Of a DNA stretch of 40,986 nt, positions 1 through 40,986 are shown piece after piece. Made by a program: the position numbers and the translations under genes. This DNA is from Actinomycetota bacterium (lineage in GTDB: Bacteria; Actinomycetota; Acidimicrobiia; Acidimicrobiales; CADCSY01): positions 1 through 40,986 of the forward strand of contig JAHWKL010000007.1 of the NCBI GenBank assembly GCA_019347915.1, read 5' to 3'. The first letter of the stretch is position 1, and every line of letters begins with the position of its first letter. The notes beneath the pieces were generated by a model. It did not search any database. It was not told the DNA's origin and saw only the letters and a program-made list of their open reading frames with translations.

Positions 1-174
1 GCTGTGTTCGACGTCATCCGTACTTGCGGCGCCTGTTATCAACACGCTCGAACGGCGAGCGACCGGGCGGGCTACGCCCAGCACCGGGAGTAGTACGCGT
101 GTTCGTTCCGGTGCGGTAGGCTTTGGGCGTGGGCGCCGGTCGGCCGGCGGACGGCTTGACCTCGGAGGAGGAAC

Positions 175-996
175 ATGCCTCAGCGTTTCAACCCCGCGCA
201 GTTCGAACGCGAACTACGGGCCGCACAACGTCGCGCACAGCAGAACCTCCAGCGCCAGGTCAACGCCTACAACCGTGAACTGGACCGGGTAAACCGCGAG
301 AACAAGCGGAGAGCCGATGACTACAACCGCAAGGTCGCCTCGCACAACCAGAAGGTCATCGACGACTACAACCGCAAGGTCGCCTCGCACAACCAGAAGG
401 TCATCGACGACTACAACCGCGACGTGGCCCGGGCGAACGCGCACAACCGCCGCGTCGATGCCCAGAATGCTGCCACGGTTTCGGAACTGAACCGACGGCT
501 CGGCTCCGCTCCCGCGCAAGGACCTCGATACACCGGAGGCGAGCAGGAACTCGCCGACCGGGTGCACTCGGCCGTGACGGCGCTCGATGACCGCGAGTAT
601 GACGCTTTCCTGGGCTATGCGCGCATCGACGGAACAGAAGTCGAGGAGGCGCTGCGAGTCGAGTTGGAGCACCTGGGCGCCGCCGTGTGGTTCGATGCCG
701 TGACCATCCACCCCGGCAAGAGCCAAGCACTACAGATGGATCGCGGTCTCCGTTCTGCCCGATGTGGCATCGCGCTGCTCACGCCGGCGTACCCGACCGG
801 ACGCTTTTGGACAGAACGGGAACTCGGCGCACTCCTCCACAAGGAGACTTTGATTCCCGTGCTCCACGGCGTCACCTTCGACGACGTGGCACAGTACAGC
901 GGCATCCTGCCCGATCTCGCTGGGTTCGAGACCAGCCGCGACAGCATCCCGACGATTGCCGAGAAGATCGCTGCAGCGATTCTTCCCCGCGGCTGA
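175..996 (+). CDS. Coiled-coil TIR domain protein
   Basis: A 273-residue protein. Residues about 8-110 are a charged Asn/Arg/Lys/Gln-rich helical region expected to form a coiled coil. Residues about 141-270 are a TIR domain: the first strand reads YDAFLGYARID, followed by a VWFDAVTI strand and a GIALLTPAY strand. The WTERE motif (W212, E216) matches the WxxxE spacing of the catalytic glutamate in NAD-cleaving TIRs, so NADase activity is plausible but inferred. The start is ATG with a strong GGAGGAGG ribosome site 3 bases upstream. The helicase gene follows directly, pointing to one operon and a likely role in phage defence, with TIR as the toxic effector and the helicase as the possible sensor. 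The coiled coil contains a perfect 45-bp tandem duplication. No membrane segment or signal peptide is seen. Confidence 0.85.
   Translation: MPQRFNPAQFERELRAAQRRAQQNLQRQVNAYNRELDRVNRENKRRADDYNRKVASHNQKVIDDYNRKVASHNQKVIDDYNRDVARANAHNRRVDAQNAATVSELNRRLGSAPAQGPRYTGGEQELADRVHSAVTALDDREYDAFLGYARIDGTEVEEALRVELEHLGAAVWFDAVTIHPGKSQALQMDRGLRSARCGIALLTPAYPTGRFWTERELGALLHKETLIPVLHGVTFDDVAQYSGILPDLAGFETSRDSIPTIAEKIAAAILPRG
319..420 (+). repeat. 45-bp perfect tandem repeat inside the TIR gene
   Basis: Two identical 45-bp units (319-363 and 364-408) are followed by the first 12 bases of a third (409-420). Each unit encodes 15 residues beginning DYNRKVASHNQ, so the repeat keeps the frame and lengthens the coiled coil by about two heptads per unit. 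The lack of any base difference between units implies recent slippage or active length variation. Confidence 0.95.
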
Positions 997-1009
997 AGTC
1001 GGTCTCGGG

Positions 1010-4009
1010 GTGGACGGCATCGAGGTCTCAGCCCTCGGAGACAACGAGCTCCGATGGCGCACCGACGGTCCAGGATCCCACGGTCCCGACCTGCTGGCGC
1101 CGGAGGCGGTGAATGCTTCGCTGTCGGCTTCGTTCCGCTTCATCGAGCAGTCGCCGTCGACGCCGGGACTTCGAGCGCCCCAGCTCGGCGCCCTCCACGC
1201 CGTCCTCGCGCACCGCTCGACTGAGTCGGACTGGCCGATCACGATCGTCATGCCGACCGGCACCGGGAAGACTGAGACGATGATGGCGGTATTCTGCCAT
1301 TCGCCCAAGCGCACGTTGGTCGTCGTGCCGTCCGACGCTCTCCGGTCCCAGACGGCGGCGAAGTTCCTGACGCTCGGGAAGCTGCCCGAGGTAGGCGCCG
1401 TCACCGGCAAGTTTCGTTGTCCGAGCGTGTTGGTCCTCCGGTCGGCACTCTCTACGGCGGAGGACGTCGACGCCTCCGTCGGCCGAGTCAACATCGTCGT
1501 AGCAACAGCGCAGGCATTGACCGGCTTCAGCGACGTCGCAAAGGCACGGCTGGTGGAGCTCTGCGACCGGCTGTTCGTCGACGAGGCACACCACGTCGCG
1601 GCTCGAACCTGGCGGGAGATCGCGAACGCCTTCGGGAGCAAGGAGGTGGTGCAGTTCACCGCAACGCCGTACCGCGAAGACGGCCAGCACCTCGACGGCA
1701 CCATCGCCTACGCTTACCCCCTCCGGCTGGCACAGAAGAACAACCTCTTCGCCCGCATCAACTACCGGTCGGTGGTTGACCTGGCCGATCCCGACCGCTC
1801 CGTGGCCGTGGCCGCGATCGCCCAGCTGCGCGCCGACCTCGACCATGGCCTGGATCACCTACTGATGGCCCGAGTCTCCTCGATCGCTCGGTCCAGGGAG
1901 GTCGTCAAGCTCTACGGGGAGCTCGCGCCGGATCTAGCGCCGGTGCGCCTCGACACCGGCGTCGCCGACTCGGTCCGGGCTAAGCGCAAAGCAGCGCTTA
2001 TCGCTGGCGAGAGCAAGATTGTTGTTTGCGTGAACATGCTCGGCGAGGGCTTTGACCTGCCGGAGTTAAAGGTTGCGGCGATCCATGATCCCCAGAAGAG
2101 TCTTGCGGTCACGCTGCAGTTCATCGGGCGGTTCACGCGCGTTGGCGATGAGCGTCTGGGCGAAGCATCGGCGTTCGTGCCCCTCCAGGTCGCCGGGATC
2201 GACCACCGATTGCGGAAGCTCTATGGGGAGGACTCCGATTGGAACGAGGTGATCGAGGACCTGACCGAACATGCCGTCGGCCGGGAGCAGGAACGGTCCG
2301 ATTTTGAGAAGAGTTTTTCGTCGTTGCCTCGTGAAGTAGCGATCCGCAGCATCCACCCGAAGATGAGCACCGTCACCTACCGATCCTCCGCCGACCTCGA
2401 TTGGGATCCAGAGAGCATCTACGACCTGTTTGAGAACCGTCTCCTCACCACCAAGCTGGGTATCAACAACCTCGACAAGGTTGTCTGGTGGGTCTCCGAG
2501 GAAGTCATCCCGGTGCGATGGGGCGACTTCTCGAGCTTCAACGAGCTTGTCCACCACCTTTACGTCGTTCACGTCGATACGCAGGCCGGGTTCCTATACG
2601 TCAACAGCACCAACAACGACTCTCTCCACGACGACATCGCTCAGGCGATCGGGGGGGCGGCGGCCTTCCTGGTGCGCGGCGAGACGGTGTACCGGATCCT
2701 TTCCCGGGTGGCGCGGCGGGTTCCAACGAACGTGGGGCTTCTCGACGCTGTCAGCCGAACGCGGCGGTTCTCGATGCACGTCGGACAGGACGTCCTCGCC
2801 GCTTGGCGGGGCGAAGGCGGAACGAAGATGAAGACGAACATCTTCGCCCACGGATTCGCCGACGGTCGAGCCGTGAGCTTTGGCGCGTCACGCAAGGGGC
2901 GCGTCTGGAGTCATCAGGAAGCCACAGACATCGACGACTGGGTGCGGTGGGCACGCCAAATCGGCCCGGTGATCGCCGACGAGGCGATCGATCTCGGGTC
3001 AGTGATGTCGGGGTTCCTTCTCCCCGAACCAGCGACCGAACGGCCGCCGTATGTGCCGCTCGCGATCGAGTGGCCCCACGAACTCGTCGCCACGCTGAGC
3101 GAAACTCGGCGGGTCTCCTACCGCGGGCAGGACTTTTCCCTGTTGGACACTGAGCTACGGCTCAGCAGCCACACCTCCTCGGGACCCCTTCGATTTCAGG
3201 TTGTGACCACCGACTGGTCGCTCGAGTTCCAGTACGTCTTTGACAAGGAGGAGCCGCCCAGGATTCTGCCCGTCGCCGGGGACGCTCGAGTCGAAACGCC
3301 GCAAGGCGTCACGAGCCTCGCGGCCTTCCTGACCCAACACGGCCTTCTCGTCACCTTCGAGGACGAGATGGTTCTCGTCGAGCAAGGCTTCATGCTGCGA
3401 CCCGACCGCGAACGCCGACTCATGCCGATCAGCGCCATCGAAGTATTCAACTGGGACGGCATCGACATCAGGCGTGAGTCCCAAGGGCAGACACGCGACT
3501 CGACCACCGTGCAGTACCGAACGATCGAGGCGCTCGTTGCAGAGGCTGACTGGGAGATCGTCGTCGATGACGACGGAACGGGCGAGCTTGCCGACATCGT
3601 CTTGATGCGACGAGGGGACGACGACCTTGAGCTCTTGCTCGTGCACTGCAAGTACTCCTCTCAGCCGAACGCGGGCGCACGGATCGGCGATCTCTACGAC
3701 GTCTGCGGGCAGGCGATGAAGATGAACCGAGCCAAGTCCGTGCCCGAACTGCTCACACGACGCCTGCTCCGACGAGAGACCAACCGCCAGGCTAAGGGAA
3801 CCTCTGGTCTGATCGTGGGAAGCATGGACGCTTTCGCGACCGTCGTTCGCGAAGCGCGGTACCGACGGCTGCGTGCAACGGTTGTCATCGTCCAGCCCGG
3901 CATGTCAAAGGCAGCGGTGACCGAAGACATGAGGGCGCTGCTCGGTGGGACGGAGCGCTTCCTGGAGGACACCTTCGGCATGAAGCTGCGCGTTATCGGG
4001 CACGTCTAG
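1010..4009 (+). CDS. SF2 (DEAH) helicase with C-terminal PD-(D/E)XK-like nuclease signature
   Basis: A large ATP-dependent nucleic-acid translocase. With the GTG at 1010 as residue 1 (999 residues), Walker A MPTGTGKT is at 81-88, DEAH at 191-194, motif III FTATPYR near 216-222, and an arginine-finger motif VI (QFIGRFTRVG) closes the second RecA domain. The last ~150 residues contain ADIVLMRR followed by LLLVHCKYS (D862, K881). That is the D...(x)CK layout of restriction-endonuclease-like folds, with a helix-borne Glu upstream in IEALVAEADW. The middle ~400 residues are unrecognised. The start is uncertain: a TTG at 956 would overlap the TIR gene by 41 bases, while the GTG at 1010 lies 13 bases after the TIR stop; neither has a good ribosome site. 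Gene order suggests co-expression with the TIR protein. DNA-sensing defence helicase is an inference. Confidence 0.85.
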   Translation: MDGIEVSALGDNELRWRTDGPGSHGPDLLAPEAVNASLSASFRFIEQSPSTPGLRAPQLGALHAVLAHRSTESDWPITIVMPTGTGKTETMMAVFCHSPKRTLVVVPSDALRSQTAAKFLTLGKLPEVGAVTGKFRCPSVLVLRSALSTAEDVDASVGRVNIVVATAQALTGFSDVAKARLVELCDRLFVDEAHHVAARTWREIANAFGSKEVVQFTATPYREDGQHLDGTIAYAYPLRLAQKNNLFARINYRSVVDLADPDRSVAVAAIAQLRADLDHGLDHLLMARVSSIARSREVVKLYGELAPDLAPVRLDTGVADSVRAKRKAALIAGESKIVVCVNMLGEGFDLPELKVAAIHDPQKSLAVTLQFIGRFTRVGDERLGEASAFVPLQVAGIDHRLRKLYGEDSDWNEVIEDLTEHAVGREQERSDFEKSFSSLPREVAIRSIHPKMSTVTYRSSADLDWDPESIYDLFENRLLTTKLGINNLDKVVWWVSEEVIPVRWGDFSSFNELVHHLYVVHVDTQAGFLYVNSTNNDSLHDDIAQAIGGAAAFLVRGETVYRILSRVARRVPTNVGLLDAVSRTRRFSMHVGQDVLAAWRGEGGTKMKTNIFAHGFADGRAVSFGASRKGRVWSHQEATDIDDWVRWARQIGPVIADEAIDLGSVMSGFLLPEPATERPPYVPLAIEWPHELVATLSETRRVSYRGQDFSLLDTELRLSSHTSSGPLRFQVVTTDWSLEFQYVFDKEEPPRILPVAGDARVETPQGVTSLAAFLTQHGLLVTFEDEMVLVEQGFMLRPDRERRLMPISAIEVFNWDGIDIRRESQGQTRDSTTVQYRTIEALVAEADWEIVVDDDGTGELADIVLMRRGDDDLELLLVHCKYSSQPNAGARIGDLYDVCGQAMKMNRAKSVPELLTRRLLRRETNRQAKGTSGLIVGSMDAFATVVREARYRRLRATVVIVQPGMSKAAVTEDMRALLGGTERFLEDTFGMKLRVIGHV

Positions 4010-4027
4010 GTGCTCCGCTCGTAGTTC

Positions 4028-4060
4028 GCCCCCTGTCGCGTCAGGCGCGACTTGCGGGGC
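4028..4060 (+). terminator. Candidate hairpin terminator after the helicase gene
   Basis: Nested inverted repeats begin 18 bases after the helicase stop. The outer arms are GCCCC (4028-4032) and GGGGC (4056-4060). The inner arms are GTCGCG (4035-4040) and CGCGAC (4046-4051), with a 5-base loop. There is no T-run, as is common for high-GC actinobacteria. Confidence 0.4.
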
Positions 4061-4075
4061 AAGTCGATCCGGTTC

Positions 4076-4381
4076 TTATCTTACCGGGGGGCGATGTCCC
4101 GCGGCGCTTGCTCCAAGTGCCGACCTCACAGTCGGCATCGGGCAGCGCCACAGGCGCTTGGCCCACACCAGCACCACGTCCCGCCCGGAGATGGCCAGGT
4201 CGCGCACCTTGACCGGGCGCCGGCCATGGCCGACCGCCCGGGTTCTACACGAGCTGCAGCCGACCACCTCGGCGGTCGTCTCCACGTGCAGCCAGATCTC
4301 GCCGTCCACTTCGAGTTGGGCGCCGACCACGAACCCGGGCATGCCGAGCAACGCGTTGGCGCCCTCGCTACGGTGCTTCAC
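4076..4381 (-). pseudogene. ISL3-family transposase, N-terminal remnant
   Basis: The frame starts with a GTG at 4381 and reads LLGMPGFVVG, then a zinc-finger-like CSSC, then RPVKVRDL and LVWAKRLWRCP. This is the start of ISL3-type transposases, where a CxxC...RCP module precedes the DDE catalytic domain. The similarity stops just after RCP and the catalytic part is missing, so this is a decayed IS fragment. It lies between the TIR-helicase unit and the flavoprotein cassette and marks past insertion activity. The 4382-4598 stretch beside it shows no gene. Confidence 0.6.
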
Positions 4382-4598
4382 CGTCAGGGGCCTCCTGTTC
4401 TGCAGCCGTCGAACAGCCGCAGAATGGCGAGGCCCTTGGCCTTGGCGGTGGATCTATGACCGGGGGTCCGGCCTCACCCCGCCCCACGCTTCATCGCGTA
4501 GAGCCGGTTTGCGGCGAGTTCGCTCCCCTGAAGGGTGGTAGACACTCCTTTGGGAAGCCACCTAGCACCCGTGCCTGATCTCAAGCGTAGAAGCCAGC

Positions 4599-5135
4599 CT
4601 ACGATGTCCTTCTTCGGAGCTGACGGCATGTTGTGCGGATGAACTCTTCGTCGAGCTGCGATTCGGAATGCCGCATTGACGATAGGAGATACATCACTCG
4701 CTCTTCCTCGACAACAAGAAGAGGATCCTGACCGCCAGTCCGGGCGGCGTCCGTGCCTCTGCCCTCGACTCCTTTGACGCTCTGCGCTAGTTTACGGCGT
4801 GCCTCTGTCGCCCCTTGCACACCGTACTCGGGGAGACAGAGATCAAAATATTCCTTCAGTAGGCTCTCGACGGCGCTGGTTCCGTGAATCGCAATGGCCG
4901 CTTTGGCGCACTCGCGGTATCGACGCGCACGAAGGACCTTGGACCGTTGCTCGATCCGCTCAATAATCTCATCCTGCACCGCGTTTGACGCAGAGAAAAC
5001 CACCTCAACCCGGGCAGCACCTTTGGAAAGGAGCCCGGTTACGAAGTCACGGATTGGTCTGTTATTCTCGCCATTTGGTGGCCCGGGCACCGACAGCAAG
5101 AATGCCCACAACTGCGGCCCGCGGAGGCTGTTCAT
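4599..5135 (-). CDS. Hypothetical protein, last gene of the flavoprotein cassette
   Basis: A protein of about 178 residues of unknown family, predicted soluble. A central helical stretch (DEIIERIEQRSKVLRARRYR) is followed by further helices and a charged C-terminus ending RRRTS. The ATG at 5135 is preceded by GGAG nine bases upstream, which supports the start. A TTG sits immediately before it. The first 74 bases overlap the 3' end of the upstream two-TM gene in another frame. The overlap is either genuine coupling or the mark of a single membrane-anchored protein split by a frameshift. Base composition is clearly less GC-rich than in the rest of the window. No function can be assigned. Confidence 0.6.
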   Translation of the reverse strand: MNSLRGPQLWAFLLSVPGPPNGENNRPIRDFVTGLLSKGAARVEVVFSASNAVQDEIIERIEQRSKVLRARRYRECAKAAIAIHGTSAVESLLKEYFDLCLPEYGVQGATEARRKLAQSVKGVEGRGTDAARTGGQDPLLVVEEERVMYLLSSMRHSESQLDEEFIRTTCRQLRRRTS

Positions 5136-5304
5136 CAACCCAGACTCCAGCTAGTGCATATACAGCCAAGCCCGCCAACGCAGCAACAGCGAGGAGCAGG
5201 AACAACAAGAAGACGGTCATAGGGGACCATTCCGGCCGCCGGACAACCACAACTTCGAAGAGCGCGACGGTGGCAGCGATACCCGCCGCGGTTGCCGCCC
5301 ACAC
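5062..5304 (-). CDS. Small two-transmembrane protein
   Basis: An 80-residue protein with two hydrophobic segments, roughly residues 3-21 and 28-53, and a short polar tail. The GTG start at 5304 shares its G with the TAG stop of the upstream flavoprotein gene (TAGTG), a typical translational coupling. Small two-TM proteins next to cytosolic sensor or enzyme genes are often membrane effectors or anchors; that role is an inference from size and context. Its 3' end overlaps the next gene by 74 bases. It could instead be the membrane anchor of that gene's product after a frameshift. Confidence 0.6.
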   Translation of the reverse strand: MWAATAAGIAATVALFEVVVVRRPEWSPMTVFLLFLLLAVAALAGLAVYALAGVWVDEQPPRAAVVGILAVGARATKWRE

Positions 5305-6953
5305 TACCTACAAGCGCCCTTCGGCGCGCGCGAATACCAGATCTCGCCAGCGTGCCAACGTGACTGAACGAGACCGGCATCCTCAAGACGCCTCAGGGCG
5401 GTGTTTACTGCGAGCGGAACTGCTCCTATGTTGGCAGCGAGCTCGTACCGGCTTGCCCCCCACCTCGTGCGATTGAGACTCATCAAGAGGATGCGTTCGA
5501 CACTCCGCAGTGTCGACTCCTCGGGCGGCGGCGCTGATGGCAGTGTGTCGCCAAGCTCTCGGACACAGTCCAAGGCTAGGAAGGGATTCGCGAAAGAGCC
5601 GCTGGCGCTTTGTACAGCGTCGGCGCCCATTGCGTAGAGCTCTTCGAACGACCTCGGCGAAGTGACACCGCCCATACCGATAATGTCAAAGGACAATCGT
5701 AATTCAGCACGAACCTGGGTGACGTCAGATACAAACTGTTTCGCGTCGTTCCGAATAGCGATGCCGGAAACCCCGGCTTCGCGCCGGCCAGGGAATACAG
5801 GAGTTTCCGTCCCAGGGTACAAGACGGGCCGCTGAAGCGTGTTGATACCAGAGACACCGTCGAGGAGCTCTCCGACGGCGACCAGCAGATTGCGCGTGAA
5901 TGAGTGCGGCATGTACGCTAGCTTCGCGACGAGTTGTGTCTCCGGCCGTAGCTGCTTCCGCACCTCTCTAACGATGTCCGCGGTAGTACGGGTATCGCGG
6001 CAAAGCGGAGGCTGAACCTCGGCCTCGACGAGTTTGTTCGGGCATGAGAGGTTGAGCTCGATGATTGGAGCGCCGGCTTCCTCGGCGAGCTTGGCAACGT
6101 TCACGAAATCGTCTTGGAGTGCAGTATCTGGTTCGGCGGCGCTGTACAGATCGCCCATGACGCTGACAATAAGCAGCTGGTCATCGTGCACGACGTGCAG
6201 CGCCTCTCGGATATCTGGTTGCCAGATGTCAGGCGACGCGGACGGAACACCAAACGAATTCGCTGTAGTGACCCGGTCATCCCCCGGAGGCACCCACTCG
6301 GTCGGGTCCGCATAGACTGGTTCAGGGTGTTCCTCGACCGAGAACGGCTCGGTGACGCTGGGCACGAATACCCAATGCGGCAGCTCAACGTTGCCTTCAT
6401 ACTGTCGGCTACGGACGGTTTTGTACGTAAGCACGTTGAAGCCGTTGCGACTGAAGTACCAGATCCACCAGGAATTCGCCGTCAAGACCGAGGCTGGGAC
6501 GCCGATCGGAAAGCCTACCTGGCGACCGAGTACGACCCATCGGCGATCTGGCGCTCTTGGTCTCTCAAAGAAGACAAGTGGGCCCAAGGGGCTACGAGAG
6601 TTCTGGAAGTAATCCTTGATTATGCTGTAGGCCGGGAACTGTAGATAGTAGCTAGCCAAAAGCCGTTCTTCGCCGGCGAAGTACAGCAAATCCACGAACG
6701 CACGCAATCCGTCAACTGGAGCGACGGCGTCACTGTTCCGAACGGCTCGTTCGACAGCGTCTCGGCGGTCGCGGTCCTTGACGACTGCCCTGTACCGCTC
6801 CAGTGGGGAGGGTAGCCCGGCGCGGGTCATATTCTGACGAACGCGGTTGAACTCGGAGCGAATCTTATCGTACATAGCTGCCTCTCGGTCGGGGCCAACC
6901 AACCCGATGGGAGACCGATCCGCAAGGTCGCGGGTGATGAGGAGGTCAGACAT
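5304..6953 (-). CDS. Dihydroorotate-dehydrogenase-like flavoprotein fused to a C-terminal winged helix
   Basis: A protein of about 549 residues. The N-terminal ~140 residues are unrecognised. A DHOD-type FMN-binding TIM barrel then runs from about 140 to 470: GFPIGVPASVLT and TYKTVRS (FMN contacts), ELNLSCPN near 299-306, LVAKLAYM near 343, and GMGGVTSPRSFEEL near 426-440 (phosphate-binding strand). Residues ~492-542 form a winged helix ending in RRLEDAGLVQSRW. Pyrimidine DHODs have no such DNA-binding tail and are normally ~320-370 residues, so this is not an ordinary PyrD. It may act on another dihydropyrimidine or couple redox state to DNA binding. The ATG at 6953 is preferred because the frame upstream is compositionally poor; no clear ribosome site is seen. 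It heads a three-gene unit with the two-TM protein and the unknown protein. Confidence 0.75.
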   Translation of the reverse strand: MSDLLITRDLADRSPIGLVGPDREAAMYDKIRSEFNRVRQNMTRAGLPSPLERYRAVVKDRDRRDAVERAVRNSDAVAPVDGLRAFVDLLYFAGEERLLASYYLQFPAYSIIKDYFQNSRSPLGPLVFFERPRAPDRRWVVLGRQVGFPIGVPASVLTANSWWIWYFSRNGFNVLTYKTVRSRQYEGNVELPHWVFVPSVTEPFSVEEHPEPVYADPTEWVPPGDDRVTTANSFGVPSASPDIWQPDIREALHVVHDDQLLIVSVMGDLYSAAEPDTALQDDFVNVAKLAEEAGAPIIELNLSCPNKLVEAEVQPPLCRDTRTTADIVREVRKQLRPETQLVAKLAYMPHSFTRNLLVAVGELLDGVSGINTLQRPVLYPGTETPVFPGRREAGVSGIAIRNDAKQFVSDVTQVRAELRLSFDIIGMGGVTSPRSFEELYAMGADAVQSASGSFANPFLALDCVRELGDTLPSAPPPEESTLRSVERILLMSLNRTRWGASRYELAANIGAVPLAVNTALRRLEDAGLVQSRWHAGEIWYSRAPKGACR

Positions 6954-7311
6954 TGAGGTGTGTCGTGGGGTTGAGGGACGGCACCCGCAGCTGAGGATGA
7001 CCTGTGAGCGCGCTGCCCGCCGACTGAATCCGTGGTAGGCGCATCTCCCAAGCGACTTGGTCATCGTACACGGCGTGCCCGTGCCTCCGGCACAGCCGAG
7101 CGCCTTCGCCATTCAGCCCACTCCCATGCACGTTGTCGCCTCCCTGGTGGACCCGGCTTCGGATGGCTCAAGGTCAACTAGTGCTGCACTAGTTGTGCGT
7201 CGTAGTTACACCGATGTGATACTACACGACGAGTTGGAGAGGCTGGGGTACCAATCGTCCTCCCACGCCCAACAAATCGCTGAGGGGCTGCTCCGGCGGT
7301 AGCGTTTCGTT
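6954..7311. other. Gene-free divergent intergenic region
   Basis: 358 bases between the flavoprotein cassette (minus) and the HTH gene (plus), so promoters for both should lie here. The clearest element is the 21-base palindrome listed separately. A short plus-strand frame ending at 7302 is not convincing. A TAGCGT hexamer (7300-7305) fits a -10 of the TAnnnT type. It would place the transcript start at or next to the GTG at 7312, giving a leaderless message. Confidence 0.4.
7175..7195. promoter_or_regulatory. Perfect palindrome, candidate operator
   Basis: Nine-base arms CAACTAGTG (7175-7183) and CACTAGTTG (7187-7195) flank a CTG centre. It lies in the divergent intergenic region about 117 bases upstream of the HTH gene. 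Spacing and symmetry fit a dimeric repressor site. Autoregulation by the downstream HTH protein, or binding by the winged helix of the flavoprotein, are both open. Confidence 0.5.
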
Positions 7312-7713
7312 GTGGCGAGTGAGCCCCTCAGCGGCGAACGGTACAGCCTTCGCGAGGCCGCCGCCCTGCTTGGCATCACTCCGGAGGGTGTGAAGAAGCG
7401 GATCCGCTCGAGCGGCCTCAAGCACTTGACGGGGGGAGAGTCAGATGGCCAGTGGTGGGTCGATCGGGGTGACGTTGAGGACGCCAGAGCCGCACTCCTC
7501 GACTCCCTACGTGCGGTCGACGCCCGCCCCGGCTTCGCCTCGACCACTGAACGTCCGCAGGACGAGGAGGCGGAGACGCTACGTGCCGACGCAGAGAAGC
7601 TACGAGCCGCCCTGCACGCAATGGTCATCGCCGCCGGGGATCTGCAGAACGCCGATCGTGCTCACTTGGATGCGCTCCGGCAGTTCGTCGTTCCTTCGAC
7701 ACCAAACGACTGA
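7312..7713 (+). CDS. Small HTH DNA-binding protein with C-terminal coiled coil
   Basis: A 133-residue protein. Residues ~10-40 (YSLREAAALLGITPEGVKKR) form a MerR/excisionase-like helix-turn-helix used by mobile-element accessory proteins. The WWVDRGDVEDA stretch completes the winged part. Residues ~80-115 are an acidic/basic coiled coil suited to dimerisation. The GTG start at 7312 has no ribosome site, and leaderless expression is possible. The family usually serves as excisionase, replication or regulatory factor in actinobacterial integrated elements. Its position in an accessory stretch upstream of an integrase fits this, but the exact role is unknown. Confidence 0.7.
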   Translation: MASEPLSGERYSLREAAALLGITPEGVKKRIRSSGLKHLTGGESDGQWWVDRGDVEDARAALLDSLRAVDARPGFASTTERPQDEEAETLRADAEKLRAALHAMVIAAGDLQNADRAHLDALRQFVVPSTPND

Positions 7714-8039
7714 CGCTCGGTCGCCTTGTTGCCTAGCTTGGCCGTTGGATCTTGCAGTCAGGGCGTCATCGACTGTGTCCCCACTCGGACGCCTGGCCAT
7801 CGTTGCTGCGATTCCATCCCGCGTTTATCCCGCGTCCGCTGCTCAACACAGCCGTCCGTCCTCGTCCGGGAAAACCCGCTGACCAGGACTTTGGGTCCGG
7901 GGGCGTCCGTCAACGTCCGTATGAAGAGCATTCGGGACGCTGAGGCGCTTGCCGAGACCTTTTGCTGACAGGTAGGTCTTGCGCACTGAACTCACCAACC
8001 TTCCCATGCTCGGTGCGGTGCCCCGGGGAAGCGTCGGCT
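7714..8039. other. Gene-free stretch
   Basis: 326 bases between the HTH gene and the RNase H-fold/kinase pair. Open frames on both strands lack family resemblance, consistent codon use or ribosome sites. I see no RNA gene or insertion sequence here. Confidence 0.4.
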
Positions 8040-8055
8040 TCACCGGAACCGGTGA
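8040..8055. promoter_or_regulatory. Perfect palindrome upstream of the RNase H-fold/kinase operon
   Basis: Arms TCACCGG (8040-8046) and CCGGTGA (8049-8055) flank AA. The element ends 18 bases before the first gene, close enough to overlap the promoter or transcript start. It is best read as an operator. Confidence 0.45.
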
Positions 8056-8073
8056 GACTCACGCCGCGGCACA

Positions 8074-8574
8074 ATGGGCCGGATGCCACCAGCCCGTGCC
8101 CTCGCCGATGGAACCCGGATCCTGGGCGTGAACATCGCGGCCGGCGACGCCTGCATGGTGCTCCTCGAAGTCCCCGACCGGCCCTTGGTCGACGAGATCG
8201 TCGAGTTGAAGCCCGCGGCGCATCTGGACGGGGCTGACGCCGCCCGGGACTTCCACGACCGGTTCCTCCAGGAGCTGCGCCGCGTCCGGGCCGAAGCGGT
8301 GGCCGTCGCTCATACCCGACAGGCGAGCTGGGTGTACAGCAAGGCGGTGCCGCGGGTCCGAGCCGAGACCTGCATCATGCTGGCCTGCACCGAGCAGCGA
8401 ATCCCCTTCTTCTCCGTCGGCCAGGAAGCCGCCTCCAAGGCGGTCGGCGTTCCCCTCAAGACCATGCAGGCAGACATTGCCGGAAAGTTCGGGATCACGC
8501 CGGGGAAGCGGTGGAATGATCGCCATCTGGCTTTAGCAGCGGCGGTAGCGGCGGCCCAGGGGATGGTCCGGTGA
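8074..8574 (+). CDS. RNase H/RuvC-fold protein of uncertain activity (DUF3010-like)
   Basis: A 166-residue protein. The first strand pair (ILGVNIAAGDACMVLLEV) looks like the opening beta hairpin of the RNase H-like superfamily. A later VAVAHT strand follows, and a C-terminal helix with WNDRHLALAAA carries the acidic residue that closes the active site in RuvC/YqgF-type enzymes. The usual first-strand aspartate appears as Asn (GVN), so classical two-metal catalysis may be impaired or rearranged. The overall layout recalls DUF3010. The start is ATG at 8074, with an in-frame ATG at 8083 as an alternative. Its stop overlaps the start of the kinase gene (GTGA), so the two are translated together. 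Confidence 0.65.
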   Translation: MGRMPPARALADGTRILGVNIAAGDACMVLLEVPDRPLVDEIVELKPAAHLDGADAARDFHDRFLQELRRVRAEAVAVAHTRQASWVYSKAVPRVRAETCIMLACTEQRIPFFSVGQEAASKAVGVPLKTMQADIAGKFGITPGKRWNDRHLALAAAVAAAQGMVR

Positions 8575-9659
8575 CCGCTGAGCGCGTGCTGATCCGGCGG
8601 CTGGTGCTCCCGTACGAGTCCATGCAGACCCTCTACGCCGGGAACCACGAGGTCAGGCTCTACAAGAACACCCTGTCGGGTGCAGACCAGGTCGGCAAGC
8701 TTATCGACACGCTCGGTTTGGAGCAGTCCGTGGCGGTACAGGAAGCCCGAATGGTGCGCGGGATCGACCACGCGAATATCGCGCCCATCAGGGACGTCGC
8801 CATCGTCGAGGACCCCGAGTGCCCGCCGCCCATGAAGCTGATCGAGATGATCATGCCGTACTACGAGCGCGGCAGCGTCTGCGACGCCCTCGACCGCGGC
8901 GAGCGATTCAGCATCGGCGAAGCCTGCGCCCACGCCCAGGCTTCCCTGCGCGGCCTCGGCGAACTGCACGAGAACCTCCACATCCTGCACCGCGACTTCA
9001 AGTCGTCGAACGTCTTCCTCTCCGACGATGATGACCTCGTGAAGGTCGGTGACCTCGGTGCCGCGATTCGCATGGAAGACGACGGCTCCGCCGAGGCGTA
9101 TCCCCACGTCCAGCTGTACACCCCGCCCGAGGTTCATCCCACCCGCCGTGTGGATCGTCGCTCCGACGTTTACGGCATGGGCTTGCTCCTGTTCGAGATG
9201 GCCAACGGCCCGCTGCCCTACGCCAAGTACAGGGTCGGCGACATCGAACCCCGGCTCCGCAGCGGCCGGCCCGCCCCCCGCCCGGCCGACCTCCAGTTCC
9301 GTCCGAACATCCCGCCCCGGCTCCGCCGGGTCATCACCAAGGCCATTGCACGCAAGCCCGATAGTCGGTTCCCAACGGCGCACGCGATGAGCGCTGCCAT
9401 TGGCAAGATCGTGCTCATCGACTGGCGCGAGACATTCCGCGACGACACAACCGTTGTCTGGGAAGGCCCTCGCCCCGGCAGTCGCCGCCAATGGCGGGTC
9501 GAGGCCAAGAAGCTGCGCCGGGGCAACTGGCGGCTCAGCGGCCTGAGCTACAAGAACAGCTGGCGGCGCGCCGTGCCCGACGCCGACGTCGATCAGTTGG
9601 TGGGAGCCGCAGCTACCTCGTTCTTCGACCAGCTGCTCGACATCTCCGCTGCCAGCTGA
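8571..9659 (+). CDS. Ser/Thr protein kinase, Hanks type, with extra C-terminal domain
   Basis: A 362-residue soluble kinase. Visible features are VRLYK near residue 31 (candidate ATP lysine), the catalytic loop HRDFKSSNV with D142, the metal-binding GDLG with D161 (DLG in place of DFG), PPEV as the APE equivalent, and RSDVYGMGLLLFEM of subdomain IX. All catalytic residues are present, so activity is expected. The glycine loop is degenerate. Residues ~290-362 (WRETF...FFDQLLDI) form a small extra domain not found in PknB-type kinases, and there is no transmembrane helix or PASTA domain. GTG start in a GTGA overlap with the upstream RNase H-fold gene. A two-gene nuclease-fold/kinase unit in an accessory island suggests defence or element control; this is an inference. 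Confidence 0.85.
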   Translation: MTAERVLIRRLVLPYESMQTLYAGNHEVRLYKNTLSGADQVGKLIDTLGLEQSVAVQEARMVRGIDHANIAPIRDVAIVEDPECPPPMKLIEMIMPYYERGSVCDALDRGERFSIGEACAHAQASLRGLGELHENLHILHRDFKSSNVFLSDDDDLVKVGDLGAAIRMEDDGSAEAYPHVQLYTPPEVHPTRRVDRRSDVYGMGLLLFEMANGPLPYAKYRVGDIEPRLRSGRPAPRPADLQFRPNIPPRLRRVITKAIARKPDSRFPTAHAMSAAIGKIVLIDWRETFRDDTTVVWEGPRPGSRRQWRVEAKKLRRGNWRLSGLSYKNSWRRAVPDADVDQLVGAAATSFFDQLLDISAAS

Positions 9660-10078
9660 CCTGCGCTCTGAACCGCTGTTCGGTCGGCCGGCTGAAGTCC
9701 TGCGAGCAGGCCGAGGTGGAACTCCGACCAGGCGGTGGCGATCCGCCACCCGGCCCGCCACCCGCAGCCGTCCGGTGCCACCCATCCCACGGCTGCCAGC
9801 TGCCGCAACGAGGCCCGGACACCGCGAAGACCCGGCCCAGCTGGGCGACGACCGGGCCACCGGTCCGCCGCTCGCCGCACCGGTCCATCCGCCGGGGCAC
9901 GCTGCTGCAGGACCTCGATCGCTGCCTCCACCGGCCACGCCCGGGCAGGGATCACCTCCAGGCCGCCTGCCGCGCAGATCAGCCCGACTAGCGCTGCCGG
10001 CGTGATCTCGACCTCCGCGCCACCAGCGCCAGAGGCCGCGGGTGTCGTGCCGCTATCCGAACGCAGGTTTGTGGCCAT
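9593..10078 (-). CDS. Winged-helix-like regulator, divergent from the 10129 gene
   Basis: A 161-residue protein. A helical N-terminal half (TPAALVGLICAAGGLEVIP) is followed by LRGVRASLRQLAAVGWVAP, which resembles the recognition helix and wing of a winged-helix regulator. No named family is recognised. The ATG is at 10078. A CATAAT hexamer (10086-10091, minus strand) places a transcript start almost at the ATG, so the message is probably leaderless. The last 67 bases overlap the kinase 3' end on the opposite strand. The two palindromes in the 50-base divergent promoter are likely its binding sites. Confidence 0.6.
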   Translation of the reverse strand: MATNLRSDSGTTPAASGAGGAEVEITPAALVGLICAAGGLEVIPARAWPVEAAIEVLQQRAPADGPVRRAADRWPGRRPAGPGLRGVRASLRQLAAVGWVAPDGCGWRAGWRIATAWSEFHLGLLAGLQPADRTAVQSAGQLAAEMSSSWSKNEVAAAPTN

Positions 10079-10079
10079 G

Positions 10080-10121
10080 TCGCCAATTATGGCTAGTTTT
10101 TCGCCAAAATTGGCGGATAAT
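10080..10121. promoter_or_regulatory. Shared divergent promoter with two palindromic operators
   Basis: Operator 1 has arms GCCA (10082-10085) and TGGC (10090-10093). Operator 2 has arms CGCCAA (10102-10107) and TTGGCG (10110-10115). Their centres are 21 bp apart, two helical turns, so two dimers would sit on the same face. Minus -10 CATAAT (10086-10091) lies in operator 1. Plus -10 GATAAT (10116-10121) abuts operator 2. Both -10s end 7 bases from a start codon (ATG 10078, GTG 10129), the arrangement of leaderless actinobacterial messages. Confidence 0.65.
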
Positions 10122-10128
10122 CAGTCAT

Positions 10129-11139
10129 GTGACGCCTCGACCGACCGGCCCCAGCCGATTCGTGGCCGCCGGGGACTTCGGAGTCGGCGACATCCAGTGG
10201 GAGATCAGCGGGGAGGACCAGCCCAATGAGGTAGCCGCTGCTGTCCTGCACCACCTGCTGCTCCGGCGGCTGCGGCAACTTCACGCCGGGCGCCTCACGG
10301 CCGCTGGTCTCGAGGCTGCTACCGGCGGTTCGAACCGGACCAGCCTCCGGCTCCTGAACGGCGAAAGCGACGCGTCTCTGGCCGATCTCGTGGCATGGAC
10401 GGCGGCCGCCGGACCGGCGCTGCTGGATGACCTCACCATCGACCTGCTGTCGCTTCTCCCAGCTCAGGCGCCCCCACTCGCCCCCGACTGGCAGACCGGC
10501 CAATGGTGCCCACCCCGATTCTCGGTGGCCGCGGGACCCCTCGGTATCAACTGGGGTCGAGTCGCCGCCCGAATCGCTGACCACCTCTCCGCCGAGGAGG
10601 CCCACGGCCGAGTGCGCCTCATGACCGTCGAGGTCATCCGTCACATGACCATCACTGCAATGACCGAAGCCGGTGTCACGGCGGGCCTGCTTTCGATCGA
10701 CGCCCAGTTGGAGGACGGCGGCGACGGCGGCGACGCCTTCGACCTCATAGTCGACGCTGAGCCAGAAACTGCAGCCATCTTGTTCGCCTGCCCGCTCACG
10801 GTCGGGGCGGACAGGGGCGCTCTACGCTCCGCTACCGGGTCGGTTATCGCCGCACTACGGAAGGCCGCGCTCGCACCTGCTGACCGACGAACCGTGGTAG
10901 TGGTGGCACGTGAGGCGGTGGTCGATCGCCTGGCTCGGCTCTGGCGGGGCTGCACCGGAGATCCAGGCGCCCCAGTCATCCTGAACTTCGGCGTCACCCG
11001 CAACTACGTCGAGGCGGGCGCGGAACCGTTCGATGTTCGAGGTCGTCTCCTGGCTCGCTCAGCCAACACCCCGTTCTTCGTGACCGTGGCAGAACTTGAC
11101 AAGCCCGACATGCCGACCGCCCCGGCCGCTCCCACATGA
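10129..11139 (+). CDS. Unrecognised protein with N-terminal HTH-like region
   Basis: A 336-residue protein. Residues ~56-90 (LTAAGLEAATGGSNRTSLRLL) look like a helix-turn-helix that would bind DNA. The rest, including FDLIVDAEPETAAILFACP and RRTVVVVAREAV, has alternating strands and helices of an alpha/beta fold that I cannot name. The GTG at 10129 is chosen because it lies 7 bases after a good -10 (GATAAT); an upstream extension would place the operators inside the gene. It ends in a Pro/Ala-rich tail. It is co-regulated with the divergent winged-helix gene through two shared operators. It might be a partner of that regulator or an effector it controls. Confidence 0.6.
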   Translation: MTPRPTGPSRFVAAGDFGVGDIQWEISGEDQPNEVAAAVLHHLLLRRLRQLHAGRLTAAGLEAATGGSNRTSLRLLNGESDASLADLVAWTAAAGPALLDDLTIDLLSLLPAQAPPLAPDWQTGQWCPPRFSVAAGPLGINWGRVAARIADHLSAEEAHGRVRLMTVEVIRHMTITAMTEAGVTAGLLSIDAQLEDGGDGGDAFDLIVDAEPETAAILFACPLTVGADRGALRSATGSVIAALRKAALAPADRRTVVVVAREAVVDRLARLWRGCTGDPGAPVILNFGVTRNYVEAGAEPFDVRGRLLARSANTPFFVTVAELDKPDMPTAPAAPT

Positions 11140-11472
11140 CGAGCTACGGCCCAATGCTCATATCTGGTCGCCGCCGCCCCTCGCTGACGTCCCACGCCAA
11201 GGCGGTCGGCGGCATGGCGATAGGGCTCTGTCACCTGCTCGGGGCCGGCGCGCGCACGGGCGGCGGGTGCGCTGCCGCCAGCTGTTCTCGGCGGCAACGA
11301 TCAACGGCGCCCGCTAAGGCGGTAACCCATTACCTGCCGCTCGCCGCCAAAGCCACGCCGCGACTGTCCTCCGACCCCAAGGTTGCGATCGGGAGGACAA
11401 GAGAGACCACGGGCACAGCTGCCGCTTTTCCTCCAGCGGCACCTCCGATGAACCCCGCCCCGCCCCGCCCCG
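11140..11472. other. Gene-free stretch downstream of the integrase
   Basis: 333 bases between two converging genes. Frames on both strands are short, Arg/Ala/Pro-biased and without family resemblance. No clear hairpin terminator, RNA gene or repeat is seen. Confidence 0.4.
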
Positions 11473-12687
11473 TTACGCCGTCGCCCGGTAGAACCGCTCG
11501 TAGAGGTCGCCATCGGGCGAGATGTACAGGTCCTGGGTGACCCGCACGGTGGAGTGGCCGAGCAGGCGGGACACGTCCTCGATGCGGGCGCCGGGCTGGG
11601 CCAGGGCCCAGGTGGCGAAGACGTGGCGGAGCGAGTGGAAGCTCCACGCCCAGCGCCCCTCCGGGCTCCGGGGCCATCCCGCCGCGGTGGCGGCGGGATT
11701 GAAGGTGTTGCGCCGGTAGTTGGAGCGCCGGGGCCAGTGTCCCCGGGGCGAGGGGAACAACAGACCGTCGGGGCCCACCTCGGCCAGCCGCCGCTCGACC
11801 ATGGGGGCCAGCTCGGCGCCCGTGGGCGTGCGGGCCGGGTACATGGTGGTGCGCCGGCGGCGGCTCTTGGGCGGCCCCAGGCACAGCTGGTGGCGGGTCT
11901 CCACCACCTGGCGGTCGACGACGATGCGTCGCCCCGAGGCGTCCACCCGATCGGCGGTGAGGGCGGCCATCTCCCCCCAGCGCAGCCCGGAGTAGGCCAC
12001 CACCAGCACCTGCAGCTCCCGCCACCACACCCCCGAGTGCTCCCCCGCCGCTGACGCCAGGGCGGCCACGGCGCTGGCCGTGGGGATGTCGGCCTCGTCG
12101 ATGAAGCGTCCGAGAGTGTCGTCGTCGGCGGGGGCCTGGCCCGCCGGCGGGCACCAGCGCACCCCCCGCAGCACGTCCTGGCGGGCCAGGAGGTGGCCCT
12201 CCTCGAGTCCGGCGGCCACCATGGCCGAACAGCACCGGCGCAGATGCGCCGCCACCGAGGCGGTGGGGGCCTGGGCCAGGATCCGGGCGAAGTGCACCCG
12301 GCTGAGGCGAGCCAGCTCGACGTCGGCGATGACCGGGGTCACGAAGCGGCTGCAGTAGGCCTGCTGCTCCTCGCGGTGGCGCAGCGACCAGGCCCGGCCC
12401 CGGGCCGGTCGCCGGGTGGGGTCGAGGTAGTGGGCCACCAGGGCCTCGCCCTTGGCCTGGGCCCAGTCGGTGGGCCGACCCTGGGCCAGGCGCTCCACCA
12501 CGTCGGCCACCTTGGCCAGCACCTCGTCCTTGGAGGTGGCCGTGGTCTCCCGTCGGCGGTCGGCCTCCATCCACCGCAGTCGCCAGTAGCCGTCGGGGTG
12601 CGTGGGGGGATAGGCCCGCACCCCGCAGTCGAAGTCCAGGGCCTGGCGGGGCTCCGTGGGGGGCGGGATCTGAGTGAGCGGGGTCAT
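11473..12687 (-). CDS. int: Tyrosine recombinase (phage-type integrase)
   Basis: A 404-residue site-specific recombinase. Residues ~40-200 hold an AP2-like/SAM-like core-binding region (YWRLRWMEADRR near the N-terminus). The catalytic domain shows YSGLRWGEM (first Arg), HSLRHVFATWAL (HxxR), LLGHSTVRVTQDLYI (second His and the nucleophilic Tyr). The ATG at 12687 is chosen; a longer frame reaching 12885 would translate the attachment-site region and the tRNA remnant, which is not credible. The putative attachment site lies directly upstream, as in actinobacterial elements where int borders att. Two decayed copies of the same gene occur at 13.2 and 24.0 kb. It presumably integrated the accessory DNA to its left. 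Confidence 0.92.
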   Translation of the reverse strand: MTPLTQIPPPTEPRQALDFDCGVRAYPPTHPDGYWRLRWMEADRRRETTATSKDEVLAKVADVVERLAQGRPTDWAQAKGEALVAHYLDPTRRPARGRAWSLRHREEQQAYCSRFVTPVIADVELARLSRVHFARILAQAPTASVAAHLRRCCSAMVAAGLEEGHLLARQDVLRGVRWCPPAGQAPADDDTLGRFIDEADIPTASAVAALASAAGEHSGVWWRELQVLVVAYSGLRWGEMAALTADRVDASGRRIVVDRQVVETRHQLCLGPPKSRRRRTTMYPARTPTGAELAPMVERRLAEVGPDGLLFPSPRGHWPRRSNYRRNTFNPAATAAGWPRSPEGRWAWSFHSLRHVFATWALAQPGARIEDVSRLLGHSTVRVTQDLYISPDGDLYERFYRATA

Positions 12688-12720
12688 GGGCAGCGGCTGG
12701 AAAAACCACGCCACCCAAGT

Positions 12721-12978
12721 TGGGGGAACGCTGGGGGAAAAACCCCCTGCCTGATCGGGGGAACCGGCAAAGACGCTGGTCAGAGCGTATGAGCACGAAT
12801 GCGAGCACCTTGTTGCAAAGCAGGTGCTCTGCCACACTGAGCTACGTCCCCTGGCCTGCCGTTCTCCTCGAAAAGTGCCCTTCAACTAGGCTTTTCGGTC
12901 CCCCCATCCCTCCTTCCGTTCTGTCGAGGTGTTTCTCTACGAGTCCAAACCCTGGGGGAACGGACCCGTTGGGGAAAA
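12721..12978. other. Putative phage-type attachment region (attP/attL/attR)
   Basis: Upstream of int. The core is GAGCACCT (12803-12810) and its inverted copy AGGTGCTC (12822-12829) around an 11-base centre that includes the anticodon loop of a tRNA-Ala half. Flanking arms carry five TGGGGGAA-like repeats, three on the int side and two on the other. Inverted core sites plus direct arm sites on both sides of a tRNA sequence is the organisation of tyrosine-integrase attachment sites. A second copy of the core was not found in the window. Confidence 0.6.
12721..12978 (+). repeat. TGGGGGAA-type direct repeats, candidate integrase arm sites
   Basis: Copies: TGGGGGAACG 12721-12730, TGGGGGAAAA 12732-12741, CGGGGGAACC 12756-12765, TGGGGGAACG 12953-12962 (identical to the first), TGGGGAAAA 12970-12978. 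All have the same orientation and flank the inverted-repeat core by about 40 bases on one side and 120 on the other. They are most simply arm-type binding sites for the recombinase. Confidence 0.55.
12813..12851 (-). pseudogene. 5' half of a tRNA-Ala(TGC) gene
   Basis: Reading down from 12851 are an acceptor-stem start GGGGACG, a D-arm TAGCTCAGTGTGGCAGAGC, the anticodon 5' stem CCTGC and the loop TTTGCAA with anticodon TGC. After the loop the sequence departs: the expected GCAGG stem is CAAGG and no T-arm or 3' acceptor follows, so this cannot be a functional tRNA. It is best read as the tRNA part of an attachment site. Confidence 0.7.
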
Positions 12979-13175
12979 TCGGGGGGCAACGAAGTCAGGT
13001 CGATGGTAGCCCTGTGGCCCGGGCATCCCGCTTACTGGATGCGGCAGGGGGTTCCTCGACCGGAGCCCTGCGGTGCTGCCCGCGTGCCCAGGTAGCGCCG
13101 GGGCGGTGACAAGTCGGAGTCCGCTGCGTCAGCGACAGGCGGTCACCGTCGGCAAGAGGATGCAACTCCAATCCC

Positions 13176-13466
13176 TACGCTGTGGCCCGGTAGAACCGCT
13201 CGTAGAGGCACCGTCGGGGAGATGTGGAGGTTACTGGGTGACCCGGTGGAGTGGCCCAGCAGGCGGGACACGTCCTTGATGCGGGCGCCGGGCTGGGCCA
13301 GTGCCCAGGTGGCGAAGACGTGGCGAAGCGAGTGGAACGTCCACGCCCACCGCCTCTGCGGGTTCAGGGGCCATCCCGCCGCGGTGGCGGCGGGATTGAA
13401 GGTGTTGCGCCGGTAGTTCGAGCGCCGGGGCCAGTGTCCACGGGGCGAGGGGAACACCAGACCGCG
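13176..13466 (-). pseudogene. Decayed C-terminal fragment of a second integrase copy
   Basis: Closely similar to the 3' third of the intact integrase at 11473-12687: PSPRGHWPRRSNYRRN, then TFHSLRHVFATWAL, then RLLGHST, followed by small deletions that shift frame and lose the catalytic tyrosine region. The 5' two thirds are absent. The purD fragment lies against its upstream edge, and the urease block follows. Together with the fragment at 23861-24220 it brackets the urea genes. Confidence 0.85.
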
Positions 13467-13502
13467 ACGTGGACCACGGTGTTCCACTCGTGGCAGATCT
13501 GG

Positions 13503-13653
13503 ACTGGAGGTACAGATCGGGGTCCAGTTCCTCGGGCGGGGTACCGGTGGAGCCGGGGATGCCGGGGTTGCCCGGCGTCATCACGACCTCAACCGTCCGC
13601 GGGAGCACGACAGCGGCGCTGTTCCGACCACCGGACCCGACGACGCAGACGTT
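13503..13653 (-). pseudogene. purD (GAR synthetase) N-terminal fragment
   Basis: About 50 codons read VCVVGSGGR, then TVEVVMTPGNPGIPGST and PPEELDPDLYL. This matches the opening ATP-grasp N-domain of phosphoribosylamine-glycine ligase, whose hallmark is GxGGREHA...APGNPG. The REHA portion is altered to RNSA, there is no start codon at the expected place, and the frame breaks off into unrelated sequence and then the integrase fragment. A non-functional scrap, presumably carried here by recombination from an intact purD elsewhere. Confidence 0.7.
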
Positions 13654-13667
13654 CGCGGCCGGCGTCG

Positions 13668-14546
13668 TCAAAGGCCACGGCGCCGTCCGACGATCTCGGC
13701 CACACCCGCGCCCACAGACGGGCGGACCGTCGGGGCGGTCGTGGAGCCGGCGGTCCGACCGGTGTCCGGGCCAGCGAGCTCCACCACCGCTCCCACCACC
13801 GCCTGAACGGCCGGCGCACCGGTGCTGAGCACGGACACCAGGACGCCACCCCCGGCGAGCGCCATGTCGGCCCAGCGCACGTCCTGGTCGGCGCAGGCCA
13901 CGGCCACCGCGTCGGCGCCGCCATCGGCCCAGCGCTGCGCCGGCGCGCCAAATAAGAGCACCTGCCCCGTGGTCCGGTGGGCGGCGAGCCCGCCGGCGCC
14001 GTCCCACCCGGGCGCTCCGATGTCTAGGCCGGTGCGCAACACCGGCCCGACATCACCGTCGACATCGGTACGCCACCGCAGGTGTCCTGGCGCCTCACCG
14101 CACCGTCCGAGGACGAGGACCTCGACGAGCACCAAGTCGGCGCCGGCTCCCACGGTGACCCGCGTACGGGCGTCGTGGTCAGCACCGGCGAAGACCACGG
14201 TGGGTTCCGGCGCCCAGTGCAGCGACCCACCAGCAGCGATCGAGAGGTCGAGGTCGAGTCGCGAGCGCTCGCCCCAAGGACCCGGCTGCACCAGCGACGC
14301 AGCCGCCGAGGTGACGTGCAGGTGCGCGCCACCTCCGACCCGCACCTCCAGAGCCAGGCGATCGCCGCCGACCGGCCCCGCCGCCGTACCGATCCAGACC
14401 AAGCCACCGCTCGTCTCCCGGAACGTGAGCGGCGGATCGCTGCGCAGCGTCGAGCACCGGGTGCGACCAGCGATGAACTCGGCCGCAACGCGCGCCCGGG
14501 CCCGGTGCCCCCGCCCGGACGGCTGAGCGGAGGCCGGCGACGTCAT
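13668..14546 (-). CDS. ureD: Urease accessory protein UreD (UreH)
   Basis: A 292-residue chaperone that binds apo-urease with UreF and UreG for nickel insertion and lysine carbamylation. Family features are an all-beta architecture: [20 protein letters not shown], then [15 protein letters not shown] (the conserved strand with T/Q/pocket residues), then [18 protein letters not shown]. Length is normal (~260-300). The start ATG at 14546 overlaps the ureG stop by four bases (ATGA), so it is the last gene of the urea operon. The C-terminus ends RRRGL and is followed immediately by the purD scrap, so the final residues may have been altered by the junction. Confidence 0.85.
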
Positions 14547-15241
14547 GCCGCCGTCGCCGACCTGCGGTGCGCTGCCAGTGCGTCGCGAACCCAGGCCACC
14601 ACCGGCGTCGCCAGAGGGTCCTCCCGCAGGGACACGAACAGCGTCGGCCGCTCGCCCCGGCCGGCATCGGCGTCACGGCGCATGACCTCGAGGTCGGCTC
14701 CCACGAGCGGCGCCAGGTCGGTCTTGTTCACCACGAGCAGGTCGGAGGTGGTGATGCCGGGGCCGCCCTTGCGGGGGACCTTGTCGCCGCCGGCGACGTC
14801 GATCACGAAGATCTGCACGTCGACCAGCGCCTGGCTGAAGATGGCTGTCAAGTTGTCGCCACCGCTCTCGAGGATCACCAGCTCCGGATGGAATCGCCGT
14901 TCCAGCTGCTCGATGGCATCGAGGTTCTCGCTGATGTCGTCCCGGATCGCCGTGTGCGGACAGCACCCCGTCTGCACAGGCATGATCCGCTCGGCAGGGA
15001 GCACGTCCTTGCGCTGGAGGATCGCCGCATCCTCGGTCGTGAAGATGTCGTTGGTCACGACGGCGAGGCCGACGTCGGCGGCGAGGGCGCGGCACAGGCA
15101 CGAGACGAGTTCCGTCTTGCCGGTGCCGACCGGGCCGCCGACGCCCACCCGCAGTGCGCGGCCCTCGCCCGGCGGTCGGTCGGCATCGTCGTGGTCGTGC
15201 CCGTTCCCGTGGTCGTGGTCGTGGTCGTGGTTCGATCCCAT
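14543..15241 (-). CDS. ureG: Urease accessory GTPase UreG with His-rich N-terminus
   Basis: A 232-residue GTPase delivering nickel to urease. The P-loop GGPVGTGKT is at 35-43, followed by the metal-binding CPH motif ([11 protein letters not shown]), the switch ESGGDNLTA, and NKTDLA for guanine specificity. Residues 5-19 are [15 protein letters not shown], six histidines that can hold nickel. No ureE gene is present in the operon, so this tail probably supplies the metal-storage role of UreE; that is an inference. The ATG at 15241 is chosen because GGAGG lies five bases upstream, 16 bases after the ureF stop. A longer frame to 15298 would overlap ureF and lacks a ribosome site. Confidence 0.95.
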
Positions 15242-15257
15242 CGGTTCCTCCGTGGGG

Positions 15258-15968
15258 TCAGGTGGCGAACAAGCAGTCGGTGCGCCGGTCGTGGGCAACG
15301 GCGTCGATCTCGACGATCAGGCCGGTGTCGGCGGGAAGGTCGGCCAGTGGCCCGGCTGCGTAGTGGGCCGCGAGATCGGCCAGTTCGGCGATGGCGGGCG
15401 CCAAGCCGGCAACGAGAGCTGCAAGGCCGAACGGGTCGAGACCACCCAGCTTGAGCGCCGCCTGTACCGGCGTCTGCGCGCTGTGGTGCAGGCTCAGCAT
15501 CGCCGCTTCGGTCGCGTCCGCACCGACCACGAAGGCGACGGCACCGAGGGCGACGGGCTGGTGGCAGCCGTCGGGGTGGACGTCGCCGAGCGCACCGAGC
15601 ACCGGATCGGGCCAGCACCGGCCCGCCACCCGGGCGAGCTGTCGACCGAGGCGTCGGGACGCAGCCCGCAGCGCCGGCACGGGCAGCCGCGCACCAGCCT
15701 CGCCGTCGAGCATCCCCAGAACGTTCACCGGCGGTCCGGCCACCTCGACGAGGTGGCAGACGGTGGTGGCGACGATCGCCGCCTCGGCCAGCGCCGTGGT
15801 GTGCAGGCGACTCACCACGAAGTCGGCGAGGGCGTCGAGGTCCGGGAGGCGGCCGTCGCGCAGCGCGGCCTCCACGCCGGCCGAGTGGACGTGGCCGCCT
15901 ACGGGCAGCCGGCCGTCGGCGAGGACGAGCAGGGCGTGGAGTGCCACACGATGGTCGGGAGCGCGCAT
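15258..15968 (-). CDS. ureF: Urease accessory protein UreF
   Basis: A 236-residue all-helical maturation factor that bridges UreD and UreG and gates GTPase activity. Recognisable parts are [21 protein letters not shown] near the N-terminus, the DLDALADFV helix, and [19 protein letters not shown] near the C-terminus (family SxxAxAPxxQAAxRLxxLGQ region). Start ATG overlaps the ureC stop as TGATG, typical coupling. No separate UreE sits between ureC and ureF. Confidence 0.88.
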
Positions 15969-17680
15969 CAGAAGAGGAAGTACCGCTGGGCCATCGGCAG
16001 CTCGACGGCCGGGTCGGCCTCTACGAGTTCGCCGTCGATGGTCACGGCAAAGGTGTCCGCATCCACCCGCACGTCGGGACAGGTCGTGTTCTCGAGCAGA
16101 TCGGCCTTGCCCACGCTGCGGCAGTCGCTCACCGGTGCGAGGCGCCGGCGCAGGCCGAGCCGCTCACCGAGGTCGGGATCCTCCTCGAGCGCGATCGGTG
16201 CGACGAAGGCGACGCTGGTGGCGGCTGCCACGGCGGGCGAGGCGCCAAACATGGGACGGGGCAGCACGGGCTGGGGGGTGGGGATCGATGCGTTGGCGTC
16301 GCCCATCTGCGCCCATGCGATGGCGCCGCCCTTCAGCACGACATCGGGCTTCACGCCGAAAAACGCCGGGTCCCACAGCACCAGGTCAGCCAGCTTGCCG
16401 GGCTCCACCGACCCGACCTCGCCGTCGAGCCCATGGGCGGCCGCCGGGCAGATCGTGTACTTGGCGACGTAGCGGCGAGCCCGGAGGTTGTCGGCTCCAC
16501 CGTCGCCGGCGAGCGCGCCCCGCCGCCGCTTCATCACGTGCGCCGTCTGCCACGTACGCAAGACCACCTCGCCGATGCGGCCCATCGCCTGGCTGTCCGA
16601 GCCGATGATCGAGATGGCTCCGAGGTCGTGGAGGATGTCCTCGGCGGCCATGGTCGACGGGCGGATCCTGCTCTCGGCGAAGGCGAGGTCCTCCGGGATC
16701 GTCGGATTCAGGTGGTGGCACACCATGAGCATGTCGAGGTGCTCGTCGAGAGTGTTCACGGTGTGCGGGCGCGTCGGGTTGGTCGACGACGGCAGCACGT
16801 TGGGCTCGGAGACCACGGTGATGATGTCGGGGGCGTGGCCGCCGCCCGCACCCTCGGTGTGGTACGTGTGGATCGAGCGGCCGGCGATCGCGGCCAGCGT
16901 CGAGTCGACGTAGCCGGCCTCGTTCAGCGTGTCGGTGTGGATGGCCGCTTGGACGCCGTGCTCGTCGCACGACCGCAGACAGGCGTCGATGACTGCGGGG
17001 GTGGTCCCCCAGTCCTCGTGGAGCTTGAACCCGGCCGCCCCGGCTACCAACTGCTCGCGGAGCGCATCGGCTGACACCGTGTTGCCCTTGCCGAGCAGCG
17101 CCACGTTCACGGGCCAGTGGTCGAGCGCAGCCAGCATCATCTGGATGTTCCAGGCACCCGGCGTGACGGTGGTGGCCTTGGTTCCCTCTGCCGGTCCGGT
17201 GCCTCCACCGACCACCGTGGTGACGCCGGAGGCGAGTGCGGTCTCCAGGAGCTGCGGGCAGATCAGGTGGACGTGGGAGTCGACGGCGCCGGCGGTGAGG
17301 ATCTTGCCGTTGCCGGCCAGGATCTCGGTCGATGGCCCGATGACCAGGCCGGGGTGCACGCCGTCGGTGGTGTCGGGGTTGCCGGCCCGCCCGATGGAGA
17401 CGATGCGCCCGTCACGCACACCGACGTCCGCCTTCACCACGCCCCAGTGGTCCAGCACCACGACGCCGGTGATGACCAGGTCGGGCGTGCCGTCGGCCCG
17501 CGTGGCCCGGGACTGGCCCATCGACTCGCGGATGACCTTGCCGCCTCCGAAGACGGCCTCGTCGCCGCCGACACATGCGTCTTCGGTGACCTCGATGAGC
17601 AGGTCGGTGTCGGCCAGGCGGATGCGGTCGCCGGTGGTGGGGCCGTAGAGCTCGGCGTAGCGGCGGCGGTCGAGTTGCAC
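15968..17680 (-). CDS. ureC: Urease alpha subunit UreC
   Basis: The catalytic subunit, 570 residues, full length. Hydrolyses urea to ammonia and carbamate with two nickel ions. Nickel ligands and active-site residues are all present: H136 and H138 (DSHVH), K219 for carbamylation in GFKLHEDWG with H221, H248 (AIHTDTLNE), H274 ([15 protein letters not shown]), H322 ([11 protein letters not shown], flap) and D362 (GSDSQAMGR), each offset by +2 from Klebsiella numbering. GTG start at 17680 directly abuts the ureB stop. No sign of damage. Confidence 0.98.
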
Positions 17681-18037
17681 TCAGTCGCTCCTGTCGTTGT
17701 CCTGCTGCGCGTGGGGATCGAGTGGGCCGGCGACCTCACTGCGGAGGCCGGCCACCACCCGTGCCCCACCGAGCGCCACCAGGCGCACCTCGCGCTCGAT
17801 GCCTGGCTCGAAGCGCACGGACGTCCCCGCCGGTACAGCGAGGCGGAAGCCGCGGGCGGCGCCCCGATCGAAGTCGAGCGCCGGGTTCGCCTCGGCGAAG
17901 TGGTAGTGGGAACCGACCTGGATGGGCCGGTCACCTGCGTTCACGACGGCGAGGCGGAGCCGAGCGCGGCCGGCGAACAACTCGACCGGCTCGGCCCCGC
18001 ACAGCACCTCGCCGGGCACGATCGGAGCGTCGCTCAT
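17681..18037 (-). CDS. ureB: Urease beta subunit UreB
   Basis: A 118-residue structural subunit of the UreABC trimer. Family signatures: the N-terminal [12 protein letters not shown], then [22 protein letters not shown], then [15 protein letters not shown]. Length is normal (~100-125). Its ATG overlaps the ureA stop (ATGA) and its stop abuts ureC, so the three subunits are made in step. Cytoplasmic. Confidence 0.97.
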
Positions 18038-18336
18038 GCGATCGGCCCGTGCAGGGTGACGAGCTTGGTGCCGTCGGGGAACGTGGCCTCCACCTGCACC
18101 TCGGGCACCAGCTCGGCGACGCCCTGCATGACGTCGTCTCTCGTGAGCACGCGGCGGCCGGCGTCCATCAGTTCGGCGACCGACCGCCCGTCGCGGGCGC
18201 CCTCGAGCACCCAGGACGTCAGGAGCGCCACCGCCTCGGGGTGGTTGAGCTTCAGGCCGCGGGCCCGGCGGTCGCGGGCCACCATGGCGGCCACGGAGAT
18301 CAGCAGGCGCTCCTGCTCGTGCGGGGTGAGGCGCAT
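18034..18336 (-). CDS. ureA: Urease gamma subunit UreA
   Basis: A 100-residue small structural subunit. Opens [23 protein letters not shown], followed by [24 protein letters not shown] and ends with the [20 protein letters not shown] motif, all standard. Starts one base after the urtE stop, so the enzyme genes continue directly from the transporter genes. It is encoded separately from UreB, unlike the fused form of Helicobacter. Confidence 0.97.
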
Positions 18337-18337
18337 G

Positions 18338-19042
18338 TCAGACCGCCAGGAGATCGTTGAAGGCGGTCAGGTCGACATCGGTGGTGGTACCGGCTGAGAC
18401 GATGTGGCCGCCGTCCATCACGGCGTACCGGTCGGCAAGGCGCAGCGCGAACTCCACGTACTGCTCGACCAACAGCATGGTCATGCCGGTGGTGGCGTGC
18501 AGCGCGGCGATCGTGTCCTCGATCTCGTGGATGATCGACGGCTGGATGCCCTCGGTTGGCTCGTCGAGCACCAGCAGCTTGGGCCGGGTCACCAGCGCCC
18601 GGGCGATCGCCAGTTGCTTGGCCTGCCCGCCGCTCAGGAGGCCAGCGGGCCGGTCGAGCAGCGTGGCGAGCGCCGGGAAGATGTCGAGCACCTCGTCGAG
18701 GACGCTGCGGTCGGACCGCCCGGCCCGCTCGAGGACCACGAGCAGGTTCTCCATCGCCGTGAGCTGGGGGAAGACCGCGTGCCCCTGGGGCACGTAGCCG
18801 ATGCCCATGCGGGCCCGCTTGTGCGCCCGCACGCCGCTGACCTCGGCGCCGTCGAAGCGGATCGACCCGCGGGTGCGCGGCAGGAGGCCGGCCACCGCGT
18901 TGAGCAGCGTCGACTTGCCCACCCCGTTGCGCCCCATCAAGCACACGAGCGAGCCCGACGGCACCAGCAGGTCCACGTCGAAGAGAACCTCGGTGCGCCC
19001 GTATGCGACGCAGAGCCCGTCGACCGCCAGCTCACCGCCCAT
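18338..19042 (-). CDS. urtE: Urea ABC transporter ATP-binding protein UrtE
   Basis: A 234-residue LivF-type ATPase. Walker [10 protein letters not shown], the Q-loop in [14 protein letters not shown], signature [15 protein letters not shown], Walker [15 protein letters not shown] and switch His in the [10 protein letters not shown] region (here Gln-Tyr as typical of LivF/UrtE). The ATG at 19042 matches the usual MGGELxVxxLxVxYG opening; longer frames would run through urtD. Overlaps urtD by 11 bases. It pairs with UrtD to power urea import through UrtBC. Confidence 0.93.
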
Positions 19043-19880
19043 CGTCGCCCTCCTGGACCAGGCTCGGCACGTCGAGGTGGACACCGCCCGAGCGCTCGTC
19101 CCGCGCCCGGCCGAGGTACACCTCCCGCACCGCGGGGTCGTGCTGGACGTATTCCACATTGCCCTGGGACAGCACCCGGCCCTCGTGCAAGACGGTGACC
19201 TGCTGGGCGTAGGCCCGTAGGAACGCCATGTCGTGCTCGATGACCACGATGGTGTGCTCACCGGCGAGCGACTGGAGCAACTCGCCCGTCGCCGTGCGCT
19301 CGTGCGGGCTCATGCCAGCCACCGGCTCGTCGAGCAGCAGCAGCCGGGGCTGCTGGACGAGCAGCATCCCGATCTCGAGCCACTGCTTCTGGCCATGGCT
19401 GAGCGTGCCCGCCAGGCGGTCGGCGGTCGCCTGCAGGCCGATGCGCTCGAGGGGGGCCGCGATGTCGTCGCTGACCCCCCGACGGGAGCGCAGCAACGCC
19501 GGCAGCCGGCGGCGGAAGGAGGCGGCGAGGTCGAGGTTCTCGACCACGGTGAGGGCCTCGAACACCGTGGGCGTCTGGAAGCTCCGGCCGATGCCGTGCC
19601 GCACGATGCGGTGCTCAGCTTCGCCGGTGATGTCGGTGCCCTGGAACAGGACCCGTCCCTCGGTGGCTTTGGTGAGGCCGGTGACCACGTCGACGAGGGT
19701 GGTCTTGCCGGCGCCGTTCGGACCGATGAGGAACCGCAGCTCGCCGGCGGCGACCTCGAGGGTCACGCCGTCGATGGCCCGGAACCCGTCGAAGGACACG
19801 ACAAGGTCCTCGACGGCGAGCACGGGTGTCGTCGCCTGCTCGGCGGCGCCCGGTGCGGGCGTCTCGGTGGTCGTGCTCAT
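19032..19880 (-). CDS. urtD: Urea ABC transporter ATP-binding protein UrtD
   Basis: A 282-residue LivG-type ATPase. Walker [11 protein letters not shown]-loop GRSFQTPTVFEALTV, signature LSHGQKQWLEIGMLL, Walker B LLLLDEPVAGMSPHE and switch His in VIEHDMAFL. The SHGQKQWLEIGMLL form is characteristic of UrtD rather than LivG. The N-terminal ~18 residues are a Thr/Ala/Pro-rich extension. The ATG at 19880 overlaps the urtC stop (ATGA). Confidence 0.94.
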   Translation of the reverse strand: MSTTTETPAPGAAEQATTPVLAVEDLVVSFDGFRAIDGVTLEVAAGELRFLIGPNGAGKTTLVDVVTGLTKATEGRVLFQGTDITGEAEHRIVRHGIGRSFQTPTVFEALTVVENLDLAASFRRRLPALLRSRRGVSDDIAAPLERIGLQATADRLAGTLSHGQKQWLEIGMLLVQQPRLLLLDEPVAGMSPHERTATGELLQSLAGEHTIVVIEHDMAFLRAYAQQVTVLHEGRVLSQGNVEYVQHDPAVREVYLGRARDERSGGVHLDVPSLVQEGDDGR

Positions 19881-21106
19881 GCCGTTACCTCTGTGGTGCC
19901 CCGCGTCGGCCTCGGCGGCGATACGTCGCCGCGCTGGCCACGGGAGCCGAGCAGCCGCCGGCCGCGGAGCCAGCTGCCACGAGCCACCCCCACGAGGCCG
20001 CCGGGCACGTACGCGATGACGACCACGAACAGCAGCCCCTGGAAGTACTGCCAGTCGTCGGGTCGGGTCTCGCTGACCCGGGTCTTCAGGTAGCTGACCG
20101 CCAGCGCACCGAGCAGGGCGCCGATGATGGTACCCCGGCCCCCCACGGCGACCCAGACGATCATGATGATCGACGGCAGCACGGCGAACTGGTTGGGCGC
20201 CACGATGCCGATGATCGGTGCGACGAGCGCACCGGCCAGGCCGGCCATGCCTGCGGCCACTGCGAAGGCCACCGTCTTGGTGACAGCGGGGTCGTAGCCG
20301 AGGAATCGCACCCGGTCCTCGCCGTCGCGCGTCGCGATCAGTAGCCGGCCGTAGCGGCTGCGCACCAGCTGCGACGCCAGCACCACGACGACCAGCAGCC
20401 CGCCGGCGGCCAGGTAGTACAGGAACTCGTTGGTGCCCGGTTCGTACTTGCTCCGGCCGAAGATCTCCGAGAAGTTCGTGAGGCCGTTGGTGCCCGCCGT
20501 GAGCTGGAGCTGGCCCACCAGCAGCAGCCAGAAGACCAGCGCCGTCGCTTGCGTGAGGATGGCGAAGTACGGGCCACGGATGCGGCGGCGGAAGACCAGC
20601 CAGCCGAGGGCGGCGGCGACCAGCACCGGGACGACTACTGCGGCGGCCGCCGCGAACCACAGGTGCTCGAACGGCCTCCAGAGCAGCGGCAGCTCGCTGT
20701 AGTCGCTGTACAGCGACATGAACTGCGGTAGCTGACCCGGACCCGTCTGCTCGAGCGACAGGTGCATGCCCATGGCGTAGGCGCCGAGCCCGAAGAACAC
20801 GCCCTGGCCGAGGACGAGCATGCCGCCGTAGCCCCAGGCGAGGTCGACACCGACGGCGATCATTGCGTAGCAGAGGTACTCCGCCCACTGGCGCAGGCGG
20901 GTGGGGTCCGCGATCAGCTCGGGTCCGGCGAAGAGCAGGACGACGGCGGCCACGAACACCAGGCGCCCGACCCAGGGGCTCGCACCCCGCGGACCGAGGA
21001 GCGACATTGGGGTCCGGGGCCGCCCCCAGCGGGCGTCGCGCGCCGCAGGCGACTCAGGTGGGATGCCGGCGTCGATGTCGCCAGACGAGGTGGTGGGCGC
21101 CGTCAT
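19877..21106 (-). CDS. urtC: Urea ABC transporter permease UrtC
   Basis: A 409-residue LivM-type permease with roughly ten hydrophobic segments from residue ~48 on. Family motifs: LCYAMIAVGVDLAWGYGGMLVLGQGVFFGLGAYAMG split across TM2-3, RRRIRGPYFAILTQA, LTNFSEIFG and GGRGTIIGALLGA. The N-terminal ~45 residues are polar and cytoplasmic, and the C-terminal ~30 are basic. The ATG at 21106 overlaps the urtB stop (ATGA). It forms the membrane channel with UrtB. Confidence 0.93.
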   Translation of the reverse strand: MTAPTTSSGDIDAGIPPESPAARDARWGRPRTPMSLLGPRGASPWVGRLVFVAAVVLLFAGPELIADPTRLRQWAEYLCYAMIAVGVDLAWGYGGMLVLGQGVFFGLGAYAMGMHLSLEQTGPGQLPQFMSLYSDYSELPLLWRPFEHLWFAAAAAVVVPVLVAAALGWLVFRRRIRGPYFAILTQATALVFWLLLVGQLQLTAGTNGLTNFSEIFGRSKYEPGTNEFLYYLAAGGLLVVVVLASQLVRSRYGRLLIATRDGEDRVRFLGYDPAVTKTVAFAVAAGMAGLAGALVAPIIGIVAPNQFAVLPSIIMIVWVAVGGRGTIIGALLGALAVSYLKTRVSETRPDDWQYFQGLLFVVVIAYVPGGLVGVARGSWLRGRRLLGSRGQRGDVSPPRPTRGTTEVTA

Positions 21107-22005
21107 GCCACCAGCCCCCGGGTGCGGAACGACACCAGGCCGTTCGGGCGGAACTGGAGGAAGGCGATGACGGCCACGAAGACCACCGCCTTGCCGATGC
21201 TCGCTGAGGTCCAGAACTCGCTGAACGCGTTGAGCAGCCCGAGCGCCAGAGCGCCGACGATGGCGCCGCGGAGCTTGCCGAGCCCGCCCACGATCACCAC
21301 CAGGAACGCGTCGACGATGTAGCCGGTGCCCACCTGGCTGCCCACGGAGCCGACCAGGCTCACCGCCACGCCGGCCAGGCCCGCAAGGGCGGAGCCGAGG
21401 AAGAACGTGGTCCTGTCCACCCGCCGGGTGGACAGGCCCGAGACCTCGGCGAGGTCGCGGTTCTGCATCACCGCTCGCATGCGCCGGCCTTCCGGTCGGG
21501 TCGCCAGGAAGGCGCTCAAGGCTGCTACGGCGAGCATGACGAGGGCGATGATGAACAGCCGTCGGTGTGGCATGACGACGCCGAGAAGCTCCCAACGGCC
21601 GGTGAGCCATGTCGGTGACACGACGTCGACGTTCGGCGCCCCGAAGGTGTCGCGAGCCGCTTGCTGGAGGATGAGGCTCACTCCGAAGGTGACGAGCAGG
21701 GTGTCGAGCGGCCGGCCCACCATCCGTCGCAGGAGCGTGCGCTCCATGGCCACGCCCACCAGGCCCGCGGCCAAGAAGCCGAGCGGCAGGGCCACGACGA
21801 ACGCTGTGCCGGCCGCACCGCCGTCGAACCAGCCGCTCTCTGACTGCAGGAAGTAAGGGGTGTAGGCGCCGATCATGATCAACTCGCCGTGGGCCATGTT
21901 GATCACGCCCATCTGGCCGAAACTGAAGCTGAGGCCGAGGGCGACGATCAGCAGGATGGAGCCCAGGCTGACGCCGTTGAATATCTGTTCCAGCAAGGCT
22001 TCCAC
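21103..22005 (-). CDS. urtB: Urea ABC transporter permease UrtB
   Basis: A 300-residue LivH-type permease. Opens with EALLEQIFNGVSLGSILL and FGQMGVINMAHGELIMIGAY, standard for the family, and ends FRPNGLVSFRTRG. About eight membrane segments. The GTG at 22005 is chosen: GGAG lies six bases upstream and the protein then has the normal UrtB N-terminus. The in-frame codons beyond it would translate a strong intergenic hairpin. Separated from urtA by 115 bases containing that hairpin; the stop overlaps urtC. Confidence 0.93.
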   Translation of the reverse strand: MEALLEQIFNGVSLGSILLIVALGLSFSFGQMGVINMAHGELIMIGAYTPYFLQSESGWFDGGAAGTAFVVALPLGFLAAGLVGVAMERTLLRRMVGRPLDTLLVTFGVSLILQQAARDTFGAPNVDVVSPTWLTGRWELLGVVMPHRRLFIIALVMLAVAALSAFLATRPEGRRMRAVMQNRDLAEVSGLSTRRVDRTTFFLGSALAGLAGVAVSLVGSVGSQVGTGYIVDAFLVVIVGGLGKLRGAIVGALALGLLNAFSEFWTSASIGKAVVFVAVIAFLQFRPNGLVSFRTRGLVA

Positions 22006-22041
22006 GGGCTGCTCCGGGATCAAGGTCGTCGCTGGCGGTGC

Positions 22042-22078
22042 CGGCGGTGCCGGCGGGGGATCCCCGCCGGCACCGCCG
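22042..22078 (-). promoter_or_regulatory. 17-bp perfect hairpin between urtA and urtB
   Basis: Left arm 22042-22058 (begins CGGCGGTGCC) pairs without mismatch with 22062-22078 across a three-base loop (GAT). It lies 43 bases downstream of the urtA stop and 37 bases upstream of the urtB start. In binding-protein transporter operons such structures cap the binding-protein message or terminate most transcription, giving more UrtA than UrtBCDE. No T-run follows, so stabilisation or partial termination is likelier than a full stop. Confidence 0.7.
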
Positions 22079-22120
22079 CGCTTTGCGAACCGGTCAGCTG
22101 GACCGGCCGGTCGGGACCGG

Positions 22121-23419
22121 TCAGGCGGCTTCCTTCGCCGCATCGCACTCACCCTGGGCGAGGCCGACGGCCCAGTCGTACTTCTCGAGGCAGGGATCCG
22201 GCTCGATCGGCTCACCGGAGTTCCACACCTCGTCGATGAGGCCCTCGGCGTTGACGACGCCGATGCGGGCGGTCTTCGAGATGTGCTGGTTCCAGTCGCT
22301 TACCGTCACCGGGCCCTCCGGGGCGTCAAAGGCGAGGCCCTTGGCCGCCTCGCGAACGGCGTCGACGTCGGTGGTGCCGGCCTCCTCGACCGCCATGGCC
22401 CAAAGGTGGACGCCCACGTAGGCCGCCTCGATCGGATCGGCGGTGACGCGATCCTCGCCGTACTTGGCCTTGAACGCCGCCACGAACTCCTCGTTCTCCG
22501 GCGTGTCGGTGGTCTGGAAGTAGTCCCAGGCGACGAGGTGGCCTTCGATGTTGTCGACGCCGATCCCGCCGACCTCCTCCTCGGCGACCGACACGGAGAT
22601 GGTCTGGATCTGGTCGGGTGTGTTGCCCTTGGCCGCCAGCTCCTTGAAGAACGCGACGTTCGTGTCGCCGTTCAGCGTGTTGAACACCACGTCGGGCTGG
22701 GCGTCCATCACCTTGGACACGACCGTGGCCGTGGCCGTCTCGCCGAGTGGCAGGTAATCCTCACCGAGGACATTGAGCCCGTGTTCCTCCGCGTATGCCT
22801 TGATGATCTTGTTGGCCGTGCGCGGGAAGACGTAGTCGGAGCCGACGAGGTACACATCGGTCATCCCCTGCTCAACCATGTAGTCGAGGGCGGGGATGAT
22901 CTGCTGGTTCGTCGTAGCGCCGGTGTAGAAGATGTTCGGTGAGGCCTCGAGCCCCTCGTACTGAACTGGGTAGAAGAGCAGCCCGTCCAGACCCTCGAAC
23001 ACCGGCAGCATCGCCTTGCGCGACGCTGAGGTCCAGCCGCCGAACACCACGGCGACGTCGTCGACAGTGAGCAGCTTCTCGGCCTTCTCGGCGAAGGTGG
23101 GCCAGTCAGACGCACCGTCCTCGATGACCGGCTCGAGCTGCTTGCCCAACACACCACCCGCCTCGTTGATCTCTTCGATGGCGAGCAGCTCGGCGTCGTG
23201 GACCGCCACCTCGCTGATCGACATGGTCCCGCTCAACGAGTGCAGGATGCCGACCTTGATCGTGTCGCCGTCCGGCGCGTCGGCCGCCTCTCCTCCCGCC
23301 GGCTCCTCGCCGCCCCCGGTCGCTGTGCTGTTGTCGTTGTTGTCGCCGCACGCAGCGGCGAACATGGCGAGGAGCAGGAACAGCGCCATCAACCCGCGGC
23401 GCGGTCGTGTGGTCTTCAT
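22121..23419 (-). CDS. urtA: Urea ABC transporter substrate-binding lipoprotein UrtA
   Basis: A 432-residue type I periplasmic-binding-protein fold, anchored outside the membrane. The signal peptide ends in a lipobox (MFAAAC, Cys24), followed by an acidic Gly/Ser linker. The mature part starts [19 protein letters not shown], and contains [17 protein letters not shown] and [11 protein letters not shown], hallmarks of UrtA/AmiC-like urea and amide receptors. The ATG at 23419 has GAGGGAGA upstream. It heads the eleven-gene urea operon. A weak GlnR-like site lies ~70-86 bases upstream. Confidence 0.95.
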
Positions 23420-23860
23420 GTCTCCCTCTCAGGTCTCCGGTGTCCATCGAATGACGGGCCGGAACGTAACGAGGCCTTGGGTCCCCGCCGTGTCCTGTTC
23501 GTTACAACTACATGAACCGAGCTGTCCTCCAACTGACGCCCGGCGAACGAGGTGTCGAGGCGCAGCTGGCGAGCTGGACGTACTGGCCGCGCGAAGCGTC
23601 GATCCTGAGAAGGCTGATCGGGACGCTGCACTGCCCACGAGGAACTTGATGTACCGGCCCGGGGTCAGCCAGCAATGCGTCGTCTTGGGCAACGCCTCGA
23701 ACTGTCCTGTCACCTCGGTCACCGGGACTCCGCCAAGGACCTCCAACCCGCTGCACGCCGCTGTTACACGAGGCCGAACTCCACCACACGACGACACCCT
23801 GATCGCAGGGGTATTAGGTGTCGCGGGCTTCGGTCAGCCAACAGCCGGACCGAACGGCAG
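23420..23860. other. Intergenic region upstream of urtA
   Basis: 441 bases that should carry the operon promoter. Open frames on both strands lack recognisable families. 23490-23505 read on the minus strand as GTAAC-N6-GACAC, one mismatch from the actinobacterial GlnR consensus gTnAC-n6-GaAAC. GTAACGA (23466-23472) and TCGTTAC (23499-23505) form a spaced inverted pair around it. Nitrogen control would be expected for a urea operon, but the site is weak and no -10 is obvious. The region ends at the integrase remnant. Confidence 0.35.
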
Positions 23861-24220
23861 GTGGAAGCTCCACGCCCAGCGACCCTCCGGGCTCCGGAGC
23901 CATCCCGCCGCGGTGGCGGCGGGATTGAAGGGGTTGCGCCGGTAGTTGGAGCCCCGGGGCCAGCGTCCCCGGAACGAGGGGAACAACAGACCGTCGGGGC
24001 CCACCTCGGCGAGCCGGCGTTCGACCATGGGAGCCAGCTCTGTGCCCGTGGGCGTGTGCGCCCACCGGCGCAGATGCGCCGCCACCGAGGCGGTGGGGGC
24101 CTGGGCCAGGATCTGCGCGAAGTGCACCCGGCTCAGGCGAGACAGCTCGACGTCGGCGATGACCGGGGTCAGGAAGCGCTCGCAGTAGGCCTGCTGCTCC
24201 TCGCGGTGGCGCAGCGACCA
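23861..24220 (-). pseudogene. Internally deleted integrase fragment
   Basis: Third copy of the same tyrosine recombinase. It aligns with 12391-12239 of the intact gene (WSLRHREEQQAYC...AHLRR), then jumps about 400 bases to 11830-11635 (PTGAELAPMVERRLAEVG...WAWSFH), where it stops just before the catalytic LRH. The R and nucleophile regions are missing, so it is inactive. Its end in SFH overlaps the fragment at 13176-13466 by about 100 bases of equivalent sequence, giving a direct repeat on each side of the urea operon. Confidence 0.85.
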
Positions 24221-24250
24221 AACCCTGCTCAGCACGGCCGCCTCCGCTCG

Positions 24251-24282
24251 CAGGGTCGGCGCTCACGCCGGCGCCGACCCTG
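24251..24282 (-). terminator. Hairpin downstream of the RCC1-like gene
   Basis: Perfect 12-base arms CAGGGTCGGCGC (24251-24262) and GCGCCGACCCTG (24271-24282) with an 8-base loop, 7 bases after the stop of the minus-strand gene at 24290. A good candidate terminator despite the absence of a T-run. Confidence 0.6.
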
Positions 24283-24289
24283 CCGCATC

Positions 24290-25957
24290 TCAGGGTCGCG
24301 ACGGCGTCCCGGGACGGTCCCACGGCGGGCCACCCCGGCCCCACGGCGGGCCACCCCGGCCCGACGGCGGGCCGCCGCCCGGCTTGAGGACGAAGTCGAT
24401 GCTGGTGATCTCACCCCGCTCGACCGTGGCGGTCGCGGTCTGCGACCGGAAATGAGGGGCCTCCACCGCGACCGTGTACTCGCCGTCGGCAAGGCGCTCG
24501 ATGCGGTAGTTGCCGCTGCTGTCCGTCGTCACCCGGGCCACCTCGGACCCGCCGGCGTCGGTGACGATCACGGTGGCGCCGGCGACCGGCGCACCGGTAC
24601 CGATGCGGGTCACGCTGCCCTCGATGACGCCGGGCGCCGCCTGGATCTCGATGGTGAAGACCCGGGTGGCGGTGGCCACCGAGGTGGGGTCACCCGGCGC
24701 GCACGGCAGCGACCCCGTGGCACCGACCACGCAGTCAGCCGGGGACAGCCCGTTGCTGGCGGCCACGGTGACCTGGTAGGTCCCCGCCGCGGTCGGGGTG
24801 CCCGACAGCAGACCCTCCGGGCTCAACGTCACTCCCGGCGGCAGGTCACCGGCGATCACGGAGAACGTCGGGGAGGGGGCCACGTGGGTGGCCATGGTGA
24901 GCTGGAAGGCGTAGGGGTCGCCGACCGTGCCCTCGGGCGCTTCGGCGGCGGTCATGCTCGGCTGCACCCTGCCGGCCTGGTTGTTGCCCCAGCACACTGC
25001 CGGCGGTCCGCTGGTGGGCATCGCACAGCTGTGGAACGTTCCGGCGCTGACGTGGGTGAACGTCCCTGCGGGCGCATCGGTCTGGCCCTCGGAGCTGCGA
25101 CCCCAGCACGTGATGGTGCCGTCCGGGCGCAGTCCGCAGACGTGGGCGAAGCCCACGCTCAGCTGGGTGAACGTGCCCTCCGGGACCGTCAACTGGCCAC
25201 CCTGGTTGCGGCCCCAGCACACTGCGGTGCCGTCGGTGCGGATGGCGCAGGTGGTGAAGTTGCCGGCGTTCACGTGGGAGTAGGTCCCCGCGGGGACGTC
25301 CGTCTGGCCGAAGGCGTTGTGGCCCCAACACGTCACGGTGCCACCGGAGCTCAGAGCACAGGCGTGGCGGATGCCGACGGTCAGCTGGGTGAACTCACCG
25401 CTGGGCACGTCTCGCAGGACGCGCTGTTCGGGGTCCGCCCCGGGGGCGGCCGGGTCGTCGCCGCCCCAGCAGGCGATCGTGCCGTCGGTGCGGAGGGCGC
25501 AGACGTAGTTGAGCCCGGGCACCACGTGGGTGTAGGTCCCCGGGGGCACCTGGCTGACCTTGCCGAAGCGATCGTTGCCCCAGCAGACCACCGTCTGCTC
25601 GGTGGTGATCCCGCAGGCGGTGGCGTAGCCGGCGTTCACCTCGAGGAACCGCACCCCGGCGGGCGGCGTGGCCGCCCCTCCCGGACTCACGTTGGCCACG
25701 TCGTTGGAGGGGACCTCGTTCTCGCCCCAGCACGCGGCCGTCCCGTCGGCTTGCACGGCGCAGGTCATGTAGCCGCCGGCGCTGACCGACGGTAACGGCG
25801 GCGGCTCCGACGACCCGAACGCCGCCGCCGGTGGCGCCTCGAACGCAAGGAGCGACGTGATCAACAGCACCGCGCTCAACGCCGTCAGCGCCAGGCGACG
25901 CCGGGGGGAAGGCAGCATCTCGGCCACGCCTCCCGGCACACCCATCATCTCCGCCAT
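24290..25957 (-). CDS. Secreted RCC1/BLIP-II-like repeat protein with Ig-like and carboxypeptidase-regulatory domains
   Basis: A 555-residue exported protein. A hydrophobic signal (LALTALSAVLLITSLLAF) ends near AAA-F. Seven RCC1/BLIP-II-type repeats follow, each with a CWGxN or CWGG core after a CxL/GxDGT strand, forming a beta-propeller-like surface. Residues ~350-430 look like a putative Ig domain (GDLPPGVTLSPEGLLSGTP), then a CarboxypepD_reg-like domain (GSVTRIGTGAPVAGATVIV). The tail is Gly-Pro-Trp-rich with GGPPWGR repeats. The ATG at 25957 has a GGGGG ribosome site. Function is unknown; binding of a surface partner is plausible. Paired cysteines in each repeat fit an exported location. 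Confidence 0.8.
   Translation of the reverse strand: MAEMMGVPGGVAEMLPSPRRRLALTALSAVLLITSLLAFEAPPAAAFGSSEPPPLPSVSAGGYMTCAVQADGTAACWGENEVPSNDVANVSPGGAATPPAGVRFLEVNAGYATACGITTEQTVVCWGNDRFGKVSQVPPGTYTHVVPGLNYVCALRTDGTIACWGGDDPAAPGADPEQRVLRDVPSGEFTQLTVGIRHACALSSGGTVTCWGHNAFGQTDVPAGTYSHVNAGNFTTCAIRTDGTAVCWGRNQGGQLTVPEGTFTQLSVGFAHVCGLRPDGTITCWGRSSEGQTDAPAGTFTHVSAGTFHSCAMPTSGPPAVCWGNNQAGRVQPSMTAAEAPEGTVGDPYAFQLTMATHVAPSPTFSVIAGDLPPGVTLSPEGLLSGTPTAAGTYQVTVAASNGLSPADCVVGATGSLPCAPGDPTSVATATRVFTIEIQAAPGVIEGSVTRIGTGAPVAGATVIVTDAGGSEVARVTTDSSGNYRIERLADGEYTVAVEAPHFRSQTATATVERGEITSIDFVLKPGGGPPSGRGGPPWGRGGPPWDRPGTPSRP
24312..24370 (-). repeat. 21-bp tandem repeat coding GGPPWGR
   Basis: Near-identical 21-base units encode the C-terminal Gly-Gly-Pro-Pro-Trp-Gly/Asp-Arg motifs of the RCC1-like protein, with at least two exact units and one diverged unit. 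In-frame repeats of this kind often vary in number between strains. Confidence 0.6.
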
Positions 25958-26187
25958 GGCAGACCCCCTTGACAGCTCACCCGAAGCCGGCCGCTCGGGA
26001 CGGCGAGAACGTACCAGCGACAACACGATCTGGTCTATAGGTGATCTGGAGCCATAGTGGAGGAGCCGGCGGAGCGCGGCCTTGGGGCCGACGCCGACGC
26101 GCTCCTCCAGCGGATCACCACCGACGACGCCAGCGACTCCTTCGTTCTCGACGAGGCGGCACGCTCGACCTGTCGGCGAATGGACGG

Positions 26188-27480
26188 TTACGCCGGCGGG
26201 CGAGTGTCGACGACGTTGGGCCGTTCGGCAGCCGGCAGGTCGCCCCGGCGGGCCTCGAGCAGGCGGCGCCGGCCGATGACCACCGCGGCGCGCTCGGGGG
26301 CGACCTCCGCGGCCAGGTCATCGAGCAGGGCGCCGATCCGGCGGTGGACCTGGAGGGACCCGGCACCCCAGTGGCGTATCTCGTCCACCGCCAGGGCGAC
26401 GTAGTCGTCCCAGGTCGGCCGGGGCAACACGACGCCGACCCCTCCCTGCGCGATCCGCGTGACACGCGGCGGCAGAGGGCGGTGCGCCAGTCGCCGGAGC
26501 AGGTCGTGGAGGTGGTCGAGGCACTGCACCGCGGTGGTGGGATCGTTGACCCCGGGTGACAGCGTTCGCTCGGCGATGTCGACCAGCTGGCGGAAACCGA
26601 ACGCGGGGTCTTCGTCGAGCTGGCGCTCCTTGGCGAGCGAGATGGCCCTCCGGACGGCGCCGTCGTCAACACCGTCGCCGTCGCCATGGACCTCGACCAG
26701 GGGCATGCCGGTCGCCACGAAGTCACCGACACCCGGCACCACGACGAGGCACACGTCTGCCCGCTTCGCGATGCGACAGAGGCGCTCGACGTTGACGGAC
26801 GTGACGACGCCCCGAGTCGACGCGCAGACCGTGGCCGAGGGAGCAGCAAGCGACGGCATGCCGGCGTCGGCGGACTGCGGGTCGGCCGGATGGATGCGCT
26901 CGATGGCTGCTGCGGTCTCCTTGCTGATGCGGTCGATGATCTCGATCACCCGGATCGACGTCGTGATGTTGTGGATGTACTGCACGAAGAACGCGACGGA
27001 GATGACGACCAGCACGAACGACACACCCACCGAGATGCCCGGGACGAAACGGTCGACGGTCCCGCCGTCACCCCGTACCCCCCGTAGGACGATGAGGGCG
27101 TACAAGAAGGTGGCGAGGAACACGCCGAGGGTCGTCTGGCTACGCCGGTCTCGGAGGAAGGTGCGCAGGACGCGCGGCGAGAACTGACCGCTCGCCAACT
27201 GCAAGACGACGATGGTGACCGAGAACACCAGGGCAGTGAGGGTCAGCATCGACGACGATATCGACGACAAGAGCGCCCTGGCGCTCTCCGCGCCGCCGGT
27301 GAACCCGATGGAACGGCCGTCGGCGATCAGCCGGGCGTCGAGCTCCATGAGCCCGAGCGCGACCGCAGATGCCGCCACCACGATCCCGCCCGGGATGAAC
27401 CAGTAGCCAGAAACCAGGCGCGACCAGGCACGACGCAGTCGCGCCAGCAGAACGCTCACCGTGGCGTCATCTTCACGCAA
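26188..27480 (-). CDS. DUF2254 integral membrane protein
   Basis: A protein of about 430 residues with four hydrophobic segments in the first ~180 residues (FIPGGIVVAASAVALGL, MLTLTALVFSVTIVVLQL, TTLGVFLATFLYALIVL, GVSFVLVVISVAFFVQYI) and a long cytoplasmic domain holding RTLSPGVNDPTTAVQCLDHL, the DUF2254 hallmark. The family's function is unknown; it is often a stand-alone gene, as here. The frame opens with TTG at 27480; a GTG seven codons in is the other candidate start. Flanking intergenic regions are short. Confidence 0.85.
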   Translation of the reverse strand: MREDDATVSVLLARLRRAWSRLVSGYWFIPGGIVVAASAVALGLMELDARLIADGRSIGFTGGAESARALLSSISSSMLTLTALVFSVTIVVLQLASGQFSPRVLRTFLRDRRSQTTLGVFLATFLYALIVLRGVRGDGGTVDRFVPGISVGVSFVLVVISVAFFVQYIHNITTSIRVIEIIDRISKETAAAIERIHPADPQSADAGMPSLAAPSATVCASTRGVVTSVNVERLCRIAKRADVCLVVVPGVGDFVATGMPLVEVHGDGDGVDDGAVRRAISLAKERQLDEDPAFGFRQLVDIAERTLSPGVNDPTTAVQCLDHLHDLLRRLAHRPLPPRVTRIAQGGVGVVLPRPTWDDYVALAVDEIRHWGAGSLQVHRRIGALLDDLAAEVAPERAAVVIGRRRLLEARRGDLPAAERPNVVDTRPPA

Positions 27481-27615
27481 GCGCGAGAGGTCGGTCCCGC
27501 GCCAGCGGTGGCGTCGTTTGTCATGGCTGGATCATTACCCGCACGGTGGAGGCGGCATCTGGCGCTCCGGTGATGGCACCATCCATCCCCTTGCGTTGAG
27601 TCTGCGACGGCGCCC

Positions 27616-28464
27616 TCACCCCTTGCCGTAGAGGCGCGTGGTCAGCGGGGCGAACACGACCGTCAGTCCCGCCGCCACCGCCAGCACGACGGCGATGTCA
27701 CCGGCCACGGCGTGCCCCTCCATCAGGCCTCGTGACGCCGTGGCCAGGGTGGAGATGGGGTTGACGTTGACGAAGGCCTCGAGCGGCCCGGGCAGCGTGG
27801 TGGGATCGACGAAGACGTTGGAGAGGAAGGTGAGCGGGAAGATGGCCACGAACCCCGTCATCATCACCGCGTTGGGCGAGCGCATCACCAGCCCGATGGT
27901 GGTGAAGACCCACGAGAGGGCGAAGGCGAACACCACCACCAGGGCCAGCGCTAGGAGCATGCCGCCGGCGCCGGCGGCCGGCCGGTAGCCCATGATGACG
28001 CCGAGGACGATGATCACCGTCCCGGCGATCAGGTAGCGCACGCTGTCGCCCAGCAGTGAGCCGACGAGAGGCGCCGGGCGCCAGACGGGCAACGAGCGGA
28101 AGCGGTCGACGACGCCGGTGGTCAGGTCGGTGTTGAGGGCGATCCCCGAGTAGACGGTGGTGAGCAGCACCGACATCACCAGGATCCCCGGGAGGATGTA
28201 GTCGAGGTACTCGGCGGTGGACCCGGCGATGGCCCCACCGAAGAGGTAGGTGAACAGCACGATCAACATCACCGGCGTGATGGTGACGTCGACGAGCTGT
28301 TCGGGCACGTGCTTGACCTTGAGCATCCCCCGCCAGCCGAAGGTGAGTGCCGCCGACAGGGCGCCGGCCTGGGGCGGGCGGGGCGTCGAGGAGATGGCCC
28401 TGCGCACGGCTGCTTCGTCGGAGCCGGTGGTGCTGGCGGCCTGGGTGGTGGCGTCGGTGCTCAT
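27616..28464 (-). CDS. ABC-2 type exporter permease, DrrB-like
   Basis: A 282-residue permease with about six membrane segments. [23 protein letters not shown] and [17 protein letters not shown] are typical of DrrB/ABC-2 exporters; [29 protein letters not shown] is the conserved EAA-like/QF segment. The ATG at 28464 overlaps the ATPase stop (ATGA). It works with the ATPase to extrude lipophilic compounds or drugs; the substrate is not predictable. Confidence 0.9.
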
Positions 28465-29456
28465 ACCGCTTGTTTCTCCTCGATGGACGAGCCTTGCTCG
28501 GGAGGCGGCGCCTCCGCCGGGTGGCCGGTCAGGGCCAGGAACACCTCGTCGAGGCTCGGCTGACCGAGCGAGAACCCGGCGATCCGTACGCCGGAGCGAG
28601 CCAGCTGGGCCACCGCCTCGGCGCCACGGTCGGCATGGGGGCACGTGGCCGACAGGGCGGCGGGGTCGGGCTCCAGGGTGACAGGGCCGAGCGTCAGGCG
28701 CAGCACCCGCTCGGCCTCGGGCCGCTGCTCGGGGTCGAGCAGGCGGACGTGCAGGGCGGCCGAGCCCACCGAGGCCTTCAGTTGCGCCGGCGTCCCCTCG
28801 GCGATCACCCTGCCGTTGTCGATGACGGCGATCCCGTCGGCGAGCTGGTCGGCCTCCTCCAGGTACTGGGTGCAGAGCAGGATCGTGGTCCCCTCGGCCA
28901 CCAGCGCCCGGACGATGCTCCAGACCTGGTTGCGAGACCGCGGGTCCAACCCCGTGGTCGGCTCGTCGAGGAACATCAGCTCCGGGGTCACCACGATGCT
29001 GGCGGCGACGTCGAGCCGGCGCCGCATCCCGCCCGAGTAGTGCTTGACGAGGCGGCCGGCGGCCTCGGAGAGCCCGAAGGCGGCGAGCAGCTCGTCGGCC
29101 CGGTCCTTGGCCGCCCGGCGACCGAGGCCGAGGAGCCGTCCCAGCAGGATGAGGTTCTCCCGGCCGGTGAGGTCCTGGTCGACCGAGGCCAGCTGGCCGG
29201 TGAGGGTGACCGCCCGCCGGACGGCGTGGGCGTCGTCCACGATGTCGTGGCCCAGGACCCGAGCCGTGCCCGCGTCCGGTGAGATCAACGTCGCCAGCAT
29301 GCGGATCACCGTGGTCTTGCCGGCGCCATTGGGCCCGAGGACGCCGTAGACCGACCCTGTGCGCACCGTCAGGTCGACGCCGTCGACGGCGCGCGTCTCG
29401 CCGAACGCCTTCACCAACCCCGTGGCCTCGATGGCGAGGGAGGAAGCGGTCGTCAT
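28461..29456 (-). CDS. ABC exporter ATP-binding protein, DrrA-like
   Basis: A 331-residue ATPase. Walker [11 protein letters not shown]-loop [15 protein letters not shown], signature [14 protein letters not shown], Walker [17 protein letters not shown], switch region CTQYLEEAD. The C-terminal ~90 residues match the DrrA regulatory domain, ending in the [18 protein letters not shown] motif that contacts DrrB. Starts the two-gene unit with ATG at 29456. Confidence 0.93.
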
Positions 29457-29622
29457 CTGACTCCTCGGCTCTTCGATGTCGGTTGTCGTGTCGTCCCGGC
29501 TAGAGACGAGGTGACGACCCGGAACTCATCGCCGGCAAGCCCTTCTCACGAGCGGCCGGACCAACGAGAGCGAGCTTCTCAGACCGGACGGGGCCCCGCC
29601 GTGGATTTTCGATCAGTGGTGC

Positions 29623-30453
29623 TCAACCCCCCGCCGTACCGTCGCCGGGCGGCGACCCCCGGTGGCCGACGGCACCGTCGCCGCTCGGGCCGCCCCCACC
29701 GCTCATGCCCTCGAAGAACCGGAGCAGCTCGATGGGCACGGGGAACACCAGCGTCGAGTTCTTGTCCGAAGCCACCTCCACCATGGTCGAGAGCATGCGC
29801 AGCTGCATGGCGGCCGGGTGCCGCTCGAGCACGGCAGCCGCCTCGCCCAGGTTCTCGGCCGCCTCCATCTCGCCCATGGCGTGGATCACCTTGGCCCGCC
29901 GGTCGCGCTCGGCCTCGGCCTGGCGGGCCATGGCCCGTCGCATGGTCTCGGGCAGCTCCACGTCCTTGACCTCGACCAGGGTCACCTTGACGCCCCAGGG
30001 ATTGGTGAGGTCGTCGATGATGCGCTGGAGCTGGGCGTTGATCTCGTCCCGGTTCACCAGCAGCTCGTCGAGGTCGACCTGGCCGAGGATGCTGCGCAGC
30101 GTGGTCTGGGCGACCTGGGAGGTGGCGAAGCGGTAGTTCTGGATGGCCACCACCGCTCGCACCGGGTCGACCACGTTGAAGTAGGTCACGGCGTTGACTC
30201 GGACGGTGACGTTGTCCTTGGTGATGACGTCCTGGGGCGGGATGTCGGCGGTGACGGTCTGGAGGTTCACCTTCACCATCCGATCGATGATCGGGATGAT
30301 GAAGAACAGGCCCGGCCCCTTGGCCTTCATGACCCGGCCCAGGCGGAAGATCACCCCGCGTTCGTACTCGTCCACGATCTTCACCGCCGAGACCACCAGC
30401 GCCAGCGCCACCACCACGGCTGCGCCGATCCCGTAGAGGAGTGCTTCATCCAT
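29623..30453 (-). CDS. Slipin (stomatin/prohibitin-like SPFH protein)
   Basis: A 276-residue membrane-anchored SPFH protein. One N-terminal TM ([19 protein letters not shown]), then [49 protein letters not shown] and the coiled-coil region rich in Arg/Glu ([17 protein letters not shown]). Ends in a Gly-rich tail. Translationally coupled to the NfeD gene by an 8-base overlap. The pair is a widespread module thought to organise membrane microdomains, with NfeD as protease partner. Confidence 0.93.
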
Positions 30454-31822
30454 CGGTAGGACCTCCTTGTTCGTCGGTCGGATCTGCCGAGTGCGAGGTG
30501 GTGTGCTCCACCACCAGATCGAGACCGTCCATCGATCGCACCCTCACCTCGTCGCCGGGGTGCAGCGGCTCGCCGCCGGTGCGCAGGTTCCACCATGCCC
30601 CGTCCACGTGCGCTTGTCCGGTGGAGCCCGACGCCCGCTCTACCGTCACCAGCTTCCCCACGAGCGTGCCGGCGCCGGTGGTCGTCGAGGGCGCCCGGCG
30701 GGCCCGAAGCGCCAGCCTTCCGGCGGCCACCGTGGCGCCCCCCACCAGCAGTGCCGTGGGCAGCACCACCGCCAGGCTCACGCCCAGACCGGCGGTGTCG
30801 CGGAAGAGGAACAGCCCGCTGAGGACGAGCGCGGCAGCACCCAGCGCGGCGAACACGCCGACACCCGGGGCGAAGAGCTCGGCCACGAACAACGTCACCG
30901 CCAACAACAGGAAGATCAGCCCGACGGCGTCGACAGGCAGGACCGACAGGGAGAACAGGGCGAGGATGATGAGCCCCGCGCCCACAATCCCCCCGGCGCC
31001 CACACCGGGGTTGGCCAGCTCGTAGATCAGTCCCAGGCTCCCGACCGACAGGAACAGGAAGGCCAGGTTGGGGTCGGCCAGCCACTGCAGGACCCGGCGG
31101 AAGCCTCCGACGTCGTACTCCACCACCGCCGCCCCATCGGTGGCCAAGGTCACCACCTCGCCGCCGGCGAGGGTGACCTCGAGGCCGTCGATGTCACGCA
31201 ACAGCTCGGGGAGTGAGGCCGCCAACAGGTCCACCGCGCCCAGCTCGACGGCCTCGTCGGCCGGCGCCGACCGGGCCCGACGGACGGTGTCGACGGCGAA
31301 GTCCACGTTGCGGTCCCTGAGCCGGGCCACCGACTCGGCCAGGGCGGCGGCGTCGTTGACGGCCTTCTCACCGAGGTCGCCCCCTTCGAGGTCGACGGGA
31401 GTGGCGGCTCCGATGGCGGTGCCCGGCGCCATGGCGGCGACATGGGCGGAGAAGGTGATCAGGGCGCCGGCCGAGGCCGCCCGCGCTCCGGAGGGGCTGA
31501 CGTGGACCACCACCGGCACCCGGGCCGCCAAGAAGTCACGGATGATGTCGCGCATGGAGACGTCGAGGCCGCCCGGGGTGTCGAGCCGGACGACGTACGC
31601 CTGGTAGCCCCCGTCCTCGGCTCGCTCGACACCGTCGGTGAGGTGATCGGCGATGACCGGGGTGATGGCGTCGTCGATGGTGGTGACCAGCACCCGAGCG
31701 CCGGCGCCGTCGACCCCGGCGGCCCCTGTGGCTGGTCCCAGCCCGCTCACTGCTGCCAGAGCGACGGCGACCACAGCGACGGCGCCGGTGAACCGGGCCG
31801 CCCTCCGTGCCCCGGAGCTCAT
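30446..31822 (-). CDS. NfeD-family membrane serine protease (long form)
   Basis: A 458-residue protein. Signal/TM at residues ~8-30. A ClpP-like (SppA-fold) domain contains [14 protein letters not shown], then [14 protein letters not shown] with the candidate nucleophile Ser in the SAG motif. Then come about four TMs ([18 protein letters not shown] through [14 protein letters not shown]) and a C-terminal OB-fold ([12 protein letters not shown]). This order is NfeD1b. ATG at 31822 chosen; upstream frame is Arg/Pro-rich and enters the divergent riboswitch region. Cleaves stomatin-like partners in the archaeal homologue. Confidence 0.9.
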
Positions 31823-31957
31823 CGGTCGGCGCGCCAGGGAAGACCCATCACCCGCCAGCTTCCCACCCCCCCGCCGTGGTGTCCTCCCAACCGGGACGAA
31901 CGGTGGGGACGGCGGACGCGCCGCCCACCGGGCACGGCGACCACCACGCGCCTGGGA

Positions 31958-32112
31958 TACCATCGCCGGCGTAGCGCAGGGAACCCGGTGCGAGTCCGGG
32001 GCTGTCCCGCAACGGTGACCGGGGAGCGAACCCCAGCACGGCCACGACCCTTCGGGGTGGGAAGGCCGGGGCGAGCGGTGATCCGGGAGTCCGGAGACCT
32101 GCCTGCCCGAGC
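31958..32112 (+). ncRNA. Cobalamin (AdoCbl) riboswitch
   Basis: Contains the conserved elements in order: GGGAACCCGGTGCGAGTCCGG, the core GGGGCTGTCCCGCAACGGTGA, a variable hairpin, and the distal GGGAGTCCGGAGACCTGCC. These form the B12 box and kissing-loop scaffold. It ends 13 bases before the GTG of cbiZ and so should shut translation or transcription of the salvage operon when AdoCbl is plentiful. An upstream TACCAT (31958-31963, extended by TGGGA) is a plausible -10. Confidence 0.93.
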
Positions 32113-32124
32113 ATGGGGTGACGC

Positions 32125-32775
32125 GTGGACGTCTTGCATCCGCAGGTCCGCTCCCACAAGGAGACGGGGCGACAGTGGCCGGTGCTGGTGTGGCGCGCCG
32201 GCGAACCGCTGCGCACCATCGCCTCGGCGCCCCACGGCGGTGGGCTGGGACTGCGCCGCTGGGTGATCAACGCCCAGGTGCCGTCCTCCTACAGCCGGCG
32301 AGACCCTGATCACCACCTGCGCAAGCTGGGCGTGTCGTGCGGCCTGCCCGGCCGGGGCGTGGGCATGCTCACCGCCGCCGACGTGCGCATGGTGCGCTGC
32401 GAGGCCGACGGGGGCGTGAGCGTGGCCGCCACCGTGGGCCTGGGGCACCCCACGTGGGCGGCGGCCCCCGAGGTGGCGGGCAGCGTCCCCGTGGTGGGCA
32501 CCATCAACCTGGTCGTCTTCGTCCCCGAGTGCCTGTCGGAGGCGGCCCTGGTCAACGCCGTGGGCACCGCCACCGAGGCCAAGGCCCAGGCCCTGTGGGA
32601 GCTCGGGGTCCCGGCCACGGGCACGGCCAGCGACGCCGCCTGCATCGCCTGCCCCGATGCGGGTCGTCCCGCCCTGTTCGGCGGGCCCCGCTCGCAGTGG
32701 GGTTCGCGCTTGGCCCGGGCGGTGCACGCCGCCGTGCTGGAAGGGGCACGCGACGCCACCCGGTCCGGGGCGTGA
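32125..32775 (+). CDS. cbiZ: Adenosylcobinamide amidohydrolase CbiZ
   Basis: A 216-residue enzyme that removes the aminopropanol or nucleotide side-chain from incomplete corrinoids, giving adenosylcobyric acid for re-use. Family motifs: APHGGGLGLRRWVINAQVP near the N-terminus, then VGLGHPTWAA, GTINLVVFVPECLSEAALVNAVGTATEAKAQAL and GTASDAACIACP. First gene under the riboswitch; GTG start at 32125. The stop overlaps cobU (GTGA). The late genes cbiB and cobU beside it rebuild cobinamide from cobyric acid, so this is a complete salvage loop. Confidence 0.9.
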   Translation: MDVLHPQVRSHKETGRQWPVLVWRAGEPLRTIASAPHGGGLGLRRWVINAQVPSSYSRRDPDHHLRKLGVSCGLPGRGVGMLTAADVRMVRCEADGGVSVAATVGLGHPTWAAAPEVAGSVPVVGTINLVVFVPECLSEAALVNAVGTATEAKAQALWELGVPATGTASDAACIACPDAGRPALFGGPRSQWGSRLARAVHAAVLEGARDATRSGA

Positions 32776-33275
32776 TCACCCTGGTGCTGGGTGGCAGCCG
32801 CTCGGGCAAGTCGGCGGTGGCCGAGCGGCTGGCCGGCCGCCGGGGGCTCCCCGTCACCTACGTGGCCACCGCCGTCGCCGACCCCGGCGACGCCGACCTG
32901 GCCTCCCGCATCGCCACCCACCGGGCCCGCCGTCCGCCGGCGTGGGCGACCCGGGAGGCGGGAGCCGACCTCCCCGCCGTGCTGCGGGCGGCGCCCGGCA
33001 CCGTGCTCGTCGACGCCCTCGGCACCTGGGTGGCGGCGGCACCCGACCTGGTCGTCGACACCGACGCCCTGTGCGCCGCCCTCGTCGAGCGGGCCGGTGA
33101 CGCCGTGGTGGTCTCGGACGAGGTCGGCCTGGGGGTGCACCCGGCCACGGAGGTGGGCCGGCGTTTCCGCGACGTGCTGGGCGAGCTCAACCAGGCGGTG
33201 GCGGCCGTGGCCGACGAGGTCCTCCTCGTCGTGGCCGGGCGGACGCTCCCCCTGGAGCCCCTGCCCGAGGCGTGA
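32772..33275 (+). CDS. cobU: Adenosylcobinamide kinase/guanylyltransferase CobU (CobP)
   Basis: A 167-residue bifunctional enzyme that phosphorylates and then adds GMP to adenosylcobinamide. P-loop GGSRSGKSAVAE (7-18), the THRARRPPAW motif with the guanylylated His region, VDALGTWVA and VVSDEVGLGVHPATEVGRRFRDVLGELNQ. GTG start at 32772 overlaps the cbiZ stop. Length fits the family (~170-180). Frames extending upstream belong to cbiZ and are ignored. Confidence 0.93.
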   Translation: MITLVLGGSRSGKSAVAERLAGRRGLPVTYVATAVADPGDADLASRIATHRARRPPAWATREAGADLPAVLRAAPGTVLVDALGTWVAAAPDLVVDTDALCAALVERAGDAVVVSDEVGLGVHPATEVGRRFRDVLGELNQAVAAVADEVLLVVAGRTLPLEPLPEA

Positions 33276-33979
33276 TGCGCGCCGCCCTGAGCTTCCTGAC
33301 CCCTCTGGGAGGGTCGACCACACCCAGCCCTGCCGCCCTGTCGTGGTTCCCGGCGGTGGGAGCGGCGCTGGGCCTGGTGGTGGGGATGGCGTGGTGGGCG
33401 GCGGCGCTGGTGTGGCCCCCGCTGGTCGCCGCCGCCGTGGTGGTGATCGTGGACCTGGCCCTCACCGGGATGCTGCACCTGGACGGGCTGGCCGACGGCG
33501 CCGACGGGCTGCTCGCCCCCCACCTCGACCGCCAGCGCCGGCTGGCGGTGATGGCCGACGTCGACACCGGCGCCTTCGCCCTCGGCGCCGTGGTCTCGGT
33601 GCTGCTGGCCCGCCTGGTCGCCCTGTCCGCCCTGGCCCCGGCGCCGCTGCTGCTCGCCGGCCTGTGGTGCGCCTCCCGCACGGCCATGGCGGTAGGCGCC
33701 CGCACCCTCGGCTACGCCCGCTCCTCGGGCCTGGCCACGCCGTTCCTCGGCGGGAGACCGGCGGGCCTGGCCGCCGGCGGGTGCGCTCTCGCCTTGGTGC
33801 TGGTGGTGGGCGGCCACGGGCTCGCCGGCGTGGCCGCGCTGGTGGCTTCGTTGGCGGCGGCGGTCGGCGTGCTGGCGCTGGGCCGGCGCCGGCTGGGTGG
33901 GTTCACCGGCGACGTGCTCGGAGCCGCCGGGATGGTGGCGGAGACGGCAGGCCTGGTCGTGGCCGCCGCCCGCTGGTGA
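33275..33979 (+). CDS. cobS: Cobalamin synthase CobS (CobV)
   Basis: A 234-residue polytopic membrane enzyme joining GDP-cobinamide and alpha-ribazole. Opens MRAALSFLTPLGG, continues with FPAVGAALGL, and carries the metal-binding LHLDGLADGADGLLA and GALGAV-type segment (TGAFALGAVVSVLL), ending LGGFTGDVLGAAGMVAET. About six TMs. ATG 33275 shares bases with the cobU stop (TGATG); a GTG at 33272 is an alternative. cobT is not seen in the window. Confidence 0.93.
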   Translation: MRAALSFLTPLGGSTTPSPAALSWFPAVGAALGLVVGMAWWAAALVWPPLVAAAVVVIVDLALTGMLHLDGLADGADGLLAPHLDRQRRLAVMADVDTGAFALGAVVSVLLARLVALSALAPAPLLLAGLWCASRTAMAVGARTLGYARSSGLATPFLGGRPAGLAAGGCALALVLVVGGHGLAGVAALVASLAAAVGVLALGRRRLGGFTGDVLGAAGMVAETAGLVVAAARW

Positions 33980-34905
33980 CCGTGGCCCCGGTGGTGACCG
34001 TGGCCCCGCTGGCGCTGCGGTCCCTCGCCGCCGCCGGCGGTGTGGTCGCCGACCGGGCCCTGGGCGAGCCGCCGCTGCGGCCCCACCCGGTCTCGGCCTT
34101 CGGGGCGGCCATGCGAGCGGTCGAGGCCCGGCTCTACGACGATCGGCGAGCACGCGGCACCGTGCACGCCGCGGTGGGCCTGGGCCTGGGCCTGGGCGCC
34201 GGCCGGGTGATCGGCTCCACCGCGGTCGCCACCTACGTGGCCGTGGCCGGACGGGCCCTCGGCGAGGCCGCCACCACCGTGGCCACCGCCCTCGACGCCG
34301 GTGACCTGGAGGGCGCCCGCCGCCTGCTGCCCGGGCTGGTCGGGCGCGAGCCCCACCGGCTGGACGCCGGCGAGGTGGCCCGGGCCGTGGTCGAGTCGCT
34401 GGCCGACAACACCGTCGACGCCGTGGTGGCCCCCGTGCTGTGGGGGGCGGTGGCCGGCGCTCCCGGCGCCCTGGGCTACCGGGCGGTCAACACCCTCGAC
34501 GCCATGGTCGGTCACCGCTGCGACCGCTACCGCCGCTACGGCTGGGCCAGTGCCCGCCTCGACGACCTGGCCGGGTGGGCCCCCGCCCGGATCACCGCCC
34601 TCCTGGTGGCCGCCGCCCGCCCGAGCGCCGCCGGCGCGGTGTGGAGGGCGGTCCGCCGCCAGGCGCCGGCTCACCCCTCGCCCAACGCCGGTGTGGCCGA
34701 GGCCGCCTTCGCCGCCGCCCTCGGCGTCCGCCTCGGCGGCACCAACTGCTACGGCGGACGGGCGGAGCGGCGGGCGCCGGTCGGCACCGGGCCGGGCGCC
34801 GCCCCCGCCGACATCGGCCGCGCCGTCCGGCTGTCGGCCGACGTGGGCGCCCTCTTGGCCGCCGCCCTGGCCGGCGGCGCGGTGGTGGCGGATCGATGGC
34901 GGTGA
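33976..34905 (+). CDS. cbiB: Adenosylcobinamide-phosphate synthase CbiB (CobD)
   Basis: A 309-residue membrane enzyme attaching aminopropanol (or its phosphate) to adenosylcobyric acid. Markers: PHPVSAFGAAMRAVEARLYDD, RALGEAA near the first third, LVGREPHRLDAGEVARAVVESLADNTVDAVVAP interrupted by active-site residues, then FAAALGVRLGGTNCYGG. GTG start overlaps the cobS stop (GTGA); the much longer upstream frame is out-of-frame cobU/cobS sequence and not real. Ends in a TM helix. Confidence 0.92.
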   Translation: MTVAPVVTVAPLALRSLAAAGGVVADRALGEPPLRPHPVSAFGAAMRAVEARLYDDRRARGTVHAAVGLGLGLGAGRVIGSTAVATYVAVAGRALGEAATTVATALDAGDLEGARRLLPGLVGREPHRLDAGEVARAVVESLADNTVDAVVAPVLWGAVAGAPGALGYRAVNTLDAMVGHRCDRYRRYGWASARLDDLAGWAPARITALLVAAARPSAAGAVWRAVRRQAPAHPSPNAGVAEAAFAAALGVRLGGTNCYGGRAERRAPVGTGPGAAPADIGRAVRLSADVGALLAAALAGGAVVADRWR

Positions 34906-35804
34906 TCCCGCCGCCCTCGCCCCATGGCGGTGACGGGCCCCGCCTGGCCGCCGCCCTCGGGGTGGGCCCGTCGGCCGTGCTCGACCTGTCCCTGAGCCTC
35001 AACCCCCTGGCTCCCGACGTGGCCGCTGTGGCTGTCGATGCCCTCGAAAGCCTGCGGCACTATCCCGACCCCGCCGGGGCCACCACCGCCCTGGCCGAGG
35101 TGGTGGGCGTGGGGCCGGGCCGGGTGCTGCTCACCAACGGCGGGGCCGAGGCCATCGCCCTAGTGGCCGGCGACCAGGACGGGGGGTGGGTCGACGAGCC
35201 CGAGTTCTCGCTGTACCGCCGGCACCTGGCGACGGTCGCCCCCGACGCCCCCCGCTGGCGGTCGAACCCCCACAACCCCACCGGGATGCTCGCCGCCGGC
35301 GACGAGCGGGCGGCGGTGTGGGACGAGGCGTTCTACCCCCTCGCCACCGGCCGCTGGACCCGGGGCGACGAGGACGCCGTGGTCGTGGGCTCGCTCACCA
35401 AGGTGTTCGCCTGCCCGGGCCTGCGGCTCGGCTACGTGCTGGCCGGCGAGGACCTGATCGATCGGCTCCGCCGGCGCCAGCCGGCGTGGGCCGTCAACGG
35501 CCTGGCCCTGGCCCTGCTGCCCCGCCTGCTCGAGCAGGCCGACCTGGCCGGCTGGGCCCGGGGCATCGCCCGGCTGCGGGAGGAGCTGGCCGCCCTGCTC
35601 GCCGGCGCCGGCCTGCGGCCCCGCCCCTCCGATGCCCCCTGGCTCCTCGTCGACGGGGCCGAGGGGCTCCGGGAGCGCCTGGCCCCCTGCGGTGTGCTCG
35701 TGCGCGACGCCACCTCGTTCGGGCTCCCCGGGTCGGCCCGGATCGCCGTGCCCGGCCCCGCCGGCCTCGAGCGGCTGGCCCGGGCGCTGGCGGCCACCGC
35801 CTGA
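34896..35804 (+). CDS. cobC: Threonine-phosphate decarboxylase-like aminotransferase CobC (CobD-type)
   Basis: A 302-residue PLP-dependent fold-type I enzyme that makes aminopropanol phosphate for the nucleotide loop. Opens HGGDGPRLAAALG, then LDLSLSLNPLAP, LRHYPDPAGATTALAE, TNGGAEAIALVA, NPHNPTGMLA and the PLP lysine in GSLTKVFACPGLRLGYVLAG. It is 40-60 residues shorter than typical members, the loss lying in the central part. Start ATG 34896 overlaps cbiB by 10 bases. A hairpin with CCGCCTG/CAGGCGG arms (35797-35817) at the stop may terminate the operon. Confidence 0.88.
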   Translation: MAVIPPPSPHGGDGPRLAAALGVGPSAVLDLSLSLNPLAPDVAAVAVDALESLRHYPDPAGATTALAEVVGVGPGRVLLTNGGAEAIALVAGDQDGGWVDEPEFSLYRRHLATVAPDAPRWRSNPHNPTGMLAAGDERAAVWDEAFYPLATGRWTRGDEDAVVVGSLTKVFACPGLRLGYVLAGEDLIDRLRRRQPAWAVNGLALALLPRLLEQADLAGWARGIARLREELAALLAGAGLRPRPSDAPWLLVDGAEGLRERLAPCGVLVRDATSFGLPGSARIAVPGPAGLERLARALAATA

Positions 35805-35817
35805 GCCTGACAGGCGG
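35797..35817 (+). terminator. Candidate terminator at the end of the salvage operon
   Basis: CCGCCTG (35797-35803) and CAGGCGG (35811-35817) are perfectly complementary with a 7-base loop. The hairpin spans the cobC stop codon and lies between convergent operons. It is short and has no T-run. Confidence 0.3.
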
Positions 35818-35904
35818 CGCCGGCGCCAGTCGCGTGCTAGTGCAGTGACCAGTAACGTTTGCGCCCTTCCACGCCGGCCAGGAATAACGTCACCGGACAC
35901 AGCA

Positions 35905-36654
35905 CTAGTCGGAGCGGGACGAGGTGTCGCCGGCCCCCTCGGCGGCGCCGGCGTCCCCGCGTCCCGTGCGGTCCGCCGGCGACAGCGACAGCCAGCCGAA
36001 CACGGCGCCGGTCACCGCCCACAGCGCCAGCCAGCCCCCCACGACCGTGAGGCGGAAGTTCCACACCAGGGTGGCCGGCGCCTCCACCGCGTCAGGTGGC
36101 GGCGGGAAGCCGGCCAGGGCCACGGCGACCAGCACCACCCACGCCCCCACGGCGAGGAGGTGCCGCGGTGCCGGCGCCGTCCCTCTCGCCGCCAGCCAGT
36201 TGTTGAGGCGGGCCGCACCGACGGTGGCCACCACCGAGAAGGCGATCAACAGCACGTACAGCGCCGTGCGCCGGCCCACCGTCGCCGGGTCGCCCACCCC
36301 CGGCGGGTTGGGCGGGTACTTCAGCGCCGGCACCAGGTGCCCGGCCACGAAGGCGGCGGCCGCCAGCCACAGCGAGCGGCGCCAGTCGTCACGCCCGGGC
36401 AACCGGTGCCGAGCGGCGGCGAAGACCACGGCGAACACGACGCCGACGGCCACGCCCAGGGCCACGGCGCCCACCACGCCGGCCACCTGCTGCACGCCCC
36501 GGCTGAACGGTCCGCCGCCGCCGCCGGCGGCCTCCTCCAGCTCGACGGCCTCGGAGATGGCCGCCCCCCCGAGCACGGCCAGGGTCAGCGCCAGGGCCAC
36601 GCCGCCCCCCGCCCCGGCTGCCGCCCCCAGCCGCAGGCAGCGGCCCAGGCTCAC
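35905..36654 (-). CDS. cbtA: Cobalt transporter CbtA
   Basis: A 249-residue membrane protein with five or six hydrophobic segments. GHLVPALKYPPNPPGVGDPATVGRRTALYV holds the PALKYPPNPPGVGDP motif diagnostic of CbtA. Start GTG at 36654, 22 bases after cbtB. The family is usually under B12 riboswitch or co-located with cob genes and is taken to import cobalt. Its C-terminal tail is hydrophilic (ADRTGRGDAGAAEG). Confidence 0.92.
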   Translation of the reverse strand: MSLGRCLRLGAAAGAGGGVALALTLAVLGGAAISEAVELEEAAGGGGGPFSRGVQQVAGVVGAVALGVAVGVVFAVVFAAARHRLPGRDDWRRSLWLAAAAFVAGHLVPALKYPPNPPGVGDPATVGRRTALYVLLIAFSVVATVGAARLNNWLAARGTAPAPRHLLAVGAWVVLVAVALAGFPPPPDAVEAPATLVWNFRLTVVGGWLALWAVTGAVFGWLSLSPADRTGRGDAGAAEGAGDTSSRSD

Positions 36655-36676
36655 GGCGCCACCTCGCCGGCGGGGG

Positions 36677-36862
36677 TCAGTGGCACGGCACGCCGGCGAA
36701 GTGGCGGGCGTCGTGGAACAGCTCGTGGACCACGCCGGCGGAGCGGCCGAGGACCAAGCCGTTGTCGGCGGCCAGCAGGTAGATCAGCGCCAGGGCCAGG
36801 GCGGCGACCAACCAGCCCCACAGGGGGACGGTCCGGGGTGCGATGGCGGGGGTGTGTTCCAT
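36677..36862 (-). CDS. cbtB: Cobalt transporter subunit CbtB
   Basis: A 61-residue one-TM protein: LWGWLVAALALALIYLLAADNG, then HELFHDARHFAGVPCH, whose His-rich end with a terminal Cys-His matches the CbtB metal-binding signature. ATG at 36862 with GGAGGCAT-type ribosome site upstream. It lies between cbiX and cbtA and is co-transcribed with them. Confidence 0.92.
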   Translation of the reverse strand: MEHTPAIAPRTVPLWGWLVAALALALIYLLAADNGLVLGRSAGVVHELFHDARHFAGVPCH

Positions 36863-36873
36863 GGGGATGCCTC

Positions 36874-37785
36874 CTAGGCAGGGAACGGGTGGTTGTGGTG
36901 GGCATGGCTCTGGTGGGCATGGTGATGAGGGCCGGGAACGAGCGGACGCCCCACCTCGGACTCGTGGCCAGGGAGGGCCACGCGGTAGACGCAGCGGTCA
37001 CAGGGCGTCACCGACGTGCCGGCCACGGCCTGGTCGAAGCGCTCGACCACGACCCGGGCCACGTGGGGGTCGGCCCCCAGGTGGGGCCCGGTGCGCACGT
37101 CGACCTCGGGGTGTTCGCCGGCCCACGCCGCCGCCTGGGCGGCGATGCGTTCGACGAGGACCCCGGTGAACAAGAAGTAGGGCATCACCACGACCCGGGA
37201 GGCGCCGAGCCGCCGGCAGCGCTCCAGCCCCTCGGGAACCGACGGCGAGGCCAGCGACACGAAGGCGGGCTCGACCTGGTCCAGGCCCCGCCCCTCGGCC
37301 AGCAGCCGGGCGGCCTTGGCCAGGTCGGAGTTGGCGTCGGGATCGGTGGAGCCCCGCCCCACCAGCAACACGGCGGTGCCGGAGCGGTCGCCGTTGCCGG
37401 CAATGCCGTGGTCGCCCCCCGCCGAGCGGATGCGCTCCTCGGCCAGCTCGAGCACCAGCGGGTGCAGACCCAGATGGGCGGCGTAGCTGAAGCGCACGCC
37501 GGGATGGCGGTCGCGGGCCCGGGCCAGGAAGGCGGGGCCGTCGTCCTTCAGGTGGCGGGCGCCGAGCAGCACCAGGGGCGCGGCCACCACGTGGCCGGGG
37601 CCACCAGCGACGAGGGCGTCGAGCCCGTCGTCGAGGTGGGGCTCGGCCAACTCGATGAACCCACTGCCCAGCGCCAGGTGGGGGGCGTGGGCGTGGACCA
37701 GGCCGGTCAGCGCCCTGAACTCGGCCACGCCGGCGGCCGAGCGGCTGCCGTGGCCGACGATGAACAGGGCGGGGGAACGGTTCAC
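36874..37785 (-). CDS. cbiX: Sirohydrochlorin cobaltochelatase CbiX, long form
   Basis: A 303-residue two-domain chelatase placing cobalt into sirohydrochlorin. N-domain: ALFIVGHGSRSAAGVAEF (His12 metal ligand) and the second active-site segment VVAAPLVLLGARHLKDD; C-domain: AVLLVGRGSTDPDANSD and VVVMPYFLFTGVLVERI. A Cys pair (TPCDRCVYR) and a His-rich end (HHHAHQSHAHHNH) are metal-binding features of the long form. GTG start at 37785, preceded by GGAGGGAGGAGG, overlaps the cbiC stop (GTGA). Indicates cobalt insertion early, as in the anaerobic-type route. Confidence 0.92.
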   Translation of the reverse strand: MNRSPALFIVGHGSRSAAGVAEFRALTGLVHAHAPHLALGSGFIELAEPHLDDGLDALVAGGPGHVVAAPLVLLGARHLKDDGPAFLARARDRHPGVRFSYAAHLGLHPLVLELAEERIRSAGGDHGIAGNGDRSGTAVLLVGRGSTDPDANSDLAKAARLLAEGRGLDQVEPAFVSLASPSVPEGLERCRRLGASRVVVMPYFLFTGVLVERIAAQAAAWAGEHPEVDVRTGPHLGADPHVARVVVERFDQAVAGTSVTPCDRCVYRVALPGHESEVGRPLVPGPHHHAHQSHAHHNHPFPA

Positions 37786-38531
37786 CCTCCTCCCTCCACT
37801 GGCCCTCCCCTCGCTTCTGGCGGTGGGATCGGTACCGAAACGGCACCGTTTCCGCCGCCAGAACGGGGAGTGGGCGGGGCCGGGGGCGGGGTCGGGGGCG
37901 GGGCCGTAAGCGGGGCCGGGGTCGCGGGCGGGGGCGGGGGCGGGGTCGCCGCCAGCCGGGCCAGGGCGTTCACCGCGGCGGCGGCCGCGGCGCTGCCGCC
38001 CTTCTCGCCAGTGTTGCTGACCGCCGGCAGGCCGCTGGCCCGCAGCGCCTCCTTGGCCTCGGCCGCCCCCACGAAGCCCACCGGGAGCCCCACCACCAGC
38101 GCCGGGCGGAACCAGCCCTCGCCGGCCAGGCGCACCACCTCGACCAGCGCCGTCGGGGCGCACCCGACCACGACCACCGCACCCTCGGGATGGGCGCGGG
38201 CGGCCCGGGCCATGGCCTCGGCGGTGCGGGTCCGCCCGGCGGCGGTGGCCCCGGTCACCTCGCCCAGGTGGCAGCAGGCCGGCGCCGCGGCCACGCCGGC
38301 CCGCACCATCTCCACGTCGCAGATCACCGGCACCCCCGTCCGCAGGGCAGCCACGCCCGCCTGCGCCGCATCCTCGTCCACCACCATCGACTGGACGTAA
38401 TCGAGATCGGCGGTGGCGTGCACCACCCGGGCCACCACGGCCCGGGCCACCGGCCCCAACGCCGACAGGTCGGCCCGCTGTTCGAGGATCCGGTAGCTCT
38501 CGGCCTCGATGGGGTGGACGGCCGGGGTCAC
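37782..38531 (-). CDS. cbiC: Precorrin-8X methylmutase CbiC/CobH with unusual Pro-rich tail
   Basis: A 249-residue protein moving the C11 methyl to C12 to give cobyrinate. The enzyme body is residues 1-~195: HPIEAESYRILEQRADLSAL, ARVVHATADLDY with the catalytic His, VVVVGCAPTALVEV, RPALVVGLPVGFVGAAEAK and SNTGEKGGSAAAAAAVNAL. From there ~55 residues are Pro/Gly-rich (PPPPPPATPAPL...), not normal for this ~210-residue family. The DNA of the tail contains a nested inverted repeat (37815-37863) and CGGGG(C/G) runs, suggesting intergenic sequence read through. Start GTG at 38531 overlaps the ferredoxin stop. Confidence 0.88.
   Translation of the reverse strand: MTPAVHPIEAESYRILEQRADLSALGPVARAVVARVVHATADLDYVQSMVVDEDAAQAGVAALRTGVPVICDVEMVRAGVAAAPACCHLGEVTGATAAGRTRTAEAMARAARAHPEGAVVVVGCAPTALVEVVRLAGEGWFRPALVVGLPVGFVGAAEAKEALRASGLPAVSNTGEKGGSAAAAAAVNALARLAATPPPPPPATPAPLTAPPPTPPPAPPTPRSGGGNGAVSVPIPPPEARGGPVEGGG
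37815..37863. repeat. Nested inverted repeat within the cbiC tail
   Basis: Outer arms TTCTGGCGG (37815-37823) and CCGCCAGAA (37855-37863) enclose inner arms GAAACGG (37837-37843) and CCGTTTC (37846-37852). Both pairs are perfect. The structure resembles a small repeat element or a terminator now inside the reading frame. Confidence 0.6.
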
Positions 38532-38707
38532 GGCCGCACCTCGTCGAGGGCGTCGCGGGGGCAGACCTCGACGCACGCCAGGCAGCCGGTGCAGCGGGCG
38601 TCGACCACCAGCGGCCGCCCCGGCGCCGGCAGCAGGGCGCCCTCGGGGCAGGTGACCAGGCACAGCCCGCAGGCGGTGCAGCGGTCGGCGGCGACGACCA
38701 CGGTCAT
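38528..38707 (-). CDS. 2[4Fe-4S] ferredoxin
   Basis: A 59-residue bacterial ferredoxin. Two complete cluster motifs, CTACGLCLVTCP and CTGCLACVEVCP, each CxxCxxCxxxCP. ATG at 38707 in an ATGA overlap with cobJ; the stop overlaps cbiC. Buried inside the corrin ring operon, it most likely donates electrons to a cobalt- or corrin-reducing step, perhaps before adenosylation. That role is inferred from position. Confidence 0.9.
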   Translation of the reverse strand: MTVVVAADRCTACGLCLVTCPEGALLPAPGRPLVVDARCTGCLACVEVCPRDALDEVRP

Positions 38708-40986
38708 GGCGTGTACCCCCGGGGCGTGACCATGCGCCCGTCGACCAGGCGGGTGGTCGAGGCCCCCACCACCACGCACGTGGTCATCCCGACCTGCTCA
38801 GGGTCGAGGCCTTCCAGGGTCGTGACCTGCACCTGCTGTCCGGGACGGCCCACGTCGGTGACCACACCGACCGGCGTGGCCGCCGGCCGGTGCCCGAGGA
38901 GGATGCTCCGGGCGGCGTCGAGCTGCCAGCGCCGGCCGGCCGAGCGGGGGTTGTACAGGCTCACCACCAGGTCGGCCCCGGCCGCCGCCCGCAGCCTGGC
39001 CTCGATGGCGGGCCACGGCGTGAGCAGGTCGGACAGGCTGATGCTGGCGTGGTCGTGTCCCAGGGGGGCGCCGAGGACGGCGGCGGCGGCCAGGGCGGCG
39101 GTCACGCCCGGGACCACCTCGACGTCGAGGCCGGGCGCCTCGTCGCCGGCCAGCTCCAGCACGATCGAAGCCATGCCGTACACGCCGGCGTCGCCCGAGC
39201 ACACCACCGCCACCCTCCGCCCGCCGGCGGCCTCGGCCAGCGCCGACTTGGCCCGCACCACCTCGTCGCCGATGGGGCTGGGCAGGACCTCGTGGGCGGG
39301 GCCGAGCAGGTCGGCGCAGGCGTCGAGGTAGGGGCGGTAGCCGATCACCACCTCGGCGCCGGCCACGGCGGCGCCGGCGGCGGGGGTGCGGTGGGCAGCC
39401 CCGCCCGGCCCCAGCCCGACCAGCGACAGGCGCCCGCGAGGACGGGCCCGGCGGGCCACGGCCACGGTGGCGGTGGCGCTCTTGCGCTTGGACACCACCA
39501 GCTCGGCGCCGGGACCGGCGGCCAGCAGGGCGGCGGCCTCGGCCACGCTGGGGGTGCCCACCGCCGAGCGCACCGCGGCGCTGGGTGAGGGGACCTCCAC
39601 CTCGGCCAGGGCGGTGGCGGGGAAGGTCCTCACGGGGACGCCCCGCCCGGCGGCCAGGGCCACCACCGCCGGCTCCGAGGCCTTGAGGTCGACGGTGGCC
39701 ACCTCGGCCAGAGACGCCGGCGCCAGCCCGGCGGCGGCCAGGGCGCCGGCCAGGAGCGCCTCCATGTCGTCGGCCGGGGCCCCCCTGGACGCCCCCACGC
39801 CGGCCACCAGCGACGGCGGCCGCAGCGCCACCACGCCCGGTGCCGGCGACACCAGCCGGTCGGTGACCACCACCCGGTGGGGGCCGTCGCCGGGGACCAG
39901 CCCGGTCGGCAGGGGCCAGCCGCTCGGGTTGTCGACCGCCGGCGCCCGCCCGTCGAGCACGGCGGTGGTGACCCCGGCCACGTCGCCCTCGGCCACGAAA
40001 CCGGGCAGGTCGTCGAGGGCGGGCAGGCCCACGGCGTCGGTGGCGGTGGTGAGGTCACGGCGGGCCGCCCACACGGCGCCGGCGTCGACGGACAGCATGG
40101 CCATCCCGAACAGGACCGGCAGCGCGACGGCCACGACGACGGCCGCGGCCTGCACCGTACGGCCGCCCGCACGGACCACTCCGGGCCCTACCGTCTTCAC
40201 TGCGGTCCCGAAGTGCACGCGCTCCGGATGTAGGCGGCCGGCCAGCTGCCGCCCGACCGCCTGCATCCCCTCGGCGGGCAGGCCGATGGAACCCCGGACG
40301 AAGGACCGCCACAGCAGGTCGACATAGCGGCTGGACGTGACCAGCTCGTCCTCCAGGAGGACCCCGGCGAGGAAGGGACGGAGGAAGCGTTCCAGCGCCG
40401 CCCCGCCCACCCCGGCCTCGCGCAGCGCCGCCTCCCGGACGGCGACCCGGCCCACCATGGCCAGCTGCTCGACGAACAGGTCGCTCTCCTCGGCGACCCG
40501 CTGCTCGGCCTCGGCACGTGCCAGCAGCACCGGCGGCGCCAGCGACCGGACCAGCTCCTCGCGCGAGGCCAGCACCGGTCGCCCCTCGAGCACCCGCTCG
40601 GCCTCGATCAGCGACGGCACCGGCGGCACGGGCGAGCCCTCCGCCGGGCAGCAGCTGCCGGTGCAGACGTAGGAGCTCCATCGGTCGTCGTGGACGTGCA
40701 GCGCCTCCATCAGCGACACCCCGCGCCGCTCCAGCTCACGGACCAGGCCGTCGACCAGCGTCTCCGGGATCTCGCCGTCCACCTCGATCGTCATGAGCGC
40801 CTGCTCGCCTCGACCGGTCCGGTCCACGTGCATCGTCGCCAGGTTGATCCCGCGATCGGCGAACACGCCCGCGATCCGCGCGATCGTCCCGGGGACGTCG
40901 TCCGCGTGCACGATCAGCGTGGGCAGCGCCCCGTGGAGCGAGACGGGAAAGCCGTCGATCTCGGTGACCCGGATGCGGCCGCCCCC
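38704..40986 (-). CDS. cobJ: CbiG-CobJ fusion with anomalous mosaic 5' region (open to window edge)
   Basis: One uninterrupted frame runs from the window edge to 38704. CobJ (precorrin-3B C17-methyltransferase, ring contraction) occupies 38704-~39440: LSLVGLGPGG, GDAGVYGMASIVLEL, VEVVPGVTAALAAAA, SLSDLLTPWPAIE, YNPRSAGR. Before it, ~39440-40047 is the C-terminal two thirds of CbiG (cobalt-precorrin-5A hydrolase): TTATDAVGLPALDDLPGFVAEGD, VGASRGAPADDMEALL, VGTPSVAEAAALLA, VVSKRKSAT. A CbiG-CobJ fusion is well known. The CbiG N-domain, however, is replaced by pieces of other genes (listed separately), so the true product and start cannot be given from this window. Stop overlaps ferredoxin (ATGA). 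Confidence 0.75.
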   Translation of the reverse strand, partial: GGGRIRVTEIDGFPVSLHGALPTLIVHADDVPGTIARIAGVFADRGINLATMHVDRTGRGEQALMTIEVDGEIPETLVDGLVRELERRGVSLMEALHVHDDRWSSYVCTGSCCPAEGSPVPPVPSLIEAERVLEGRPVLASREELVRSLAPPVLLARAEAEQRVAEESDLFVEQLAMVGRVAVREAALREAGVGGAALERFLRPFLAGVLLEDELVTSSRYVDLLWRSFVRGSIGLPAEGMQAVGRQLAGRLHPERVHFGTAVKTVGPGVVRAGGRTVQAAAVVVAVALPVLFGMAMLSVDAGAVWAARRDLTTATDAVGLPALDDLPGFVAEGDVAGVTTAVLDGRAPAVDNPSGWPLPTGLVPGDGPHRVVVTDRLVSPAPGVVALRPPSLVAGVGASRGAPADDMEALLAGALAAAGLAPASLAEVATVDLKASEPAVVALAAGRGVPVRTFPATALAEVEVPSPSAAVRSAVGTPSVAEAAALLAAGPGAELVVSKRKSATATVAVARRARPRGRLSLVGLGPGGAAHRTPAAGAAVAGAEVVIGYRPYLDACADLLGPAHEVLPSPIGDEVVRAKSALAEAAGGRRVAVVCSGDAGVYGMASIVLELAGDEAPGLDVEVVPGVTAALAAAAVLGAPLGHDHASISLSDLLTPWPAIEARLRAAAGADLVVSLYNPRSAGRRWQLDAARSILLGHRPAATPVGVVTDVGRPGQQVQVTTLEGLDPEQVGMTTCVVVGASTTRLVDGRMVTPRGYTP
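40036..40137 (-). other. Mosaic segment 4: TadG-like transmembrane start
   Basis: VVVAVALPVLFGMAMLSVDAG followed by VWAARRDLTTATDA is the membrane helix and first repeat of TadE/TadG-like pilus proteins. It passes into CbiG exactly at TTATDA, a motif that both families naturally contain. Confidence 0.6.
40138..40476 (-). other. Mosaic segment 3: FAD amine-oxidoreductase-like fragment
   Basis: FLRPFLAGVLLEDELVTSSR, then LLWRSFVRGSIGLPAEGM and LAGRLHPERVHFGTAV. These correspond to the substrate-domain middle of actinobacterial FAD-dependent oxidoreductases related to phytoene desaturase/protoporphyrinogen oxidase. The FAD-binding N-terminus and the C-terminus are both missing. Confidence 0.6.
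40477..40752 (-). other. Mosaic segment 2: DUF4192-like fragment
   Basis: LVRELERRGVSLMEALHV, RWSSYVCTGSCCPAEGSPVP and the SREELVRSLAP segment are the centre of DUF4192, an actinobacterial family defined by its RWxSYxC...CCPxEGTP motif. The fragment begins and ends inside the domain. Confidence 0.65.
40753..40986 (-). other. Mosaic segment 1: sdaAB-like ACT domain
   Basis: Residues from the edge read GGGRIRVTEIDGFPVSLHG, TLIVHADDVPGTIARIAG and GINLATMHVDRTGRGEQALM. This is the C-terminal ACT domain of the L-serine dehydratase beta chain, including the GGGxIxITEIDGF linker. Nothing about it fits a cobalamin gene. Confidence 0.7.

Follow-up and report, generated by a model that had tools for sequence, protein, structure and literature searches.

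Does this actinomycetal chromosome encode a protein in which fragments of four unrelated genes run, in one reading frame, into a CbiG–CobJ fusion, or was that chain put together during assembly? The window (40,986 nucleotides) is the entire contig C222 (1–40986) of a 244-contig draft (G000; 2.70 Mb, 85.7% complete, 4% contamination, 72% GC). The initial annotation had placed the patchwork at the end of the window, and position 40986 is the true end of the contig.

Domain chain and joins of the terminal frame

The frame occupies the minus strand at 38704–40986; an ORF check gives 760 codons, with a stop at 38704 and an open end at the contig boundary. Pfam orders its contents, from the contig end inwards, as an SdaAB-type ACT domain (amino acids 23–78 of the ORF, 2.9e-12), a DUF4192 piece (31–191, 7e-19, profile 46–202 of 321), a piece of a FAD amine oxidoreductase (Amino_oxidase, 178–292, 2.6e-10, profile 130–259 of 443), a TadE/G helix (Tad, 280–318; 3.5e-4 within the whole ORF and 1.6e-5, above cut-off, as a separate piece) and finally CbiG_C–CobJ, where CbiG_C (393–511, 8e-32) is followed by TP_methylase (1e-35) and the last domain is cobJ_cbiH (NCBIfam, 1e-86). 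This chain is a real observation, far beyond chance, and the domain searches confirm the in-frame, five-part chain (sdaAB ACT, DUF4192, FAD oxidoreductase, TadG helix, CbiG) of the initial annotation.

When a separate profile is made from the relatives of each family, the refined joins fall at ~40738–40758, 40408–40434, 40123–40149 and 40033–40052. The first foreign piece (40738–40986, minus strand, as are all that follow) matches the C-terminal ACT region of an iron–sulfur L-serine dehydratase beta subunit (SdaAB-like; Pfam ACT 1e-13; NCBIfam sda_beta profile 128–207 of 208; relatives' profile at amino acids 1–83). The second (40408–40758) is an internal fragment of a DUF4192 protein (Pfam DUF4192 1.7e-18, profile 86–178 of 321, for the isolated piece), and the third (40123–40434) an internal fragment of an FAD-dependent amine oxidoreductase, assigned by Pfam Amino_oxidase and by identity to Geodermatophilaceae. 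The fourth (40033–40149) is a TadE/TadG-like N-terminal transmembrane helix (Pfam Tad 1.6e-5, above cut-off, for 40036–40200), which joins native cbiG at 40033–40052 (TCACCACCGCCACCGACGCC, ...TTATDA). Three of the breakpoints proposed earlier (~40040, ~40138 and ~40753) agree with these refined joins, whereas the fourth, ~40477, is off by about 50 bp. Short motifs had been reported as shared at the last two joins; adjacent homologies do overlap there by a few residues, but they do so at all four. Every piece had also been described as cut at both ends, which holds for the three inner pieces, cut inside domains, but need not hold for the ACT piece, whose outer side simply meets the contig end.

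Could the chromosome nevertheless carry the ACT, DUF4192, oxidoreductase, TadG helix and CbiG–CobJ chain as a real, domain-shuffled gene? All 760 codons are open and third-position GC is strong along the whole frame, which speaks for such a gene; against this, each of the three inner pieces is truncated within a folded domain (Amino_oxidase 130–259 of 443, DUF4192 86–178 of 321).

The native fusion and its missing neighbour

The stretch from 38704 to ~40050 is an ordinary CbiG–CobJ fusion without its first ~130 residues, and the only native part of the frame, because the profile of CbiG–CobJ relatives matches it (722 bits, aligning to the last residue of the window's protein) and because identity to a sister genome begins at 40052. 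The feature (38704–40052, minus strand) thus comprises the C-terminal part of CbiG fused to a complete CobJ. In this sister species of the same genus (G001, contig C199), cobL is followed by an intact cbiG, MSALNVPGVPSVLSVSVTERGAAL...AEPVVTTATDAVGLPALDDL. The window shares 92% nucleotide identity with C199 from 40052 inward and has no match outward, where the sister continues with intact cbiG. The N-terminal and central CbiG regions are absent from C222 and present in the sister, and more distant relatives encode complete CbiG–CobJ fusions. A real gene at this locus would therefore possess a CbiG without the conserved N-terminal part that the sister has.

The cobL half is found in the same draft on contig C169, with 93% identity to the sister over 3526 bp. 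This match ends within the CbiT portion of cobL, at C169:499. As homology gives out at 499 on C169 and at 40052 on C222, the two contigs lack ~750 bp of native sequence (the end of cobL and the start of cbiG) that should lie between them. The left end of C169 (L124:1–498) is itself a patchwork, one frame running from CbiE/CobL through a protein-L-isoaspartate methyltransferase fragment (PCMT, 60–132 of 210) to a homoserine-dehydrogenase-like NAD_binding_3 piece (49–113 of 116). That the true cobL flank likewise ends in unrelated scraps counts further against a real shuffled gene. C169 and C222 should meet, yet each of the facing ends consists of unrelated in-frame scraps, a pattern expected of an assembler at an unresolved gap and not of a real gene fusion.

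Origin of the pieces and of their common frame

Parents of the four pieces were not found in the draft, where the best matches reach 31% (ACT) and 32% (the oxidoreductase/TadG stretch), and nucleotide searches within the order and class returned no near-identical parent for any of them. The best relative found for the ACT piece is a Longimicrobium MAG (67% identity over 70 amino acids), the DUF4192 piece is 37–40% identical to Geodermatophilaceae homologues, and the TadG-like piece shares 43% identity with a TadG-like protein of Blastococcus. The nearest parent-like gene of any piece is that of the oxidoreductase, with 72% amino acid identity to Blastococcus litoris over amino acids 185–287 and ~80% nucleotide identity to Goekera and Blastococcus from 40429 down; among 396 sampled genomes of the phylum, its best match is 48%. 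By sequence similarity, then, at least two pieces appear closest to other bacterial lineages (the oxidoreductase to Geodermatophilaceae, the ACT piece to Longimicrobium), and the true donors are probably members of the community that have yet to be sequenced.

Across 84,980 species genomes, the search for relatives took in only loci sharing one of six peptides ('closest' here means closest found). No locus in this peptide-based scan matches more than one piece, a further point against a real gene, and viral contigs yielded no multi-piece locus either. For the organism to encode serial fragments of four unrelated genes before CbiG–CobJ, one would have to invoke recombination that struck short shared motifs again and again and kept the frame each time, a route that we consider wildly improbable; we give a genuine domain-shuffled gene scarcely any credence. 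The chimeric-assembly reading favoured by the initial annotation is borne out: native homology stops at the TTATDA join with the gene intact in the sister, the cobL flank lies on a contig that also ends in a patchwork, and the pieces, whose parents were not found in the draft, resemble different lineages.

How the joins stay in frame can be addressed within the draft. After removal of paralogous pairs, 13- to 21-mers common to unrelated genes of this draft are on the same strand and in frame in 45–68% of cases (17%, or 1/6, at random), because of the strong third-position bias. In-frame joins are therefore expected: the chance of four is ~0.04–0.2, as against 0.0008 at random, before allowing that readers notice in-frame cases only. 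Chimeras made at the bench likewise join unrelated fragments at short homologies, and the piece sizes here (~100–350 bp) are insert-like, which would suit ligation, PCR or whole-genome amplification in place of assembler error. Four serial same-strand, in-frame joins are nonetheless better explained by crossing at shared words in GC-rich coding DNA than by random ligation, and the patchworks sit at contig ends facing the native gap, where true sequence is no longer available to an assembler; a wet-lab origin is accordingly very unlikely, if a shade less so than a real gene. Adapter read-through was considered as a cause and rejected: the contigs scanned contained no Illumina adapter, whether matched exactly or with one mismatch.

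The preferred reading remains that the end ~935 bases of C222 (40053–40986) are, almost certainly, an assembly chimera and not a biological feature. The organism would have an ordinary cobL – cbiG-cobJ cluster whose cobL/cbiG junction failed in coverage, presumably because coverage there was low. An iterative multi-k de Bruijn assembler may then have extended C222 outward, crossing short GC-rich words common to genes of different community members, with the chimera probably carried by low-k edges; the outcome would be pieces of sdaAB, a DUF4192 gene, a FAD oxidoreductase gene and a tadG-like gene strung together. Contigs C20 and C70 (L144:1–127, L151:1–127) are identical for exactly 127 bp at their starts, which fits the mark of an iterative de Bruijn assembler with a final k of 127. 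Misassembly between genomes is documented to arise from conserved sequence that organisms have in common (PMC9661791), and assembly benchmarks commonly contain chimeric nodes and contigs (PMC8171044).

Recurrence at contig ends and comparison with known systems

The end-patchwork defect recurs in the draft, in a minority of ends. Among the contig ends sampled, recurrence is based on domain search for three (C222 right, C169 left and C167 left) and on inspection by eye for two (C26 right and C13 right); most other sampled ends look like ordinary truncated genes. The left end of C167 (L156:1–870) places an IS21 transposase, a mandelate-racemase-like MR_MLE_C piece (2–58 of 219) and Caa3_CtaG (183–236 of 237) in one frame. 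At the right end of C26 (L170:6215–6976), a ThiC match ends at amino acid 209 of 254 and gives way to a secreted-protein-like tail (AQQQTP...LRAQREELDRVRREREEL), probably another chimeric end. At that of C13 (L137:6993–8051), a molybdopterin oxidoreductase Fe4S4 fragment lies beside an opposite-strand ABC-transporter-like stretch; this end is probably chimeric too, out of frame.

Two further ends carry repeats. The right end of C6 (L131:8237–8488) is repetitive: one strand reads as HHHD repeats, the opposite strand as WWWS repeats. The left end of C239 (L163:1–150) is a dispersed repeat, with 86–89% identity to several sites in C244 (L165:2143–2332), and repeats of this latter kind probably break the assembly.

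As biology the C222 patchwork is of no importance; it is useful as a caution. Assembly scraps at the contig ends of GC-rich drafts may stay in frame and pass for fusion proteins of several domains, since the short words common to unrelated GC-rich genes lie mainly in the same reading frame. Searches for gene fusions in such drafts should treat any ORF left open at a contig end with suspicion.

Set against known systems, the locus resembles two. Its native part, 38704 to ~40050, is a normal member of the CbiG–CobJ fusion proteins (cobalt-precorrin-5A hydrolase and precorrin-3B C17-methyltransferase), fused in relatives too, but the C222 version is without the first ~130 CbiG residues and has unrelated sequence in their place. 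Its outer part is akin to inter-genome chimeric metagenome contigs, built on de Bruijn chimeric nodes (PMC8171044, PMC9661791), in that sequence of different organisms would be joined at short shared words and native synteny is broken; it differs from these in having several short pieces in series with one reading frame kept throughout.
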